Below, piece after piece: positions 1 through 64,000 of a stretch of DNA of 64,000 nucleotides. The notes under the pieces were generated by a model. It saw only the letters and a program-made list of their open reading frames with translations, did no database searches and was not told where the DNA came from. Source of the DNA: Acutalibacter sp. 1XD8-33 (GTDB lineage Bacteria; Bacillota; Clostridia; Oscillospirales; Acutalibacteraceae); NCBI RefSeq assembly GCF_003612555.1, contig NZ_RAZF01000006.1:1-64000 (forward strand). The letters are read 5' to 3'. A program made the position numbers and the translations under genes. Numbering within the stretch: the first letter of the stretch is position 1; every line of letters begins with the position of its first letter.

Positions 1-32
1 GGGGTTCCGAATACGTCGGAACCCCCGCTTTT
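1..32 (+). terminator. Rho-independent terminator
   Basis: Perfect 10-bp stem GGGGTTCCGA / TCGGAACCCC with a 5-base loop (ATACG), followed by CGCTTTT. It would end a plus-strand transcript that enters from outside the left edge. Confidence 0.75.
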
Positions 33-160
33 CATAAGTCGGGAAAATTTATTGAACTTTTTTGTAATTTAGTCTTGACATTTGGCAAAAAGTCTCCCAT
101 AGGCGGTTTCGAGCGGAGCCATCTGAAAGCATAGGGGGCCATGCCGCCCGCAAAACCGAA

Positions 161-190
161 AACGGCCGCCGGAAGTCGGAGGCCGCTTTT
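161..190. terminator. Bidirectional terminator
   Basis: Stem CGGCCGCC (163-170) / GGAGGCCG (178-185) with one mismatch. It is followed by CTTTT on the plus strand and by TTTTCGGTTTT on the minus strand. It lies 17 bases beyond the stop of the aldo/keto reductase gene, so its main job is probably to end that minus-strand transcript. Confidence 0.7.
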
Positions 191-206
191 CCATCTCTGT
201 CTGGAG

Positions 207-1235
207 CTATACCCGCGTTTTTCCGGCCAGGATGTTTTTATAATCCGCCAGGTTCTCTTTCAGCAAAGTAGGCGTATCCAGCTCATAGGGGCACCGGCCC
301 TTGCACTGGCCGCATTCCAGGCAGTTTTCAATATTCAGCATCATCTTCTGGGCATCCGGAGTCAGCCAGTTGGCGGAGGGGCTGCGGCGGATGAGCTGGC
401 TCATTCGGGCGCACTGGGGGATGTTGATCCCAGCCGGGCAGGGCAGGCAGTAGCCGCAGGACCGGCAGAAATTCCCGATGAGCTCCGCGCGGTCTTTCTC
501 AATGGCCGCCTTCACGTCCGGGTCCTTCATAGTGGGGGGATTCTCTGTGTAAGAGAGGAACTGGTCCAGCTCCTCCTCCCGCTGGACGCCCCAGATGGGC
601 AGGGCGTTCTCAAACTGGGCTTGCCAGGCGTAGGCTGCGGCGGCGTTGGTGATGAGCCCGCCGGAAAGGCCTTTCATGGAGATGAAGCCCACGTTGTTCT
701 CTCGGCACAGGTTCACCAGGTCGATGTCCCTCTGGGTGGCCAGATAGCAGAAGGGGAACTGGAGGGTCTCGTAGAGGCCGGAGCGCACGGCCTCCTCCGC
801 CACGCCCAGGCGGTGGTTGGTGATGCCGATGTGGCGGATCTTCCCCTGGGCCTTGGCCTCCTCCATGGCCTCATACAGGCCGGTGCCGTCCCCGGGCTTG
901 GGGCAGAAGGCGGGGTTGTGGAATTGGTAGAGGTCGATGTAGTCGGTTTTCAGAAGGCGCAAGCTGGTCTCCAGGTCCTTCCAGAAGCCCTCTGCGGTGG
1001 TGGAGGGGGTCTTAGTGGCGATGAAGATTTTCTCCCGCACGTCGGAGAGGGCGAGGCCCATTTTCTCCTCGCTGTCGCTATAGGAGCGGGCGGTGTCGAA
1101 GAAATTCACTCCCGCGTCGTAGGCCTTGCGCAGGAGCTTTCCGGCGTACTCCGCGCTGACCCGCTGGATGGGCAGAGCGCCGAAGCCGTTTTTGCAGGCC
1201 ACAATTCCCGTGCGGCCCAGGGTTACCGTTTTCAT
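207..1235 (-). CDS. Aldo/keto reductase with C-terminal 4Fe-4S ferredoxin domain
   Basis: 342-residue cytosolic oxidoreductase of the ferredoxin-fused aldo/keto reductase group. The AKR barrel occupies about residues 1-245, with the expected catalytic set D47, Y52, K75 and H106 (FFDTARSY, ATKTP, YQFHNP). The C-terminal part has two cysteine clusters, C257/C260/C263/C266 and C305/C308/C311/C315, spaced as for two 4Fe-4S sites. Such fusions presumably move electrons between ferredoxin-like carriers and a carbonyl/alcohol couple; the substrate cannot be read from sequence. The ATG is preceded by AAGGAGG at 7-base spacing. It is a single gene with its own terminator at 161-190, divergent from the promoter at 1274-1301. 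Confidence 0.88.
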   Translation of the reverse strand: MKTVTLGRTGIVACKNGFGALPIQRVSAEYAGKLLRKAYDAGVNFFDTARSYSDSEEKMGLALSDVREKIFIATKTPSTTAEGFWKDLETSLRLLKTDYIDLYQFHNPAFCPKPGDGTGLYEAMEEAKAQGKIRHIGITNHRLGVAEEAVRSGLYETLQFPFCYLATQRDIDLVNLCRENNVGFISMKGLSGGLITNAAAAYAWQAQFENALPIWGVQREEELDQFLSYTENPPTMKDPDVKAAIEKDRAELIGNFCRSCGYCLPCPAGINIPQCARMSQLIRRSPSANWLTPDAQKMMLNIENCLECGQCKGRCPYELDTPTLLKENLADYKNILAGKTRV

Positions 1236-1273
1236 GGATATTCCTCCTTGTGGTTGAGATATGGGTCAAAGGG

Positions 1274-1301
1274 TTGACATTCTCAGAATAGCTGGTATAA
1301 T
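1274..1301 (+). promoter_or_regulatory. Sigma-A type promoter
   Basis: TTGACA (1274-1279), 16-base spacer, TATAAT (1296-1301). Both hexamers are perfect. A terminator hairpin follows about 60 bases downstream, so it appears to drive a very short transcript rather than the sigma factor gene at 1665. Confidence 0.7.
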
Positions 1302-1361
1302 AGAGAAAGAAGGGGTGCCACAGCAAGCGGCCAGCTCCGGATGTGAAACAGTTTCAGAAAG

Positions 1362-1397
1362 AAAACCGTCACTTGTGGGAGTGGCGGTTTTGCTTTT
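1362..1397 (+). terminator. Rho-independent terminator of a short transcript
   Basis: Stem AAAACCGTCAC (1362-1372) / GTGGCGGTTTT (1381-1391) with one T-G wobble, then GCTTTTC. Together with the promoter at 1274-1301 it delimits a predicted RNA of about 90 nt. Confidence 0.65.
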
Positions 1398-1439
1398 CAA
1401 AATTCCGCCTATTGAGCGCAGGCGCACCTAGCCAATCAG

Positions 1440-1530
1440 GGTAAAAGTTTTGTCCACTTTTTCAAAAGTGGTGGGGTTCTTAGGGGCAACGCCCCTAAGC
1501 CGCCGGAGGCCACTCCGTATCACTTCCCCA
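1440..1530. repeat. Mosaic intergenic repeat, short copy
   Basis: Contains GTAAAAGTTTT, a hairpin CTTAGGGGC aac GCCCCTAAG, and GCCGCCGGAGGCC followed by ACTCCGTAT. The stretch around the hairpin is repeated almost exactly at 45165-45210, and GGAGGCCACTCCGTAT recurs near 30046. This is one member of the dispersed family described under findings. The remainder of the 1236-1664 gap holds the promoter/terminator unit and the direct repeats at 1578-1610. Confidence 0.65.
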
Positions 1531-1577
1531 AAAGTATACCATATGAACCCCGCTCCAAGTCAAGGCGTTTCAAAAAA

Positions 1578-1610
1578 TTTCCCCCAAAATGAGATATTTT
1601 TCCCCCAAAA
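1578..1610. promoter_or_regulatory. Direct-repeat operator-like site upstream of ECF sigma gene
   Basis: TTTCCCCCAAAA occurs at 1578-1589 and again at 1599-1610, exactly 21 bp apart (two helical turns), just ahead of the sigma factor gene. It could be an activator or autoregulatory site. This is inference from spacing and position only. Confidence 0.35.
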
Positions 1611-1664
1611 GGGGTATTATGTGTGAAAGGCCTTTTAAAGCACAGCAAAGGGGGCACGAGCTCG

Positions 1665-2147
1665 ATGACAGCCGAGGAATTCTCCGGCTACGTCCGGGAA
1701 TACGGGGACATGGTGTACCGGGTGGCGCTGAACGCCTGCAAAAATCCCGCCGATGCCGAGGATATCCTCCAGACCGCCCTGCTCAAGCTCTACCGGGAAA
1801 AATCCCCCTTCGAGAGCCCAGAGCACGTCCGCCGCTGGCTCATCCGCGTGGCGGTGAACGAGGCCAAAAAACTGGCCCGGTCCGCCTGGTTGCGGAAAAC
1901 CCTCCCCCTGGAGGACTACGCCGCGACACTGGAATTTCAGGCCCCGGAGGAGAGCGAACTCTTCCTCCAGGTGATGGCCCTGCCCGCCAAGTACCGGACG
2001 CCCCTGTACCTCTACTACTACGAGGGCTACCCGGTGAGGGAGGTGGCCGCCCTGTGCGGGCTGAAGGAATCCACCGTGCAGACCCGGCTGCAGAGAGCCC
2101 GGCAAGCCCTGAAACAAGCCCTGACCCAAATGGAGGAGGAATCCTGA
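1665..2147 (+). CDS. ECF-type RNA polymerase sigma factor
   Basis: 160-residue sigma-70 family factor of the extracytoplasmic-function class. Region 2 (about residues 10-75) carries the YRVALNACKNPADAEDILQ pattern typical of ECF core-binding and -10 recognition. Region 4 (about 103-152) has the helix-turn-helix 'REVAALCGLKESTVQTRLQRAR'-like segment. The ATG at 1665 follows AAAGGGGG at 10 bases; an upstream GTG at 1623 is in frame and also has a purine-rich stretch, so the start is not certain. Its stop overlaps the next gene's start (TGATG), so the downstream membrane protein is co-translated and is probably its regulator or target. Confidence 0.88.
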   Translation: MTAEEFSGYVREYGDMVYRVALNACKNPADAEDILQTALLKLYREKSPFESPEHVRRWLIRVAVNEAKKLARSAWLRKTLPLEDYAATLEFQAPEESELFLQVMALPAKYRTPLYLYYYEGYPVREVAALCGLKESTVQTRLQRARQALKQALTQMEEES

Positions 2148-2659
2148 TGGAATTTTACACAGATCTCTATAAGCGCGCGTTTTCCAAGGTGAAGGCCTCC
2201 CCGGAAAAAATGCAGGAGGTAATCGCCATGACAGAGAACAAGAGAAAGCCCAGGAGGACCGCCCGGCGGATGCTGGCAGTGGCGGCCATCGCGGCCCTGG
2301 CCGTGCTGACGGCCGTGGGGGCCAGCGCGGCCCCGGGAGGGAATATCTTCACCCACGTCACCGCCTTTATGGGGTCCCCCCAGCAGATGCCCGAGACCCA
2401 GGGAGCGAAATGCCTGATCCGCATGGAAAACGGCCTGGGGGAAGAAGTGGAGTTCCTGGCGAACCGGGTGGAGTACAACCCGGAGGCCAACACACTGAAG
2501 GTCTGGGAGAATACGGTGGATGGAGACGAGATCTGGGTGACCCTCCCCCTGGACGAGAGCTTCCGCCAGTATGACAGCTTCGAGGAGATGCTCCGACGGG
2601 AGGGCGCGGTCACCGGCTCCGACCCGGACGGCTCCCGGTATGAGATCACCCCCGAATAG
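2147..2659 (+). CDS. Membrane protein, possible anti-sigma partner of the ECF factor
   Basis: 170 residues. A basic cytoplasmic N-terminus (1-40) is followed by one hydrophobic segment at about 41-62 and an extracytoplasmic domain of about 105 residues. This topology and the TGATG overlap with the sigma gene match anti-sigma or sigma-linked sensor proteins. I do not recognise a zinc-binding HxxxCxxC motif, and the outer part resembles DUF4179-type extracytoplasmic regions only loosely. A strong Shine-Dalgarno (GGAGGA) lies inside the sigma gene's end. Function is inferred from context. Confidence 0.6.
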   Translation: MEFYTDLYKRAFSKVKASPEKMQEVIAMTENKRKPRRTARRMLAVAAIAALAVLTAVGASAAPGGNIFTHVTAFMGSPQQMPETQGAKCLIRMENGLGEEVEFLANRVEYNPEANTLKVWENTVDGDEIWVTLPLDESFRQYDSFEEMLRREGAVTGSDPDGSRYEITPE

Positions 2660-2670
2660 CCCGCAAAAAA

Positions 2671-2698
2671 CCGCCGCTTGGGAAAAGCGGCGGCTTTT
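2671..2698 (+). terminator. Rho-independent terminator
   Basis: Perfect stem CCGCCGCTT / AAGCGGCGG with a 5-base loop, then CTTTTC. It ends the ECF sigma operon. Confidence 0.85.
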
Positions 2699-2739
2699 CT
2701 ATACTTTTCTAGAGTGATACTGTGTGGCCTTCGTACGCA

Positions 2740-2801
2740 CAGGTCGCGTCCCACCAACTTGACCTTAAATACCTGAGAAGCGGATTTTTTGAAGTGGTGA
2801 A
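2740..2801 (-). repeat. Remnant of mosaic intergenic repeat abutting sigE
   Basis: Bases 2758-2801, read on the minus strand, match the conserved block seen at 9044-9086 (TTCACC, then a purine run, then CTTCTCAGG and TTAAGGTCAAG). Hairpins 1 and 2 of the full element are missing. The remnant stops exactly at the sigE stop codon (2802). Confidence 0.65.
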
Positions 2802-3533
2802 CTACCCCGCCTTTTCCAAATCCTTGCGCAGGCGAGTGATGATGCGTTTTTCTAGCCGGGATATGTAAGATTGGGAAATACCCAGTTCGTCGGCTACCTC
2901 CTTCTGAGTATGCTCTTTGGTGGACTCCAGCCCAAAGCGCAGCTGCATGATCTTTTTCTCCCGGGGGGACAGGCGGCTGACAGCGCTTAAAAGCATATCC
3001 CGTTCCGCTTCCTGCTCAATATCCCGGTTTACCGCATCGGGATCGCTGCCCAGAAGGTCCGAGAGCAGAAGCTCGTTGCCATCCCAGTCTACGTTGAGAG
3101 GGTCATCGATGGAGACTTCATTGCGCAGTTGAGAGCTTTTCCTCAGATGCATCAGGATTTCGTTTTCAATGCATCGGGAGGCGTAGGTGGCCAGCTTGAT
3201 GTTTTTTTCCACCCGGAAGGTGTTTACCGCTTTGATGAGCCCGATGGTGCCAATGGAGATCAGGTCCTCCACGCTGGCGCCTGGGCTCTCAAATTTTTTG
3301 GCGATGTAGACCACCAGTCTCAGGTTGTGAGTGATGAGAGGCTCCCGGGCTCCGGGAACATTGTTGCGGATATTTTCCATCACCCGGCGCTCCTCCTCCT
3401 TGGTCAAGGGGGGCGGAAGGGTGTCCGGGCCGTTGATATAATGACAGGGGCCAGCCCCCCAATAGAGGAAAAAACGGCGGCAGATAGTTTGAACAAGGAG
3501 GATCACGGAAGAGACAAGGGAAGAGAGTATCAT
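2802..3533 (-). CDS. sigE: Sporulation sigma factor SigE (pro-form)
   Basis: 243-residue sigma-70 family factor close in length to Bacillus subtilis pro-sigma-E. The hydrophobic N-terminus (about 1-27) corresponds to the pro-sequence removed after septation. Region 2 shows [17 protein letters not shown] and [15 protein letters not shown]; region 4 ends in the helix-turn-helix [20 protein letters not shown]. It directs early mother-cell transcription. The ATG is preceded by AAAGGATG. The gene lies directly downstream of spoIIGA, whose product processes it, in the usual order spoIIGA-sigE. It is strong evidence that the host forms endospores. Confidence 0.95.
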
Positions 3534-3622
3534 TATAGGTCATCCTTTCTCGGGAAGCCGCAGGAAAAAGGCATTCCCATCAGTAAATCATGAGGAGGGC
3601 AACAAGACGGTTTTGGGGAGTC

Positions 3623-4462
3623 TCAAGACAGGTTCTCGTCCGGAAAAAGCTCCGGATTGTACAGCGCGGAAAATTCTCCGGCGGAAAGAGGCGTGTCGGT
3701 AACGGCCAGATAGCACTCCAACTCCCGGCCGGTCGGGCACTGGATGATCCTGTCGGGTTTGAAGGCGGGCAGCAGGCCCCGGCCCCCCAGACTTTCGAAG
3801 GGTACCAGCCGCAAGCCGGATGGCAGAGGATTGCAAGCCGACAGCTCCCACAGAGAAGGGGGAGAAAGGTCTCCCAGGATCTTCTTTTGACAAACCACTA
3901 CGGGCAATCCGGAAAAGGGCTCCCGCAGAGCGTTGCCGGTATCAGCTTTGGCAAAGAAGGACACCGTTTTTCCCTGGTGCTCGATCTGAAATTTCGATAG
4001 AGGAGGGGAGGAGTCCCTGAGGAAGAACCGTCCCAAAGCCCAGAAGAGAAAATAGGCCAGGCAGGTGGCGAAAAACAGCAGGGGCAGAGAGAGGTTAAGG
4101 TAGACGGAGCCGCCTACCAGCGCGAAATATCCGGGCGGGGCGAACTGCGTCACGAACAGCAGAAAGCCCGCCAGCAGGAAGGAAAACAGCCACATACACA
4201 GCCAGCACCGGAAAAAAAGACGGGGCTTTGCGGGAGAAAACGCCGCCCCTGCCGCAGCCAGGGCGCAGATCCCGCCCAGTATAGGTCCGGCAAAGCCTGG
4301 CAGGGGCAAAAGTCCCGAGAGAGAGCAGAAGGCCCCGGCCAAAGCCCCCAGCACCAGCCTTATCCCTGTGGTTTGCAGCCGGAGAAAGCGGCGGACGCAG
4401 CAGAGCAGGATATAGTCTATGTAGAGATTGACAATCACCAAAATGTCCGCGTAAACCGTCAT
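3623..4462 (-). CDS. spoIIGA: Sigma-E processing aspartic peptidase SpoIIGA
   Basis: 279 residues. The N-terminal half (to about 145) is a run of roughly five hydrophobic segments that place it in the sporulation septum. The C-terminal half carries the aspartic-protease signature KADTGN with D174. By family knowledge it activates pro-sigma-E after a signal from the forespore (SpoIIR). The ATG at 4462 follows GGGAGGGAG. It is transcribed with sigE, 89 bases downstream. Confidence 0.93.
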   Translation of the reverse strand: MTVYADILVIVNLYIDYILLCCVRRFLRLQTTGIRLVLGALAGAFCSLSGLLPLPGFAGPILGGICALAAAGAAFSPAKPRLFFRCWLCMWLFSFLLAGFLLFVTQFAPPGYFALVGGSVYLNLSLPLLFFATCLAYFLFWALGRFFLRDSSPPLSKFQIEHQGKTVSFFAKADTGNALREPFSGLPVVVCQKKILGDLSPPSLWELSACNPLPSGLRLVPFESLGGRGLLPAFKPDRIIQCPTGRELECYLAVTDTPLSAGEFSALYNPELFPDENLS

Positions 4463-4484
4463 GGCGCTCCCTCCCTGCCCTTCT

Positions 4485-4548
4485 ATTATAGGACGTGCAG
4501 AGGGCTTGATTCTGTCATTTTCTGGCAGGCAATAAAAATTCTGTCAAA
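4485..4548 (-). promoter_or_regulatory. Putative spoIIGA promoter with paired TGTCA boxes
   Basis: On the minus strand TATAAT lies at 4490-4485, 23 bases ahead of the spoIIGA ATG, with no good -35 hexamer. ATTCTGTCA (plus-strand reading) occurs at 4509-4517 and 4538-4546. The distal copy continues as TGTCAAA, one mismatch from the Spo0A-box core TGTCGAA. A -35-poor, Spo0A-dependent promoter is what spoIIG has in Bacillus; the assignment here is inference. Confidence 0.35.
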
Positions 4549-4585
4549 GAAAAAAGAGGCAGGGTTCTCAAGAACCGGCCTCTCT
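4549..4585 (-). terminator. Terminator overlapping the 3' end of the XRE regulator gene
   Basis: Read on the minus strand: AGAGGCCGGTTCT, loop, AGAACCCTGCCTCT, then TTTTTTCTTT. The stop codon of the regulator lies in the loop. Confidence 0.7.
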
Positions 4586-4807
4586 TTCGATTTCCGCCAC
4601 AATGATGGACATGGGCACGCCCAAAGCGCCGCTAATGCGGAAAAGGGTTTCCAGAGTAGGCTTTCGTTCGCCGTTTTCGATGGCGCTGAGATGGGTGCGG
4701 CCGATGTCGGAAAGGCCGCTGAGCACCTCCTGGGTAAGCCCTTTTTCCCGGCGAAACCGGGCGATCACCTGTCCCACCAGCACCGGATCTAGCTGTGCCG
4801 CGCCCAT
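4568..4807 (-). CDS. XRE-family helix-turn-helix regulator
   Basis: 79 residues and essentially one HTH_3 domain (about 9-63), with RFRREKGLTQEVLSGLSDI and HLSAIENGERKPTLETLFRI covering the recognition region. It binds DNA as a small dimeric repressor or activator. The start at 4807 follows AAAGGAA; the reading frame extends upstream but without a good ribosome site. It is divergent from the small membrane protein at 4950. The 140-bp gap has two ACA-A/T-ATGTTG half-sites (about 4887 and 4907) overlapping that gene's promoter, so it may control it. Confidence 0.85.
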   Translation of the reverse strand: MGAAQLDPVLVGQVIARFRREKGLTQEVLSGLSDIGRTHLSAIENGERKPTLETLFRISGALGVPMSIIVAEIEREAGS

Positions 4808-4893
4808 GGCTATCACATTCCTTTCCCGATGTTTCCAGGGAATCCCCCCATTCAAATTGTAGTATACCTGGTGGAGAGGAATGAATACATATG

Positions 4894-4922
4894 TTGACAA
4901 ATGAACACAAATGTTGTATATT
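4894..4922 (+). promoter_or_regulatory. Sigma-A type promoter for the small membrane protein
   Basis: TTGACA (4894-4899), 17-base spacer, TATATT (4917-4922). ATGTTG occurs twice (4891-4896 and 4911-4916), overlapping both ends of the spacer, which suggests a repressor site for the divergent XRE protein. Confidence 0.65.
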
Positions 4923-4949
4923 TAGAAAAAAGACGAAAGGAATGGGAAA

Positions 4950-5111
4950 ATGGATAACTGGCCGGCTTTATGGATGTTGGCAATGGCTTACCGGGGAGCC
5001 TTGGGGATTTTTCTGGGCTTTGGGGTCATGTGGCTGGCAAGGCAGGAGGAAAAAGAAAAAGCCGCAGGTCAAATCCGCGACCTGCGGCAAAAAGACGATA
5101 GACTGAAATAG
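4950..5111 (+). CDS. Small single-pass membrane protein
   Basis: 53 residues starting MDNWPALWMLAMAYRG, with a hydrophobic segment at about 8-30 (ALGIFLGFGVMWLA) and a charged C-terminal tail (QEEKEKAAGQIRDLRQKDD) that looks helical. The ATG follows AAAGGAA at 8 bases, and a good promoter lies at 4894-4922. An overlapping frame from 4891 gives a cysteine- and tryptophan-rich peptide and is rejected. Function unknown. The divergent XRE gene suggests a small regulated pair. The tail is encoded by a perfect inverted repeat that also works as a minus-strand terminator. Confidence 0.6.
   Translation: MDNWPALWMLAMAYRGALGIFLGFGVMWLARQEEKEKAAGQIRDLRQKDDRLK
5058..5091 (-). terminator. Minus-strand terminator inside a plus-strand small gene
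   Basis: GCCGCAGGTC (5061-5070) and GACCTGCGGC (5079-5088) form a perfect 10-bp stem. On the minus strand it is followed by TTTTTCTTTTT. It would stop transcripts coming from the nucleotidyltransferase/rhamnosidase operon at the right. Confidence 0.65.
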
Positions 5112-5124
5112 AGCGGCGCTTGAA

Positions 5125-5215
5125 GTTAGAAACTACACCAATAGGCGTTTGTATTCCCCTTTCCAGCAAATTCAGCCGGGGAGAGGCGTTTTGAAAACTT
5201 GCCAATCACGAGATT
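5125..5215 (-). repeat. Degenerate copy of the AGAAGCTGTACC MITE-like element
   Basis: Reverse orientation relative to the copies at 53307 and 58555. ACACCAATAGGCGTTTGTAT, CCCCTTTCC, GCAAATTCAGCCGGG and GTTTTGAAAACTTGCCAAT match the right end of those copies. The match is lost after about 5210 and no left terminus is found. The 5112-5300 gap holds nothing else I can identify. Confidence 0.6.
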
Positions 5216-5300
5216 GACGGCACGCAATCTGCACTGTCTGGCAAAAAATCTAACCGTGCCACTCTGCATATGTCCAGAGACGGAACAGGCGACAAGAAAT

Positions 5301-5918
5301 TCAGCCTTTGTGCTCGCCTGTCACTTTCTTCAGGCACAGGACCCAGTCCTCCAGAGCAGAGGGGTCCTGCAGGGCGCGGGTATATCGGGCGAAGGTCTGG
5401 GGATAGGCGGTTTCCATCCATTTCAGGGACTTTTTTGGCCCCCAAAAGGGCTGGCCCACACTGTCGCAAAAGATTTCCAAACTGTCCACCAGCAGCCAAT
5501 GCAGGCGGAACATTCCCTCCGGGTCACCCCGACGGGCGCGCAGTAGCATTTTTTCACACCAGGCAATTTCCTCCCGGACCTGCTCCGGATTTTTTGGGGG
5601 CAGATCCGCCGCGTAGGCCCGGATGCCCTCCATCAGCCTTGCGCCCAGTCCCTCCGGGTCGTAAAGCACTCGGCCGTGGAGGATAGGAAGAATCTCTTCC
5701 CAGTCCGGCTCCTCCCCGAAATGCTCCTTTGGATATACGAACAGGTCCAGCTGAACCCCGTTCACAAAGCCGGTGTCATGGCCGGCGGGCCCGGCTTCCG
5801 TCACCGCCAGGGCGTCGAAATCGCTGTGGATGCCGTAGGTACCGTCCGCGTAAGAGCCGTAGGCGATCACGGCGAGAGGCCGGTATGTTTCCTTAATATA
5901 GGCGAGGATTTCTTCCAT
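5301..5918 (-). CDS. Nucleotidyltransferase-fold protein
   Basis: 205 residues. The N-terminal half carries the nucleotidyltransferase signature: G21-S22 in AYGSYADGTYGIHSDFDALA, metal-binding D33 and D35, and a third acidic residue D58 in QLDLFVYP. The C-terminal half is helical and resembles the substrate-side domain of aminoglycoside or lincosamide nucleotidyltransferases, but the substrate cannot be called. It lies 6 bases downstream of the rhamnosidase on the same strand, so the two share a transcript. It may adenylylate a small molecule, or may be one of the many unassigned members of this superfamily. Confidence 0.75.
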   Translation of the reverse strand: MEEILAYIKETYRPLAVIAYGSYADGTYGIHSDFDALAVTEAGPAGHDTGFVNGVQLDLFVYPKEHFGEEPDWEEILPILHGRVLYDPEGLGARLMEGIRAYAADLPPKNPEQVREEIAWCEKMLLRARRGDPEGMFRLHWLLVDSLEIFCDSVGQPFWGPKKSLKWMETAYPQTFARYTRALQDPSALEDWVLCLKKVTGEHKG

Positions 5919-5924
5919 TGCCGC

Positions 5925-8666
5925 TCAGAAAGTATAGCTTCCGGCGGTGAGCTTCTCCACCCGCCCGTCTGGCAGGATCAGGTCGGCGATGCAGTCAAAG
6001 GGCACGGTGACCGCGTAATGGAGGTCCTCCCCGTCATACCGCCAGCTCACCTCATAGAGCCCGGCGGCGGTGTCCATCTCCATCTCTACGCTGCGGATCC
6101 GGGGGTCCGGCATGGGGCAGATGGTGGCCCGCTTGTAGCCGGGGGCCTCCTCGGAGGGGTTCAGACCCGCCATGTTCCGGTACATCCAGTCCACAATGGA
6201 GCCGTAGGCGTAGTGGTTCAGGCTGTTCATGCCCGTGCCGCTGATGGAGCCGTCCGGCAGCAGGGAGTTCCACCGCTCCCACACCGTGGTGGCCCCCAGC
6301 TTCACCTCGTTGAGCCAGCTGGGGTAGTCGTCGTTGAGGAAGAGGGTGTAGGCCGTGGCGTTGGCGCCGTTGTCAGAGAGGGCCCGGCACAGGAAGGGCG
6401 TGCCGCAGAAGCCGGTGTCCAGGTGCCAGTTTTTGGCCTCCAGCCGGGCCATCAGCTGCCGGAGCACCGCATCCTTTTTGCCCTCAGGGTAGATGCCGAA
6501 GAACAGGCTGAGCACGCAGGCGGTCTGGGTGCCCTCGATCTTGAAGCTGCCGTCCGGGTTGAAGTATTCTTTTACAATCGCGCCCCGAATCTTCTTCGAG
6601 AGGGCGGCGTAATCGCCCGCGTCGCCGGCATAGCCCAGGGCCCTGGCGGCCTTCCCCGTGAGCTCTGTGGAGTAGAAGTAGAAGCAGCTGGCGGTGTACT
6701 CCAGGTCCGTGGCCCCGAAGGGATTCTCCGCGTCCTTGGGGTCCGGCTTGTCCAGGGCCAGCCAGTCTCCCAGCTGACGCCCCCGCAGCCAGAGGCCCCG
6801 GCCTCCGTCCAGCTCGTCGTCCTGGCGCATCCGCTCCACCCAGGCCTTCATCACCGGATACTCGGCCCGCAGCAGGTTCCGGTCGCCGTAGTTCTCGTAG
6901 ACCGCCCAGGGCATCATGGTGGCCACGTCGCTCCAGATGGCCGCGCCCTTCCTGTTGCCGTGCTCAAAGCTGAAGTTCTCGCTGATCACCTTCACCGCGA
7001 AATCGTTCCGCTCCCCCTCGGGCAGGGCCTCCATGGCGGCCTGGAACTCCGGGTACTTGGCTACAGCGGCGGCAAACGCCTCCATATCCCCCTCCGGCAG
7101 GCTGACGAAGTCCGCCGGGTCCACATCAATGCCGGTGGAGCCGGGCTTGGCCTTTTTGGGGGCGGGCACATAGAAGGGCACGGCCCCGTCGTGGTATTCC
7201 TGCTCCTCCCGCACGTTCTCCATAAAGTGGTGGAAGAAGGCGGGCATATAGATGTTTTTGCAGGCCGTGGCGGAGATGATGGCCGCGTCGCCGGTCCAGC
7301 CCAGGCGCTCGTCCCGCTGGGGGCAGTCCGTGGGCAGATCCAGGAAATTGTCGAACTGGCCCCACATGGCGTTGTGGAACAGCTGATTCACCCGGGGGTT
7401 GTCCGTCTCGATGTGGCCGATGGGGTCGATGTCCGAGCGGATGTGGCAGGCGGCGAAGTCCCCGGGGCGCACGACCTCCAGGCCCTCCACCTTCACAAAG
7501 CGGAAGCCGTAGAAGGTGAAATGGGGCCGGACCCGCTGTGGTGTCCCATCGGAAACATAGATGTACTCGGCCTTGGCGGTGCGCAGGTTGTCCCGGTAGA
7601 AGCAGCCGTTCTGCATCACCTCGCCGTAGGTGAGGGTCACGGTCTGCCCGGCAGGGGCATCCACGGAGAACTCCACCCAGCCGGTCATGTTCTGGCCGAA
7701 GTCCAGCACGGTCTCGCCCTTGGGGGTATGGATCACCTCTATGGGGGCGAACTCCTTCTTCTTCACGATCTTGGGGCCCCGCCGCTCCACCAGAGGGGTG
7801 GCCTCTTTGCGAACCACCGTCCCGAAGCTCCGGGCGGCGCAGCCAGGGGCGGACCAGCCGGGAACCATCCGGTTGGCGTCGAAGTGCTCGCCGTCGTAGA
7901 TATTGCTGAAGGTGACGGGGGAGGGGTAGGCCATCCAGGAGCCGTCCGAGGAGATCACCTCTTCGCCCCCATTGGCATAGGTGATGTGCAGCTCGCAGAT
8001 GGCCTGCATGGTGTCGCCGTACAGGTCGTGGTAGCGGTCAAAGATCATGTCCCCCTTGTACCAGCCGGGGCCCAGGGCCAGGCCCATGGTGTTCTCTCCG
8101 GCGCGCAGCAGGTCCGTCACGTCGAAGGTCTGGTATTCCAGGGCGAAGTCGTAGCAGTGGTAGCCGGGCAGCAGGTATTCGTCCCCGGCCTTTTTTCCGT
8201 TGACCTCCAGCTCGTAGATGCCCAGGCCGCACACATAGGCCCGGGCGCTGGCGACCTCCCCCCGGAGGGAGAAATCCTTAGCCAGCAGGGGCTGGACCTC
8301 CTTGTCGCCGAAGGGGGCCTGGGCGGGGTCCGCGGCGATCCACTCCGCCTGCCAGGGCTCGTCCCGTTTGCCGGTCTCGAACCAGGAGGAGGCGCTGGCG
8401 GTGTCTCCGCCGTCTCCCCACACGATGACGGTCCAATCGTAGCGGGTGCGGGGGAGAAGGTCCAGGGGGGCCTCGAAGCCCAGGGAGGAGAGATCCTCCC
8501 TGCGGCCGCTGTCGTAGACGGTTTCGTCCCCAACGGAGACGGTGATCTGGGCGGCGGCCTGGACCTTGTCCGGGGTATCGGAGGCGGTCCAGGAGAACAC
8601 GGGGCGGTCCATGGCGAGTCCCAGGGGCTGGACAACGTGGTTGGTGCGCAGATGGGTGAGTTTCAT
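5925..8666 (-). CDS. Alpha-L-rhamnosidase, GH78 family
   Basis: 913 residues, the usual size for bacterial GH78 enzymes. The N-terminal part has beta-sandwich modules with the DFGQNMTGWVEF motif common to this family. The (alpha/alpha)6 catalytic barrel begins near residue 440, with DCPQRDERLGWTGDA (about 445-460), which contains the conserved acidic and arginine residues. The C-terminal beta domain follows. There is no signal peptide, so it should act in the cytoplasm on imported rhamnosides from plant glycosides or cell-wall polymers. The ATG follows AAAGGA at about 9 bases. The nucleotidyltransferase gene follows after 6 bases. Confidence 0.92.
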   Translation of the reverse strand: MKLTHLRTNHVVQPLGLAMDRPVFSWTASDTPDKVQAAAQITVSVGDETVYDSGRREDLSSLGFEAPLDLLPRTRYDWTVIVWGDGGDTASASSWFETGKRDEPWQAEWIAADPAQAPFGDKEVQPLLAKDFSLRGEVASARAYVCGLGIYELEVNGKKAGDEYLLPGYHCYDFALEYQTFDVTDLLRAGENTMGLALGPGWYKGDMIFDRYHDLYGDTMQAICELHITYANGGEEVISSDGSWMAYPSPVTFSNIYDGEHFDANRMVPGWSAPGCAARSFGTVVRKEATPLVERRGPKIVKKKEFAPIEVIHTPKGETVLDFGQNMTGWVEFSVDAPAGQTVTLTYGEVMQNGCFYRDNLRTAKAEYIYVSDGTPQRVRPHFTFYGFRFVKVEGLEVVRPGDFAACHIRSDIDPIGHIETDNPRVNQLFHNAMWGQFDNFLDLPTDCPQRDERLGWTGDAAIISATACKNIYMPAFFHHFMENVREEQEYHDGAVPFYVPAPKKAKPGSTGIDVDPADFVSLPEGDMEAFAAAVAKYPEFQAAMEALPEGERNDFAVKVISENFSFEHGNRKGAAIWSDVATMMPWAVYENYGDRNLLRAEYPVMKAWVERMRQDDELDGGRGLWLRGRQLGDWLALDKPDPKDAENPFGATDLEYTASCFYFYSTELTGKAARALGYAGDAGDYAALSKKIRGAIVKEYFNPDGSFKIEGTQTACVLSLFFGIYPEGKKDAVLRQLMARLEAKNWHLDTGFCGTPFLCRALSDNGANATAYTLFLNDDYPSWLNEVKLGATTVWERWNSLLPDGSISGTGMNSLNHYAYGSIVDWMYRNMAGLNPSEEAPGYKRATICPMPDPRIRSVEMEMDTAAGLYEVSWRYDGEDLHYAVTVPFDCIADLILPDGRVEKLTAGSYTF

Positions 8667-8793
8667 GGCTATCGTCCTTTCTTGGAGGAGACTTTCTTAT
8701 AGTTTACACGAAACTGACGGAAAAGGGAAGAGCTTTTTTGGGGGATAGGAGGCTTTTTGGGAACGTGTTTTTTGAGTATGGGAAGGCCTTCGG

Positions 8794-9246
8794 CACACCG
8801 CGCCAAGCGAGGCGAAATGAGTAGGCTGGGTTTCGCGGTGGTGTCAAAAAGATAGACGCTCGCGCGGCTCGGTCTATCTTTCCGTTTCCGCCCCAGCCGT
8901 GAGACAGCTGTCTTTTGCTGCGCAAAAGTGCGGCGAAAACTCGGCCAAGCTGGGTGCGAACGCTCGCCGCTGGCTGGTTCCGGTACTAGGGGTGCTTTTT
9001 ATTCTTGCAAAAAGCACCCCTCTTGGCGGACTCCGTCCGCCAATTCACCCTGCAAAAATTGCGCTTCTCAGGTGTTTAAGGTCAAGACCTTGGAGGCGCT
9101 GCCTCCAAACCACCGCACCCTTTGAAAAGGTTGACGAAACTTTTACGGTGGTTCGGTTAGCTCGTCAAAAAAACGTAAAACGTTCACGACGAACGAAGTG
9201 AGGAGTGGGTAAAAGTTTGCGGGGTGTGGGGCGGCGCCCCACGCTC
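8794..9246 (+). repeat. Mosaic intergenic repeat, copy A
   Basis: Fills most of the 8667-9246 gap between GH78 and the DnaI-like gene. Parts in order: CACACCGCGCC start; hairpin AAAGATAGAC / GTCTATCTTT (8849-8882); hairpin 1 GGGGTGCTTTTT / AAAAAGCACCCC (8989-9020); hairpin 2 TTGGCGGAC / GTCCGCCAA (9023-9043); a conserved block with CTTCTCAGG (9044-9086); hairpin TGGAGGC / GCCTCCA; a CGTTCACGACGA...GAGGAGTGGGTAAAAG module (9182-9216); and GTGGGGC / GCCCCAC near the end. The same parts recur at 15853, 31977 and 35729 with different but compensating stem bases. Confidence 0.8.
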
Positions 9247-10215
9247 TTAGCGCTGGCCGGTTTTCCGCTTCTGGATGCGCACGTCCCGCCCCCTGAACTC
9301 CAGCTTGCCGTAGCTCCCGGCGATCCGGGAGGCGAAGCGGGGGGAGTAGCGCCCCTCCAGCTCCTTGAGGGTCAGGTTGGTGGAAATGATGGTGGGGCAC
9401 CCCGCTAGCATCCGGCTGTTCACCACGTCATAGAGGGCGGCGTTCACATAGGCCGAGGGGAACTCGGTGCCCAGGTCGTCCAGAATCAGCAGGTCGCAGG
9501 ACTTCATCTGGTCCCCGGCGCCCTCCCCCTCCTGGCGGAAGCGCTCCTTCTCCAGGGCCATGGCAAAGCTCTGGGCGGAGCCGTAGACCACGCCGAAGCC
9601 CTTCTCCAGGGCCTCGTTGGCAATAGCCAGGGAGAGATGGGTTTTCCCCAGGCCCGTGCCCCCCTTGAAGAGCAGGCTGGGGGAGTCTCCCCGGAAGCGC
9701 TGGGCGTAGGTCTGGCAGGCCCGCAGAATCTCCGTCATCTGCCGGAGGGCCTCCGGGTCCTCCCGGTAATAGCCCAGGGAGAAGCTCTCAAAGGTGCTCT
9801 CCGCCAGGGGCAGCTTGCCGCTGAGCTGGCGGTAGGCCAGATTCTTCCGCAGCTGCTTGAGGCACCGGCACATGCGGCCGTCCACAAAGCCGGTGTCCTT
9901 GCAGTCTGGGCAGGCGTATCTGGGGGCCACGTCCTGGGGGGTGAGGCCGCAGGAGGCCAGAAGCTCCTCATATTCCCGGCTAAGGGTCAGCCCCCGCTCC
10001 TTGCGCTTCTCCAGGGCGGCGCGCACGTCCCCGCCGGAGACCACGTCCCGGCCCGCCTGGGCGGCGTTGGAGGCCATCTGGCGCTTCACCTCCAGGGCCC
10101 GGGGGCACCGGGCGTAGAAATCCTCCAAAGCGGCGGCGGCGGCGCTTTCCGCGGACTGCCTGCGCTGCTCTAGCTGGGCCCATGCCGCCTCGTTCACTTT
10201 TTTGTCGTATCCCAT
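9247..10215 (-). CDS. DnaI/DnaC-like helicase-loader ATPase
   Basis: 322 residues. The N-terminal region is helical, with a CPDC...CRC cysteine set (C102, C105, C116, C118) like the zinc site of DnaI-type loaders. The AAA+ domain carries Walker A GGTGLGKTH (185-192) and Walker B DLLILDDLG (241-249), with a sensor-like ISTNLT. It loads the replicative helicase at origins or restart sites. It lies 12 bases after the DnaD-like gene, the same pairing as the dnaB/dnaD-dnaI genes of Firmicutes, which supports the call. Confidence 0.88.
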   Translation of the reverse strand: MGYDKKVNEAAWAQLEQRRQSAESAAAAALEDFYARCPRALEVKRQMASNAAQAGRDVVSGGDVRAALEKRKERGLTLSREYEELLASCGLTPQDVAPRYACPDCKDTGFVDGRMCRCLKQLRKNLAYRQLSGKLPLAESTFESFSLGYYREDPEALRQMTEILRACQTYAQRFRGDSPSLLFKGGTGLGKTHLSLAIANEALEKGFGVVYGSAQSFAMALEKERFRQEGEGAGDQMKSCDLLILDDLGTEFPSAYVNAALYDVVNSRMLAGCPTIISTNLTLKELEGRYSPRFASRIAGSYGKLEFRGRDVRIQKRKTGQR

Positions 10216-10227
10216 CCTTCGGCCTCC

Positions 10228-11313
10228 TTACAGATTCTCGGGAATGTCCAGCACGCTCATGCGCTCCAGCTCGTCAATGTCATAGCTCTGCTGGGAGGAA
10301 GCGGCCTTTTCCTTTTCCGCAGCGGCTTTCTGTCGGTGCGTTTCCAGGTCCTGCAGATTGCTGATCCCCAGGCTGTGCCAGCCGGAGAGGACCTTGTCCA
10401 TATAGGAGGCGCTGAACTTCCCGGTATGGTCCGCGCAGGCCTCGTAGGCGGCCCCCAACATGTCCTGGCTGAACTCCCATTCGTACACCCAGCGGCAGGC
10501 CTTTTCCCCCTCGGACTTGCTGGGAGAGCGCTTGATGAGCCCGGCGGCGGCGGAAACCTTTCCCCAGGCCAGACGGCGGCGGCTGAGCTCCTGGAGCTTT
10601 TCCTCGGCGGCTTCAATGGAGAAAATCCCGCTTTCGGCCCAGTCCCGGGCCACGGAATCGATGTAGCTGGTGCCGGTGCGGCCCGCCTCCTGGGCGTAGT
10701 GCAGAAGCATGACGGTGACCTCCGGGGGCAGGCCATAGTCGTCGGTAATGGTGAGCAGCAGGGCGCTCATGGCGGGGGAGAGAGTCTTGCCCAGGGTGGC
10801 CTCCGCCTCCTGAAAGAGAAAACGGACCCCTTCCGACTCTTCCAGCCGGGCGGTGAGGTGGCCGCTGTCCGGGCGGAGGAGGCGCTGCCGGGGGGGCAGG
10901 GGCCTGGGCTCCGGATTCCCGCCGTTGGGGGCGGCGGGCTCCCCTTCTTGCATTTTTATAGGGGGGACGGGAGGCTCCCCTGGGCTCTGTAGGGGCTCCG
11001 GGAGCTTTCCGGCCTCTGGAGGCTGGAGCGCCGGCCCCTGGGGTTCCGGCTGGGGCATGGGGCGCAGGTCGCCCCCGCTGGCGGAGAGCAGGCCCCTGTC
11101 GCACCAGTAGTCCAGGGCGTCCAGGGCCCGGTCCAGGGGCATGTCCAGGCTTCCCGCGAGCTCTTCGGGGGAGAAGCCCTGACCGGCGTGGCGCAGGATC
11201 CAGAGGATGGCCTGCAGCTGCTCCTTGCCCGCCAATTTGATATGCTGGTCCACCAGCGCGCAGGGCACGGCGAACACCTGATTCCACATGCCCACGTCCA
11301 AACGATACTCCAT
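10228..11313 (-). CDS. DnaD-domain replication initiation protein
   Basis: 361 residues. The N-terminal 95 residues form a winged-helix-like DnaB/DnaD N-domain. A long proline/glutamate-rich linker follows (about 100-165). The C-terminal half has two DnaD-type repeats with the YxxxI-like pattern (SYIDSVARDWAESGI and SYMDKVLSGWHSLGI) that binds DNA and remodels origins. The start was set at 11313, where GGAGGAG precedes ATG. The promoter -10 box lies at 11350-11345, so starts further upstream would not be transcribed. It is co-transcribed with the DnaI-like loader. Confidence 0.88.
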   Translation of the reverse strand: MEYRLDVGMWNQVFAVPCALVDQHIKLAGKEQLQAILWILRHAGQGFSPEELAGSLDMPLDRALDALDYWCDRGLLSASGGDLRPMPQPEPQGPALQPPEAGKLPEPLQSPGEPPVPPIKMQEGEPAAPNGGNPEPRPLPPRQRLLRPDSGHLTARLEESEGVRFLFQEAEATLGKTLSPAMSALLLTITDDYGLPPEVTVMLLHYAQEAGRTGTSYIDSVARDWAESGIFSIEAAEEKLQELSRRRLAWGKVSAAAGLIKRSPSKSEGEKACRWVYEWEFSQDMLGAAYEACADHTGKFSASYMDKVLSGWHSLGISNLQDLETHRQKAAAEKEKAASSQQSYDIDELERMSVLDIPENL

Positions 11314-11344
11314 CCTGGCTCCTCCATCCATTTCCTTTGCCTCC

Positions 11345-11373
11345 ATTATAGTCAGATTGCGGGAGAATGTCAA
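11345..11373 (-). promoter_or_regulatory. Sigma-A promoter of the dnaD-dnaI operon
   Basis: On the minus strand: TTGACA (11373-11368), 17-base spacer, TATAAT (11350-11345). Both hexamers are perfect, and they rule out in-frame starts upstream of about 11338. Confidence 0.8.
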
Positions 11374-11461
11374 ATGGGGAAAAGGGGGGCAAAAGCCTTC
11401 CTTCCAGAAGCGAAACACCGTCAAAAAAGACATGCGGTTTGGATACTCTCTAAAATTTCTA

Positions 11462-11490
11462 TTGCATTTTGAACAGAAAAGAGATATAAT
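11462..11490 (+). promoter_or_regulatory. Promoter of the nfeD-SPFH operon
   Basis: TTGCAT (11462-11467), 17-base spacer, TATAAT (11485-11490), about 40 bases ahead of the NfeD-like start. Confidence 0.65.
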
Positions 11491-11532
11491 GATATTGTAC
11501 AAAAATCTTCTGACTGTGAGGAGGGAAGTCCG

Positions 11533-11982
11533 GTGGAAATGATGGAGTATGTCTGGCTGGGCGTGACCATAGTGGCCGCTGTTGTGGAGGCCGCAGTGCC
11601 CGCGCTGGTGTCTATCTGGTTTGTGCCGGGAGGAATTCTGGCTCTGATTGCCAGCCTCTGCGGAGGTTCGGTTTTGCTCCAGTGCCTGCTGTTTTTAGGA
11701 GGTTCGGTGGCGGCCCTGGCCGTTACCAGGCCCCTGGCCAGGCGGCTGCATAAAGGCGGCGGAACCTCTACCAACGCGGACCGGGTGCTGGGCGAGGTGG
11801 CCGTGGTCACCGAAGAGGTGGATAACCTGCGGGAGGCCGGCCGGGTGTCCGTCCTGGGCAACAGCTGGGCTGCTCGCAGTCAAACTCCCGAGGAGGTCAT
11901 TCCCTTGGGAGAAAAGGTAACCGTGGCGCGGATCGAGGGTGTAAAGCTCATCGTCGCGCCCCAAACAGAGGAGGGGAAATAG
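11533..11982 (+). CDS. NfeD-like membrane protein
   Basis: 149 residues. Two or three hydrophobic segments in the first 65 residues (VWLGVTIVAAVVEAAVPALV and following) lead to a C-terminal OB-fold (about 80-145) with the RVLGEVAVVTEEV pattern of NfeD proteins. These pair with SPFH/flotillin proteins in membrane microdomains. The GTG start follows GAGGAGGG at 8 bases. The SPFH gene starts one base after the stop, the standard partner arrangement. Confidence 0.85.
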   Translation: MEMMEYVWLGVTIVAAVVEAAVPALVSIWFVPGGILALIASLCGGSVLLQCLLFLGGSVAALAVTRPLARRLHKGGGTSTNADRVLGEVAVVTEEVDNLREAGRVSVLGNSWAARSQTPEEVIPLGEKVTVARIEGVKLIVAPQTEEGK

Positions 11983-11983
11983 A

Positions 11984-12946
11984 ATGAACATGCTGATGAC
12001 TTTGGATATGCTCGCTGGAGGGTTCGACTTTGCCGCTTTGGGCGGAGCCCTGGTAGGGATTATTTTGATTGTGTTCTTGCTGCTTGTGGTGATTTCCAAT
12101 ATCAAAATCGTGCCTCAGGCCAACGCATACGTAGTGGAGCGGTTGGGGGCTTTCCATGCGGCCTGGAGCACGGGCCTGCACTTTAAGGTTCCCTTTATCG
12201 ACCGCATTGCCAAAAAGGTTAGCCTGAAGGAGCAGGTAATCGACTTCCCGCCCCAGCCGGTGATCACCAAGGACAACGTGACCATGCAGATCGACACGGT
12301 GGTGTATTTTCAGATCACCGACCCCAAGCTCTATGCCTACGGGGTGGAGAAGCCTATCTCTGCCATTGAGAACCTATCCGCTACCACCCTCCGGAACATC
12401 ATCGGCGACATGGAGCTGGACCACACTCTCACCTCCCGGGACGTGATCAACTCCAAGATCCGGGTGATCCTGGACGAGGCCACCGACGCCTGGGGCATCA
12501 AGGTAAACCGGGTGGAGCTGAAAAACATCATCCCTCCGGCGGAGATTCAGGACTCCATGGAGAAGCAGATGAAGGCCGAGCGGGAACGCCGGGCCAAGAT
12601 TCTGGACGCCGAGGGCGAGAAGCGCAGTGCCATCCTGATCGCCGAGGGCCAGAAGGAGTCGGCGGTGCTTCGGGCAGACGCGGTGAAGGAGACCAAAATC
12701 CGGGAGGCCCAGGGCGAGGCGGAGGCCATCCTCTCCGTGCAGCGGGCCCTGGCGGACGCCATCAAGCTGATGAACGAGGCCAACCCCAGCGAGCGGGTCA
12801 TCGCCCTGAAGAGCCTGGAGGCCTTCCAGGCGGCGGCGGACGGCCAGGCCACCAAGATCATCATCCCCTCCAATATCCAGGGCTTGGCGGGCTTAGCTGC
12901 TTCCATGAAGGAGATGTTCACAGACTTGCCTCAAGACCAAGACTAA
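11984..12946 (+). CDS. SPFH/stomatin-like membrane protein (QmcA type)
   Basis: 320 residues. An N-terminal membrane anchor (about 18-42) is followed by the SPFH/band-7 domain (about 45-230; QANAYVVERLGAFHAAWSTG, then DRIAKKVSLKEQV) and a coiled-coil rich in Glu/Arg/Ala (about 190-260). It forms oligomeric scaffolds that organise membrane proteins or restrain proteases. It is the partner of the NfeD-like protein immediately upstream. No protease active site is present. Confidence 0.9.
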   Translation: MNMLMTLDMLAGGFDFAALGGALVGIILIVFLLLVVISNIKIVPQANAYVVERLGAFHAAWSTGLHFKVPFIDRIAKKVSLKEQVIDFPPQPVITKDNVTMQIDTVVYFQITDPKLYAYGVEKPISAIENLSATTLRNIIGDMELDHTLTSRDVINSKIRVILDEATDAWGIKVNRVELKNIIPPAEIQDSMEKQMKAERERRAKILDAEGEKRSAILIAEGQKESAVLRADAVKETKIREAQGEAEAILSVQRALADAIKLMNEANPSERVIALKSLEAFQAAADGQATKIIIPSNIQGLAGLAASMKEMFTDLPQDQD

Positions 12947-12952
12947 TCTAGG

Positions 12953-12980
12953 AAATCCCCGGTTCGCCGGGGATTTTTGC
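12953..12980 (+). terminator. Rho-independent terminator
   Basis: AAATCCCCGG, TTC loop, GCCGGGGATTTTTGCC. It ends the nfeD-SPFH operon. Confidence 0.85.
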
Positions 12981-12995
12981 CTTTCCTGCCAAATC

Positions 12996-13024
12996 TTGAC
13001 TTTCCCCGCGCCCTGTGCTATAGT
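12996..13024 (+). promoter_or_regulatory. Promoter of the cobalamin-riboswitch transcript
   Basis: TTGACT (12996-13001), 17-base spacer, TATAGT (13019-13024). It places the transcript start near 13031, just ahead of the riboswitch motifs. Confidence 0.7.
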
Positions 13025-13030
13025 TGAGGG

Positions 13031-13470
13031 CATTGGGACTCCGAGGTGCCCGCAGTACCGCTGCGGCCGAACACAGGAACAGGAGGACGCAGGTCCTCGG
13101 CCGGGGAATATCATAATCGCGTTGGCGGCTTGGCAGATGCCGGGCCGGCAGCAGGGATCGACTTGCCTGCGCGGTAATGACGCCCGCTTTCCCCGGCAGG
13201 TGAAAATCCCTGGCGAACCCGTCGCCGTGATGACGGAGCCCGTCCCCGCATCAGTAGCACAGCGCAAGACAATTCCATGATTCTTTGGGGCTGTTTTGAA
13301 GCTCAGGTCTTGAAATTCGGCTTTGTCGGATTCAAGGGTGCTTACGACAATCCACTGGCAGGGGCAGTATCTTTTTGCCGGGAAGGAGGGGACAGGCGCA
13401 GGGCCGTTTTTTGTGAAGCGCGCCCCTATGTCTAAGCCGAAAGACTTGCCCGGAGGGCCGGAGGATAGCT
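13031..13470 (+). promoter_or_regulatory. Cobalamin riboswitch, expanded form
   Basis: The conserved order of the B12 aptamer can be followed: GAGGTGCCC (13043-13051); a GGGGAA segment (13103-13108); GGTGAAAATCCC (13199-13210); ACCCGTCGCCGTGA (13217-13230), matching the CCCGCCACTGTGA core; CCACTGG (13352-13358); GGGAAGG (13380-13386); and a B12-box-like AGCCGAAAGACTTGCC (13435-13450). The spacing is larger than in typical members: about 90 nt are added before GGTGAAAATCC and about 80 nt between the core and CCACTGG, the latter forming a CTTGAA / TTCAAG hairpin. It precedes a DUF4430 lipoprotein and an ECF-transporter S component, as expected for corrinoid uptake genes. Confidence 0.72.
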
Positions 13471-13517
13471 GCGGGTTCTCAGCGATTCCTCCAAGGGTCG
13501 GATTCGCCGGCCCCTTT

Positions 13518-13566
13518 GTCCGCCCCTTATCGGCGGACAGGCCGCCCCTAAAAATTTTTTAGGAGG
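13518..13566 (+). promoter_or_regulatory. Riboswitch expression platform with sequestered ribosome site
   Basis: Hairpin GTCCGCC / GGCGGAC (13518-13538) is followed by the near-palindrome CCTAAAA / TTTTAGG (13547-13563), whose right arm contains the first bases of the Shine-Dalgarno AGGAGG (13561-13566). There is no strong terminator, so control is probably at translation initiation. This is inference from structure. Confidence 0.5.
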
Positions 13567-13575
13567 CATTCTAGT

Positions 13576-14001
13576 ATGGAGAAAACGCAAAAACCACAGA
13601 TTCGGACCCTGGCCCTGCTGCTTGCTCTGCTGTTCAGCGCCGTGGTATTCGCGGGCTGCGGCAACGACGCAAAGTCCGGCCAGGAGTCCTCCGGCAGTGT
13701 TGGTTCCGCCGGAAAAACCATTGCCCTGACGGTTACCCACAAGGACGGCTCCACCAAGGAGTTCAACCTGGAAACCACAGAGGAAAACCTGGGCGCGGCC
13801 TTGCTGAACGAAGGCATCATCTCCGGCAGCGACGGCGAATACGGGCTGTTTGTCACCACCGTGGACGGGGAAACCGCCGATGAGGGCAATCAGGAGTGGT
13901 GGTGCTTGACTATCGCGGGGGAAACCGCTACCAGCGGCGTGGATTCCACCCCCATTGAGGACGGCGGAGTCTATGAACTCACTTTGACGGTGGGCTACTG
14001 A
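13576..14001 (+). CDS. DUF4430 (transcobalamin-like) lipoprotein
   Basis: 141 residues. A lipoprotein signal peptide (1-27) ends in the lipobox FAGC with acylated C28. A Ser/Gly linker is followed by a DUF4430-type domain (about 45-140) with NLETTEENLGAAL and the EWWCLTIAGE/GVDSTPIEDGGVYELTL pattern, related to the C-terminal domain of transcobalamins. It should sit on the outer face of the membrane and bind a corrinoid or a similar ligand. Its stop overlaps the start of the ECF S component (TGATG), and both lie under the cobalamin riboswitch. Confidence 0.85.
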   Translation: MEKTQKPQIRTLALLLALLFSAVVFAGCGNDAKSGQESSGSVGSAGKTIALTVTHKDGSTKEFNLETTEENLGAALLNEGIISGSDGEYGLFVTTVDGETADEGNQEWWCLTIAGETATSGVDSTPIEDGGVYELTLTVGY

Positions 14002-14492
14002 TGAAACGGCTTCGGGGCCTGTGCGCCATGGCGATGATGGGCGTGGTGCTGGCTGTGTCCAAAGAGGCCCTGGCAGCTCTGCCCAATTTTGAGGCGGTAA
14101 GCCTCTTGACGGTCCTTTTCACCTTGAGTTTTGGCGGATGGGTGGTGGGGGCCCTGGGTGTGTTTCTGCTGCTGGAGGGCCTGCTCTACGGCTTTGGCAT
14201 GTGGTGGATCATGTACCTGTATATTTGGCCCCTGTTGGCGGCGCTTACCTGGCTGCTTCGCCGGATGGACCGGGCATGGCAGTGGGCGATTTTCTCCGGG
14301 CTGTACGGCCTGGCCTTTGGAAGCCTCTGCTCGCTGGTCTATCTGCCGGTGGGGGGGGTGAAAATGATGTTCGCCTGGGTGGCAAGCGGGCTTCCCTTTG
14401 ACCTGCTCCATGGGGGTGGCAACTTCCTGCTGATGCTGGTGCTGTACCGGCCCCTGCGCACGGCGCTGGGCAGACTGGACAGATTGATCTGA
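14001..14492 (+). CDS. ECF transporter S component, probably corrinoid-specific
   Basis: 163 residues, almost wholly hydrophobic with about six membrane segments. The N-terminal segment LAVSKEALAALPNFEAVSLL resembles ECF-type substrate-binding S subunits. It would work with the shared EcfA/EcfA'/EcfT energising module, which is not encoded in this window. Substrate preference for cobalamin is inferred from the riboswitch and the DUF4430 partner; the sequence alone would not exclude another vitamin. Confidence 0.8.
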   Translation: MKRLRGLCAMAMMGVVLAVSKEALAALPNFEAVSLLTVLFTLSFGGWVVGALGVFLLLEGLLYGFGMWWIMYLYIWPLLAALTWLLRRMDRAWQWAIFSGLYGLAFGSLCSLVYLPVGGVKMMFAWVASGLPFDLLHGGGNFLLMLVLYRPLRTALGRLDRLI

Positions 14493-14496
14493 TTTT

Positions 14497-14540
14497 ATGG
14501 GGGCGTGGGCTCGCGGGCGGGCTTGCGCCCCCTTCTTTTT
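14497..14540 (+). terminator. Rho-independent terminator
   Basis: GGGGGCG ... CGCCCCC with an internal GC-rich stem, followed by TTCTTTTT. It ends the vitamin-uptake operon. Confidence 0.65.
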
Positions 14541-14619
14541 ACTTGCAGGGCGTTGAAGCGGTCCGCCCGGGCGGGGCCGGGGCTTTCCGGCTTTTGGACG
14601 CTTTCTCCAAAAGTTTGGC

Positions 14620-14648
14620 TTTACAAATTTAGGAATATCATGTACAAT
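14620..14648 (+). promoter_or_regulatory. Promoter of the DUF3795-pyrH operon
   Basis: TTTACA (14620-14625), 17-base spacer, TACAAT (14643-14648), 33 bases ahead of the DUF3795 start. Confidence 0.65.
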
Positions 14649-14681
14649 GGGGATAATCACAGGGAAGGAGGGACCGGCGGA

Positions 14682-15155
14682 ATGCATTCCTATTGCGGCA
14701 TCGACTGCGGCCAGTGCTGGCGCGCGGACCAGTGTGCGGGCTGCCTCGCCACAGAGGGGAAGCCCTTTGCGGACGCGGGGGTCTGTCCCCTGGCGGCCTG
14801 CTGCCGGGAGAAGGGACAGGAGCGCTGCGGCCAGTGCGACGCCTGCCAGCTCAAGGACCGGCTGATCCGGGAGTTCAACGATCTAGGCATCCAGGATATG
14901 GAGGTGATCACCGGGCTGAACACCCTGCCCGGCAGCTACATCAACCTGGAATACACCCTGCCCGGCGGGCAGAAAGTAAAGCTCTTGGATGATAGCAAGG
15001 TCTATATGGGAAACCAGGTCTGTAAAGCGGGCAGCAAACGATGCTATGGCCTGGCGGCAGACGAGGACCATCTCCTGGTCTGTGAGTACGGCGAAAACGG
15101 TTCCGATCCCGAGATCATTATTTATAAGAAACGGAGTGTGGTAGGATGGCGCTGA
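14682..15155 (+). CDS. DUF3795 cysteine-rich protein
   Basis: 157 residues. The N-terminal 60 residues have the DUF3795 cysteine pattern ([27 protein letters not shown]), presumably binding zinc or an iron-sulfur cluster. The C-terminal part (about 75-157) is a separate small domain with few predictable motifs. The ATG at 14682 follows GGAAGGAGGG; the frame is open upstream but without a ribosome site. The end overlaps pyrH by 10 bases. Biochemical function is not known to me. Confidence 0.75.
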
Positions 15156-15850
15156 AATACAAGCGGGTGCTCCTGAAGCTTAGCGGGGAGGCCCTGGCCG
15201 GGGACGCGGGCCACGGCATTGACTTCGACACTGTGGTGGAGATCTGCCGCCCGGTCAAGGCCCTCTGCGACATGGGCGCGCAGGTAGCCATTGTGGTGGG
15301 CGGCGGCAACTTCTGGCGGGGCCGCAGCAGCGGCAATATGGACCGCACTCGGGCCGACCATATGGGGATGCTGGCCACGGTGATCAACGCCCTGGGAGTG
15401 GCTGACGGGCTGGAGCAGCTGGGTCTCAGCGTGCGGGTGCAGACGGCTATCGCCATGCAGGAGCTGGCGGAGCCCTATATCCGCAACCGGGCGGTGCGCC
15501 ACCTGGAGAAGGGCCGGGTAGTGGTGTTCGGCTGCGGCACGGGGAACCCCTTCTTCTCCACGGACACCGGCGCGGCCCTGCGGGCGGCGGAGATCGAGGC
15601 GGATATCATCCTGAAGGCTACCATGGTGGATGGCGTCTACGACCGGGACCCCAAGAAATACAACAACGCCCACAAGTATGAGACTCTGACCTTTATGGAG
15701 GTTCTGAACCAGAATCTTGCGGTGATGGACATGACCGCCGCCTCCTTCTGCAAGGACCGGGGGATCCCTTGGCTGGTGTTCAGCATAGAGGACCCGGAGA
15801 ACATCGTGCGGGCCGTCACCGGAGAAGCCGTAGGCACACTGGTGCGGTAA
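15146..15850 (+). CDS. pyrH: UMP kinase
   Basis: 234 residues. Amino-acid-kinase fold with [10 protein letters not shown] at the N-terminus, [10 protein letters not shown], the [13 protein letters not shown] segment and [10 protein letters not shown]. It phosphorylates UMP to UDP with ATP, feeding RNA, DNA and cell-wall precursor synthesis. Bacterial UMP kinases are hexameric and cytosolic. Its start lies inside the end of the DUF3795 gene, so the two are translationally coupled. The conserved partner frr follows, but only after the 792-bp repeat-filled gap. Confidence 0.95.
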
Positions 15851-15852
15851 GG

Positions 15853-16556
15853 TCGTGGGACGTAAGGTCTTGGGGACTCTGTCTCGCCTGCCGGCTCGGT
15901 CGGCTCGCAGCATGTCTGCCACTGGCAGACGCTCACCCCCAAACCCCTGCAACCTTTGATAAAGGTAAGACTTCGTAGAACGAAGTCTACGAAACTTTTA
16001 CCCACTCCTCGCTTTGCTCGTCGTGAACGTTTTAAATGTTTTGACGAGCTAACCTAACAACCGTAAAAGTTTTGGCCGAGCTTTTTCAAAAGCTCGCAGG
16101 GTGTGGGACGGAGTCCCACGGTGTTGCCCTTGACCTTAACGCCTGAGAAGCGCATTTTTTGAAGGTGAATTGGCGCGCAGCGCCAAGAGGGAACTTTTTG
16201 CAAGAAAAAAAGTTCCCTAGTTCCGGAGTAAGCCAGCGGCAAACGTTCGCACCCAGCTTTGCAGAGTTTTGCGGAGCAAAACTCATGTCACACGGCGAAA
16301 ACCGGCTAGCTCCTTACGCCAATGGTCGCGCCGTGTGCCCCGCTCGCATTTTGCGGCTCGCCGCAAAATGGCCGTGGGCAAACGGGCCTTGCCCGTTTGC
16401 CCGGCGGTTCGTCCTACGGACGAACCCGAGCGGGGTGGATGCGGAGAAAGCCATCTGAGCGCACGGGCGTACCAGACTTGGCAGAGTTTTCCGTAGGAAA
16501 ACTCATGACACACCGAGAAACCCAGCTTGTGCCTCGCACATATTAGGCGCGGTGTG
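15853..16556 (-). repeat. Mosaic intergenic repeat, copy B (largest)
   Basis: Fills the 792-bp gap between pyrH and frr. It reads on the minus strand relative to copy A. It contains hairpin 2 TTGGCGC / GCGCCAA (16170-16186), hairpin 1 AGGGAACTTTTT / AAAAAGTTCCCT (16188-16218), the conserved block (16129-16169), GTGGGAC / GTCCCAC (16103-16119), and the GTCTGCCA/TGGCAGAC module near 15915. The right half is a divergent tandem duplication: GAGTTTTGC / GCAAAACTC at 16272-16294 and GAGTTTTCC / GGAAAACTC at 16483-16503, with the three-hairpin figure (16338-16435) between them. It ends in GGCGCGGTGTG, the counterpart of the start of copy A. Bases 16557-16642 are AT-rich leader of frr. Confidence 0.78.
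16338..16435. repeat. Three-hairpin, four-way-junction figure (copy 1)
   Basis: A perfect 9-bp outer stem, CCCCGCTCG (16338-16346) / CGAGCGGGG (16427-16435), encloses three perfect hairpins: CATTTTGCGG / CCGCAAAATG (16347-16370), GGGCAAACGGGC / GCCCGTTTGCCC (16376-16402) and GGTTCGTCC / GGACGAACC (16406-16426). Only five and three bases separate the inner stems. The same architecture with unrelated sequence occurs at 21640 and 58582. Confidence 0.8.
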
Positions 16557-16642
16557 CTGAAATCTGGACGCACTAGTGCGCCCCAAAAACCCCCATATAA
16601 AATAATTAAAAGGAAAATAAATATAAAGAAAGGAAGAGAACC

Positions 16643-17206
16643 ATGCCGGAAATGAAAGAAGTATTCGAGAAAGCGGAGAGCAAGATGAAGAAGGCCATCG
16701 GCCATTTGCAGGAGGAGTACGCGGCCATTCGGGCGGGGCGGGCCAATCCCGCCGTGCTGGACCGGATTATGGTGAACTACTACGACACCCCCACGCCCAT
16801 CAACCAGCTGGCCGCCGTAGCGGTGACGGAGGCCCGGGTGCTCACCATCCAGCCCTGGGACGCCTCTGTGCTGCGAGGCATCGAGAAGGCTATCCAGACC
16901 TCCGACCTGGGTGTGAACCCCCAGAATGACGGCAAAATCATCCGCCTGGTGTTCCCCCCGCTGAATGAGGAGCGCCGCCGGGAGCTGGTGAAGGAGACCA
17001 GCAAGCTGGCCGAGGAGGCCAAGGTCGCGGTGCGCTCCATCCGCCGGGACGCCATTGAGAAGCTGAAGGATATGAAGAAAAAGTCCGAGATTACGGAGGA
17101 TGACCTGAAACAGGCGGAGAAAAAGACCCAGGATCTTACGGATAAATACGTGAAGAACGCCGACGCCTGCGCTGCGGACAAGGAAAAGGAAATTCTGGAA
17201 ATCTGA
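16643..17206 (+). CDS. frr: Ribosome recycling factor
   Basis: 187 residues, the standard size. The three-helix-bundle domain contains EYAAIRAGRANPAVLD and VKETSKLAEEAKVAVRSIRRDA; the hinge and second domain contain TPINQLAAV and ARVLTIQPWD. With EF-G it splits post-termination ribosomes. The ATG follows AAGGAAGAG. uppS starts 21 bases downstream. In most Firmicutes pyrH directly precedes frr; here the repeat copy B separates them. Confidence 0.96.
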   Translation: MPEMKEVFEKAESKMKKAIGHLQEEYAAIRAGRANPAVLDRIMVNYYDTPTPINQLAAVAVTEARVLTIQPWDASVLRGIEKAIQTSDLGVNPQNDGKIIRLVFPPLNEERRRELVKETSKLAEEAKVAVRSIRRDAIEKLKDMKKKSEITEDDLKQAEKKTQDLTDKYVKNADACAADKEKEILEI

Positions 17207-17227
17207 CCGGAAAGGGCGGAAACCACC

Positions 17228-17935
17228 ATGCCAGAGAGAGAAATCCCCGCCCATGTGGGAATCATCATGGACGGAAACGGCCGCTGGGCCAAAAAGCATT
17301 TTCAGCCCCGGTCCATGGGCCACCGGGCGGGAGCCCAAAATTTCCGCACCATCACCCGCTACGCCTCCAAGATCGGGGTGAAGCACCTGACCCTCTACGC
17401 CTTCTCCACGGAGAACTGGTCCCGTCCGGCGGAAGAGGTGGGGGCCCTGATGGGCCTCTTCAAGGACTACCTGCGGGAGGCCCTGCGGGATTTTATGGAC
17501 GAGAACATCCGGGTGCGGTTCATCGGGGACGTGGAGGGCTTCGCCCCGGACCTTCAGGAGCTGATCCGGGAGGTGGAGGAGGCCTCGGCCCCCAAAACGG
17601 GCATGGTGCTGAACCTGGCAATGAATTATGGGGGCCGGGCGGAGATCGTGCGGGCGGCGGCCGCCTTCGCCCGAGATGCCCAGGCTGGCCGGGTAGCTCC
17701 CAGCCAGCTGGACGAGGGCCTCTTCTCCCGATACCTGTACACGGCGGGCCAGCCGGACCCGGACCTGATCATCCGCCCCAGCGGAGAGCAGCGGATTTCT
17801 AATTTTCTGCTGTGGCAGTGCGCCTACGCGGAATTCGTTTATTTTGACATTCTCTGGCCAGATTTCAAGCCCCAGGACCTGGACCGGGCCATTGACATCT
17901 ATAACTCCCGCCAGCGGCGGTTCGGCGGGGTGTAG
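17228..17935 (+). CDS. uppS: Isoprenyl (undecaprenyl) diphosphate synthase
   Basis: 235 residues. The cis-prenyltransferase signature HVGIIMDGNGRWAK carries the metal-binding D15, followed by GHRAGAQNF, LTLYAFSTENW and the C-terminal RPSGEQRISNFLLWQCAYAEF block. It builds undecaprenyl diphosphate from farnesyl and isopentenyl diphosphate as lipid carrier for peptidoglycan. dxr and ispG, which supply the C5 units, lie in the same operon. Confidence 0.95.
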   Translation: MPEREIPAHVGIIMDGNGRWAKKHFQPRSMGHRAGAQNFRTITRYASKIGVKHLTLYAFSTENWSRPAEEVGALMGLFKDYLREALRDFMDENIRVRFIGDVEGFAPDLQELIREVEEASAPKTGMVLNLAMNYGGRAEIVRAAAAFARDAQAGRVAPSQLDEGLFSRYLYTAGQPDPDLIIRPSGEQRISNFLLWQCAYAEFVYFDILWPDFKPQDLDRAIDIYNSRQRRFGGV

Positions 17936-17963
17936 CTGGTTTGGGAAGAAAGGAGGAATTCGC

Positions 17964-18800
17964 TTGAAAAATCAGTCCTTGCTGCAGCGGGTTCTGTCCG
18001 GCATTGTGCTGGGCCTGTTCGCGGTGGCTGTCATTGTCTTTGACCGGATCTTTCCCCTGGCGCTGAATATTGCCGTGGCATTGATTTCCCTGGCGGCGGT
18101 GGAGGAGCTGGCAAGGGCCCTGGGCCTGCAACGCAAGTGGTTTTTGTATTTGCCCTCTTTGGCGGCATCGGCGGTAGTTCCTTTTTGCAGCGATGAAATC
18201 CAGTTCCTCGTGTACGCGATTTATACTCTGATTCTGTTCTCCGCTATGATCGTGTATCACAGCGAGACTTCTTTCAAGGAGGTCGCCGTGCTCTACAGCA
18301 TGGCGGTGATGATCCCCTGCGCCCTGAACACTCTGGTGGCCCTGCGGGAGTTGAACCGGGCCCACGGTATGTTCTATGTGCTCATCGCGGTGCTGGCGGC
18401 CTGGGTGGCGGACATGGGGGCCTTCTTCGCCGGAAGCCTCTTCGGAAAGCACAAGCTCTGCCCGGAGATCAGCCCCAAAAAGACGGTGGAGGGGGCCGTC
18501 GGCGGCATGGCGGCGGACGTGGCGGTGATGCTGCTGTGCGGGGTCTGGTTTTCCATGGTGTTCTACCAGGGCCAGGTGGGGGTGAACTATCTGGCGCTGT
18601 TTATCATCGGCTTCTTTGGCTCGGTGATCTCCATTTTGGGGGACCTGAGCTTTTCCCTCATCAAGCGCAGCTGCCATATCAAGGATTTCGGCCAGGTGAT
18701 CCCCGGCCACGGAGGCATTCTGGACCGGTTCGACAGCGTCATATTCACCGCGCCTTTCGTATATCTATTGGTGAGCTTCCTGCCCTTGGCAGGGGCTTAG
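17964..18800 (+). CDS. cdsA: Phosphatidate cytidylyltransferase
   Basis: 278 residues with about eight membrane segments. The C-terminal family signature is complete: SLIKRSCHIKDFGQ followed by VIPGHGGILDRFDS. It makes CDP-diacylglycerol, the precursor of all phospholipids. The TTG at 17964 was chosen because AAAGGAGGA lies 7 bases upstream; the frame extends 40 codons into uppS without a ribosome site. It is conserved next to uppS and dxr. Confidence 0.94.
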   Translation: MKNQSLLQRVLSGIVLGLFAVAVIVFDRIFPLALNIAVALISLAAVEELARALGLQRKWFLYLPSLAASAVVPFCSDEIQFLVYAIYTLILFSAMIVYHSETSFKEVAVLYSMAVMIPCALNTLVALRELNRAHGMFYVLIAVLAAWVADMGAFFAGSLFGKHKLCPEISPKKTVEGAVGGMAADVAVMLLCGVWFSMVFYQGQVGVNYLALFIIGFFGSVISILGDLSFSLIKRSCHIKDFGQVIPGHGGILDRFDSVIFTAPFVYLLVSFLPLAGA

Positions 18801-18812
18801 AGAGAAATAACC

Positions 18813-19394
18813 ATGGATATTAAGGCCCTGGTTCCCGGCATGGCGGGGGAGTTCTTCCGGTATTTCGAGGAGAGCGCGTTCCTGCCAGGGGACCCTCGGG
18901 CCAACTGCTATTGCCTGGAGAGCCATCTTTCCGACGAGGCCCGGTATGTGGAGGTCTTTGAGCGGCGCTGGGCGGCGAAACAGCTGATCGATTCCGGGCG
19001 GATGACCGGCTACCTCCTGTACGACGGGGAGCGGCCCGTGGGCTGGTGCAACGGGGGAGACAAGATGGACTACCGGCCCATCCGGGAGAACCCGGCCTTT
19101 TTTACCGGCGGACAGGGGCGGGGCCGGATCAGGATCCTCTACTGCCTGGATATCGCGGAGGGATATCAGGGAAAGGGCCTGGCCGGTCTTGTCATGGAGC
19201 GGTTTCTGATGGACGCCGAAGCCCAGGGCTACCGCTGGGCCGAGGGCTATCCCTTTGTCAACCGGGATTACCCCTGGCAGTACCGGGGGCCTGTGGGTTT
19301 GTACGAGAAATTCGGCTTCACCCGCTTTCAGGAGCGGCCGGGGTTTTACGTATACCGAAAGGAATTGGGCAGAAGGGAAGGGGACGCGGAATGA
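18813..19394 (+). CDS. GNAT-family N-acetyltransferase
   Basis: 193 residues. The acetyl-CoA binding motif is LDIAEGYQGKGLAGLVME (Q-x-x-G-x-G/A), with a C-terminal GLYEKFGFTRFQERPGFYVYRK typical of GNAT folds. The N-terminal region has CYCLESH, as in the small 'CYCxxW' GNAT group. Substrate unknown. It sits between cdsA and dxr, where most Firmicutes have nothing; its last bases overlap the dxr start (ATGA). It may be a passenger of the operon rather than a lipid or isoprenoid enzyme. Confidence 0.8.
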   Translation: MDIKALVPGMAGEFFRYFEESAFLPGDPRANCYCLESHLSDEARYVEVFERRWAAKQLIDSGRMTGYLLYDGERPVGWCNGGDKMDYRPIRENPAFFTGGQGRGRIRILYCLDIAEGYQGKGLAGLVMERFLMDAEAQGYRWAEGYPFVNRDYPWQYRGPVGLYEKFGFTRFQERPGFYVYRKELGRREGDAE

Positions 19395-20551
19395 AAATGA
19401 TTTCGATTTTAGGCTCCACAGGCTCTATCGGCACCCAGGCTCTGGAGGTGCTGGAGGGGTTGAAGGGCACGGAATGGGAGTGCCGGGTCGCCGTGCTGGC
19501 GGCTCATTCCAATGTGGAGCTTTTAGAGCGGCAGATCCGAGCGGTCCGGCCGCAGGCCGCGGCCCTTTTTGACCCCGCCGCCGCTAAGGACCTCCGGGAA
19601 CGCACCCGGGACCTGGGCCTGCCGGTGCTCTCCGGGATGGAAGGGCTCTGCCAGGCGGCTTCTTGGGAAGGGGCGGACCTGGTGCTGAACGCCGTGGTGG
19701 GCATGGTGGGCCTGGAACCCACATTGAACGCTATCGCCGCAGGAAAGGACGTGGCTCTGGCCAATAAGGAGACGCTGGTGGCGGGGGGCGCGCTGGTAAT
19801 GGAAGCGGCGCGGAAGCATTCCGTGTCCATTCTGCCGGTGGACAGCGAGCACTCGGCCATATTTCAGTGCCTGCGGGGGAACAATGAAAATCAGGTGGAG
19901 AAAATTCTGCTCACCGCCTCGGGCGGACCCTTCTTTGGCCGTAGCCGCAGGGAGCTGGAATCGGTGACGCCCAAAGAGGCCCTGGCCCACCCCAACTGGT
20001 CCATGGGGGCCAAGGTGACCATCGATTCCGCCACCATGATGAACAAGGGCCTGGAGGTCATGGAGGCTTCCTGGCTTTTTGCCGTACCGCCGGAGAAAAT
20101 CCAGGTGGTGGTCCACCGGGAGAGCATCGTCCACTCCATGGTGGAATTTCTGGACCACGGGATCATTGCCCAGCTGGGCACGCCGGATATGCGCCTGCCC
20201 ATCCAGTACGCCCTGACCTATCCCCGCCGGGTCCCCGGCCCTATGAAGGAGCTGGACCTGTTCGCCCTGGGAAAGCTCACCTTCTATCCCCCGGAGCGGG
20301 AGGCGTTCCCCTGCCTGGACATCGCGGTGGAGGCATTGAAGCGGGGCGGGCTGGTCCCTGCCGCCGTGAACGGGGCCAACGAGCAGGCCGTGGGGGCGTT
20401 CCTGCGGGGGGAGATCGGATTTTTGGAGATCCCGGCTCTGGTAGAGGAGGCCTCGGTGCGCCAGAAGGCGGATTCCCCTGTTAGTCTGGAGGCAGTCCTA
20501 GAGGCGGACCGGGCTGCACGAGAATTTGTGGATTCGAAACGAAGGAGATGA
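19391..20551 (+). CDS. dxr: 1-deoxy-D-xylulose-5-phosphate reductoisomerase
   Basis: 386 residues. The NADPH-binding GSTGSIGTQ lies at the N-terminus, followed by NALVGMVGLEPT-like sequence, ANKETLVAGG, PVDSEHSAIFQCL, the catalytic-loop region SGGPFF and MGAKVTIDSATMMNKGLEVMEA. It catalyses the second step of the MEP pathway. The start at 19391 overlaps the GNAT stop; a second ATG two codons later (19397) is also possible. Terpenoid supply genes uppS and ispG are in the same block. Confidence 0.95.
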   Translation: MKMISILGSTGSIGTQALEVLEGLKGTEWECRVAVLAAHSNVELLERQIRAVRPQAAALFDPAAAKDLRERTRDLGLPVLSGMEGLCQAASWEGADLVLNAVVGMVGLEPTLNAIAAGKDVALANKETLVAGGALVMEAARKHSVSILPVDSEHSAIFQCLRGNNENQVEKILLTASGGPFFGRSRRELESVTPKEALAHPNWSMGAKVTIDSATMMNKGLEVMEASWLFAVPPEKIQVVVHRESIVHSMVEFLDHGIIAQLGTPDMRLPIQYALTYPRRVPGPMKELDLFALGKLTFYPPEREAFPCLDIAVEALKRGGLVPAAVNGANEQAVGAFLRGEIGFLEIPALVEEASVRQKADSPVSLEAVLEADRAAREFVDSKRRR

Positions 20552-20555
20552 TTGC

Positions 20556-21623
20556 TTGCAGGTGTTAAGCACAGCCCTATTGATAGTCATTGCCGTTCTG
20601 CTCTTTGGATTTCTGATCTTTTTTCACGAGTTGGGCCATTTCTTATTGGCGAAGCTCTCCGGAATCCGGGTAAACGAATTTGCTCTGGGTATGGGGCCAA
20701 GGCTGTTTGGATTCCGCCGGGGTGAGACGGAGTATGCCCTGCGTCTTTTGCCTATCGGCGGCTTCTGCGCCATGGAGGGGGAGGACGAGGCCAGCGGAGA
20801 CGAACGGGCCTTTGGCAATAAGCCCGTGTGGAAGCGGATTTTGGTTGTGGCGGCGGGAGGAATTTTTAATATTTTCTTGGGTTTTGTGCTGATGCTTGGG
20901 GTGCTAGCTCCTCAAAAAATTTATGCTACCACCGTCATTTCCCAGTTTACAGAGGATTCGGCCACATCCGCCGCCGGGGCTCAGGCCGGGGACCGGATCG
21001 TGGAGATCGATGGTTACGCCATCTACACCGACCGGGATCTGTCCTTCGCTATGGCCTTGGCCGACCCGAAAGCCATTGGCATGGTGGTGGAGCGGGACGG
21101 CCGGCGGATTGGTCTGGGGCAGTTTGCCATGAACACCCAGACCCTGGAGGACGGCACGGAGGTGGTGGCCCTGGACTTTTACGTCCGGCCGGAGGAGCGG
21201 AGCTTTTTCGGCTTGCTGGGCCGGGCCGGGGCGGACACCTTCTCCATGGCTCGGATGGTGGTGGAGAGCCTGAAGGGGCTGCTCACCGGGCGCTTTGGGC
21301 TCAATGAGGTGGCAGGCCCGGTAGGAACGGCCCAGGCAATTTCCCAGGTGGCGGGAGCGGGGCTCAGCCAGGGCTTCGGCCAGGCTGTGAGCAATATTGT
21401 GGTAATGATGATTATGATTACGGTTAATCTGGGGATCATCAACCTGCTCCCCCTGCCCGCTCTGGACGGGGGGCGGCTGCTCTTCCTCATCTGGGAGGGC
21501 TTAACCCGTAAGCCGGTGCCCCCCAAATACGAAGGATACGTCCACGCGGCGGGATTTGCCCTGTTGTTGGGGCTGATGGTGCTGGTCACTTTCCATGATG
21601 TTTGGAGGATTATTACAGGGTAA
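20556..21623 (+). CDS. rseP: Site-2 intramembrane metalloprotease RseP
   Basis: 355 residues. Zinc-binding HELGH at about 24-28 lies in the first membrane segment (GFLIFFHELGHFLLAKLSG), a PDZ domain at about 135-205 (AGAQAGDRIVEIDGYAIY), and the C-terminal NLLPLPALDGGRLLF supplies the third metal ligand. It cleaves transmembrane anti-sigma factors and signal-peptide remnants. The TTG at 20556 was chosen because GAAGGAG precedes it at 8 bases; an upstream TTG at 20526 lies within dxr. One possible client is the single-pass protein at 2147, which is speculation. Confidence 0.93.
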   Translation: MQVLSTALLIVIAVLLFGFLIFFHELGHFLLAKLSGIRVNEFALGMGPRLFGFRRGETEYALRLLPIGGFCAMEGEDEASGDERAFGNKPVWKRILVVAAGGIFNIFLGFVLMLGVLAPQKIYATTVISQFTEDSATSAAGAQAGDRIVEIDGYAIYTDRDLSFAMALADPKAIGMVVERDGRRIGLGQFAMNTQTLEDGTEVVALDFYVRPEERSFFGLLGRAGADTFSMARMVVESLKGLLTGRFGLNEVAGPVGTAQAISQVAGAGLSQGFGQAVSNIVVMMIMITVNLGIINLLPLPALDGGRLLFLIWEGLTRKPVPPKYEGYVHAAGFALLLGLMVLVTFHDVWRIITG

Positions 21624-21639
21624 CGTGGATTCTACCTGG

Positions 21640-21744
21640 CCCCGCCCCGTCTGGCAGGAAATTTTTCCTGCCAGACCAAGGAGCGGACAGGCCGGCTTGC
21701 CGGTCCGTTCGCTCCTTGCAAACGCTTTGCGTTTGGGGGCGGGG
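21640..21744. repeat. Three-hairpin, four-way-junction figure (copy 2)
   Basis: Between rseP and ispG. Perfect outer stem CCCCGCCCC (21640-21648) / GGGGCGGGG (21736-21744). Three abutting hairpins lie inside: GTCTGGCAGGAAA / TTTCCTGCCAGAC (21649-21676), CAAGGAGCG ... CGCTCCTTG with a paired interior (21677-21718), and CAAACGC / GCGTTTG (21719-21735). There are no unpaired bases between the hairpins. The layout is the same as at 16338-16435. Confidence 0.82.
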
Positions 21745-21778
21745 AAAGGGATGTATTCCCACAGAAAGGAACATGCAG

Positions 21779-22828
21779 ATGGATAGAAGAAATTCCCGGC
21801 AGATAATAGCTGGCGGGGTGAGAATCGGAGGCGGCGCGCCGGTGACGGTCCAGTCTATGCTTAGTACTCCCTCCACGGATCTTCCGGGCAGCGTGGCCCA
21901 GGCCAAGGCCCTGGAGCGGGCTGGGTGCCAGATCCTGCGTATCGCCATCCCGGACATGGCGGCGGTACGGGAGCTGATCCCCGCCGTGAAGGAGGCCGTG
22001 AACATTCCCGTGGTGGCGGACATCCACTTTGACTATAAGCTAGCCCTGGAGTCCGCTGCGGCGGGCATCGACAAGATCCGCATCAACCCAGGCAATATCG
22101 GGGATGACAGCCGGGTGAAGGCCGTGGCCCAGGCCTGCCGCCAGCGGGGCATCCCCATCCGGGTGGGAGTGAACGACGGCTCCTTGGAAAAGCACATCCT
22201 GGCCAAATATGGACACCCCACTCCAGAGGCCTTGTGCGAGAGCGCCCTCTACCATGTCTCCCTTCTGGAAAAATTCGACTTCTCGGACATCGTCATCTCC
22301 ATGAAGGCCTCCTCCGTGTACTTCACCATGCGGGCCTATGAGCTGGTGGCGGAGCGTTGCGGCTACCCCCTGCACCTGGGCATTACCCACGCGGGCACGG
22401 CCCGGATGGGCGTGGTCAAGTCCGCCATCGGCATCGGCGGGCTTCTGCGGCAGGGCATCGGGGACACCCTGCGGGTCTCTTTGGCGGCGGACCCCGTGGA
22501 GGAGGTCCGGGCGGGGAGCGATATCCTCCGGGCCCTGGGCCTGCGCCGGGGCGTGCGGCTCATCGCCTGCCCCACCTGCGGCCGCACCCGCATCGACCTC
22601 ATCCCCCTGGCAAACCGGGTGGAGGAGGCCCTCTCCCGTTGCGAAAAGGACATCACCGTGGCGGTGATGGGCTGTGCGGTAAACGGCCCCGGCGAGGCCA
22701 GAGAGGCCGACGTGGGCATCGCCGGAGGCAAAGGGGAGGGCCTGATCTTCCGGAAGGGGGAAATTCTGCGCAAGGTGCCGGAGAACCGCCTGCTGGACGA
22801 GCTCCTGGCGGAGATCGAGAAGCTATGA
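21779..22828 (+). CDS. ispG: 4-hydroxy-3-methylbut-2-en-1-yl diphosphate synthase
   Basis: 349 residues. TIM-barrel N-terminal part (VTVQSMLSTPSTD, DIHFDYKLALE, KIRINPGNIG) and C-terminal 4Fe-4S domain with ACPTCGRTRIDL and MGCAVNGPGEA supplying the cysteine ligands. It performs the reductive ring opening of MEcPP, the penultimate MEP step. The ATG at 21779 has AAGGA 8 bases upstream; one at 21773 is too close to it. The three-hairpin figure occupies the leader between rseP and this gene. Confidence 0.94.
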   Translation: MDRRNSRQIIAGGVRIGGGAPVTVQSMLSTPSTDLPGSVAQAKALERAGCQILRIAIPDMAAVRELIPAVKEAVNIPVVADIHFDYKLALESAAAGIDKIRINPGNIGDDSRVKAVAQACRQRGIPIRVGVNDGSLEKHILAKYGHPTPEALCESALYHVSLLEKFDFSDIVISMKASSVYFTMRAYELVAERCGYPLHLGITHAGTARMGVVKSAIGIGGLLRQGIGDTLRVSLAADPVEEVRAGSDILRALGLRRGVRLIACPTCGRTRIDLIPLANRVEEALSRCEKDITVAVMGCAVNGPGEAREADVGIAGGKGEGLIFRKGEILRKVPENRLLDELLAEIEKL

Positions 22829-23652
22829 GGAGCATGGAAGAAAAGATCCTCTCCACGCCGGCGGGAGAGATCCACTATTGGACCAGCCGGACAGAGGAGG
22901 ACCGCTCCTGGCTGGTGATGCTGCCGGGGCTCACGGCGGACCATCGCCTCTTTGACAAGCAGATCGAGGGCTTTCAGGGGGACTACCGCTGCATGGTCTG
23001 GGACGCCCCCGCCCACGGAAGCTCCCGGCCTTTCCCCCTGGATTTCCTGATGGACGATCTGACCGGCTTTCTGGACCGGATTTTCCAGAAGGAGGGGATC
23101 CAGAATCCCCTTCTGATCGGCCAGTCCATGGGCGGCTACATCGCCCAGGCATTTATCCGGCGGTTCCCCGGCAGGGCGGCGGGCTTTGTCTCCATCGATT
23201 CCGCGCCCCTGAGCCGAAGCTATTTTTCCGGCTGGGAGCTGGCGCTTTTGAAGCACGCCACATGGATGTACCGCAGCATTCCCTGGCGTCTCCTGGTAAA
23301 AATCGGGTCGGAGGGCACGGCCACCTCCCCCTATGGGCGGGCGCTAATGGGGGAGATGATGGAATCCTACGAGAAGGGGGAGTACTGCGCCCTGGCGGGC
23401 CACGGCTACCGGCTGCTGGCGCTGGCGGTGGAGGCTCACGGGGACAGGGAGCCGGACTGCTCCACCCTTCTGCTCTGCGGGGAGAGGGACGGGGCCGGAT
23501 CCTCCCGGCGCTACAACCGGGCCTGGACAAAGCGCACGGGCTTCCCCCTGGTCTGGCTGAAGGGCGCGGGGCACAACTCCAACACCGACGCGCCCGAGGA
23601 GGTAAACCGCCGGATCGACGGCTTTGCCCGGGAAATTTTCGCCCGGAGATAA
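22825..23652 (+). CDS. Alpha/beta hydrolase
   Basis: 275 residues. Nucleophile elbow GQSMGGY with S101, oxyanion region LPGLTADHRLF, acid-bearing loop LLLCGERDGAGSS and catalytic histidine in KGAGHNSN. It is cytosolic, with no signal peptide. The start overlaps the ispG stop (ATGA); an alternative ATG at 22834 is possible. Probably an esterase, lipase or C-C hydrolase; the substrate is not predictable. It is followed 17 bases later by a histidine-phosphatase-fold gene, so two small hydrolases are interposed before polC. Confidence 0.82.
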   Translation: MRSMEEKILSTPAGEIHYWTSRTEEDRSWLVMLPGLTADHRLFDKQIEGFQGDYRCMVWDAPAHGSSRPFPLDFLMDDLTGFLDRIFQKEGIQNPLLIGQSMGGYIAQAFIRRFPGRAAGFVSIDSAPLSRSYFSGWELALLKHATWMYRSIPWRLLVKIGSEGTATSPYGRALMGEMMESYEKGEYCALAGHGYRLLALAVEAHGDREPDCSTLLLCGERDGAGSSRRYNRAWTKRTGFPLVWLKGAGHNSNTDAPEEVNRRIDGFAREIFARR

Positions 23653-23669
23653 GAAGAGAGGGGATTCCC

Positions 23670-24266
23670 ATGAAGCAGATCATCACCATCCAGCACTGCC
23701 AGTCGGAGCAGCACGTGAACGGCATGATGGGGCCCCTCACGGACCTGGGCCGGGAGCAGGCCGGGCGGCTGGGAGAGCGGCTGGGGGTGGAGCTGGCGGG
23801 CCAGTCCGTGAAGCTCTATTCCTCGGACCTGAAGCGGGCCGCTGAGACCGTCGCGCCTCTGGGGGAGAGGCTGGGCGTTTTGGTGGAGTACCGCCGGGAG
23901 CTGCGGGAGAAGAACTTCGGGCCGCTGGTAGACGGGAAAACCAAGGAATGGTATCGGGAACACTGCGACAATTTCGGAAACGGGATTGACGACCGGTGCA
24001 TTTCCGGCGCGGAGACCAAGCGGGAGATGTACGAGCGCCTCATGCCCTTCTGCCGGGAGGTCCTGGACCGCCCGGAGGACACGGTGGTTCTGGTGTCCCA
24101 CGGCGGGCTTCTGAGCGTGTGGAACATCCTGTGGCTGGGCCTGCCCACGGAGGCCATGAACCGCTGCGGCATCTTCGGCAGGGCCGGGGCCGTGGGAGTG
24201 TTCGATGTGTTCGAGGGCTGGGAGCGGCGCATTCTGCGCATCGGGGATCTGTCCTATATCAATTGA
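23670..24266 (+). CDS. Histidine phosphatase superfamily protein with altered RHG motif
   Basis: 198 residues. Phosphoglycerate-mutase-like fold: H9 in IQHCQSEQH, R56 in SSDLKRAAET, an acidic pair near E80, and H144 in VVLVSHGGLL. The arginine that normally precedes the phosphorylated histidine (RHG) is glutamine (Q8). Relatives with a T/I-Q-H start exist in Firmicutes as I recall, so this may be a subfamily trait rather than a dead enzyme. The likely activity is phosphomonoesterase of unknown substrate. Confidence 0.78.
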   Translation: MKQIITIQHCQSEQHVNGMMGPLTDLGREQAGRLGERLGVELAGQSVKLYSSDLKRAAETVAPLGERLGVLVEYRRELREKNFGPLVDGKTKEWYREHCDNFGNGIDDRCISGAETKREMYERLMPFCREVLDRPEDTVVLVSHGGLLSVWNILWLGLPTEAMNRCGIFGRAGAVGVFDVFEGWERRILRIGDLSYIN

Positions 24267-24284
24267 CACGGGGAGGGCGGCGGC

Positions 24285-27200
24285 TTGACCACCATCGGAG
24301 CGTTTTTTCAAAAGGAGCTGAACGGCGAGACCTTCCCCCAAGCCCTTCTGGCCGGGGAGATCACGGGCATGGCCATCAGCCGGGCGGACCGGTCCATCCA
24401 GGTATCCGCCCGGTTTTCTCAGTTTGTGGAGTACGAGGATATCCAGCGCCTGGGGCGGAAGCTCCAGGGGCCGGGATTGAGCCGCCTGATTCTGCGCCCC
24501 AGCTTTCCGGCGGACTGCTTCTCCCCGGAAAAACTTCCCTACTTTGCGGCGGCCTTAAAAGAGGAGGATGCCAGCCTCAACGGCAGCCTGCTGGGGGCAC
24601 AGGCCCGGCTGAAGGACGGCAGGCTGGTGGTCGCCCTGGCCCACGGGGGATACGAGCTGCTGGAGGCCCGGGGCACCGCCGGAAAGATGGCAGGGCTGAT
24701 CCGGGACTGGTTTGGCGTGGACTGTCTGGTGGAATTCGCCGGAAAGCTCACCGTAAAGGAGGGGGATGGCTCTCTGCTGGAGCAGGTCCACCATGAGGAA
24801 ACCTTACGCCGCCGGGAGGCTGTGATCCAGGAGATGGAGGAATATGAGGAGGCCATGGCGGACCAGAACGCCAAGAGGAAGATCGAGGTGCGGGAGGGAG
24901 CTAGCCTTTTGCCCCAGATTATTCCCGAAACCGCCCGGCCGGTGATGGGGTCCCTGCCCAAGGGCAAGCCCATCCCCCTGAGGGATCTGACCTTAGAAAC
25001 CGGCAACGCTGTAGTGTGGGGAGAGATTTTTGATGTCCAATCCAAGGAAACCCGGGATGGTTCCAAAAAAATCTATTCCATCGATATCACCGACTATACC
25101 AGCTCCACCACCCTGAAAATCATCCAGGAGGCAAGCCTCTGCAAGGACCTGGATCAGAAGCTGAAAAAGGGTCAGACCATTCTGGTGCGGGGCGCGCTGG
25201 AATATGATAAGTATGACCGGGAAAACGTGCTGCGGCCTCGGGCCATTGCCACAGTGGACCAGGTAGAAGTGGTGGACAACGCCCGGGAAAAGCGGGTAGA
25301 GCTCCATCTGCACAGCAGCATGTCGGAGCTGGACGGCATTACCCCCGCCGGGGAGCTGATCCGCCAGGCCGCGAAATGGGGCCAGAAGGCCGTGGCTATC
25401 ACCGACCATGGAGTAGCTCAGGCCTTCCCGGAGGTAATGAACGCCCAGGAGGCCATCAACAAAGAGGACCCGGAATTCAAGGTAATCTATGGGGTGGAGG
25501 CCTACTTCGTCAACGATCTGGTGCCCGCCGCCGTGGGGGAGACGAACCATCCCCTGGACGGGGAGTTCATCTGCTTTGACCTGGAAACCACCGGCCTCTC
25601 CGCCAAAAAGGACCGGATTACGGAAATTGGTGCGGTACGGATCCGGGACGGCCGGGTTACTGACCATTTTGACACCTTCGTGAACCCGGAGAGGCCCATT
25701 CCCCCCAAGATCACCCAGCTCACCGGCATCACGGATGAGATGGTGAAGGACGCTCCCGGCGAGAGAAAGGCGCTGTCTCAATTCTATGATTTTTGCGGGG
25801 AGGGCGCGGTGCTGGTGGCACACAACGCGGGCTTTGACACCAGCTTCCTCCGGGCGGCGGGCGAGCGCGCGGGCAGACCTTTCGCCTCCCCCTATATCGA
25901 CACCGTGCCCATGTGCCGTTCCCTTTTGAAGGACATCAAGGACTGCAAGCTGGATACCGTGGCCAGATACCTGAAGCTGGGGGATTTCAACCACCACCGG
26001 GCGGACGACGACGCCGCTATGCTGGGAGAAATCTTCCTGGACCTGGTCCGCCGTCTGCGGGAGCAGGGGGCCAAAACCGTGGCCCAGGTGAACACTGCCC
26101 TGGCCGGGGGGGACCCGAAAAAGCTCCGGTCCTATCATCAGATTATTCTGGTGAAGAATCATACTGGTCTAAAAAATCTCTACCGCCTCATCTCCGCCGG
26201 GCATCTGGACTATTTCTACCGTCACCCCCGGATTCCCAAAAGCCTTTTGAACAAGCACCGGGAAGGGCTCCTCATCGGAAGCGCCTGTGAGGCCGGGGAG
26301 CTGTTCCGGGCCATGGTCCAGGGGGAGAGCTTCGAGAACCTGTGCAAAATCGCGGAGTATTACGATTACCTGGAGATCCAGCCCATTGGCAACAACATGT
26401 TTATGGTGCGAAACGGCGATACCGATGAAGAGGGCCTGCGGGAGTACAACCGCACCATTATAAAAATCGGCGAGAAGCTGGGCAAGCCGGTGGTTGCCAC
26501 CGGCGACGTGCATTTCAAGGACCCAAAGGACGCGGATTTCCGCCGGGTTATCATGAAAAACTTCGCCGATGGCGACCAGCAGGCCCCCCTCTATATGCGG
26601 ACTACCGCCGAGATGCTCAGGGAATTCGAATACCTTGGGAAGGAGAAAGCCTACGAGGTGGTAGTGGAAAATCCCAACAAGATCGCGGACATGGTGGACC
26701 GGGTGCGCCCAGTGCCCAACGGCAATTTCCCGCCCTTCATCGAGGGGGCCCAGGAGCAGCTGGTGGAGATCACCTGGCGGCGAGCAAAGGAGCGCTACGG
26801 CGACCCCCTGCCGGAGATCGTGGAGGCGCGGCTGAACAAGGAGCTGGGCTCCATCATCAAACACGGCTTCTCCGTGCTCTACATGACCGCCCAGAAGCTG
26901 GTGGCGGACAGCGAGTCCCACGGGTATCTGGTGGGGTCCCGGGGGTCCGTGGGGTCCTCCTTCGTGGCCAGCATGTCGGGCATCTCCGAGGTGAACCCCC
27001 TGGAGCCCCACTATATCTGCCCCAAATGCAGGCACAGCGAGTTCATCACTGACGGCAGCTACGACTCCGGCTTCGACCTGCCCCCCAAGAACTGCCCCGT
27101 CTGCGGGGAGCCCATGGACCGAGACGGCCACACCATCCCCTTCGAGACCTTCCTGGGCTTTGACGGGGACAAGGTGCCGGACATCGACCTGAACTTCTCC

Positions 27201-28619
27201 GGGGAGCAGCAGAGCGAGTCCCACCGGTATACAGAGGTGCTCTTTGGCCGGGACAATGTGTTCAAGGCGGGGACCATCTCCACCGTGGCGGAAAAGACCG
27301 CCTACGGCTATGTGAAGAGCTACGCGGAGGAGCGGGACCGCACCCTCCACAACGCGGAGATGAAGCGGCTGGCCCTGGGGTGCACCGGCGTGAAGCGCAC
27401 CACGGGCCAGCATCCCGGCGGCATGATCGTCATCCCCCGGGGCATGGAGGTCTACGATTTCTGCCCGGTGCAGCACCCGGCCAACGACCAGAAATCCCCC
27501 AACATCACCACCCACTTCGACTTCCACTCCATCCACGACAATGTGTGCAAGCTGGACGAGCTGGGCCATGATGTGCCCACCATCTACCACTATCTGGAGG
27601 AGTACACCGGCATCCCGGTGATGAAGGTCTCCATGAGCGACCCGGAGGTGATGAGCCTGTTCAGCTCCCCGGCGGCCCTGGGCATCACCCCGGAGGACAT
27701 CGGCGGGGTGAAAACAGGAACCCTCTCCCTGCCCGAGCTGGGCACGCCCTTTGTCCGGGGGATGCTGGAGGAGTGCAAGCCCACCCGCTTCTCCGACTTT
27801 CTACAGATTTCCGGCCTGTCTCACGGCACGGACGTGTGGCTGGGCAACGCCCAGGAGCTGATCCAGGAAGGTACCTGTACCATTTCCGAGGTCATCGGCA
27901 CTCGAGACCAGATTATGGTTTACCTCTTGAATAAGGGCCTGGACCCCAAGATGGCCTTTAAGATCATGGAGATCGTGCGAAAGGGTAAGGCGGGCAAGTT
28001 GCTCACAGAGGAGCATATCGCGGCCATGAAGGACCACGACGTGCCTCAGTGGTACATCGACTCCTGCTTCAAGATCAAGTACATGTTCCCCAAGGCCCAC
28101 GCTGCAGCCTATATGATCGCGGCTCTGCGCCTGGGTTGGTACAAGGTGCACAGGCCCATTGAGTTCTACGCGGCCTACTTCACCGTGCGCAGCACGGACT
28201 TCGACGGGGCTACGGCCTTGGGCGGACCGGATCAGGTGCGGATGCGGATGCAGGACCTGGACCAGAGGATCAAAAACCGGGAGGCCAGCGCCAAGGAGGA
28301 GTCCGAGTTTGAAACCCTACAGATCATTAACGAGATGATGGCTAGAAAAATTCAGCTGCTGCCGGTGGACCTGTACAAATCCTCCGCCAGCCAATTTTTG
28401 GTGGAGGAGGGGAAAATCCGCCTGCCCTTCTCCAGCCTGAAGGGCGTGGGGGAGGCCGCCGCGGCCAGCCTGGAGGAGGCCCGGAAAAGCGGCGGGGAGT
28501 ACATCTCTGTGGACGACGTGCAGGCCCGGGCGAAGGTCTCCACTGCGGTGATCGACACCCTGCGGGGCGTGGGGGCTTTGAGCGGCCTGCCAGAGAGCAA
28601 CCAGATCACTCTATTCTAG
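24285..28619 (+). CDS. polC: DNA polymerase III alpha subunit, PolC type
   Basis: 1444 residues, the size of Gram-positive PolC. Order: N-terminal domain; OB-fold (about 240-330); PHP domain beginning ELHLHSSMSELDG near 337, interrupted by a DEDD 3'-5' exonuclease (FDLETTGLS near 430, HNAGFDTSFL, HHRADDDA); zinc-type cysteines YICPKCRHSEF / NCPVCGEP (about 909-940); polymerase palm with PDIDLNFSGE near 965; and fingers with FPKAHAAAYMIAAL. It is the replicative polymerase with proofreading. The start codon is TTG after GGAGGG. The final G of the TAG stop is the first base of the inserted element at 28619. Confidence 0.96.
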   Translation: MTTIGAFFQKELNGETFPQALLAGEITGMAISRADRSIQVSARFSQFVEYEDIQRLGRKLQGPGLSRLILRPSFPADCFSPEKLPYFAAALKEEDASLNGSLLGAQARLKDGRLVVALAHGGYELLEARGTAGKMAGLIRDWFGVDCLVEFAGKLTVKEGDGSLLEQVHHEETLRRREAVIQEMEEYEEAMADQNAKRKIEVREGASLLPQIIPETARPVMGSLPKGKPIPLRDLTLETGNAVVWGEIFDVQSKETRDGSKKIYSIDITDYTSSTTLKIIQEASLCKDLDQKLKKGQTILVRGALEYDKYDRENVLRPRAIATVDQVEVVDNAREKRVELHLHSSMSELDGITPAGELIRQAAKWGQKAVAITDHGVAQAFPEVMNAQEAINKEDPEFKVIYGVEAYFVNDLVPAAVGETNHPLDGEFICFDLETTGLSAKKDRITEIGAVRIRDGRVTDHFDTFVNPERPIPPKITQLTGITDEMVKDAPGERKALSQFYDFCGEGAVLVAHNAGFDTSFLRAAGERAGRPFASPYIDTVPMCRSLLKDIKDCKLDTVARYLKLGDFNHHRADDDAAMLGEIFLDLVRRLREQGAKTVAQVNTALAGGDPKKLRSYHQIILVKNHTGLKNLYRLISAGHLDYFYRHPRIPKSLLNKHREGLLIGSACEAGELFRAMVQGESFENLCKIAEYYDYLEIQPIGNNMFMVRNGDTDEEGLREYNRTIIKIGEKLGKPVVATGDVHFKDPKDADFRRVIMKNFADGDQQAPLYMRTTAEMLREFEYLGKEKAYEVVVENPNKIADMVDRVRPVPNGNFPPFIEGAQEQLVEITWRRAKERYGDPLPEIVEARLNKELGSIIKHGFSVLYMTAQKLVADSESHGYLVGSRGSVGSSFVASMSGISEVNPLEPHYICPKCRHSEFITDGSYDSGFDLPPKNCPVCGEPMDRDGHTIPFETFLGFDGDKVPDIDLNFSGEQQSESHRYTEVLFGRDNVFKAGTISTVAEKTAYGYVKSYAEERDRTLHNAEMKRLALGCTGVKRTTGQHPGGMIVIPRGMEVYDFCPVQHPANDQKSPNITTHFDFHSIHDNVCKLDELGHDVPTIYHYLEEYTGIPVMKVSMSDPEVMSLFSSPAALGITPEDIGGVKTGTLSLPELGTPFVRGMLEECKPTRFSDFLQISGLSHGTDVWLGNAQELIQEGTCTISEVIGTRDQIMVYLLNKGLDPKMAFKIMEIVRKGKAGKLLTEEHIAAMKDHDVPQWYIDSCFKIKYMFPKAHAAAYMIAALRLGWYKVHRPIEFYAAYFTVRSTDFDGATALGGPDQVRMRMQDLDQRIKNREASAKEESEFETLQIINEMMARKIQLLPVDLYKSSASQFLVEEGKIRLPFSSLKGVGEAAAASLEEARKSGGEYISVDDVQARAKVSTAVIDTLRGVGALSGLPESNQITLF

Positions 28620-28782
28620 GGCGTGTTCACATAAGCGTTCGCACACACCTTTTTGGCAGATTTTCGTCATCTTCCGCGTTAAAAATTCTTGTAGTACGGC
28701 AAGTACGTCTGGGGATTTTTGCCTTGAATCTGACAAAAATCTGCTCAAAAATCCGCATACTCAGCATATGGGAACACGCCCT
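28618..28782. mobile_element. MITE-like element at the polC stop codon
   Basis: Termini GGGCGTGTTCACATA (28619-28633) and TATGGGAACACGCCC (28767-28781) are inverted repeats with one mismatch, each flanked by TA (28617-28618 and 28782-28783). Pairing continues imperfectly inward for about 55 bases on each side (TTTTGGCAGATTTTCGTCA versus TTTTGAGCAGATTTTTGTCA), so the unit can fold back on itself. No coding capacity. TA duplication suggests mobilisation by an IS630/Tc1- or IS5-group transposase in trans. Confidence 0.75.
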
Positions 28783-28807
28783 AAAAAATCACAGGGAGGC
28801 AGACAGT

Positions 28808-29824
28808 ATGAGAGAACTGATAAAACCCCAACGTATTCATCCAGGTGACACCGTCGCCACGATTTCGATATCCGGCGGCAGAGCAGGCGACAAGGACATG
28901 ATCTGGCGCTACGAGCTGGGCAAGCGGCGGCTTCAGGAGGTCTTCGGCCTGAAGGTAGTGGAAACGCCCCACGCCCTGGCTGGCAACGAGTACACCTATC
29001 AGCACCCGGAGTCCCGGGCATCTGACCTCCATTGGGCGCTGGAAAACCCGGAGGTCAAAGCCATCATCGCGAACATGGGCGGGGACGATTCCTACCGTCT
29101 GTTCCCTTACTTGGACTACGACCTTATACGCTCCCATCCCAAGATATTCGTGGGATTCTCAGATATAACCACCACATGTTGCATATTTGCCTATGCCGGG
29201 GTCATGAGCTACTACGGCCCCAACCTGCTCACGCCCATCGCCCAGCCGGGACATTTGGACAGCTACACAGAGAATGCCGTGCGCCGGGCGCTCTTTTCCG
29301 GCGAGGCCATCGGCCCGATAGTTCCCTGCCCGAAATACACGCCTATCGAGTGGCAGGACAAGCCGGAAGAAGATATAGTTTGGCATGACAACCCGGGTTA
29401 CCAGCTTATCCAGGGCAGGGGAAAGGTACAGGGTAGGCTCATTGGAGGCTGCCTGGGCCCGTTACAGCAGATAATGGGCACAAATATCTTCCCCGGCAGA
29501 GAGCTCTGGGAGGGGAGCATCCTGTTTGTGGAAAACGGCTCCCCCTATGGCAGTGCTCTGGCCGGGCTCCACGGCTGGCGGGCCCTGGCGGCCTGCGGCG
29601 CGCTGGGCGCCTGCGCGGGTCTGCTCACCCCCGCCATGACAGAAGAGGAAACCCGGATCTTGCGAAAGATTCTGAAATATGAAGTGGGCCGGGAGGATCT
29701 TCCCGTGCTGGCCAACGTGGACTTCGGCCACCGCACGCCCATGACGGTCCTGCCGGTGGGCGCTCTGGCGGAGATCGACTGCGAAATCGGCGGCTTTGCC
29801 ATCCTGGAGAGCGGCGTGAGCTGA
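28808..29824 (+). CDS. S66-family peptidase (LD-carboxypeptidase / MccF-like)
   Basis: 338 residues. The N-terminal RIHPGDTVATISIS and the nucleophile region ANMGGDDSYRLFPYLDY (S95) are S66 signatures; the GGDDS form is nearer the microcin-immunity MccF branch than to LdcA. SGGWRALAACGALG-like and VDFGHRTP segments carry the later catalytic Glu/His region. It hydrolyses L,D-peptide or acyl-amidate bonds in the cytosol, either in muropeptide recycling or in detoxifying aminoacyl-nucleotide antibiotics. The ATG at 28808 follows AGGGAGG. It is single, with repeats on both sides. Confidence 0.86.
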   Translation: MRELIKPQRIHPGDTVATISISGGRAGDKDMIWRYELGKRRLQEVFGLKVVETPHALAGNEYTYQHPESRASDLHWALENPEVKAIIANMGGDDSYRLFPYLDYDLIRSHPKIFVGFSDITTTCCIFAYAGVMSYYGPNLLTPIAQPGHLDSYTENAVRRALFSGEAIGPIVPCPKYTPIEWQDKPEEDIVWHDNPGYQLIQGRGKVQGRLIGGCLGPLQQIMGTNIFPGRELWEGSILFVENGSPYGSALAGLHGWRALAACGALGACAGLLTPAMTEEETRILRKILKYEVGREDLPVLANVDFGHRTPMTVLPVGALAEIDCEIGGFAILESGVS

Positions 29825-29827
29825 TGG

Positions 29828-30060
29828 AAAGGTCGTGGGACTCTGTCCCACACCCTGCAAACTTTTTGAAAAGAAGTTTAAGACGTTACCTTCGGTAAGT
29901 CTCAAAAACTTTTACCCACTCCTCACTTCGTTCGTCGTGAACGATTCTATTGACAAGCATTGACCGGTCCAGCTGGTCTTAAGCTGGTCGTCGTGTGGGG
30001 GCGAAACCCCACGATCTTGCCGGAATGCGCGTTTCTGTGCGCATGGAGGCCACTCCGTAT
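29828..30060 (+). repeat. Mosaic intergenic repeat, copy E
   Basis: Hairpin GTGGGAC / GTCCCAC (29835-29851), ACTTTTTGAAAAGAAGT palindrome, GACGTTACC / GGTAAGTC hairpin (29882-29901), the CTTTTACCCACTCCTCACTT...CGTCGTGAACG module, the GACCGGTCCAGCTGGTCTTAAG module, and GGAGGCCACTCCGTAT at its end. All are shared with copies A-D or with 1440-1530. Hairpins 1 and 2 are absent. It occupies most of the 29825-30145 gap. Confidence 0.7.
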
Positions 30061-30082
30061 GACTCCCGAAAAACTTTCCCTC

Positions 30083-30111
30083 TTGACAAAAGCTCTTTAT
30101 TAGTTTATTAT
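30083..30111 (+). promoter_or_regulatory. Promoter of the histidine operon
   Basis: TTGACA (30083-30088), 17-base spacer, TATTAT (30106-30111), 34 bases ahead of hisZ. The leader is too short for a T-box, so no histidine attenuator is visible. Confidence 0.75.
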
Positions 30112-30145
30112 AGTAGCACAGTAAATTGCAAGGAGATCAAAACCC

Positions 30146-31342
30146 ATGAGAGAGTATAGCAAGCTCACGCCGGAGGGGGTCCGGGACGTGCTCTTCGAGG
30201 AGTGCCGGGCCCACCGGGAGGCCCAGCGGCGGCTGGAGGCCATCTTCCGCTGCCGGGGATACCGGGAGGTGGTCACCCCCGGGCTGGAGTATTACGATGT
30301 GTTCAGTCTGGCGGCGATCCCCCAGGAGGAGATGTACAAGTCCACCGACGGGGCCGGGCGGCTGCTGGTCTTCCGGCCGGACTCCACCCTGCCCATCGCC
30401 CGCATGGCCGCCGCCCGCCTCCAGGGCCACAGCCGCCCCATCCGCCTGTACTATAGCCAGAGCGTGTTCCGCACCTGGCCGGCCCTGTCCGGCCACAGCC
30501 ACGAGTCCGCCCAGATGGGGGTGGAGCTGCTGGGCGCGGACGGAATCCAGGCGGACCTGGAGGTGATCTGTACGGCGGTGGAGGCCCTGCGCACCGTGAG
30601 CCAGGACTTCCGCCTGGAGCTGGGCTACGCGGGGCTGTTTCAGCTTCTGGCCGGACGGCTGGAGGTGTCCCCGGCCAAGCGGGAGGAGATCCGGGCCACC
30701 ATCGAGGCCAAGAATTACGGCGCTCTGGGGGAGCTGCTGGACCCCCTGGGGGACTGCCCGGAGGCCCAGGCCATCCGCCGCCTGCCCCGGCTGTTCGGCG
30801 GGGAGGAGGCCCTGGCCGAGGCGGAGAGCTGGGAGCTGGACGGAGAGGCCGCCCGCACCCTGGAGTATCTGCGGGGCCTGTATGGCGCCCTGAACAAGCT
30901 GGGGCTGGGCCACCGTCTCATGGTGGACCTGGGCCTTGTGCAGCGGAACGACTACTACACCGGGGTGGTGTTCAGCGGGTATGTCCAGGACCAGGGCAGG
31001 CCCGTGCTCACCGGCGGGCGCTACGACCGGCTCTGCGGGATGTTCGGCCCGGACATGCCCGCGGCGGGATTTGCCATGGATATGGAGGCTGCGGCGCGGC
31101 TGCTGGCCCCCCGGCTGGACCCGGAGGAGCCCCCCCAGGTGCTGGTGCACGGGGAGCCGGGCTGGGAGCTGGAGGCCCAGAAGATGGTGATGGAGCTGAC
31201 CTCCCTGGGCATTGCCTGCGAGTGCTCTGTGTGGGACGCCCGTTCCAGGGCTCTGGAGCGGGCCAGAGAGGCGGGGATTCCCAAGGTGCTCTGCGTGGGA
31301 GAGGAAGCCATAGAAATCAATGTGGGAGGCGGGGAGACATGA
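30146..31342 (+). CDS. hisZ: ATP phosphoribosyltransferase regulatory subunit
   Basis: 398 residues. Histidyl-tRNA-synthetase-like fold without the anticodon-binding activity: TPEGVRDVLFEEC, YYDVFSL, RPDSTLPIARMAA, YYSQSVFR, GLVQRNDYYTGVVFSGY. It combines with short HisG to form the octameric first enzyme of histidine synthesis and confers feedback inhibition. The ATG follows AAGGAG. The stop overlaps hisG (ATGA). Confidence 0.94.
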   Translation: MREYSKLTPEGVRDVLFEECRAHREAQRRLEAIFRCRGYREVVTPGLEYYDVFSLAAIPQEEMYKSTDGAGRLLVFRPDSTLPIARMAAARLQGHSRPIRLYYSQSVFRTWPALSGHSHESAQMGVELLGADGIQADLEVICTAVEALRTVSQDFRLELGYAGLFQLLAGRLEVSPAKREEIRATIEAKNYGALGELLDPLGDCPEAQAIRRLPRLFGGEEALAEAESWELDGEAARTLEYLRGLYGALNKLGLGHRLMVDLGLVQRNDYYTGVVFSGYVQDQGRPVLTGGRYDRLCGMFGPDMPAAGFAMDMEAAARLLAPRLDPEEPPQVLVHGEPGWELEAQKMVMELTSLGIACECSVWDARSRALERAREAGIPKVLCVGEEAIEINVGGGET

Positions 31343-31962
31343 GGCCGCTGCGGATTGCCCTGACGAAGGGCCGGTTGGAGACCTCCACCGTGAAGCTGAT
31401 GGAGAGGGCCGGGCTGGACTGCTCCGCCCTGAGAGACAAGGGCCGCAAGCTGATCCTGCCGGTGGAGGACAGCCTGGAGGCGGTGCTGGCAAAGGCCGGG
31501 GACGTGATCACCTATCTGGAGCACGGGGTCTGCGACCTGGGCGTGGTGGGCAAGGACGTGATCATGGAGCGGGGCGGCCAGTTCTTCGAGATTCTGGACC
31601 TGCGCTTCGGCCAGTGCGCCTTTGCCCTGGCGGCCCCGGCCGGGGCGGATTTTTACGGGGGCTACCAGGGCAAGACCATTGCCACCAAGTACCCCAACGT
31701 GGCCCGGCGGTTTTTCCAGAGCAAGGCCATGGACGTGCGGGTGATCAAGATCGAGGGCTCGGTGGAGCTGGCCCCCCTTCTGGGCCTGGCGGACGGCATC
31801 GTGGACCTTGTGGAGACGGGTTCCACCCTGCGGGAAAACGGCCTTGCGGTGGTGGAGCCGGTGGCCCAGGTCTCGGCCCGGCTGATCGTGAACGCCGCCA
31901 GCCTGAAGCTGCGCAAGGGGGAGATCGAGGACTTCGCCGCCCGGCTGGAGGCGCAGCTCTAG
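31339..31962 (+). CDS. hisG: ATP phosphoribosyltransferase, short form
   Basis: 207 residues, lacking the C-terminal regulatory domain and therefore the short, HisZ-dependent type. Recognised by RIALTKGRLETSTVKLMERAG, DVITYLEHGVCDLGVVGKD, and the PRPP-binding DGIVDLVETGSTLRENG. It condenses ATP and PRPP, the committed step. It is translationally coupled to hisZ. The next operon gene, hisD, is separated by the 535-bp gap filled by repeat copy C. Confidence 0.95.
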   Translation: MRPLRIALTKGRLETSTVKLMERAGLDCSALRDKGRKLILPVEDSLEAVLAKAGDVITYLEHGVCDLGVVGKDVIMERGGQFFEILDLRFGQCAFALAAPAGADFYGGYQGKTIATKYPNVARRFFQSKAMDVRVIKIEGSVELAPLLGLADGIVDLVETGSTLRENGLAVVEPVAQVSARLIVNAASLKLRKGEIEDFAARLEAQL

Positions 31963-31976
31963 GAGACGGATGATGA

Positions 31977-32475
31977 TATGGGCGCGTGAGTGCGCGCGGA
32001 GGCTCGTTGCGGAGCACAGGTCCGGGCGGGCGTTTTGGCTGGGAAGCTGCGCCCAGAGCTGGCGGTTCCGGTTTCCAGGGGTGCTTTTTATTCTTGCAAA
32101 AAGCACCCCTCTTGCCAGGCTTCGCCTGTCAATTCACCCCGCAAAAATTGCGTTTCTCAGGAGTTTAAGGACAAAGACCTTGAGGGCTGCGCGAGTCTCG
32201 CCTGCCGGCTCGGTCGGTTCGCGGCGTGTCTGCCACTGGCAGACGCTCACCCCTCAAACTCCCCGCCAGCTTAAGACCAGCTGGACCGGTCAATGTTGTT
32301 CCGTAAGACGTTCACGACGAGCAAAGCGAGGAGTGGGTAAAAGTTTTTGAGACTTACCGAAGGTAACGTCTTAAACTTCTTTTCAAAAAGTTTGTGGGGT
32401 TTGGGGGCGACAATCGCCTGTGGCGATTTCCCGTCGCCGACCGAAGCGGCAGCTGAGACAACCCCAAGGTCTTAA
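31977..32475 (+). repeat. Mosaic intergenic repeat, copy C, inside the his operon
   Basis: Starts ATATGGGCGCGTGAGTGCGC, a boundary shared with copy D. Then hairpin 1 GGGGTGCTTTTT / AAAAAGCACCCC (32078-32109), hairpin 2 TTGCCAGGC / GCCTGTCAA with one mismatch (32112-32132), the conserved block (32133-32176), TTGAGGG ... CCCTCAA enclosing GTCTGCCA / TGGCAGAC, the CGTTCACGACGAGC...GAGGAGTGGG module, and GACTTACC / GGTAACGTC (32361-32381). It fills the 31963-32497 gap. Confidence 0.8.
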
Positions 32476-32497
32476 AAAAATTTAAGGAGATATTGCC

Positions 32498-33790
32498 ATG
32501 ATAAAGACAGTCAGCGCCGGCCCCCAGGAGCGGCGGGAGTTTGTGGCCGGGCTCAAGGCTCGGGCGGGCCGCACGGATCCCCAAATCGAGAGGGTCGTGG
32601 CGGAGATCATCGAGAACGTGCGCACCGGCGGCGACAGCGCCGTGAAAGACTATTCGAAAAAATTCGACGGCTGGACCCCCGACGCCCTGGAGATGGGTCG
32701 GGAGGAGATGGAGCGGCTGGCAGCGGAGTGTGCCCCCCCCTTTCTGGCGGCGCTGGACCGGGCCGCCGTCAATATCCACGACTTCCACAGCAGGCAGAAA
32801 CAGCAGAGCCGCATCGACCCCCAGGGCAGCGGCGTGGTCACCGGCCAGAGGGTGCGGGGGCTCCACCGGGCCGGGGTCTATGTGCCCGGCGGCACGGCGG
32901 GGTACCCCTCCTCCGTGCTGATGAACGTGATCCCCGCCAAGGTGGCCGGGGTGGGCGAGATCGTCATGGCCACACCTCCTGGCCGGGCGGGTCGTCCCGA
33001 CGCCAACATCATCGCCGCCGCCCTTGCCGCCGGGGTGGACCGGGTGTTCCTCATGGGCGGGGCCCAGGCGGTGGCGGCCCTGGCCTTCGGTACCGAGACG
33101 GTCCCCAAGGTAGACAAGATCGTGGGCCCGGGCAATATCTACGTTGCCACGGCCAAAAAGCAGCTCTACGGCACGGTGGACATCGACATGATCGCCGGGC
33201 CCAGCGAGATCCTCATCATCGCCGACGATTCCGCCAACCCGGAGTTCCTGGCCGCTGACCTGATGAGCCAGGCCGAGCATGACCCCCTGGCCTCCGCCGC
33301 GCTGATTACCGACAGCCCGGCGCTGGCCCGGAAAACCGTGGAGGTCCTCTACCGGCAGCTGGAGACCCTCTCCCGCCGGGAGATCATTGAGAAGTCCCTG
33401 GACGCCTTCGGCGCGGTGATCGTCTGCGACACCATGGACGAGGCCGTGGACTTCGCCAACGAGCTGGCCCCGGAGCACCTGGAGGTCTGCTGCAAAAATC
33501 CCTTCGAGTATCTGGGCAGGCTGGACAACGCTGGCTCGGTGTTCCTGGGGGACTACTCCCCCGAGCCCTTGGGGGACTACTACGCCGGGGCCAACCATGT
33601 GCTGCCCACCGGGGGCACGGCCCGGTTTTTCTCCCCCCTCTCCGTGGACGATTTCGTGAAGAAGTCCAGCTTCATCTACTATCCCAAGGACGCCCTGCTC
33701 CGGGCGGCGGACGACATCATCCTGCTGGCGGAGACCGAGGAGCTCACCGCCCACGCAAACTCCATCCGGGTGCGCAAGGCGGAGGAGTAG
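32498..33790 (+). CDS. hisD: Histidinol dehydrogenase
   Basis: 430 residues. Signature blocks VYVPGGTAGYPSSVLMN, GGAQAVAALAFGTE, VDKIVGPGN, DMIAGPSEILII, SQAEHDPLASA, ELAPEHLEV and GNHVLPT-like NHVLPTGGTARF. The zinc ligands lie in the Q/H and E/H pairs of the last blocks. It oxidises histidinol to histidine in two NAD-dependent steps. The ATG follows TAAGGAG. The 98-codon gene starts 2 bases after its stop. Confidence 0.95.
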   Translation: MIKTVSAGPQERREFVAGLKARAGRTDPQIERVVAEIIENVRTGGDSAVKDYSKKFDGWTPDALEMGREEMERLAAECAPPFLAALDRAAVNIHDFHSRQKQQSRIDPQGSGVVTGQRVRGLHRAGVYVPGGTAGYPSSVLMNVIPAKVAGVGEIVMATPPGRAGRPDANIIAAALAAGVDRVFLMGGAQAVAALAFGTETVPKVDKIVGPGNIYVATAKKQLYGTVDIDMIAGPSEILIIADDSANPEFLAADLMSQAEHDPLASAALITDSPALARKTVEVLYRQLETLSRREIIEKSLDAFGAVIVCDTMDEAVDFANELAPEHLEVCCKNPFEYLGRLDNAGSVFLGDYSPEPLGDYYAGANHVLPTGGTARFFSPLSVDDFVKKSSFIYYPKDALLRAADDIILLAETEELTAHANSIRVRKAEE

Positions 33791-33792
33791 CG

Positions 33793-34089
33793 GTGGACAC
33801 GCTGGAAGAGGTGTATAGCGCCCTGCGGGGCCAGGGGGAGCTGGAGTGGATCGGCCAGGGGAGAGCCGCCGTCCTCTATTTTAACAACGGGAAGAGGCGG
33901 TACAAGATCTTCTTCGACGACAGCAACGTGGAAATATCGGAGAAAAAGCGCTTTTTCAAACAGGAATATTGGGAGAGCCTGGGAAGCCGCCATTACTGTA
34001 ACCCGGAGGATTCCATTGAGGACGTATACGACACGGTGATGTACTGCCTGCGAACGTGGAAGTACGGAGAGAGGGAAGGGGAGGCATAA
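33793..34089 (+). CDS. Uncharacterised 98-residue protein in the his operon
   Basis: GTG start two bases after hisD and stop one base before hisC, so it is tightly embedded in the operon. The sequence is soluble and mixed: LEWIGQGRAAVLYFNNGKRR suggests a small beta-rich fold, then KIFFDDSNVEISEKKRFFKQ and DVYDTVMYCLRTWKYGE. No signal peptide or membrane segment. I do not recognise a family. Its position suggests a role linked to histidine synthesis or its regulation, but this is inference. Confidence 0.65.
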   Translation: MDTLEEVYSALRGQGELEWIGQGRAAVLYFNNGKRRYKIFFDDSNVEISEKKRFFKQEYWESLGSRHYCNPEDSIEDVYDTVMYCLRTWKYGEREGEA

Positions 34090-34090
34090 A

Positions 34091-35146
34091 ATGTATCAGC
34101 TGAACGGAAAACTGCGGGCCCTGCGGGCCTATGAGCCGGTGGACGGGGGAGACTGCGTCCACCTGGACGCCAACGAGTCCTTTCTGGAGCTGCCGGAGGA
34201 GGTGGCGGCAGAGTCCAAGGCCTTGATTGACCGGCTGGCGTTCAACCGCTATCCGGATCCCGCCGCCGGGGAGCTCTGCGGGGCCTTTGCCCGGTATTAC
34301 GGGGTGGACCCCCGGCTGGTGACGGCGGGGAACGGCTCCGATGAGCTGATCTCCGTGCTCTTCTCCGGGTTCCTCATGCGGGGGGAGACCTTCGCCACTC
34401 TGGAGCCGGATTTCTCTATGTACGCCCAGGGAGGCGCTCTGGCGGAGGCACGGCATGTCCCCATCCAGAAGCGGGACTTCCGCGTGGATGTGGACGAGGT
34501 GATCGAGACCTGCCGCCGGGAGGGGGTCCGGATGCTGATCTTCAGCAACCCCTGCAATCCCACCTCCATTGTGCTGCCCAGAGAGGAGGTCCACCGCCTG
34601 ATCCGGGGGGTGGAGGGCCTGGTGGTCCTGGACGAGGCCTACATGGACTTCTCCGGCCAGAGCCTGCTGGACGAGGCGGAGGACTATGAAAATCTCATCA
34701 TCCTGCGCACCTGCTCCAAGGCCATGGGCATGGCGGCGCTGCGGCTGGGGTTCGCGGTGTGCCGGGAGGAGCTGGCCCAGGCCCTGCGGGCGGCGAAATC
34801 CCCCTACAACGTGAACGCCCTCTCCCAGGGGATCGGCGCGGCGGCGCTGAACCGGCCCCAGCTGCTGCGCTCCGCTCTGGAGACGGTGCTGGCCTCCCGG
34901 CGGGACCTGCTGGCCGGGCTGGAGGAGTTGGGCAGGAAATACCCGGGGCGCTTCCGATTGCTGCCCTGCGATACCAATTTCGCCGCCCTGGACATGCCGG
35001 GGGCTAAGGAGGCCCAGGAGGCGCTTCTGAGCCGGGGGGTGGCGGTGCGCTTCACCGGCGGGCTGCTGCGGGTCACCTGCGGAAAGCCCCAGGAAAACCG
35101 CCTGTTCTTGCAGAAATTCCAGGAGATTTTGGAGGGAACGCCATGA
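34091..35146 (+). CDS. hisC: Histidinol-phosphate aminotransferase
   Basis: 351 residues, class I/II PLP aminotransferase. DANESFLELPEEV and FNRYPDPAAGEL at the N-terminus, GNGSDELISVLF, NPCNPTSIVLP, VLDEAYMDF and the PLP lysine in RTCSKAMGMAALRLGF. It converts imidazole acetol phosphate to histidinol phosphate using glutamate. The stop overlaps hisB (ATGA). Confidence 0.94.
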   Translation: MYQLNGKLRALRAYEPVDGGDCVHLDANESFLELPEEVAAESKALIDRLAFNRYPDPAAGELCGAFARYYGVDPRLVTAGNGSDELISVLFSGFLMRGETFATLEPDFSMYAQGGALAEARHVPIQKRDFRVDVDEVIETCRREGVRMLIFSNPCNPTSIVLPREEVHRLIRGVEGLVVLDEAYMDFSGQSLLDEAEDYENLIILRTCSKAMGMAALRLGFAVCREELAQALRAAKSPYNVNALSQGIGAAALNRPQLLRSALETVLASRRDLLAGLEELGRKYPGRFRLLPCDTNFAALDMPGAKEAQEALLSRGVAVRFTGGLLRVTCGKPQENRLFLQKFQEILEGTP

Positions 35147-35721
35147 GCCGCACGGGAAAGATCAGCCGGAAAACGGCGGAGACGGACATCGCCCTGGAGC
35201 TCTGCCTGGAGGGCGGGGAGCGGGAGATTTCCACGGGGATCGGCTTTTTCGACCATATGCTCACGGCCCTGGCGGTGCACGGGGGCCTGGGGCTCAGAGT
35301 CCGGGTCCAGGGGGACCTGGAGGTGGACTGCCATCACACTGTGGAGGACGTGGGCATTGTGCTGGGGCAGGCTCTGGGGCAGGCCCTGGGGGACAAGGGG
35401 GGCATCCGCCGGTACGGCCACGCCTTCATCCCCATGGACGAGGCCCTGGCGGAGTGCGCCCTGGACATCAGCGGCCGGCCCTTTCTGGTGTTCCGGGGGG
35501 AGTTCCCCCAGGAGCGCTGCGGGGGCTTCGACTGCTGCATGGCGGAGGAGTTTTTCCGGGCCCTGGCCGTGCACGCCGGGCTCACCCTCCACCTGGACTG
35601 CCGCTACGGGAAGAACTCCCACCATATGATCGAGGCCCTGTTCAAGGCCTTCGCCCACGCCCTGCGGGACGGCGCGGAGCCGTCGGGCCAGGGTGCGCTC
35701 TCCTCAAAAGGAGCCCTGTGA
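35143..35721 (+). CDS. hisB: Imidazoleglycerol-phosphate dehydratase
   Basis: 192 residues, monofunctional, without the N-terminal phosphatase domain of enteric HisB. GIGFFDHMLTALAVHG and DCHHTVEDVGIVLGQAL carry the manganese-binding histidines of the first half-repeat; FFRALAVHAGLTLHL and YGKNSHHMIEALFKAFAHAL those of the second. A separate histidinol phosphatase is therefore needed and is not obvious in the operon. Confidence 0.95.
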   Translation: MSRTGKISRKTAETDIALELCLEGGEREISTGIGFFDHMLTALAVHGGLGLRVRVQGDLEVDCHHTVEDVGIVLGQALGQALGDKGGIRRYGHAFIPMDEALAECALDISGRPFLVFRGEFPQERCGGFDCCMAEEFFRALAVHAGLTLHLDCRYGKNSHHMIEALFKAFAHALRDGAEPSGQGALSSKGAL

Positions 35722-35728
35722 GGGGATA

Positions 35729-36167
35729 AGACCTTGGGGCGTTGCCCCAAACCCCACCAGGGGCCTAACGCCCCTGGACCGCGAACGTTACTCCTCATTA
35801 CATTCGTCGTGAAGGTTTTATGTTGTTTGACGAGCTAACCGAACAACCGTAAAAGTTTTGGTCGAGCTTTTTCAAAAGCTCGTGGGAGTTTGAGGGGTGA
35901 GCGTCTGCCAGTGGCAGACAAGCTGCGAACCGACCGAAGCGGCAGCTGAGACTCAACGCCCTCAAGGTCTTTCCCTTGATCTTAACACCTGAGAAGCGTA
36001 TTTTTGAAGGTGAATTGCCGCGAAGCGGCAAGAGGAAACTTTTTACAAGAGAAAAAGTTTCCTGAAAATCGGAATCAGCCAGCTCTAAGCGCAGTATCCC
36101 AGCCAAAAGTTCCCGCCAGACCTCGTGCTCCGCAATCAGACGGCGCGCGCACTCACGCGCCCATATA
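35729..36167 (-). repeat. Mosaic intergenic repeat, copy D, inside the his operon
   Basis: Minus orientation. TTGGGGC / GCCCCAA (35740-35756), CCAGGGGC / GCCCCTGG (35758-35778), CGAGC...AAAAGCTCG palindrome (35864-35883), TTTGAGGGGTGAGC with GTCTGCCA / TGGCAGAC, the conserved block (35975-36013), hairpin 2 TTGCCGC / GCGGCAA (36015-36031), hairpin 1 AGGAAACTTTTT / AAAAAGTTTCCT (36033-36063), and the boundary ending GCGCGCACTCACGCGCCCAT. It fills the 35722-36205 gap between hisB and the radical SAM gene. Confidence 0.8.
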
Positions 36168-36205
36168 CCACTCAAAAAAGTCCGGACGACAGGAAAGGAA
36201 CCAAT

Positions 36206-37273
36206 ATGCCAAACTATCAAAAAATCGACGTGGTGCTGGACATGCTGGGCTGTCCAAACCGCTGCCGCCACTGCTTTGTGGGGTGGCGGCCCAATCCCCG
36301 GCTCGATGAGGCTGACCTGCGGTTCGCGGCGGAGGCCTTCCGGCCCTATGCCCAGGACATCACCGTCTACGACTGGAACAGGGAGCCGGATTTCGGCGAG
36401 GATTACCGGGAAAAATGGGCCCTCTGCCAGGAGCTCTCCACCGTCCCGCCGGAGCGTTTCGAGCTGGCCAGCGTCTGGCGTCTGGCCCGGGACCCCTCCT
36501 ACGCCCCCTGGCTGAAATCCCTGGGGGTGCGTTGCGTGCAGCTCACCCTGTTCGGCGGGGAGGCGCTCACCGACTGGTTCACCGGGCGGGAGGGGGCCTA
36601 CCGGGATATCCTGAGAGCCATAGACGCCCTGATGGAGGCCGGTATTGCCCCCCGGCTGCAGGCCTTCGTCAACAAAAAGACCGTGGACGAGCTGCCAGAG
36701 GTGACAAGGCTCGCAGAGGCCCTGGACCTGGAGCGGCGCTGCGGGGAGATCGGGCCCCCCTTCGTCATGTTCGCCCACCAGGGCGCCTGCGACGGCGAGG
36801 CCGAGAACCTCTATCCCATCTGGCCCACGTCGGAGGACCTGGAGAAGATCCCCCAAAAGCTAGTGGAGCACACCCTGCGGCACTTCGGGGCCTCCAGCCT
36901 GGAGGAGGCGTTCGGCCAGGAGGAGCGGCTGCTCTGCCAGGAGCTGCTGGAGGACGGGAGCACGGCCAGCCTGGGCCAGACGGAATCCCCGGTGCTCTAT
37001 GTGGACGGCGAGTGGAACGTGTCGCCCAATTTCGGCGTGCCCAAAGGGCCCTGGCTGCTGGGGAACCTGAAAACCCACGGCCCGGAGGAGATCCTGCGCC
37101 GTCTGGCGGCGGACGAGAGCCCCGCCCAGCGGGTCCGGGCCACGGTGCCGCTGAGGGAACTGGCCCGTGCCTGCGGCAGTCTTGAGAGCCGGAGGCTCTT
37201 CGGCCGGGGGGACTATATCGAGTACCTGCTGAACCGCTATTGCGAGAAATTGGAACAGGAGGCGAGCAGATGA
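36206..37273 (+). CDS. Radical SAM protein inside the his operon
   Basis: 355 residues. The 4Fe-4S/SAM motif is CPNRCRHC (C16, C20, C23) close to the N-terminus. It is followed by a GGE-like [10 protein letters not shown] and a partial TIM barrel. The C-terminal half has scattered cysteines but no SPASM cluster. It looks like an orphan radical SAM enzyme of the 'CxxxCxxCF' type; substrate unknown. The ATG at 36206 follows GGAAAGGAA, and the stop overlaps the start of hisA::hisI. It lies where other Clostridia carry hisH. Nothing in the sequence suggests a glutamine amidotransferase. Confidence 0.8.
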
Positions 37274-38364
37274 TTATTTTACCTGCCATTGATATCCACG
37301 AGGGGAAATGCGTGCGGCTGTTCCGGGGGGACTACGCCACGGCCCAGGTGGTGGCCGGAGACCCGGCGGAGACCGCCCGGAGCTTTCAGGAACAGGGGGC
37401 CTGCTGGCTCCATATGGTGGACCTGGACGGGGCCAAGGCCGGAAAGCCCGTGAACCGGGACCTGATCCTCCGCACGGCCCAGAGCGTGAACATGAGCGTG
37501 GAGCTGGGGGGCGGCATCCGGGACATGGCCGCGGTGGAGGACTATCTGTCCCACGGAATTGCCCGGGTGATCCTGGGCTCCGCCGCCTTAGAGAATCCGG
37601 AGTTCGTCCGGGAGGCGGTGAAGGCCTATGGCAGGCAGATTGCCGTGGGCATCGACGCCTTGGGGGGAAAGGCTGCGGCCCAGGGCTGGACCCAGCAGAG
37701 CGAAACCAATTATCTGGATCTGGCCCGCCGGGTGGAGGATATGGGAGTGCAGTACATTATCTGCACGGACATCCACAAGGACGGCACCCAGGACGGCCCC
37801 AATCTTGAAATGCTGGACAGGCTGAACCGGGCGGTGGGGTGCAATATCATTGCCAGCGGCGGAGTGAGCAGTCTGCTGGACATGATCGATCTCTATGACC
37901 TGGGCCTCTACGGGGCCATCGCGGGGAAGGCCCTCTACGCCGGAACCCTGGACCTGAAGGCGGCGGTGCGGGCCTGCCACAAGTTCTCCGGCAGAAAGTC
38001 CAAGACAGCGGAGGCCGTGGAGGACGAGCTGGCCCGGTTTTTCCGCAAGTCCCCGCTGATCCCGGCGGTGGTTCAGGACGCGGACACCAATCAGGTGCTG
38101 ATGCTGGCCTATATGAACCAGGAGGCATTGGCGGAAACGCTGAAAACCGGGTATACCTGGTTCTATAGCCGCAGCCGCAAGACCCTGTGGAACAAGGGCG
38201 AGACCTCCGGAAACACCCAGCGGGTAGTGGGCATTGCCGCCGATTGCGACGATGACACCCTGCTGGTGCGGGTGCGCCCTAATGGCCCCGCCTGCCATAC
38301 CGGAAGCACCAGCTGCTTCTACAAGGAAATCTTTGGAGAGAGCCAGGAGGAGAAAAAGAAATGA
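37270..38364 (+). CDS. hisA: HisA-HisI fusion: ProFAR isomerase and phosphoribosyl-AMP cyclohydrolase
   Basis: 364 residues. Residues 1-238 are a complete HisA barrel: [14 protein letters not shown] with catalytic D8, [32 protein letters not shown] with D129, and [10 protein letters not shown]. HisF would begin with a KRIIPCLD-type motif, which is absent. Residues about 255-355 are a full HisI domain: zinc ligands C326, C342 and C349 in the family spacing of 16 and 7, plus the DCDDD metal site. The two domains are joined by a short charged linker, with no stop or frameshift between them. The pathway order is HisI before HisA, so the fusion joins consecutive steps. It overlaps hisE by ATGA. 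Confidence 0.93.
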
Positions 38365-38684
38365 GCGCTTTAGACGAGCTGTATCAAGTGGTGGCAGGCC
38401 GGAAGAAGTCTGCGGCGGAAGGATCTTATACTGGCTATCTGTTCCAGCAGGGACTGGATAAAATCCTGAAAAAATGCGCGGAGGAGTGCGGAGAGGTGAT
38501 CATCGCCGGGAAAAATGGAGACAACCAGGAGACTGTGCTGGAGATCAGCGACCTGCTCTATCATTTGACCGTGCTCATGGTAAACCAAGGCATCCCCTGG
38601 GAGGACGTGGAGGCGGAGCTCCACCGGCGGGCCCAGAAGCAGGGGAACCTCAAGCAGTTCCATCAAGTAGACAAGGACACCTAA
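38361..38684 (+). CDS. hisE: Phosphoribosyl-ATP pyrophosphohydrolase
   Basis: 107 residues, all-alpha MazG-like fold. [31 protein letters not shown] contains the KxxEE-type metal-binding helix, followed by [20 protein letters not shown]. It removes pyrophosphate from PR-ATP, the second pathway step. It is separate from HisI, which in many bacteria is its fusion partner (HisIE); here HisI is fused to HisA instead. Confidence 0.93.
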
Positions 38685-38685
38685 A

Positions 38686-39438
38686 ATGGACTGGAAATCA
38701 CAGTGGCAAAGGGAAGAGCGGGAGGCCATGAAGGGCTGGGACTTTTCCCGGCTGGCCGGGCGCTGGCAAGAGGGGTCTCCCCCCTGGGACTACCAGGCCA
38801 AGGTAAGGGAGTTCCTTCGCCAGGGGGTGCGCCTGCTGGACCTGGGCACCGGGGGCGGGGAGGTGCTGCTGAGCCTGGGCCATCCCCCGGAGCTCACCTG
38901 GGCCACCGAGGGCTGGGAGCCCAACTACCGCCTCTGCCTGAAGCGGCTGGCCCCCATGGGCATCCATGTGGAGAAGTACGACAGCGAGACGGACCCCCGC
39001 CTGCCCTTTCCGGACGGGGCCTTTGATCTGGTGATCGACCGCCACGAGAGCTACGACCTCCCGGAGGTGCGCCGGGTTCTGCGCAAGGGGGGCTTTTTCC
39101 TCACCCAGCAGGTGGGAGGCATGAACAGCCGCGCCCTGAGCCGCCGTCTGGTGCCGGAGTTCCAGCGAGGGATGCTGGATTTCAACCTGGAAAACGAGGC
39201 CCCCAGATTCCAGGCGGCGGGGTTTCGAATTATGCAGCAAAATCAGGCATATTATGAGAATCGGTTTCTGGACGTAGGGGCGTTGTGCTGGTATGCAAAA
39301 ACGTCTCCCTGGGAGTTCGGAGATTTTTCGGTGGAGGGTTGCTATCCTCAGCTTTTGCGCCTGCAAGAGGAACTGGAGTCTCAGGGCTTCATCCGGGATT
39401 TGCAGCACCGGTTCCTGATTGTAGCGAAGAAGCAGTAA
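38686..39438 (+). CDS. Class I SAM-dependent methyltransferase
   Basis: 250 residues. Motif I LLDLGTGGGEVLLSLG (about 46-61), an acidic motif II region, FPDGAFDLVIDRHESYDLPEVRRVLRKGG as motifs III-post II, and FFLTQQVGG. Typical of the Methyltransf_11 / UbiE-like group acting on small molecules. It starts one base after hisE and is the last gene of the operon. A link to histidine metabolism is not established. Confidence 0.85.
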   Translation: MDWKSQWQREEREAMKGWDFSRLAGRWQEGSPPWDYQAKVREFLRQGVRLLDLGTGGGEVLLSLGHPPELTWATEGWEPNYRLCLKRLAPMGIHVEKYDSETDPRLPFPDGAFDLVIDRHESYDLPEVRRVLRKGGFFLTQQVGGMNSRALSRRLVPEFQRGMLDFNLENEAPRFQAAGFRIMQQNQAYYENRFLDVGALCWYAKTSPWEFGDFSVEGCYPQLLRLQEELESQGFIRDLQHRFLIVAKKQ

Positions 39439-39460
39439 AAAGGATATGCGGTAAACGTAG

Positions 39461-39501
39461 AAAGACGGGCATTTTGCAAATTGCGAAATACCCGTCTTTT
39501 C
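39461..39501 (+). terminator. Rho-independent terminator of the his operon
   Basis: AAAGACGGG.ATTT.GC / GC.AAAT.CCCGTCTTT with loop AAATT, followed by TCTGG; the T-run is short. AAAGACGGGCATTT recurs at 45225 ahead of gltB. Confidence 0.65.
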
Positions 39502-39580
39502 TGGCTGATTTCCGTTTGAAACCGAAAGCTGTGCCTTTCCTGGCGATAGGCCCCACAGGCCAGAATCGAGGAAAACCTGC

Positions 39581-40684
39581 TTAGATCTCTTCTATGTGAA
39601 TTTCCACCTCATGACCACACTGGCAGGAGCGGATAATGCCGTCAATAATCGCCTGGTTATAGATGATCTGGCTGGTGGGAACCGGTGCGGGGAGGCCCTG
39701 TTCTACCGCGTCAACGAAAGCCCGGCACTTCTGATAGAAGCAGTCAGATTTGTCGCCTCGAGGCGCAGGCAGAGGAATAGGCGTATGGGTAGGCTGGCCG
39801 AACTCGTCATGGAATAAGGTGACGTTTCCGCAGCTGCCGTCCCAGGCGCCGCCCCACAGAGACTCCGGATTGGCCGGTTCTACCTTCAGGCCGGCGTCTG
39901 TGCCCAGGAAGATCGTGCTGCCGGTGGTGTCCATGTGCATGGCCCAGGACATGCGGAAGTCCAGCGTGACGCCTCCTTCCAGGCGGATAAAGGCTCCGCA
40001 GAAGTCGTCTACAGAGAAACGGGCCGCATCCTCAGGTGGGGTGTATTTGGGATTCTTGCCAAAGAAATCATAGCTGACGGCGGAAACGGTCAGGGGCTTG
40101 GGGTAGCCCAGCGCGTTGAGCACCATGTCCAGTGAATAGCAGCCGATATCCGCTAAAGCACCCACGCCGGCATAGCGCTTCTCAATAAAAGTGCTGCCGG
40201 GGATGCCTCGCCGTCGTCCGCCGCCGGTCTGGATATAATAGACCTGGCCCAGCCGACCGCTCTGCACCACCTCTTTAATCTTCTGCATTCTTGCGTCGTA
40301 CCGGGGCTGGAAACCAATGGTAAGGACCTTGCCGGTTTTTTTCTCCACCCGGCGCAGCTCCTGGGCGTCGCCCAGGGTGACGGTCATGGGCTTTTCCAGC
40401 AGTACATGACAGCCAGCCTCCAAAGCGGCAATAGCGCATTCAGCGTGAGTAGAGTTGTATGTACACACGCTGACCGCGTCCAGCTGCTCTTTTTCCAGCA
40501 TTTCGGCGGCGGTTTCATAGGCGCGGGCTTCTGGAAACTCCCAGCGGTCCAGGGCCTTTCGGGCCTTGCCGGGGACGATGTCGGCCCCAGCCACGATTTC
40601 TACGTCCTCCATCTGCTTGTAGGCACGCACATGGGAATTGGAAATTCCACCGGTGCCGATGATGCCGATTTTAACTTTTTCCAT
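39581..40684 (-). CDS. Gfo/Idh/MocA-family oxidoreductase
   Basis: 367 residues. The Rossmann domain starts KIGIIGTGGISNSH; EKPMTVTLGDAQEL carries the conserved lysine of the EKP motif; the C-terminal Gfo/Idh domain contains YYIQTGGGRRRGIPG and GVGALADIGCYSLDMVLNALG with the conserved D/H-type catalytic region. It is an NAD(P)-dependent sugar or inositol dehydrogenase of unknown substrate. The ATG at 40684 follows AAGGAG and a strong promoter. It is a single gene, downstream of the PII-like gene on the same strand. Confidence 0.9.
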   Translation of the reverse strand: MEKVKIGIIGTGGISNSHVRAYKQMEDVEIVAGADIVPGKARKALDRWEFPEARAYETAAEMLEKEQLDAVSVCTYNSTHAECAIAALEAGCHVLLEKPMTVTLGDAQELRRVEKKTGKVLTIGFQPRYDARMQKIKEVVQSGRLGQVYYIQTGGGRRRGIPGSTFIEKRYAGVGALADIGCYSLDMVLNALGYPKPLTVSAVSYDFFGKNPKYTPPEDAARFSVDDFCGAFIRLEGGVTLDFRMSWAMHMDTTGSTIFLGTDAGLKVEPANPESLWGGAWDGSCGNVTLFHDEFGQPTHTPIPLPAPRGDKSDCFYQKCRAFVDAVEQGLPAPVPTSQIIYNQAIIDGIIRSCQCGHEVEIHIEEI

Positions 40685-40742
40685 AGCAAAACTGCTCCTT
40701 TTCCGGTCAAAATAATATAGAAGTTTTCGGCTTCTGCGGGTT

Positions 40743-40771
40743 ATTATAGCCGGACTAGCAAAGGAAGTCAA
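40743..40771 (-). promoter_or_regulatory. Promoter of the Gfo/Idh gene
   Basis: On the minus strand: TTGACT (40771-40766), 17-base spacer, TATAAT (40748-40743). It lies between the PII-like stop and the oxidoreductase start, so the latter is an independent unit. Confidence 0.75.
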
Positions 40772-40798
40772 GAGGGACAGAAGAATTTTTGATCTAGT

Positions 40799-41512
40799 TT
40801 ACGATTCGCTGGGTTCGCCCAGGCCAATAGCCGTGTCGATAGGCAAAGAAGCCACAATGCCTTGAGCCTCGCTGCGCATTCCACACTCCTCTGTGATCGC
40901 TTTCATAATGCCCAGCCGGGCCTCTATGGTGGAAATTATCAGAATAATCTCCTTCTCCTCCTGGACCTGGAAGCCCCAGAAACTCATGGCCTCCAGATTA
41001 TTTCCATCCATCACATGACGGCTGTGGAGCACAGAGCCTCCGCTGGCTCCGGCAGCCCGGGCCGCGTCCATTACTTTTTCGCTGTAGCCCTGATTCACCA
41101 CCGCGGCGATGAGGGAGTGCTTGCAGTTCAGCATAATGTTCTCTTCCTTTCCATTGGCGCTTTCCCCGCTGACGGTAGGCTGAAGCATCTTAAAAATCAC
41201 GGTGCTGGCACTGGAAAGCGGCAGGGTAAAGGCTACGCCGCTGCCAGGCATTCCCAAGCCGAGTTGGTCGTGGAGCTTGTGGAGCATTTTGTCTGCCAAA
41301 ACTTTGGGCATGGCGCTGACCAGCACACCTTTGTCAATGCTTCCCAGCCCCAGAATGTCCATCATTTCGCTGGAGGCCGTGCCCACGGCATGAAGCCTGT
41401 ACAGCAGGGGCAGGTGGCCATGATGAAACAGCATTTCTGCCTTGTCGGCCAGCTTTTTGGTAGAAATCAGCAGCAGAACGCGAAGGGAATAGGTTTTTTC
41501 AGCGGGATTCAT
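40799..41512 (-). CDS. Tandem PII-like regulatory protein
   Basis: 237 residues formed by two GlnB-like halves, about 8-115 and 128-232. Each starts with a beta strand of the SLRVLLLIS / HSLIAAVVN type and contains a later STIEARLGIMKAI-like helix. The T-loop tyrosine of classical PII is not evident. PII-like proteins sense ATP/ADP and 2-oxoglutarate or another ligand and bind partner proteins. It lies 246 bases downstream of the DUF1538 membrane protein and beside glnA-gltBD, so it probably regulates that membrane protein according to nitrogen status. A CGCAAAGCC / GGCTTTGCG hairpin (41533-41557) precedes its ribosome site. Confidence 0.75.
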   Translation of the reverse strand: MNPAEKTYSLRVLLLISTKKLADKAEMLFHHGHLPLLYRLHAVGTASSEMMDILGLGSIDKGVLVSAMPKVLADKMLHKLHDQLGLGMPGSGVAFTLPLSSASTVIFKMLQPTVSGESANGKEENIMLNCKHSLIAAVVNQGYSEKVMDAARAAGASGGSVLHSRHVMDGNNLEAMSFWGFQVQEEKEIILIISTIEARLGIMKAITEECGMRSEAQGIVASLPIDTAIGLGEPSES

Positions 41513-41758
41513 CTGTGCGCTCTTTCCTTTCCCGCAAAGCCATTATCCGGCTTTGCGTCAGAGATCAATTCCAACCATCTGGTCATAATAATTATTTGGG
41601 AACCTACGCCCATAATTGGCTTTTCCGCTCTCAGGGAGTTTTTCTATGTTAGCTGAGCACACGGAAGCCAAACACATGCCGGGCCCAGGGACGGATAGTG
41701 TCCGGCGTGACGTGAAGCGGAGCATTACGTCTTATAGTGGCCTGCTTTTGGGGCCGGA

Positions 41759-43285
41759 TCATTCCATCTCGATTTCTACGATATCGTCGGTTTCCTCAGG
41801 CATAATCATAGCAGACTGGGCCTCCTTTTGCAAGCGGGAAAGTTTCCGCTTATACTGGAGCCCCATAATCTGTACGGCGATCAAGGGAGTAAGGGCCACT
41901 AAAGCGATGGCCCCGAAAGCGTCTGTCATCACATTGCCGCCCAAGGTCTGGCAGGCTCCCAGGCAGAGGGGAAGCAAAAAAGTGGATGTCATGGGGCCAC
42001 TGGCCACACCGCCGGAGTCAAAGGCAATGCCCACAAAGATTTTGGGAACAAACCAAGACAGGGCCAGAGCCAGTCCGTATCCCGGAATAATGATATAGTG
42101 GATGGGCAGGCCGGTGAGCACCCGCAGCATGGAGAGCCCCACGCTCACGGACACACCCACAGACAGGCAACGGTTCATAGAGGAGGCGGACACTGTGCCG
42201 TTGGTGACGGACTGCACCTGATGGTTCAAGATCTGTATGGCGGGTTCGGCCTTGACGATAAAATAGCCGATCAGCACACCGATAGGCACCAGCAGCCATT
42301 TTCCGTGGCCAGCGGCCAGTTGGGAGCCCAGCTGGGTTCCCACTGGGGCGAAGCCTACGTTGACCCCGCATAGAAACAGTACCAATCCCAGGGCCGTATA
42401 GCCAAAGCCTACGGCAATGCGCAGCTTCTGCCGGTGCTGATAGCGGTGGGTGATCAGATGAAAAGCCAGGCACATCCCTAGAATGGGCACAATGGAGAGG
42501 AAAACCTCTTTGGCATAGCGGGGTAGCTCAAAGGCAAAGGCCTGGGCTACGTCCCGCATTGTGTCAACCACGACCAAATCCCCGGCGGCATAGGCGGCTT
42601 CTTGAGGATTGAAAAAACAGCCTAAAAGCAGTACTGCCAGAACAGGCCCCACGCTGGACAAGGCCACGAGGCCAAAGCTGTCGCTGGAAGCGTTTTTGTC
42701 TCCCCGGACAGAGGAGAGGCCCACGCCCATAGCCATAATAAAGGGAACCGTGATTGGGCCGGTGGTGACGCCGCCGGAGTCAAATGCTACCGGCAGAAAA
42801 TCTTTTGGCACAAAGAAGGAAAGCGCCAGCAGGCATGCGTAAAGACCTGTGAGAAGAACGGAGAGGCTAACCTTCAGCACGATTCGCACCACTGCCAGAG
42901 CCAGAAAGATGCCTACGCCTACCGCAACGGTAACAATCAGCGTAGAGTTGGGGATGGAGGGCACTTGATTGGAAAGCACTTGCAGATCCGGCTCGGCCAA
43001 AGTAATTAGCGCGCCCATGAGAAAGCTCACCGGCAGAATGACAATCGCCCGTTTTCGCTTGGCGATTTCCACGCCTACGCCCTCGCCTAATGGACTCATG
43101 GCCATTTCGGCGCCCAGCTGAAACATTCCCATGCCCACGATAAGCATGAGCGCGCCCACAAAGAACATCACTACCGTGCCAGTGTCCATGGGCACCAAGA
43201 AAACGCTGACAGCTAATACAATAAAAGTGATAGGGAGGACGGCGGAAAGAGACTCCAGAATTTTTTCTTTTAATTTGGGATTCAT
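41759..43285 (-). CDS. DUF1538 integral membrane protein, probable transporter
   Basis: 508 residues, about 12-14 hydrophobic segments arranged as two homologous halves (about 1-235 and 265-490). Each half contains a VAFDSGGV(T/A)(T/S)GP(I/M)T repeat and a GxSxxxG-like segment. These are DUF1538 hallmarks. The inverted-repeat style and the Gly/Ser/Thr-rich re-entrant motif are those of secondary transporters or channels; the substrate is unknown. The paired PII-like gene and the GS-GOGAT genes next door point to a nitrogenous ion or amino acid. The ATG follows AAAGGAGG. Confidence 0.82.
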   Translation of the reverse strand: MNPKLKEKILESLSAVLPITFIVLAVSVFLVPMDTGTVVMFFVGALMLIVGMGMFQLGAEMAMSPLGEGVGVEIAKRKRAIVILPVSFLMGALITLAEPDLQVLSNQVPSIPNSTLIVTVAVGVGIFLALAVVRIVLKVSLSVLLTGLYACLLALSFFVPKDFLPVAFDSGGVTTGPITVPFIMAMGVGLSSVRGDKNASSDSFGLVALSSVGPVLAVLLLGCFFNPQEAAYAAGDLVVVDTMRDVAQAFAFELPRYAKEVFLSIVPILGMCLAFHLITHRYQHRQKLRIAVGFGYTALGLVLFLCGVNVGFAPVGTQLGSQLAAGHGKWLLVPIGVLIGYFIVKAEPAIQILNHQVQSVTNGTVSASSMNRCLSVGVSVSVGLSMLRVLTGLPIHYIIIPGYGLALALSWFVPKIFVGIAFDSGGVASGPMTSTFLLPLCLGACQTLGGNVMTDAFGAIALVALTPLIAVQIMGLQYKRKLSRLQKEAQSAMIMPEETDDIVEIEME

Positions 43286-43347
43286 ATCCGCCTCCTTTCG
43301 CGAAAAGCAGGGCTGAAATATTTTTACTATGGAAATGTCTTTCTTCT

Positions 43348-43376
43348 ATTTTACCTGAATTAGCTGAAAAAGTAAA
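43348..43376 (-). promoter_or_regulatory. Promoter of the DUF1538-PII operon
   Basis: On the minus strand: TTTACT (43376-43371), 17-base spacer, TAAAAT (43353-43348). The 43286-43649 gap is AT-rich and holds this promoter, the divergent glnA promoter and the leader terminator. I see nothing else in it. Confidence 0.6.
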
Positions 43377-43525
43377 GAAGAATTGAGAGATTTTGCAGAA
43401 CGGGAAATTGCAATGCTATTTTCCTAAATGAATTTTAAAAGCGAGTGGATTTCACAAAATGAGGCTTGCTTGGGGGAAAAAAGGGAGAAAATGCAATAAA
43501 CTTTAAAGAGCTATGCAAAATCTTC

Positions 43526-43553
43526 TTGACAATTCAGGAAAAAGCGATATACT
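43526..43553 (+). promoter_or_regulatory. Promoter of glnA
   Basis: TTGACA (43526-43531), 16-base spacer, TATACT (43548-43553). Transcription should begin near 43560. Confidence 0.75.
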
Positions 43554-43575
43554 GGTACTATAAACAGGTGAGAGC

Positions 43576-43614
43576 AAAGGCGTTCTACCCCGAGGGGGAG
43601 GAGCGCCTTTTTTC
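43576..43614 (+). terminator. Leader terminator / attenuator upstream of glnA
   Basis: AAAGGCG (43576-43582) pairs with CGCCTTT (43604-43610), with an inner CCCCGAGGGG helix, followed by TTTTTTC. It sits between the glnA promoter and its start codon, so transcripts must read through it. This implies antitermination or attenuation control. Confidence 0.65.
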
Positions 43615-43649
43615 TGTAAACGCCGCAGACAAAGAAAGGGGAACTTATT

Positions 43650-44981
43650 ATGGCTTACACCAAAGATGACATCGTCCGCATCGTGAAAGAAGAGGATGTG
43701 AAATTTATCCGGATGCAGTTTACGGATATTTTCGGACAGCTGAAGAACGTGGCCATTACCGCGTCGCAGGTGGAAAAAGCTGTCAACAATCAAATCATGA
43801 TTGACGGTTCGTCCATTGAAGGATTTGTTCGTATCAACGAGTCCGACCAATACCTCTACCCCGACCTGGATAGCTTTGTAATATTTCCATGGAGGCCCCA
43901 GCACGGTAAAGTGGCCCGGCTGATCTGCGACGTGTACAACCCGGACGGCACCCCCTTTGTGGGCGACCCCCGGGGCGTACTCCACCGGGCCCTGGAAAAG
44001 GCCAAGGCCATGGGCTACGACGAGTTCAACGTGGGCCCGGAGGCGGAGTTCTTTCTGTTCCAGACCGACGAGGACGGCAAGCCTACCACCCAGACCAACG
44101 ACGAGGCTGGCTACTTCGACCTGGGCCCCCTGGACCACGGGGAGTCCACCCGCCGGGAGATCTGCCTGGCCCTGGAGAATATGGGCTACGAGATCGAGGC
44201 CAGCCATCACGAGGTGGCGGTGGGCCAGCATGAGATCGACTTCAAGTACGCCGACGCCCTCCAGTGTGCCGACAAGGTGATGACCTTCAAGCTGGCGGTG
44301 AAGGTGCTGGCCCAGAAGAACGGCCTGCACGCCACATTTATGCCCAAGCCCATCTTCGGCATCAACGGCTCCGGGATGCACACCAACATGTCCCTGTTCC
44401 GCCAGGGGAGGAACGCGTTCTACGACGAGAGCGACCCCAAGGGCCTCTCCAAGGAGGCCTACGCCTTCATCGCCGGGATTCTGGCCCATATGAAGGGCAT
44501 GGCCGCCATCACCAACCCTCTGGTGAACTCCTACAAGCGGCTGGTTCCCGGCTACGAGGCCCCCTGTTACATGGCCTGGTCCGCCTCCAACCGCTCCGCC
44601 CTGATTCGCATCCCCGCCGCCAGGGGCCAGGCCACCCGCGTGGAGCTGCGCTGCCCGGACCCGGCCTGCAACCCCTACCTGTCTCTGGCGGTGTGCCTTG
44701 CCGCCGGGCTGGACGGCATTGAGAAGGGCATGACCCCGCCCCCGGAAATCACGGAGAACATCTTTGCCATGACCCCGGCGGAGCGCACGGCCAGGGGCAT
44801 CGAGAGCCTGCCGGGCTCTCTGGAGGAGGCTCTCGTGAGCCTCAAGCAGGACCAGCTGGTGCTGGATACCCTGGGGGCCCACGTGGCCGGGCAGTACATC
44901 GCCGGAAAAGAGGCCGAGTGGGACGAGTACCGCACCCGGGTGTCCAGCTGGGAGCGGGATAAGTACATGATCAACTACTAG
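43650..44981 (+). CDS. glnA: Glutamine synthetase, type I alpha
   Basis: 443 residues, the GSI-alpha length without the adenylylation segment. [32 protein letters not shown], the ATP-binding [31 protein letters not shown], and the Arg-flap region around [19 protein letters not shown]. It makes glutamine from glutamate, ammonia and ATP as a dodecamer and should be feedback-inhibited by glutamine. The ATG follows AAAGGGG. Its transcript passes a leader terminator. gltB and gltD lie downstream. Confidence 0.96.
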
Positions 44982-45039
44982 AGCTTTTGGGGATTTTATT
45001 TTTAAGTGTTACACGGCCTTCGCCGCAAAGGACGCGGCT

Positions 45040-45212
45040 ACGGCAAGGTCGTGGGACGCTGTCCCACACCCTGCAACCTTTGAAAAGGTTGACGAAACTT
45101 TTACACTGGTCAGCTTTGCGCGCCCAATGAACCATTTGCGCGGTCCAGGGGCGTTAGGCCCCTGGTGGGGTTCTTAGGGGCAACGCCCCTAAGCCGCCGG
45201 AGGCCTTCCAAT
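45040..45212 (+). repeat. Mosaic intergenic repeat, copy F
   Basis: GTGGGAC / GTCCCAC hairpin (45050-45066), CAACCTTTGAAAAGGTTG palindrome, GACGAAACTTTTAC, CCAGGGGC / GGCCCCTGG (45145-45165), and CTTAGGGGC / GCCCCTAAG (45174-45194) with the trailing GCCGCCGGAGGCC. Parts match copies A, B, D and 1440-1530. Hairpins 1 and 2 are lacking. It occupies most of the 44982-45296 gap. A further AGACGGGCATTTC / GGAATGCCCATCT hairpin (45226-45259) lies just ahead of gltB. Confidence 0.72.
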
Positions 45213-45296
45213 ACTCAAGAAAGACGGGCATTTCACCGGGAATGTGGAATGCCCATCTCTCGCTATCTGCAAATACAGCCGAAAAGAGGGTTTTCT

Positions 45297-48200
45297 ATGA
45301 CGAACAATCGGAGCAATCCCCATGCCGCTCCGCTGTATGATCCCCGTTTTGAGCATGACGCCTGCGGGATTGGGGCGGTGGTAGACATCAGGGGTCGGGC
45401 CAGCCACCAGACTGTGGACGACGCCCTGAAAATTGTGGAGAAGCTGGAGCACCGCGCAGGAAAGGACGCCGAGGGAAAAACCGGCGATGGCGTGGGTATT
45501 CTGCTGCAAATTTCCCATAAATTTTTTGAGAAGGCCACGAAGAGCCTGGGCTTCTCCCTGGGCGGGCCCAGGGACTATGGGGTGGGCATGTTTTTCTTTC
45601 CCCAGAATGTCCTGCGGCGAAACCGGGCCAAGAAAATGTTCGAAATCATCGTGGAGAAAGAGGGAATGGAATTCCTGGGGTGGCGCACAGTGCCGGTGGA
45701 AACCAGCGCCCTGGGCCACAAGGCGCTGGCGAAAATGCCCTGTATCCAGCAGGCCTTTGTAAAGCGTCCGGAGGGTGTGAAACGGGGGCTGGATTTTGAC
45801 CGCAGGCTTTACGTGGTCCGCCGGGTATTTGAGCAGTCCAATGACAACAGCTATGTGCCCTCGCTGTCCAGCAGGACAATTGTATATAAAGGGATGTTTT
45901 TGGTGGAGCAGCTGCGGCGCTTCTACCTGGATCTGCAAGACCCGGATTACGAATCCGCTATCGCTCTGGTGCACTCCCGCTTTTCCACCAATACCAACCC
46001 CTCCTGGGAGCGGGCCCATCCCAACCGATTCATTCTCCATAACGGGGAGATCAACACGATTCGGGGAAACGTGGACCGAATGCTGGCCCGGGAGGAAACC
46101 ATGCATGCCGCTGTGTGGGAGGACGATATGGACAAGGTGCTTCCGGTGGTGAACGTGGCTGGGTCCGATTCCGCCATGCTGGACAATACCTTGGAATTTC
46201 TGGTGATGAGCGGCATGGACCTGCCCTTGGCGGTGATGGTGGCCATTCCAGAGCCCTGGCAGAATAACCAAACCATCACCCGGGCCCGCCGGGATCTGTA
46301 CCAATATTATGCCGTGATGATGGAGCCTTGGGACGGCCCGGCCTCAATTCTTTTTTCTGACGGCGATCAGGTGGGCGCGGTACTGGACCGCAGCGGCCTG
46401 CGGCCTTCCCGATACTATATCACCGATGATGGTCGACTGATCCTTGCCTCTGAGGTAGGGGTGCTGGACATTTCCCCGGAGCATATTATAAAAAAATCCC
46501 GGCTGGAGCCAGGGAAAATGCTGCTGATAGACACGGTTCAGGGGCGGATCCTGGATGATGAAGAAATCAAAGAAGCCTATGCCGCCCGGAACCCTTATGG
46601 CGAGTGGCTGGACCGAAACCTGGTGCGCCTGCGGGATCTACCCATTCCCAACAAGCGGGTGGAGGGGTATGGGCCCGGTGAGATCGCCCGGCTGCAAAAG
46701 GCTTTCGGCTATACTTATGAGGACGTGAAATCCGCCATCCTGCCCATGGCCTTGACCGGGGCGGAGAGCACGGCTTCCATGGGCGTGGATGTTCCTCTGG
46801 CAGTGCTTTCGGGGCATAACCAGCCTTTGTTCAATTACTTCAAGCAGATGTTTGCCCAGGTAACAAATCCGCCCATTGACGCCATTCGAGAAGAGATTGT
46901 CACAGACACGACGGTGTATATTGGGGATGACGGGAATCTCCTGGAAGAGCAGGGGGAGAACTGCCGGGTGCTCCAGGTGGGAAATCCCATTCTCACCTCT
47001 GTGGACTTGATGAAGATCCGCGCCATGAATCGACCGGGCTTTCGAGTGGAGACAGTATCCATCCTGTACTATAAGAATACGCCCTTGAAGCGGGCTCTGG
47101 ACCAGATGCTCATCGCCGGGGACCGGGCCTACCGGAGCGGGGCCAATATTATCATTCTCTCGGACAAAGGCGTGGACGAGAACCATGTGGCGATTCCCTC
47201 TCTGCTGGCGGTATCCGCCATGGAGCAGCATCTGGTGCGGACGAAAAAGCGCACGGCGGTTTCCGTAATTCTGGAGTCCGCCGAGCCCCGGGACGTGCAC
47301 CATTTCGCCACCCTTTTGGGCTATGGGGCCCGGGCCATCAACCCTTATCTGGCCCAGGCCACCATCGAGTCTCTCATCAGCCAGGGACTTTTGGATAAGG
47401 ATCCCCATGCCGCAATAGACGACTACAATTCCGCCATCCTCCATGGCATTGTGAAGATCGCCTCCAAAATGGGCATTTCTACCGTGCAGTCCTACCAGTC
47501 TGCCCAGATTTTTGAGGCGGTGGGCATTGACAGAGCAGTGATCGACGAGTACTTCACCAACACCGTCTCCCGGGTGGGGGGTATCGGTCTAAAGCAAATC
47601 GAGGAGCTGGTAGACAGCAGCCATTCTCGGGCCTTCGATCCCCTGGGACTTGCTGCGGACGAAACCCTGGATTCTGTTGGAATGCACAAGGCCCGGGCGG
47701 GACAGGAGGATCACCTTTACAATCCCCAGACCATCCACCTGCTTCAGGAATCCACCCGCCGGGGGGATTACGCCCTCTTCAAGGAGTACACCGCCCTGGT
47801 GGACGACGAGACCCGGCCCCACACCCTGCGGGGGCTGCTGGAGATGCGCTACGCTGAGACGCCTCTGCCTCTCGATGAGGTGGAAAGCGTGGATTCCATT
47901 GTGAAGCGCTTTAAAACCGGGGCCATGAGCTACGGCTCGATTTCAGAGGAGGCCCACGAGTGCCTGGCAAAAGCCATGAATCGATTGGGAGGAAAGTCCA
48001 ATTCGGGAGAGGGAGGCGAACGGCCCGAGCGGCTGAAATCCGACGCCTGTTCCGCCATCAAGCAGGTGGCTTCCGGAAGATTTGGCGTTACCAGCGAATA
48101 TCTGACCTCCGCACAGGAAATCCAGATCAAAATGGCGCAAGGCGCCAAGCCAGGCGAGGGAGGGCATCTGCCGGGGAAAAAGGTATACCCCTGGATTGCC

Positions 48201-49838
48201 CAAACCCGCTACTCCACTCCGGGCGTCTCCCTGATCTCCCCGCCGCCCCATCACGATATCTATTCCATCGAGGATCTGGCCCAGCTGATCTACGACTTGA
48301 AAAACGCCAACCGGCGCGCCAGGATTTCCGTAAAGCTGGTGAGCGAGGCGGGGGTAGGCACCATCGCGGCGGGTGTGGCCAAGGCCGGAGCCCAGGTGGT
48401 GCTAATTTCCGGCTATGACGGCGGTACTGGCGCCGCGCCCCGCACCTCTATCCATCACGCGGGTCTGCCCTGGGAGCTGGGACTGGCGGAAGCTCATCAG
48501 ACCTTGATTCAGAACGAGCTGCGTTCCCGGGTGGCGCTGGAAGCTGACGGCAAACTCATGAGCGGCCGGGACGTAGCCATAGCCTGTATGCTGGGGGCAG
48601 AGGAATTCGGATTTGCCACGGCTCCCCTGGTCACCATGGGCTGCGTGATGATGCGGGTGTGCAACCTGGATACCTGCCCGGTGGGAATTGCCACCCAGAA
48701 TCCGGAGCTGCGCAAACGATTTCGGGGCAAGCCGGAATATGTGATGAACTTTATGCGTTTTATCGCCCAGGAGCTGCGGGAGCATATGGCGAAGCTGGGC
48801 GTGCGCACTGTGGAAGAGCTGGTGGGTCGTACTGATCTTTTAGAGATGCGGGAGCACGCGGTAAACGCGCGGGACGCGCTGGTGGATTTGTCTGCCATTT
48901 TGGAGAATCCCTATGCGGGCGAGGAATGCAAAAGGCATTTCGACCCCCAGGATGCCTATGATTTCCAACTGGAAAGGACCGCGGATTTGCGGACATTGGA
49001 GAAAGAGCTGGAATCCGCCCTGGAAAAGGGAGAGAAGGCGGAGCTCCATCTGCGAATTACATCTACAGACCGGAGCTTAGGAACCATTTTGGGCTCGGAT
49101 ATCACCCGCCTTCATGGAAGCACACTGCCGGAGGACACCTTTACGGTGAAATGCGCCGGCGGCGGGGGGCAGTCCTTCGGAGCGTTTATTCCCAAGGGGC
49201 TCACCCTGGAACTGGAGGGCGACGCCAACGACTATTTTGGCAAAGGCCTTTCCGGCGGGAAATTAGTGGTATATCCGCCGAAGGACTCTCTCTTTCCGGC
49301 GGAAGAAAATATCATCATCGGCAACGTAGCCCTTTATGGAGCCACTTCTGGCAGGGCTTTTATCAATGGTATGGCGGGAGAACGGTTTGCCGTACGGAAT
49401 TCTGGGGCGGTTGCCGTGGTGGAAGGCGTGGGCGGCCACGGCTGTGAGTATATGACCGGAGGCCGGGTAGTGGTTCTGGGGCCCATCGGACATAATTTTG
49501 CCGCAGGCATGAGCGGGGGTGTAGCCTATGTGTGGGATGAAAACAGAGACCTCTATCTAAGGGTGAATAAAGCTTTGGTAGCTATAGAGCCTGTAGCTGA
49601 AAAGCATGATATGGAAGAGCTGCGGGATCTGATTGCCCAGCACTTTAGCACGACAGGATCTCCCAGAGCGGGGAAAATACTGGCGGACTTCTCCGCTAAC
49701 GTCCGGCATTTCAAGAAGATCCTGCCCTATGACTATGACCGGATGCTGCGTACGGCCGCCCAGTTTGAGGAGCGTGGCATGAGCCGCGTTGAGGCGGAAG
49801 AAGAGGCGTTCTACGCCATCACAAAAGGAGGGATTTGA
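45297..49838 (+). CDS. gltB: Glutamate synthase large subunit
   Basis: 1513 residues. A 22-residue propeptide precedes the nucleophile C23 (HDACGIGAV) of the class II glutamine amidotransferase domain. Next come the central domain and the FMN synthase domain with GKSNSGEGGE, VSEAGVGTIAAG and the 3Fe-4S cysteines in GCVMMRVCNLDTCPVG. A C-terminal GXGXG beta-helix (GGRVVVLGPIGHNFAAGM) follows. It converts glutamine and 2-oxoglutarate to two glutamates. The ATG at 45297 is set by the propeptide length; an upstream in-frame start at 45165 lies in repeat DNA. gltD follows. Confidence 0.95.
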   Translation: MTNNRSNPHAAPLYDPRFEHDACGIGAVVDIRGRASHQTVDDALKIVEKLEHRAGKDAEGKTGDGVGILLQISHKFFEKATKSLGFSLGGPRDYGVGMFFFPQNVLRRNRAKKMFEIIVEKEGMEFLGWRTVPVETSALGHKALAKMPCIQQAFVKRPEGVKRGLDFDRRLYVVRRVFEQSNDNSYVPSLSSRTIVYKGMFLVEQLRRFYLDLQDPDYESAIALVHSRFSTNTNPSWERAHPNRFILHNGEINTIRGNVDRMLAREETMHAAVWEDDMDKVLPVVNVAGSDSAMLDNTLEFLVMSGMDLPLAVMVAIPEPWQNNQTITRARRDLYQYYAVMMEPWDGPASILFSDGDQVGAVLDRSGLRPSRYYITDDGRLILASEVGVLDISPEHIIKKSRLEPGKMLLIDTVQGRILDDEEIKEAYAARNPYGEWLDRNLVRLRDLPIPNKRVEGYGPGEIARLQKAFGYTYEDVKSAILPMALTGAESTASMGVDVPLAVLSGHNQPLFNYFKQMFAQVTNPPIDAIREEIVTDTTVYIGDDGNLLEEQGENCRVLQVGNPILTSVDLMKIRAMNRPGFRVETVSILYYKNTPLKRALDQMLIAGDRAYRSGANIIILSDKGVDENHVAIPSLLAVSAMEQHLVRTKKRTAVSVILESAEPRDVHHFATLLGYGARAINPYLAQATIESLISQGLLDKDPHAAIDDYNSAILHGIVKIASKMGISTVQSYQSAQIFEAVGIDRAVIDEYFTNTVSRVGGIGLKQIEELVDSSHSRAFDPLGLAADETLDSVGMHKARAGQEDHLYNPQTIHLLQESTRRGDYALFKEYTALVDDETRPHTLRGLLEMRYAETPLPLDEVESVDSIVKRFKTGAMSYGSISEEAHECLAKAMNRLGGKSNSGEGGERPERLKSDACSAIKQVASGRFGVTSEYLTSAQEIQIKMAQGAKPGEGGHLPGKKVYPWIAQTRYSTPGVSLISPPPHHDIYSIEDLAQLIYDLKNANRRARISVKLVSEAGVGTIAAGVAKAGAQVVLISGYDGGTGAAPRTSIHHAGLPWELGLAEAHQTLIQNELRSRVALEADGKLMSGRDVAIACMLGAEEFGFATAPLVTMGCVMMRVCNLDTCPVGIATQNPELRKRFRGKPEYVMNFMRFIAQELREHMAKLGVRTVEELVGRTDLLEMREHAVNARDALVDLSAILENPYAGEECKRHFDPQDAYDFQLERTADLRTLEKELESALEKGEKAELHLRITSTDRSLGTILGSDITRLHGSTLPEDTFTVKCAGGGGQSFGAFIPKGLTLELEGDANDYFGKGLSGGKLVVYPPKDSLFPAEENIIIGNVALYGATSGRAFINGMAGERFAVRNSGAVAVVEGVGGHGCEYMTGGRVVVLGPIGHNFAAGMSGGVAYVWDENRDLYLRVNKALVAIEPVAEKHDMEELRDLIAQHFSTTGSPRAGKILADFSANVRHFKKILPYDYDRMLRTAAQFEERGMSRVEAEEEAFYAITKGGI

Positions 49839-49840
49839 TC

Positions 49841-51319
49841 ATGGGAAAGCCCACCGGATTTTTGGAGTATGTCCGCAGGGGAAACCCGGCGCAGGCCCCG
49901 GCGGATCGGGTAAAGCACTGGAAGGAGTTCCACCCGCCGCTGCCCCAGGAGGAGCGCCGCCGCCAGGGCGGTCGGTGCATGGAGTGCGGCGTGCCTTTCT
50001 GTCAGTCCGGCGTACAGTTGGCGGGCATGTTCACCGGGTGCCCTCTCCACAATTTAATTCCAGAGTGGAATGATCTGATCTATACAGGCAGTCTGGATCT
50101 AGCCTATGAACGCCTGCGAAAGACCAACAATTTTCCGGAGTTCACAGGGCGGGTGTGCCCGGCGCTGTGTGAAGCGGCCTGCACCTGTGGTTTACACGGA
50201 GATCCGGTGACGGTTCGGGAAAACGAACTGGGCGTGGCAGAGGATGCCTGGGAGCGGGGTAGAATGATGCCCCGGCCGCCTCAAGTCCACACAGGAAAGC
50301 GGGTAGCGGTTGTGGGGTCTGGCCCGGCCGGACTTGCCGCAGCCGATCAGCTGAACCGCCGGGGGCACAGCGTCACGGTGTTTGAACGGGATGACCGCCC
50401 CGGTGGGCTCCTCATGTACGGTATTCCCAATATGAAGCTGGAAAAGGAAGTCGTGAGCCGCCGGATAAACCTGATGACGGAGGAGGGGGTGGAATTTCAC
50501 ACGGGCGTGGATGTGGGCAGGACCATGGACGCCAAGGAGCTGCTGGAGAGCTTTGACGCTATCGTTCTTTGCTGTGGGGCCAGGCAGCCTCGGGATCTTG
50601 ACGTGGCCAACCGAGAGGCCGAGGGAGTGTATTTCGCGGTGGAGTACCTCTCCGCCGTGACCCGCAACCTGCTGGACTCCGGCCTCAAGGACGACAGATG
50701 TCCCAGCGCCAAAGGCAAGCGCGTGGTGGTTGTTGGCGGAGGGGATACCGGTAATGATTGTGTGGGCACGGCCATTCGTCAGGGATGCAGGTCTGTGGTC
50801 CAGCTGGAAATGATGCCCAAGCCGCCGGACAGGAGAGGAGAGGACAATCCCTGGCCCCAGTGGCCTAGGATCTCCAAAACCGATTACGGCCAGGAAGAGG
50901 CGGCTGCCCTGTTTGGTCAGGATCCCCGGCAATATCAAACCACTGTGAAAGAGCTGAAAACGGACGCCGAAGGCCGTCTGAGGTCGGCGATTACCGTCAA
51001 AATGAAAGTGAAAATGGAAAATGGCCGTGTGGCGGTAAGCGAAATTGCCGGAACAGAAGAAGAGCTGCCCTGCGAGATGCTGCTGATTGCGGCAGGATTC
51101 TTGGGATGCGAGGACTATGTGCCCCAAGCCTTTGGCGTGGAAACCAGCGCCCGCTCTGTGGTAGATACTGTTTCCGGGAGCTATGCCACCAAGGTGGAGA
51201 AGGTGTTCGCCGCAGGCGATATGCGCCGGGGCCAGTCCTTGGTGGTGTGGGGAATTGCCGAAGGCCGGGGTGTAGCCCGCCAGGTGGACGAATATCTCAT
51301 GGGATATACCAACTTGTAG
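49841..51319 (+). CDS. gltD: Glutamate synthase small subunit
   Basis: 492 residues. N-terminal 4Fe-4S binding region ([37 protein letters not shown]), then FAD-binding [17 protein letters not shown] and NADPH-binding [13 protein letters not shown], and a C-terminal [14 protein letters not shown]. It passes electrons from NADPH to GltB. The ATG follows AAAGGAGGG, two bases after the gltB stop. Confidence 0.95.
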
Positions 51320-51339
51320 GGAAGTGCTCATTCCAAAAG

Positions 51340-51378
51340 GAAAGGCGCCTTAGAGTGCAGACTCGAAGGCGCCTTTTG
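51340..51378 (+). terminator. Rho-independent terminator of gltBD
   Basis: AAAGGCGCCTT (51341-51351) / AAGGCGCCTTT (51366-51376), followed by TGTCC; an 11-bp perfect stem with a short T-run. Confidence 0.75.
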
Positions 51379-51541
51379 TCCGTCCTAAAGCACTTGTCCA
51401 GAGCTGCGCAAACGCCGGGCCGCCCCAACGCGGCATGACGTGTGCTGAGCGTGTCAGGGCCGTACCCCCAGAATAAATCCCCTGGTTCTGCCAGAAGAAT
51501 TTTCGGGGCAAGGGCAAATATACACCCGAAGGATGGAATTC

Positions 51542-52168
51542 TCAACTTCTAAAAAAGTGCGCTTCAACTTCCGCGCACAGATAATGGTATACGGGCAGAT
51601 GGAGCTCCTGGATCAGGAAAGTTTCCGTTTGGGGCACACAGATGCAGAGATCCGCCAGCGCCTTCAGACGGCCGCCGTTTTGCCCGGTAAGGCCAAGAAC
51701 CGTCAGCCCCAGGCCTTTGGCTACTTGAACAGCGGCGGCAACATTTTTGGAATTGCCGGAGGTGCTGATACCCACTAAGATGTCCTCCGGCCGTCCCAGA
51801 CCCATCACCGCCTGAGCATAGACCAGACTTGGATCCACATCGTTGCTGAAAGCGCTGTTCAGAGCCGGAAAGCCGGACAGAGAGACGGCGGGCAACCCGC
51901 CCTGCAGTTTGTCCAGAAAGGCTTCCTCAAGAGAAGGGCAGCGGGTTTTCATCGCTTCTCTTTGAGAGGAAGAGAGGGGGCGCTTCCTCAAAAATCCTTT
52001 CATCAGCTCTCCCACAATATGGTCCCCGTCCGCGCAGCTTCCCCCATTTCCGCAGACCAGCAGTTTGCCGCCCCGTTCATAGCAGCGGGTCCAGGCCTCG
52101 GCTGCCAGGCCGATTTCTTTTTCGCAGGCTTTCAGGGCCGGATAGCGGCGGATTAAATCCTGTAGCAT
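51542..52168 (-). CDS. SIS-domain phosphosugar isomerase (GmhA-like)
   Basis: 208 residues, one SIS domain. LLVCGNGGSCADGDHIVGELMKGF is the phosphosugar-binding loop and helix of the GmhA/DiaA branch; ILVGISTSGNSKNV is the second SIS motif. It probably isomerises a sugar phosphate. The start at 52168 overlaps the end of the ROK kinase gene by 16 bases, so kinase and isomerase are coupled. With GH38 close by, a pathway hexosamine or mannose to phosphosugar to central metabolism is plausible but inferred. Confidence 0.82.
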   Translation of the reverse strand: MLQDLIRRYPALKACEKEIGLAAEAWTRCYERGGKLLVCGNGGSCADGDHIVGELMKGFLRKRPLSSSQREAMKTRCPSLEEAFLDKLQGGLPAVSLSGFPALNSAFSNDVDPSLVYAQAVMGLGRPEDILVGISTSGNSKNVAAAVQVAKGLGLTVLGLTGQNGGRLKALADLCICVPQTETFLIQELHLPVYHYLCAEVEAHFFRS

Positions 52169-53130
52169 TCGTCTTTTCCTCCTTTTGAGAACAGCGCCAC
52201 AGCAATGGCGGCATAGTCCCCGATTTCCTCTCCCAATGCAGCGCCGCGCACGCGGCAGCACGCCGCAGCGGCGCTCAGCGCCTCCCCCTGGATGGCCTGC
52301 TCCATGGCCGGGCGGAGCAAGTCCTCGCAGCGGGTGAAAATTCCGCCCAGGACAATCCGTTCTGGGTTTATCAGGTCGATCAATATGGAAAGGCCCCTGC
52401 CCAGATATTCGCCGCAGACCGCATAGACTCTTTGGGCGGTTCTGTCTCCCTGTCGGGCGGCATCCGCGATGGTTTTGGCGGTGATTTCGTGCTTTGACGT
52501 GCCCTCGGGAAAATAAGCAGGCCGGGTTCCCTGCTGCACCTGCTCCAGAGCCAGGGTGTATCCTAGCTGGGCCAACCCGCCGCCGCTGCAAAATCCCTCG
52601 AAGGACCCGGCCTTTCCATAGCCTGAAGGGCCGAAGCGTTCCAGGCGGATATGCCCGCATTCCCCGGCATTGTCATTGGCTCCCGCGTAAAGCCTGCCGT
52701 CCAGGACCAGGCCTGCCCCCAGTCCGGTGCCAAAGGTGAGAAAAATCATGTTTTTAGAGCCTTTTCCCGCGCCAAATTTCCATTCCGCCAGGGCGCAGGC
52801 ATTGGCGTCGTTTTGCAGATAGGCAGGGGAGGCGAAACGGGCGCTGGCCAGCCGGACAATGTCCACCCGGTCCCAGCCGGGAAGATTAGGGGGGCCTAAA
52901 ATGACGCCCTTCTGGGAGTCTAAGGGTCCGCCGCAGGAGATTCCGATGGCTTCTGGCTGTTCCCCGGCAATCTCTTCCCCCAGGTCCATCAGCCGGCGTA
53001 TCATCTTCTCTGGCCCGCAGGCGAGATCGGTCGGAATTTTCCGTTTGTCCTGGATGTGGATGGTTTCCCCATCCCACCGGGCGGCAATGGCTGCGCATTT
53101 GGTCCCGCCAATATCAAATCCTAAGAGCAT
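52153..53130 (-). CDS. ROK-family sugar kinase
   Basis: 325 residues. Phosphate-binding GFDIGGTKCAA, sugar-binding NDANACALAEWKFG and LTFGTGLGAGLVLDGRLY, and GHIRLERFGP. The ROK zinc motif CxCGxxGCxE is missing; the corresponding segment reads FGPSGYGKAGSFEGFCSGGG. This is seen in some ROK subgroups, so activity is still likely. It phosphorylates a hexose or N-acyl hexosamine in the cytosol. It is first gene of the ROK-SIS operon, facing away from the GH38 gene. Confidence 0.85.
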   Translation of the reverse strand: MLLGFDIGGTKCAAIAARWDGETIHIQDKRKIPTDLACGPEKMIRRLMDLGEEIAGEQPEAIGISCGGPLDSQKGVILGPPNLPGWDRVDIVRLASARFASPAYLQNDANACALAEWKFGAGKGSKNMIFLTFGTGLGAGLVLDGRLYAGANDNAGECGHIRLERFGPSGYGKAGSFEGFCSGGGLAQLGYTLALEQVQQGTRPAYFPEGTSKHEITAKTIADAARQGDRTAQRVYAVCGEYLGRGLSILIDLINPERIVLGGIFTRCEDLLRPAMEQAIQGEALSAAAACCRVRGAALGEEIGDYAAIAVALFSKGGKDECYRI

Positions 53131-53154
53131 TGCTAAGCCCCCTCACAAAATTTT

Positions 53155-53300
53155 TTACCTTTTGAAAAGAAGTATAAGATGTTGCTTTCGGTAAGTCCCA
53201 GAAATATTTCCCGCCCTTCGCTCCTCTCATCGCGCATGACGTCAATATAGACACTCGCGCGGCTTGACCATCTTTCCGTATTGCAGACTTTGCTTTGCGA
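53155..53300. repeat. Degenerate mosaic-repeat sequence upstream of the ROK gene
   Basis: TTTTGAAAAGAAGTATAAGA...TTCGGTAAGTC matches the ACTTTTTGAAAAGAAGTTTAAGACGTTACC region of copy E. ATAGACACTCGCGCGGCTTGACC...ATCTTTCCGT matches the AGATAGACGCTCGCGCGG hairpin of copy A (8849-8882), with the pairing partly lost. With the MITE-like element at 53307 it fills the 53131-53706 gap; 53507-53640 shows GGCAGGGCGTGGGACGGAG, another repeat fragment, and nothing coding. Confidence 0.55.
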
Positions 53301-53306
53301 AGCCTT

Positions 53307-53506
53307 AGAAGCTGTACCGATAGGATTTGCGTTAACTATACTTTCTGAGAGACAAGTGGCTGCGCACACGATCTCTCAAAAAGTATACGATTTTCGAGCA
53401 AATACAGTTAGGAGCAGCAATATGGCGATTGGCCAGTTTTCACAACGCCGCTTCCCGGCTGAATTTGCCGGAAAGGGGAATACAAACGCCTATTGGTACA
53501 GCTTCT
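53307..53506 (+). mobile_element. MITE-like element, short form
   Basis: 200 bp with terminal inverted repeats AGAAGCTGTACCGATAGG (53307-53324) and CCTATTGGTACAGCTTCT (53489-53506), one mismatch in 18. An internal inverted pair TATACTTTCTGAGAGA / TCTCTCAAAAAGTATA is present. Non-coding. The copy at 58555-58860 is the same element with 106 extra bases, and a degenerate reverse copy lies at 5125. Confidence 0.82.
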
Positions 53507-53652
53507 TAACTCTCTTCAAAAGGTGGCAGGGCGTGGGACGGAGGCCGAAACGTGCTCCCCCAATATTTTTTAATTATATTCCGCTGAGAGCGTGAAAGCA
53601 ATGGGGGTCAAGAAAAAACTCCGCGGAATCTCGGGTAATTTTTCCCAAAGCC

Positions 53653-53680
53653 TTGATTTTCTTTCCCTATATAGTATAAT
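53653..53680 (+). promoter_or_regulatory. Promoter of the GH38 gene
   Basis: TTGATT (53653-53658), 16-base spacer, TATAAT (53675-53680), 27 bases ahead of the start codon. Confidence 0.65.
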
Positions 53681-53706
53681 GCCAATCAAGAACCAGAAAG
53701 GACTTG

Positions 53707-56187
53707 ATGGATATGAAAAAGAAAACCCGGCTCTTTCTTGTTGGAAACGCTCATCTGGACTCTGTGTGGCAATGGCGCTGGCAAGAGGGCAGCGCGGAAG
53801 CCAAGGCAACCATCCGGTCGGCCTTGGACCGCATGAAGGAGTTCCCAGAGTTCCGCTTTGTGTGCTCCTCGGCCTCGGTGTTCCAATGGGTGCAGGAATT
53901 TGCGCCGGATATGTTCCAAGAGGTCCGCCAGCGGGTGAAGGAAGGACGGCTGATTGTGGTAGGAGGCTGGCAGGTTCAGCCCGACTGTAACCTCCCCTCT
54001 GGCGAGGCTTTTGCCCGGCAGTCTCTCTACGCCCAGCGGTATTTTCAAGAGCAGCTGGGGGTTACCGCGAAAGCAGGCTATTGCGTGGACAGCTTCGGTC
54101 ACAACGGAATGCTTCCCCAAATCCTGCGCAAAAGTGGAATGGATTCCTATGTGTTCATGCGTCCCGCGCCCCACGAAAAGTCAATGGACAGCGACCTGTT
54201 CCGCTGGGTTTCTCCCGATGGTTCTGCTGTTACTACCTACCGGATTCCGGACCCCTACTGCTTCAACTTCCAAAGTGAGGAAGAGCTTCAGGTACGGCTG
54301 GACTATCTGGAAGAGCACACCGCGGCGGACACCGAGCTTCTTCCCTTCTTCTATGGCGTGGGAAACCACGGGGGAGGCCCCACTATCCGCAACCTGGAGG
54401 TGTTGGAAGCGTACCAGAAGGCACATCCCGAGCTGGAAATGATATATTCCGATCTATCGGATTTTTTCCGGGAACTGGAGAGCTCTTGCAGGGAGATTCC
54501 AGAATATCGCGGCGATTTGCAGCATCACGCCAGCGGATGTTATTCTACGGTTCCCCAGATGAAAAACGGAATCCGCCGCAGCGAGTGTGAGCTTTTAGCG
54601 GCGGAACGGTATGCGGTATTGGCGGGAAAGCTCTGTAGAAAGCCTGCCAAGACAGAGCGTTTTCGGGAGGCTTGGAAAACCGTTGGCTTCCTCCATTTTC
54701 ATGATCTGATGGGGGGCTGCTCTATTCGAGAGGTGTATGATGACGCGGCCTATCAGTATGGCATGGCTTTGCATACCGCCGCTGTGGAGGAGAACAACGC
54801 CCTGCAAAGCATTTCCTGGGCCATTGATACTTCCCAGCCCTCCAAAGGGCTCCCCGTGGTAGTGTTCAACCCTAACGGTTTTCCGGTTACCGAGAGCATA
54901 GCGGTCAACATGCAGAGCAAAGGCGTAACGGACAGCGCGGGAAACAGCGTCCTCTCCCAGCTGGTTCATTCCACTGCGGCAGAGTGCTACTGGCGCAGGG
55001 ACACCTTGTTCCAGGCGCAAATTCCCGCTTTGGGCTATGGAGTATACTATCTGCAAAATCCCATCCGCACCGCAAACCCGGAGGATTATCAGAAAAACCA
55101 GCCGAAGCCGGCAGGCGGAGCGGTGACCGCTGTGGAGTTTGCCGGGGTGCGCACTGCCAACGAGCGCCGGGGTACAGTGCTGGAAAATCAAGTTTACCGG
55201 GTGGAATTCGACCTGCACAGCGGCTATATCGTCTCCTTCTTGGATAAGGAAACCCAGAAAGAACTAATCTCCGGTCCCGCCGCTGTTCCTGTGGTGATCG
55301 ACGAATACTACCACGACACTTGGAGCCATGGGAAGAACTTCTTCTCTGAGGAGATGGCCCGGTTTGGGGACGCCCAGGTGGAGGCGGTAGAGTTCGGCCC
55401 AATTCGGGCTACGGTGAAAGTGGTAAGCCAGTACAACCGCTCTGCCTTGGTCCAGTATTTCTCTCTGGAATCTGGCTGCGGCAGGCTGAAAATCCGCGCT
55501 TGGGTGGACTGGCAGGAGCGACATAAAATGCTGAAACTGATCTGGCCCATGAAGGTGGACAAGCCGGAAGCCGTCTATGAGATTCCCTTCGGAGTCATCC
55601 GCCGCCCGGCGGACGGGGAGGAGGAGCCCGGCCAGACCTGGACCGCCGTGGTAGGCGGCGGGGAGGGGTTCGCTCTGCTGAACAATAATACCTATAGCTC
55701 TAGCGTGAAAGAGAGCACCCTCTGCCAGACGGTGGTGCGCAGCCCCATCTTTGGCGACCATGGCGGCCCAAGGACAGGTGAAAGCGAATTTACGGGCCAG
55801 GGCCGGTTTGAGTTCGCCAGTGAGCTTATGCCAGTCCGGGATGGAAACTGGGCTCCGGTGATTCAGGCGGCCCGGCAGCTGAACAAGCCGGTTTCCCAGA
55901 TTATAGAAAGCTGGCATCCGGGAACTCTGCCAGACGCCAGCTATGCGGGAATTCAAATTGATCAAGAGAACGTCATGCTTTCCGCCCTGAAACCAAGCGA
56001 GGACGGGAAGGGACTGGTGATCCGTCTCTACGAGACGAACGGCGTGGAGACAGATGTCCGGGTTTCCGGCGGGCTGCTTCCTGTGGCCTTAAAAGCCAGG
56101 TTCACGCCCTATTCTGTAAACACCTACTATCTGGCGGAGGGAAGCGGGTCCTGGAAAGAGGTTCTGCTCACCGAGTATGACCTTTAG
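53707..56187 (+). CDS. Alpha-mannosidase, GH38 family
   Basis: 826 residues. N-terminal catalytic domain with the zinc-binding GNAHLDSVWQWRW (H16, D18), VDSFGHNGMLPQIL carrying the catalytic nucleophile Asp, and FHDLMGGCSIREVYDDA. A helical bundle and a large C-terminal beta-sandwich follow (HDTWSHGKNFF, NTYSSSVKE). No signal peptide, so it acts on imported mannosides. An ATG at 53713 is an alternative start. The neighbouring PHP, MFS, ROK and SIS genes suggest use of host or plant mannose-containing glycans. Confidence 0.92.
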   Translation: MDMKKKTRLFLVGNAHLDSVWQWRWQEGSAEAKATIRSALDRMKEFPEFRFVCSSASVFQWVQEFAPDMFQEVRQRVKEGRLIVVGGWQVQPDCNLPSGEAFARQSLYAQRYFQEQLGVTAKAGYCVDSFGHNGMLPQILRKSGMDSYVFMRPAPHEKSMDSDLFRWVSPDGSAVTTYRIPDPYCFNFQSEEELQVRLDYLEEHTAADTELLPFFYGVGNHGGGPTIRNLEVLEAYQKAHPELEMIYSDLSDFFRELESSCREIPEYRGDLQHHASGCYSTVPQMKNGIRRSECELLAAERYAVLAGKLCRKPAKTERFREAWKTVGFLHFHDLMGGCSIREVYDDAAYQYGMALHTAAVEENNALQSISWAIDTSQPSKGLPVVVFNPNGFPVTESIAVNMQSKGVTDSAGNSVLSQLVHSTAAECYWRRDTLFQAQIPALGYGVYYLQNPIRTANPEDYQKNQPKPAGGAVTAVEFAGVRTANERRGTVLENQVYRVEFDLHSGYIVSFLDKETQKELISGPAAVPVVIDEYYHDTWSHGKNFFSEEMARFGDAQVEAVEFGPIRATVKVVSQYNRSALVQYFSLESGCGRLKIRAWVDWQERHKMLKLIWPMKVDKPEAVYEIPFGVIRRPADGEEEPGQTWTAVVGGGEGFALLNNNTYSSSVKESTLCQTVVRSPIFGDHGGPRTGESEFTGQGRFEFASELMPVRDGNWAPVIQAARQLNKPVSQIIESWHPGTLPDASYAGIQIDQENVMLSALKPSEDGKGLVIRLYETNGVETDVRVSGGLLPVALKARFTPYSVNTYYLAEGSGSWKEVLLTEYDL

Positions 56188-56226
56188 GATCCGAATTAAC
56201 CGGCATTTTCCGGTTAAAAACGGACT

Positions 56227-57174
56227 CTAGTCCAGAAAATAGGCGTTGGTGCCGGCATAGAGGCCCTTCTGATCCCGGACCTCTATCCGGACCCAGCCTT
56301 CCCGGCCGGTGAGGGGGAATTCTCCGTGGGTGAGGGCCTTGCTGGGTTCCGCCAGTTTTTTATAGCAGTCCCGGCCCTCCTGAATCACGTAGATCTTTTC
56401 CACCGGGGAAGTGTCCACTGAAAGAGTTCCATCACAAACGCGGACGTCCTTCAGCTCAGGCCCCATGGACCAGTAGAACCTTCCGGCTTTCAGCGCGCTC
56501 ATAACGGCGGGATAGGTAAGGCTTTCGGCGGCAATCTGGATGAAGCCCCCAAAAGAATCGTTTTCCGCCGTGCCAATGGGAGAGTGATCGTGGTTGTCAT
56601 CAGTGGAAAGGGCGAAAAGCCGCTGTCCGGCCCGGAGCATCTCGTCATAGGATTGGGGGTGGAAGCCGTAGAGGCCGTCCAGTTCACAGCCGTGATTGTA
56701 GATTTCCATGGCAAACAGCCCTTGAAGGCCCTTATAGTCCTCATAGTTTTGCAGCGACCAATAGGGGTGATTGTAACACACCAGAAACCCCAACGCATTC
56801 ATCCGGGCGATATATCGGTTCATAGCGGCCGCGTCCTCATAAGAAAAGGAGGGAAGCAGGTCCAGGCCTTCCCGGCTTTGGGTGGGGTCCGTATCGAACA
56901 GATTGAGGTGGTAGGTTTTCAGCCGGGGCCAGTCCGTACCGGATTGGGTAAGATCCACCTCCAGCGCGGCCAGGGAGAGGAAATTCTCATCGTCCAGCTC
57001 TTTGTGCCAGGCGTAGTGCCGGTGGTCAGTAAAGGCCACAATGGAATATCCCTGGCCCTGGTAGGCCTTCTTGGTTTGCTCTGGGGTAAGCTCCCCGTCA
57101 GAAAGGGTAGTGTGGCAGTGGAGATTGGCCTTGTAATAGCCGGTCTCCGGCAGCAGGATTTGATCTTTTTGCAT
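56227..57174 (-). CDS. PHP-domain phosphoesterase
   Basis: 315 residues. Metal-binding NLHCHTTLSDGEL (H19, H21, D26), AFTDHRHYAW, CYNHPYWSL and a late STDDNHDHSP are PHP motifs in the expected order. The C-terminal 80 residues form a beta-rich addition with KIYVIQEGRDCY. Members hydrolyse phosphoesters such as histidinol phosphate or sugar phosphates, but its position in the glycan cluster argues against HisK. It is convergent with GH38, with a CCGG hairpin between the stops. The MFS gene lies upstream on the same strand. Confidence 0.82.
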   Translation of the reverse strand: MQKDQILLPETGYYKANLHCHTTLSDGELTPEQTKKAYQGQGYSIVAFTDHRHYAWHKELDDENFLSLAALEVDLTQSGTDWPRLKTYHLNLFDTDPTQSREGLDLLPSFSYEDAAAMNRYIARMNALGFLVCYNHPYWSLQNYEDYKGLQGLFAMEIYNHGCELDGLYGFHPQSYDEMLRAGQRLFALSTDDNHDHSPIGTAENDSFGGFIQIAAESLTYPAVMSALKAGRFYWSMGPELKDVRVCDGTLSVDTSPVEKIYVIQEGRDCYKKLAEPSKALTHGEFPLTGREGWVRIEVRDQKGLYAGTNAYFLD

Positions 57175-57206
57175 GTTTGTTCCTCCTAGCTAATAATAGT
57201 ATGTTT

Positions 57207-57309
57207 TAGAGTCTGTTTGAAAACCGGGCCGGATTTTGACCAAGGGCGATACCACATAAAGGCTGTGCGCAAGTGGTCCAAGGTTTTCGGAGGTTTAAAA
57301 CAGGCTTTA
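57207..57309. mobile_element. Possible small inverted-repeat element between PHP and MFS genes
   Basis: AGAGTCTGTTTGAAAACC (57208-57225) and the reverse complement of AGGTTTAAAACAGGCTTT (57291-57308) match at about 15 of 18 positions, flanked by TTTTA and TTAGG. About 103 bp, non-coding. Size and ends are MITE-like; no second copy is in the window, so the call is tentative. Confidence 0.45.
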
Positions 57310-57323
57310 GGGCTCTATTGACT

Positions 57324-58529
57324 TTACTCTTCCCGCTGGAACTGTTTCCAGGGAGTCGCCCACAGCAGACAGACCGCCATGCCTGCCAGCGAAATTACAG
57401 GCCAGGAGGCAATGACTGTTCTCCAGCCGGACAGCTCTGCTGCGGCGGCGAAGCCATAAGTGGACAGAGCGCTGCCCACATAACTGAAGGTGTTCAGCAG
57501 CCCGGAAAACAAGGAGACGCGGCCGAACCGCTGAAAATGCGCGGGAAGCACGCAAATTAGGATGAGGTTGACTCCGTGCATGCAGCCGGTGAGCAGCGCG
57601 CATAGTCCTACGGAAAGGGCAAAATGGGAACTTGGGAACAGGAACAGCAGCAGCCCAAACAGCGCTCCTGAGCCAAACAGCACTCCCGCGCAGACCAGGG
57701 GATTGTGAAGCCATTTCCGGTGGAGAAGGGACGCGGCCTGCACGGCAGCCAGACTCATTAGTGGCAAAGCCGCGCCGGAAAGGATGGAGAAGCTGCTGCC
57801 CAATTGATAAGTCTGGTTGATATAGACCGGCGTCCAGGTAGTGATGCCGTCCCGGAGGATGCCTTGTAGAATAATGGTGAGAAAAATAAACCATACCATT
57901 GGCAGTTGAAGAAGGGGGGTACTCCCTTTGGATGAGGAGAAGGTTCGCTTTTGGGGGGAATCCGGGATCATCGGACACCTGATCCATAAGACCCCAACAA
58001 TGACCGCCGCGCAGAGAGCCGCTCCCAAGAACACGCTCTCCGCCCCCCAGAGGGAGATCAGGACAGGGGCTCCAAGATACAGGGCGATATTTCCCATTGA
58101 ACCACCCCAGGTAACCGCCACAACAGCCTTTTCATAGAGTTCCCCGGCAAAGAGATAAGCCATCAGCCGCACAAGGGGAGGCCACAAAAAGGCCTGGGCC
58201 ATTCCATTTATGCACCAGAAGACAAGCATAAGCCAGGGCGCGCGGCAGAAAATCATGCTAAGATTCATCAGCGCGGTAACGGTTAAGCCCATCAGAATCA
58301 GCTTTTTGGGTTGGAAGCGGTCGCCTAGATACCCGCTGGCCAGTTGGCCGCTCCCATAGGCGATCAGACTGCCGGTAGCGGTCAGGGCCAGGGTGGACTG
58401 AGCCAATCCGGTTTGCCGAACCAGTTCGGCAATGACCACGTTATAGCTGTTGCGTGTGATATAACTTACAAAATATACGGCGGACAAGAGCAGAATAGCC
58501 GGGCCTTCCGGTGGGAATCTTTTCTTCAT
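57324..58529 (-). CDS. MFS transporter
   Basis: 401 residues with about 12 membrane segments. SGYLGDRFQPKKLILMG is the loop 2-3 MFS signature; the start AVYFVSYITRNSYNVVIAELV resembles the organophosphate/sugar-phosphate antiporter branch. The substrate is probably a sugar or sugar phosphate, by context with GH38 and PHP. The start was set at 58529. The frame stays open into the MITE-like element upstream, which could add up to 35 residues but offers no better ribosome site. Confidence 0.85.
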   Translation of the reverse strand: MKKRFPPEGPAILLLSAVYFVSYITRNSYNVVIAELVRQTGLAQSTLALTATGSLIAYGSGQLASGYLGDRFQPKKLILMGLTVTALMNLSMIFCRAPWLMLVFWCINGMAQAFLWPPLVRLMAYLFAGELYEKAVVAVTWGGSMGNIALYLGAPVLISLWGAESVFLGAALCAAVIVGVLWIRCPMIPDSPQKRTFSSSKGSTPLLQLPMVWFIFLTIILQGILRDGITTWTPVYINQTYQLGSSFSILSGAALPLMSLAAVQAASLLHRKWLHNPLVCAGVLFGSGALFGLLLFLFPSSHFALSVGLCALLTGCMHGVNLILICVLPAHFQRFGRVSLFSGLLNTFSYVGSALSTYGFAAAAELSGWRTVIASWPVISLAGMAVCLLWATPWKQFQREE

Positions 58530-58554
58530 GGCGATATGCGCTTTCTGTGGTTTC

Positions 58555-58860
58555 AGAAGCTGTACCGATAGGATTTGTGTCATAGTAAACACACTTGAAA
58601 ATCGGTATATACCGATTTTCAAGTTAGGCGGCACAGCGGTTGCTCGCCGCCTGGTTCAAAAGAGGTATACCTCTTTTGAACTGCGTTAACTATACTTTCT
58701 GAGAGACAAGTGGCTGCGCACACGATCTCTCAAAAAGTATACGATTTTCGAGCAAATACAGTTAGGAGCAGCAATGTGGCAATTACCAAGTTTTCACAAC
58801 GCCGCTTCCCAGCTGAATTTGTCGGAAAGGGGAATATAAACGCCGATTGGTACGGCTTCT
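58555..58860 (+). mobile_element. MITE-like element, long form
   Basis: Terminal inverted repeats AGAAGCTGTACCGATAGG (58555-58572) and CCGATTGGTACGGCTTCT (58843-58860). Same orientation as the copy at 53307 and more than 90% alike by eye outside a 106-base insertion (58578-58683). Non-coding. The rest of the 58530-59198 gap is AT-rich, with TATAAT near 58980 as a likely -10 box for the DUF5054 gene and a 210-base leader. Confidence 0.82.
58582..58693. repeat. Three-hairpin, four-way-junction figure (copy 3)
   Basis: Outer stem ATAGTAAAC (58582-58590) / GTTAACTAT (58685-58693), one mismatch in 9. Inside are a loop-less palindrome ACTTGAAAATCGGTAT / ATACCGATTTTCAAGT (58593-58624), AGGCGGC / GCCGCCT (58626-58652), and a second loop-less palindrome GTTCAAAAGAGGTA / TACCTCTTTTGAAC (58654-58681). 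It coincides with the 106-base insertion that distinguishes the two MITE-like copies. Confidence 0.75.
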
Positions 58861-59198
58861 TATGTTTTTGTCTCTCATTATAGGAGCTGCCTATGCCCCT
58901 GTCAAGGCCTGGAGGCAGATCCTTTTGGAATTAGTAAATAATTTTTAAAAAAGTCTTTCCTTTTCAAATCCCGTTGTGCTATAATGGGCACGACATGTGG
59001 CTTGTGCGTAGAGAAAACTGATGTGCGCTGCGCTCCGCGAGTCGCGAACGCGTGCTTTTTCTTCGCCGGAAAAGTGCGGAGAAAACGGCTTTATGCCGTA
59101 TCGTGCGCGGCCACATTGGGCATTTTCCAGCCGAAAGGCAGATGGAAACCACCAGCCTAAGCCCTGTTACTCTGAAAATAATTTTGGGAGAAAATCGT

Positions 59199-60278
59199 AT
59201 GGACATCAAAAAAGTTTTTGTGATTCACAAGACTCATTTGGACATCGGCTTCACCGATTCCGCCGAGGCGGTGCTCCACCGCTACATGGAGACCTTCATT
59301 CCCGGGGCCATCGCAACCGCCCGGGAGTGCAACAAGGACGGCAAAAAGAACTTCGTCTGGACAGTGGGCTCCTACCTCATCGAGCTGTATCTGGAGAAGG
59401 GGCAGAATCCCCAGCTACTGGAAGAGGCCATCCAAGACGGTATCATCGCCTGGCACGGGCTGCCCCTCACCACCCATACCGAGCTCATGGACGGCAAGCT
59501 CTTCCAGTACGGCCTGAGCATTTCCCAGCGGCTGGACCAGCGCTTCGGCCGGCACACCATCGCCGCCAAAATGACCGATGTGCCCAGCCACACCCACGCC
59601 ATGGTGCCCTATCTGGCCAAGGCCGGGATCAAATACCTTCACATCGGCATCAACGGCTCCTCCAAGATGGTGCAGCTGCCGCCCCTGTGCCGCCTGCGCT
59701 ATGGAGAGGACGAGGTCATTTTGGACTACGCTGCCCTTTACGGCGCTTCCAGTGTGTGCGGGGAGTATGCCATGGAGTTTGCCCACACCCCAGACAACAG
59801 CGGCCCGCCCTCCCCGGAGAGCGTGGCGGCGGAGATGGCTCGCCTGAGAGAGAAGTACCCCGGCGCGGAGATTGTCTCCGGCACTATGGACGAGTTTGCC
59901 GAGATTGTTCTGGCCCACAAGGACGAATTGCCCGTGGTCACCGAGGAACTGGGAGACACCTGGATCCACGGCGTCTCCACCGATCCCTATAAAGTGGCGG
60001 CCTATCTGGAACTGCTACGTCTGCGGGACCAGTGGGAGGTCCAGGATCCGGACGCGGTGGATTCCCCAGCCTGGCGGGAGTTCTGCCGGAACCTGATGCT
60101 GGTGGCCGAGCACTCCTGGGGCCGGGACGTGAAGCGCTGGCTCTCCGACTGGCGGAACTGGGAGAAGAAGGACTTCTACGCCGCCCGAGAGCGGGACCAC
60201 ATCACAGCGGAGGACGTGATGCCCGCCGGAGAAGGCTTAATAGTGACAAGTAACTATTTGCCGCAGAGGGCGGCGTGA
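59199..60278 (+). pseudogene. DUF5054 (GH38-like) glycosidase, 3' end lost to an integrative element
   Basis: 359 residues encoded. Begins VIHKTHLDIGFTDSAEAVLHRY, the HLD metal motif of GH38-type enzymes as found in DUF5054 proteins, and continues with PSHTHAMVPYLAKAGIKYLHIG, GELGDTWIHGVSTDP-like sequence and LVAEHSWGRDVKRWL. Family members as I know them are roughly 650-700 residues. Here the frame ends soon after EDVMPAGEG, and the stop at 60276 lies in the terminator shared with the recombinase gene. The last 10-15 codons probably come from the inserted element. Truncation by insertion is the simplest reading, so the enzyme is probably inactive. Confidence 0.7.
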
Positions 60279-60297
60279 CCGAGCGTCACGCCGTCTT
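60271..60297. terminator. Convergent hairpin between DUF5054 remnant and recombinase
   Basis: GGCGTGAC / GTCACGCC (60272-60292) includes the stop codons of both convergent frames. It is followed by GTCTTTCT on the plus strand. Confidence 0.5.
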
Positions 60298-61926
60298 TCT
60301 GCGTCCATAGGTAGTTTTCGTTATAACAGGTTCGCTGATTTCCGGTACTTCTACTTCCTCCAGGAAGTTGAAAACGATTTTGACCTTCTGTGTCCGTTTG
60401 CCGCTGGACTTGTCCGGGGCGTAGACGATAATCTGCTTGATAAACTCGTTTACGATGGTCGGCGTCAGCTCCGGGATGTCCACATACTTCTCCATCAGGG
60501 CGAGGAACTGGTCAACATTGTCCTCCATTTCCTCACGGGTCGCAACCCAGTCCTCAAGACCGATGACCTCGTTGCCCAGCGCCGCCTGCTCCGCCTCGTA
60601 ACCCTCCAGCATCTTCTGGTAACGCTCCTGGCTCAGATTGCCAAGTACCATATCCTCATAGATACGGGTGATGAGTTTGTCGATGTCCGCCAGACGCTTC
60701 TTCGCTTTCTCCAGCCGCCGCTTGTCCTCCCGGATGGACTTCTCCTGTTCCTCCCTCCGGCACATCAGCCAGTCCTCCTGAAAGCCCTCCACATCGGCCC
60801 GGATATAGTCCGTCACGGCCCGAATGCGTTCCAGCACAACCTCCCGCAGAACATCCTCCCGGATATAGTGCGCCGAACAGGTTCCCCGACCGCTTTTGTA
60901 CTTGGCACAGACGTAGTGGTCCTGCCTACCCTCAAAGTTCTTACAGGTGGCGAAGTGGAGTTTGCTCCCGCAGTCGGCGCAGACCACCAAGCCAGAGAAC
61001 AGTCCCTGCCGCTCCGCCTTGGTCATGCGGCGTTTGTGCCGACGAAGCTCCTGCACTCTGTCCCACTGTTCTTTCGGCACAATGGCCTCCTGGGTATCCG
61101 GCAGGATAAACATATCCTCCAGGGCGTTGGGAATGCGCTTCTTGAGCTTGTAGGACTTGGAGTGGGTTTTGAAATTACAGGTGCAGCCGGTATACTCCAT
61201 CCGTTCCAGGATGTTGACCACGGACTGCTCAATCCAGTGGCAGGGGCGTTCCGGCAGGGGCTTTCCCTTCTGCTGAGCATAGAGGGCCTTGACTGTCAAC
61301 ACCTCGTCTGCCTCCAAGATACGGGCAATCCGGGATGGGCCTACTCCGGCGATGGTCAGGTCAAAAATACGTTTGACTATCGGGGCAGCATCCTCGTCCA
61401 ATATCCAGTGATTTTTGTCTTGCGGGTCGGCGCGGTAGCCGTAGGGCGGACCACCCAAATGCTTGCCGCTGGTTCCTTTGGCTTTCATAACGGCACGAAC
61501 CTTTTTGCTGGTATCTTTGGCATAAAAATCGTTAAAAACATTGCGAATTACGGTGAAATCGTTATCTCCTTTGGCACTGTCCACCGCATCGTTAACGGCG
61601 ATGAACCGCACATCATAGCTCGGAAAGACGATTTCCGTAAACCTGCCGACCTGCAAGTAGTCTCTGCCGAATCTGCTCATGTCCTTAACAATCCAAGTGC
61701 CGACCAAGCCCTGTTCCACCAAGGCAAGCCCCTCCTGGACCCCAGGGCGGTTGAAGTTCGTCCCGGTGTACCCGTCATCTACCAGCACCTTAGTGTTCGT
61801 GAAGCCATGGGAAGCGGCGTAGCTGGTGAGAATGCTTCTCTGATTCGCAATCGAATTTGACTCCCCATCCACCAAATCCTCGTTGCTCAAACGGCAGTAC
61901 AAAATCGTGATTTTATGCTGATCCAC
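60286..61926 (-). CDS. Large serine recombinase (TnpX/integrase type)
   Basis: 546 residues. Resolvase domain 1-150 with the nucleophile serine in ILYCRLSNEDL and DDGYTGTNFNRPGVQ, DMSRFGRDYLQVG. A recombinase domain follows with PPYGYRADPQDK and ILERMEYTG. Then comes a zinc ribbon (VCADCGSKL ... C ... C) and a long coiled coil (about 400-480, QEKSIREDKRRLEKAKKRL). It integrates and excises the element by staggered cuts at a dinucleotide core. The GTG at 61926 was chosen for the AAAGGAG 7 bases upstream. Confidence 0.92.
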   Translation of the reverse strand: MDQHKITILYCRLSNEDLVDGESNSIANQRSILTSYAASHGFTNTKVLVDDGYTGTNFNRPGVQEGLALVEQGLVGTWIVKDMSRFGRDYLQVGRFTEIVFPSYDVRFIAVNDAVDSAKGDNDFTVIRNVFNDFYAKDTSKKVRAVMKAKGTSGKHLGGPPYGYRADPQDKNHWILDEDAAPIVKRIFDLTIAGVGPSRIARILEADEVLTVKALYAQQKGKPLPERPCHWIEQSVVNILERMEYTGCTCNFKTHSKSYKLKKRIPNALEDMFILPDTQEAIVPKEQWDRVQELRRHKRRMTKAERQGLFSGLVVCADCGSKLHFATCKNFEGRQDHYVCAKYKSGRGTCSAHYIREDVLREVVLERIRAVTDYIRADVEGFQEDWLMCRREEQEKSIREDKRRLEKAKKRLADIDKLITRIYEDMVLGNLSQERYQKMLEGYEAEQAALGNEVIGLEDWVATREEMEDNVDQFLALMEKYVDIPELTPTIVNEFIKQIIVYAPDKSSGKRTQKVKIVFNFLEEVEVPEISEPVITKTTYGRRKTA

Positions 61927-62012
61927 GTTGTCTTCTCCTTTCTTCTGTGGGTCAGCTGACAGTACCGTAGTGCATGGCTCCATTGTAACATGATCCAACT
62001 GCTTTGTCGACA

Positions 62013-62261
62013 TCAAACCGCCCCCTTATCCGAAAAAATCAGGCGGCGCATCATGCTGGGGAGCGGCTCGTCCCCGCCGCACTCCGTCTCGATAACATAC
62101 CAGGTGTTGCCGATTTTGCGGGTCACCTTGCAGGAGAAGGGATTCCGCAGGCCGCGCTCTTTGTACCAGTCCTCAATAAAATCGGCGGGCGCATCGAACA
62201 TCGGCTCATAGCAGGCGCACAGGTCAATGGGTTCATACACATAGCTTTCAAAATTGTTCAA
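62013..62261 (-). CDS. Small element-encoded protein
   Basis: 82 residues, TTG start with GGAGG 7 bases upstream. NPFSCKVTRKIGNTWYVIETECGG followed by PLPSMMRRLIFS. The pattern of a short 'genetic-element' protein immediately upstream of a TnpX-type recombinase is common in clostridial transposons, where it may help excision. I do not know its biochemical role. It lies 87 bases ahead of the recombinase start. Confidence 0.7.
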   Translation of the reverse strand: MNNFESYVYEPIDLCACYEPMFDAPADFIEDWYKERGLRNPFSCKVTRKIGNTWYVIETECGGDEPLPSMMRRLIFSDKGAV

Positions 62262-62293
62262 TCAAGTACCTCCATAATTCGTAGTTTGTTGGG

Positions 62294-62515
62294 TCAGTCG
62301 GTCTTGCGCCGAACCCACTGAATGTCATAGCCCAGCACATCGGCAAGCTGGACAGCCTCCTTGTAGCGAAGGGACTCCCGCTGGAGTTTGTTGGAAAGAT
62401 TGGACACGCTGTCCGACCAACTGTACACATCGGACAGCACATCGACTACCTCCTGCATGGTCATCCCCTGGCGCACAATGTACGCCTTGATCTCGTTCCT
62501 CATATCGGATTTCAA
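62294..62515 (-). CDS. Small helix-turn-helix-like protein of the element
   Basis: 73 residues: EIKAYIVRQGMTMQEVVDVL, SNLSNKLQRESLRYKEAVQLA and DVLGYDIQWVRR fit a compact helical DNA-binding domain of the XRE/DUF6471 kind. TTG start, or ATG four codons later. Probably a regulator of element functions. It lies between the small 82-residue gene and the GTAC-repeat region, which could be its binding target (inference). Confidence 0.65.
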   Translation of the reverse strand: MKSDMRNEIKAYIVRQGMTMQEVVDVLSDVYSWSDSVSNLSNKLQRESLRYKEAVQLADVLGYDIQWVRRKTD

Positions 62516-62866
62516 AGTTTTTTCCTCACTTTCTGATGAATTTGATGTTGTGTTCCGAAAAGCACTTTTACGGAATGATGAGGATTTTCGCAGTTGTAAT
62601 TTCCACTCAGATTTGCTATGATGAAGCCCAGGTCACAAAGGCCACCTGTCCACTTCACAGTTCTGTGGGACACCCGCCAAAACAGTGGGAAAGACCGCTT
62701 GTCCGCAAAGTGGCTACACGGTTCGGTAAATCACCAACAGGTGTAATCCGTTCACTGTTGAACAACCTTTTTCACGAAAATCACAAGGATTAAATTGCAC
62801 CCAGCTTTTTAGGGACAGGCCAGCGTGACCGCCTATAAAAAGATAAAGGCGAACTCAAAACTATCC

Positions 62867-62926
62867 GTACATACGTACATCGGTACAGGGTCAGCCTCCT
62901 TTGTACGCCTGTACGCACGTACAGAT
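62867..62926. repeat. Two triplets of GTAC 8-mers (iteron-like)
   Basis: GTAC occurs at 62867, 62875 and 62883, then 62903, 62911 and 62919. The step within each triplet is exactly 8 bp, and 20 bp separate the two triplets' adjacent members. The region lies just beyond the primase stop (62942). The rest of the 62516-62941 gap shows no gene I trust. Confidence 0.7.
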
Positions 62927-62941
62927 AATTTCATTTCTTTT

Positions 62942-64000
62942 TTATAAAGCGGTCGGCTTTATCAAGACCTCAATTCCCACATAGCCCCGACACCGCTTAC
63001 CGTTGCCGATATACACATTGTTGGTGGCCTCCAGCCGGTAGGCATCAGCATTCTGGGCGATAAAACCGGAAAAGCTCTTGGGGGAAAGCGGGTTCTCTGC
63101 GTTATCCTCGCACCAGACCTTATAGGCGGCGTACAGGTCACGGGTAGCGGCCTCGCTGTCAGCCTTGAACTGGACATAGCCATTAGAGGTCAGGAAATCC
63201 ACAATGTTGTTGGCCTCCCGGACTACAACAGAGATGTTTTCTTTGGCCCGGTCGCTGACGGTGAACCGATAATTGTTTATCAGCAGGCGGTGAAGCCCTT
63301 CCAGACACCAGAGGAATATTCCCTCGCGCTCGGCAATCAGCTTTTCAGAGAGGAACGGGTCATCTATCCGTCCTGGGGGCTTGTCCTTGGTGGTCAGCAC
63401 GATCTGGCGGCGAAAGAAACCGTCAGACCTGTCATGGAGGGCGGTCAAGGCTCCGTTGCCGAAGCAGAGGAACCGCACATAGAGCTGGCTCTGGTAGCTC
63501 TGGACACCCTTGCGCTCCATGTCCATCTTGCACTCCGAGGTCACGATGGATTTGATATAATTGGTCTTGGGCAGGGCGCTCATGTCCATGTCATCGTCCA
63601 CCATCAGCAGCTTGCTTTCCAAGTCAGCGCGGCTGAACCGGTTGTTCTCCACTTTCTGGATGCTGGTGGTGTTCATGCTGTCTCCGAAGATGGATCGCAT
63701 CACCAGCCCGATCCGGCTTTTGCCCTCGCCGCCCTTGCCGATGAGCATCAGCATCTTCTGGCCCTTGGTGGTGGGGAGCAGGCAGTAGCCCAGGTATTCC
63801 TGCAAGGTGGGGATGTCCCCCGGGTACAGCAACTCCGACAGAAAGCGCAGCCACTTCTCCGGCGGCGGCGCGTCGGGGCGGTAGGCAACAGTCAGGCGGT
63901 TGTTGCAGTAGGCTTTCTCTGGAGAGAACCGGCCATCCACAAACAATGTGCCGTTGGCAACATGGATACGGTCGCACTCCAACGCTATCGGCTCCGAGTA
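62942..64000 (-). CDS. P4-type primase / D5-like helicase, partial
   Basis: The 3' part of a phage/plasmid primase-helicase; the frame is open to the right edge, so the N-terminus is outside the window. The superfamily 3 helicase core has Walker A LIGKGGEGKSR, Walker B KLLMVDDDMD and motif C-like FLCFGNGALTAL, then the sensor RSDGFFRRQIVL. The C-terminal region (EANNIVDFLTSNGYVQF, DLYAAYKVWCEDN) is the poxvirus D5-type winged helix. It probably supports replication of the integrative element after excision. At least 352 residues are present. Confidence 0.88.
   Translation of the reverse strand, partial: YSEPIALECDRIHVANGTLFVDGRFSPEKAYCNNRLTVAYRPDAPPPEKWLRFLSELLYPGDIPTLQEYLGYCLLPTTKGQKMLMLIGKGGEGKSRIGLVMRSIFGDSMNTTSIQKVENNRFSRADLESKLLMVDDDMDMSALPKTNYIKSIVTSECKMDMERKGVQSYQSQLYVRFLCFGNGALTALHDRSDGFFRRQIVLTTKDKPPGRIDDPFLSEKLIAEREGIFLWCLEGLHRLLINNYRFTVSDRAKENISVVVREANNIVDFLTSNGYVQFKADSEAATRDLYAAYKVWCEDNAENPLSPKSFSGFIAQNADAYRLEATNNVYIGNGKRCRGYVGIEVLIKPTAL

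What the first reader, a model, noticed from the sequence alone, without database searches (positions are those of the whole stretch)
16338..16435. A family of three-hairpin, four-way-junction DNA figures with no shared primary sequence
Three loci (16338-16435, 21640-21744, 58582-58693) share one plan: a 9-bp outer stem that encloses three consecutive hairpins with 0-8 unpaired bases between them, about 98-112 bp in all. The outer stem is perfect in two copies and has one mismatch in the third. Stem sequences are unrelated (GC-rich in two, AT-rich in the third), so the fold is kept, not the bases. I know of no described repeat class with this layout. Single-strand-based transposition, a recombination substrate or a structured RNA are all possible.
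Basis: seen in the sequence. Interest (0 to 1): 0.82.

Follow-up and report, generated by a model that had tools for sequence, protein, structure and literature searches.

The report
Cloverleaf-folding DNA repeats in a bacterium
Three short DNA stretches that could each fold into a four-armed clover shape are real; two are copies of two unrelated scattered repeat families, the third is a one-off with the same shape, and the shape seems to be kept by events that act on DNA hairpins.

Summary
All three figures are present as described and fold far better than shuffled DNA. They are unrelated to each other in sequence, but two have sequence-conserved families. Figure 1 is a 98-100 bp repeat (EL1) with 26 near-full copies in this genome and no full copy in 59 other genomes. 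Figure 3 (EL3) has at least 33 near-full copies here and copies in 11 of 28 genus-mates; T..A flanks in 24 of 29 copies and five paralogous empty sites make it a RUP/Correia-type MITE. Figure 2 is single-copy. A scan of 1.25 Mb of this genome gave 29 three-hairpin figures (16 EL1, 8 EL3, 5 single-copy) and none in Markov-random sequence. Outside the families, hairpin triples are enclosed by an outer stem in 4 of 28 cases as scored (5 with one masked case), against 0.9% expected; pairs in 10 of 266. So the plan is not chance, though the excess of threes over twos is modest. Covariation in EL3, and loop and block inversion in EL1, suggest that DNA template switching keeps the fold. No mobilising enzyme was found.

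The parts
16338..16435 (+). EL1 (figure 1): outer stem CCCCGCTCG/CGAGCGGGG with hairpins at 16347-16370, 16376-16402 (flanking GCC/GGC pairs extend it) and 16406-16426
   Evidence: 26 near-full copies in the genome
16248..16337 (+). module M, a separate dispersed repeat that ends where EL1 begins and also occurs without EL1
16436..16557 (+). second M-type module (72-nt core 16463-16534, 75% identical to 16243-16314); its start (tggatgcggagaaagcc) follows EL1
   Evidence: the end coordinate is by eye
21640..21744 (+). figure 2: single-copy three-hairpin figure between rseP and ispG; hairpins 21649-21676, 21677-21718, 21719-21735
58582..58693 (+). EL3 (figure 3): hairpins 58593-58624, 58626-58652, 58654-58681; this copy has C before and A after, most copies T and A
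58556..58859 (+). older repeat 'MITE-B' (ends GAAGCTGTACC.../...GGTACGGCTTC) in which EL3 lies
   Evidence: both ends by eye
58694..58740 (+). 47-bp hairpin insert, absent from the copies L035 and L036; also flanked by TA
   Evidence: read by eye from the flanks listed
15146..15850 (+). pyrH (UMP kinase), gene upstream of figure 1
16643..17206 (+). frr (ribosome recycling factor), gene downstream of figure 1
20526..21623 (+). rseP, gene upstream of figure 2
21779..22828 (+). ispG, gene downstream of figure 2
57324..58529 (-). transporter-like gene (major facilitator type by its best models), divergent from figure 3; start codon not settled
   Evidence: scanned as 57324-58538, scores below the models' cut-offs; start read by eye

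Best explanation
The figures are non-autonomous interspersed elements (MITE-like) that fold, as single-stranded DNA, into a four-way junction: a short terminal inverted repeat closing three near-perfect hairpins. Figure 3 is one copy of a family found in this and related species of the genus that inserts at TA, probably moved in trans by an IS630/Tc1-type transposase (enzyme inferred, not found). Figure 1 is one copy of a family seen only in this genome; it sits at a fixed junction in a larger composite repeat (module M) and lies there in either orientation. Figure 2 is a single-copy figure of the same plan. The fold is kept while bases drift because replication across the hairpins switches template: the second arm is rewritten from the first (covariation) and loops, and the whole three-hairpin block, are turned round. 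Shown here: the folds, the dispersed copies, the TA flanks and paralogous empty sites of figure 3, covariation in EL3, and both orientations of one loop and of the block in EL1. Inferred: template switching as the cause, transposition in trans, and that the orphans arose by the same processes.
For: Copies with sharp ends: EL1 26 near-full copies, matches starting at query position 1-3 and ending at 95-98 of 98; EL3 at least 33 near-full copies here (my count of the list, in which 40 of 181 candidates were scored) and copies in 11 of 28 genus-mates. EL3: T before and A after in 24 of 29 copies. Five MITE-B copies without EL3 (in L172, L164, L149, L141, L145) read ..GTT (GCGTT in one) followed by C, C, T, T or G and the rest of the repeat; EL3-bearing L035 reads GTT-EL3-ACG, L036 the same with one more T. 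Covariation in EL3: 9 pairs with changes on both sides against 2.5 in shuffles, 0 of 500 reach it; slid structures give 0-3. EL1: cells with both sides changed 6 against 1.5, 1 of 500. No RNA-strand bias: G.T and A.C pairs are about equally common (15 and 18 in EL1, 33 and 30 in EL3), which fits a DNA-level process. The third loop of EL1 reads GAA in 13 and its reverse complement TTC in 7 of 25 parsed copies; with the stricter parse (23 copies) 65 copy pairs are related by reverse complement, 0 by complement only, 0 by reversal only. EL1 lies 12 times one way and 14 times the other relative to M. Arm homogenisation and spacer inversion by template switching between inverted repeats are described in PMC8604942 (start of abstract), and hairpin creation and loop inversion in PMC8794818 (passages read).
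Against: No transposase with matching ends: in 28 IS630-type loci (PF13358, 6 of 30 genomes; many loci cut at contig ends) no site matched the EL3 end better than 11 of 14 bases. For EL1 no empty target site and no target duplication is seen, so its mobility is inferred from dispersal only, and it may travel as part of the M composite. EL1 covariation is weak: pairs with a change on both sides (2) do not exceed shuffles (191 of 500 reach it), and the structure slid by -1 or -2 columns gives more (5 pairs each, 9 and 6 cells), at much lower pairing. Loops of EL1 hairpins 1 and 2 fit inversion but do not separate it from plain complement. PMC8794818 itself finds loop inversion alone and multiple compensatory changes enriched, but not single compensatory changes or the two together, and calls its evidence for upkeep of short stems circumstantial. 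Figure 2 shows no copy and no convincing empty site: its joined flanks score against the G018 and G010 spacers no higher than 83 and 99 of 1000 random sequences do. For EL3 a TA duplication cannot be told apart from the element's own end bases.
Confidence: 0.6

Rival explanations
1. The figures are structured RNA or RNA-level control elements (attenuators, processing sites) in untranslated regions, and selection on RNA keeps the fold.
For: By my reading the three window figures lie between genes, two of them in operon-like runs (pyrH-frr, rseP-ispG); RNA folds are very stable on both strands; simple hairpins stand in the rseP-ispG spacer of some relatives.
Against: No Rfam match. G.T pairs are not favoured over A.C. 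EL1 lies in both orientations within its composite. Copies are scattered over many contigs; the genes around them were not annotated, and no expression data were available.
Confidence: 0.15
2. Shape-selected DNA: a protein that binds or cuts four-way junctions recognises the cloverleaf whatever its bases, so unrelated sequences converge on one plan.
For: Non-family hairpin triples are enclosed in 4 of 28 cases as scored, 5 with one masked case, against 367 of 40,000 (0.9%) for unrelated genomic flanks (P 1e-4 and 5e-6), and against 10 of 266 for pairs (P 0.034 and 0.008); four of the five single-copy figures are 104-107 bp, near EL1 and EL3; no unpaired base at the junction of figures 1 and 2.
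Against: Few independent cases, one of only 78 bp; pairs too are enclosed more than chance (P 2e-4), though mostly as copies of two kinds; the non-enclosed triples also hold repeated copies; no candidate protein; hairpin-rich S15_Bin1 loci show no such figure.
Confidence: 0.15
3. The figures are by-products of hairpin growth in a genome that lacks the hairpin nuclease SbcCD.
For: No SbcD match (E 1e-10) and only one weak SbcC hit (E 2e-4) in this 99.98% complete genome, while 25 of 28 genus-mates have strong matches to both; hairpins (stem 9 bp or more, loop 3-5) 26.5 per 100 kb against 7-14 in five relatives.
Against: G005 also lacks both, yet 58 kb of it in hand show 12.1 hairpins per 100 kb and no figure. 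S15_Bin1 and NZ_CANTJS records, of unknown sbcCD status, have 81 and 50 per 100 kb, and the little in hand of sbcCD-bearing G011 (7 kb) and G026 (19 kb) 56 and 26, without three-hairpin figures outside EL3.
Confidence: 0.05
4. Chance: ordinary terminator-like hairpins that happen to be enclosed.
For: The genome is rich in hairpins in general, and two further figures found with relaxed settings lie in other dispersed repeats.
Against: No three-hairpin figure in any Markov-random control; enclosure of triples well above unrelated flanks. Not excluded for single cases such as the 78-bp L145 figure.
Confidence: 0.05

Closest known systems
RUP (repeat unit of pneumococcus) and IS630-type MITEs
   Same: 107 bp, 9-bp terminal inverted repeat, TA target, compact fold with the ends paired, insertion into other repeats or IS elements (PMC2229807 and PMC3049150, passages read; PMC10969869, passages read)
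   Different: EL3 has three hairpins inside a 9-12 bp stem; no IS630 with the same ends was found; other sequence and host. The exact fold of RUP was not compared
Correia elements (NEMIS)
   Same: TA at the ends and inverted repeats (PMC2229807); inversion in place is reported (PMC10969869, passages read)
   Different: 24-26 bp inverted repeats; no three-hairpin plan in the passages I read
REP/BIME/REPIN palindromes with tyrosine transposases (RAYT)
   Same: dispersed palindromes in mosaic composites, like EL1 with M; two Y1 transposase matches over the cut-off in the genome
   Different: EL1 is 98 bp with a closed four-way fold and lacks the GTAG/CGTC tag (PMC3733652, title and start of abstract only); link to the Y1 genes not tested
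Template-switch hairpins (Monttinen and Loytynoja 2022)
   Same: loop inversion and compensatory changes from DNA template switching (PMC8794818, passages read)
   Different: described for rRNA genes; here in interspersed repeats, and a whole three-hairpin block is found in both orientations

Membership tests
RUP/IS630-type MITE (for EL3) | target dinucleotide TA | tested here: met
   T before and A after in 24 of 29 copies; a duplication of TA is not separable from the element's own ends
RUP/IS630-type MITE (for EL3) | short terminal inverted repeat, about 100-200 bp | tested here: met
   9-12 bp ends, 102-121 bp in the 32 aligned copies; variants of 97, 127 and 135 bp also seen
RUP/IS630-type MITE (for EL3) | dispersed copies and empty sites | tested here: met
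   (paralogous empty sites only)
RUP/IS630-type MITE (for EL3) | an IS630-family element with matching ends in the same host | tested here: inconclusive
   one IS630-type locus in the own genome, 28 in 30 genomes, none with both ends matching; loci extend 1.5 kb at most to each side and many are cut by contig ends
RUP/IS630-type MITE (for EL1) | target dinucleotide TA | tested here: not met
   typical flanks GTG|EL1|CGG, no TA
RUP/IS630-type MITE (for figure 2) | target dinucleotide TA and dispersed copies | tested here: not met
   flanks CTGG|...|AAAG; single copy
REP/RAYT palindromes (for EL1) | GTAG or CGTC tag at the foot of the palindrome | tested here: not met
   element ends are CCCCGCTCG/CGAGCGGGG
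REP/RAYT palindromes (for EL1) | RAYT gene next to the repeat | not tested
   Y1 transposases present, their flanks not compared with EL1
Known structured RNA | match to an Rfam model | tested here: not met
   window at gathering scores; three loci at E up to 0.1

The most novel reading that the evidence does not exclude
A class of DNA element defined by shape alone: an about 100-bp cloverleaf closing a four-way junction, reached by several unrelated sequences in one genome, multiplied twice (EL1, EL3), and recognised or protected by a junction-binding protein whatever its bases, with template switching renewing perfect stems and turning loops and whole blocks.
Probability: 0.15. Interest if true: 0.85.

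Novelty: new variant of a known kind. Interest (0 to 1): 0.5.

Why it matters
It gives a natural set of dozens of copies in which the turning of hairpin loops and of a whole three-hairpin block can be counted, so that DNA-level upkeep of folds (template switching) can be separated from selection on RNA. If unrelated sequences really converge on the three-hairpin plan, something in these cells reads DNA shape rather than sequence.

Tried and rejected
Mobiliser of EL3: IS630-type loci checked, no matching ends; inverted pairs of EL3-like ends 0.3-4 kb apart were listed in the stretches in hand, with no clear autonomous element (gene content of those intervals not examined). Mobiliser of EL1: two Y1 transposase matches over the cut-off in the genome, link not tested. 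Figure 2 as an insertion into a conserved hairpin of the rseP-ispG spacer: the G010 and G018 spacers hold a similar-looking hairpin by eye, but the joined-flank alignment is not significant (83 of 1000 random sequences score as well for G018, 99 for G010). SbcCD loss as the cause: G005 does not fit. My early reading of window 53307-53439 as an empty EL3 site (note) was wrong: it keeps one EL3 end and is a deletion. Two further relaxed-setting figures (L138:5440, L150:12927) proved to be parts of other dispersed repeats. Viral contigs (exact patterns, one for each figure) and plasmids (figure 2 only) gave nothing.

Sampling limits and dropped rows: the 782 kb were chosen from contigs with many copies; the 400 kb are runs of two large contigs, already known to hold copies, plus one 20-kb stretch. 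Part of the G022 stretches was placed at known EL3 hits. In one search, 62 hits in 40 loci are 35 elements, 27 of them listed on both strands; for the alignment I kept one strand each and left out L048 (135 bp), L055:412 (97 bp) and L067:1206 (127 bp), giving 32 copies. The flank count uses 29 of these (L055:1505, L061 and L073, whose end bases differ, left out). Loop counts use 24, 24 and 23 of 26 EL1 copies and 25 of 26 for hairpin 3. In one search the script scored 4 of 28 non-family triples as enclosed; for L156 it kept an overlapping triple with a hairpin outside the figure, so that the figure listed went uncounted; with it I count 5 of 28. One search used 5 of 28, one search gives both. 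The 13 two-hairpin figures are five kinds: 6 and 4 copies of two kinds... that is 10, and three single ones, by eye.

Full report
Observation. Folded as single-stranded DNA they reach -49.7, -49.7 and -37.5 kcal/mol against shuffled means of about -22, -20 and -10 (z -10.8, -10.6, -11.05; 0 of 200 shuffles each). My descriptor (outer stem of 9 bp with at most one mismatch, three hairpins with stems of at least 7 bp, gaps of at most 8) finds exactly these three in the window and none in 20 Markov-random windows.

Recurrence in the genome. In 782 kb taken from contigs with many copies there are 20 three-hairpin figures, 10 two-hairpin and 0 four-hairpin ones, with 0 of each in one random replicate. 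In a further 400 kb there are 6, 2 and 0, against 0, 0.2 and 0 on average in five random replicates. With the window (3, 1 and 0) this is 29 three-hairpin figures in 1,246,015 bases, about a third of the 3.62 Mb genome: 16 are EL1, 8 are EL3 and 5 are single-copy (figure 2, L143:11864, L145:6251, L156:15375, L230:12263). The single-copy status of the last four was tested only within the stretches in hand, where L143 shares a 25-base piece with one other place and the rest have no hit. Relatives: G022 2 in 400 kb (both EL3 type), G044 0 in 400 kb, G008 0 in 340 kb, G001 and G010 0 in 100 kb each.

Is three special? Runs of three adjacent hairpins outside the two families number 28 in the same sequence. 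The script scored 4 as enclosed by an outer stem; for L156 it kept an overlapping triple instead of the figure's own, so I count 5. Runs of two give 10 of 266. Fisher P is 0.034 for 4 and 0.008 for 5. Unrelated genomic flanks enclose in 367 of 40,000 trials (0.9%), so triples exceed chance (P 1e-4 for 4, 5e-6 for 5), but pairs do so too (P 2e-4), mostly as copies of two kinds. Both classes hold repeated copies, so the numbers are indicative only.

Figure 1. EL1 is a 98-100 bp unit with 26 near-full copies in this genome, the others 86-96% identical to the window copy. Of 59 other genomes searched, none has a full copy; one (G017) has a 25-base hit. An exact hairpin pattern has no match in the 84,980-species collection or in viral contigs. 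EL1 typically lies between the end of one module M and the start of another; a few copies have other sequence on one side (e.g. L002, L012, L026). M also occurs without EL1, followed by other sequence. Relative to M, EL1 lies one way in 12 and the other way in 14 copies, a few assignments being close calls (L003, L011). Its third loop reads GAA in 13 and TTC, the reverse complement, in 7 of 25 parsed copies. The first two loops also come in reverse-complement sets, but these could equally be complements.

Figure 3. EL3 recurs many times in this genome: the 312-base query gave 109 matched pieces, 33 of which span the element nearly in full by my count, with 40 of 181 candidates scored, so this is a lower bound. 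It is found in 11 of 28 genus-mates and in none of 31 more distant genomes searched. The 32 aligned copies are 102-121 bp. T precedes and A follows the element in 24 of 29 copies; the window copy itself has C before it. Figure 3 lies in an older repeat, MITE-B. Five MITE-B copies lack EL3 and have one base other than A where EL3-bearing copies have the insert followed by A, as expected if TA is needed. A 47-bp hairpin beside it is absent from two other copies (L035, L036), so nested insertion has probably happened more than once. Nine base pairs of EL3 show changes on both sides against 2.5 in shuffles (0 of 500) and 0-3 in slid structures. A scan with a 20-base pattern of its first hairpin gave 71 stretches, mostly in records named Acutalibacter, Oscillibacter or Oscillospiraceae and some under other names; not each was checked for a whole EL3. 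By equal contig length G010 is Acutalibacter sp. 1XD8-36, G001 is Bacterium D16-76, G005 is B59_59_AM_H and G027 is B35_35_AM_H, so the window is from a relative of these (inference).

Figure 2. It lies between rseP and ispG, has no second copy in the genome and none in 59 others apart from a 29-base hit in G021. Of the 18 genus-mates whose ispG was found, one (G009) has no spacer in hand; in the other 17 no three-hairpin figure was found in the 260 bases before ispG (in L079-L081 the upstream sequence does not look like rseP). The joined flanks do not align significantly with the spacers of G018 and G010, so its origin is open.

How it most likely works. The elements are non-autonomous and spread by enzymes acting in trans; for EL3 the TA target suggests an IS630/Tc1-type transposase, but none with matching ends was found in 28 loci. 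The fold is renewed at the DNA level: paired changes in stems, inverted loops and inverted blocks are traces that template switching can leave (PMC8604942, start of abstract; PMC8794818, passages). G.T and A.C mispairs are about equally common (15:18 and 33:30), so there is no sign that one RNA strand is selected. Against this, the covariation of EL1 rests on 2 pairs, not above shuffles, and structures slid by 1 or 2 columns towards the 5' end show more such pairs; and PMC8794818 did not find single compensatory changes enriched and calls the evidence for upkeep of short stems circumstantial.

A host factor considered. SbcCD, known for cutting DNA hairpins (recalled), gives no SbcD match in this genome and only one weak SbcC hit (E 2e-4, probably an SMC-type ATPase, inference), while 25 of 28 genus-mates have strong matches to both; the other three without are G005 (99% complete) and the incomplete G015 and G024. 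But 58 kb of G005 show no excess of hairpins (12.1 per 100 kb) and no figure, so I do not rest the explanation on this.

Verdict. Two of its three examples are members of sequence families, one of them of a known kind (TA-inserting MITE); the common three-hairpin plan, including five single-copy cases, remains unexplained and is the interesting remainder.

Noticed in passing
genome G000 and G005 against 28 genus-mates: No SbcD match and only weak SbcC hits in the window's genome and in near-complete G005; 25 of 28 genus-mates have strong matches to both.
   Followed up: partly
window 53308-53500: A second MITE-B copy in the window from which most of EL3 has been deleted, leaving one EL3 end.
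   Followed up: yes
window 58694-58740: A 47-bp TA-flanked hairpin insert next to figure 3, absent from copies L035 and L036: a possible second very small TA-inserting element.
   Followed up: partly
window 8988-9021 and 32077-32110: Identical 34-bp hairpins in two places; hairpins such as CGAGCTTTTTCAAAAGCTCG (16077, 35863) and CTTAGGGGCAACGCCCCTAAG (1479, 45173) also recur.
   Followed up: no
G000 stretches, e.g. L213:14766-14822, L155:9541-9597, L169:13885-13941: The GAGTTTT hairpin of module M sometimes carries two extra hairpins in its loop, as if hairpins were added inside loops.
   Followed up: no
L252 and other JAETOQ S15_Bin1 loci: 167 kb of this MAG hold 81 hairpins (stem 9 bp or more) per 100 kb outside EL3, more than the window's genome by the same measure, but no three-hairpin figure outside EL3.
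   Followed up: no
G000 C9:15610-15966 and C24:23610-23765: Two Y1 (IS200/IS605-type) transposase matches over the Pfam cut-off, the second partial; their relation to the palindromic repeats was not examined.
   Followed up: no
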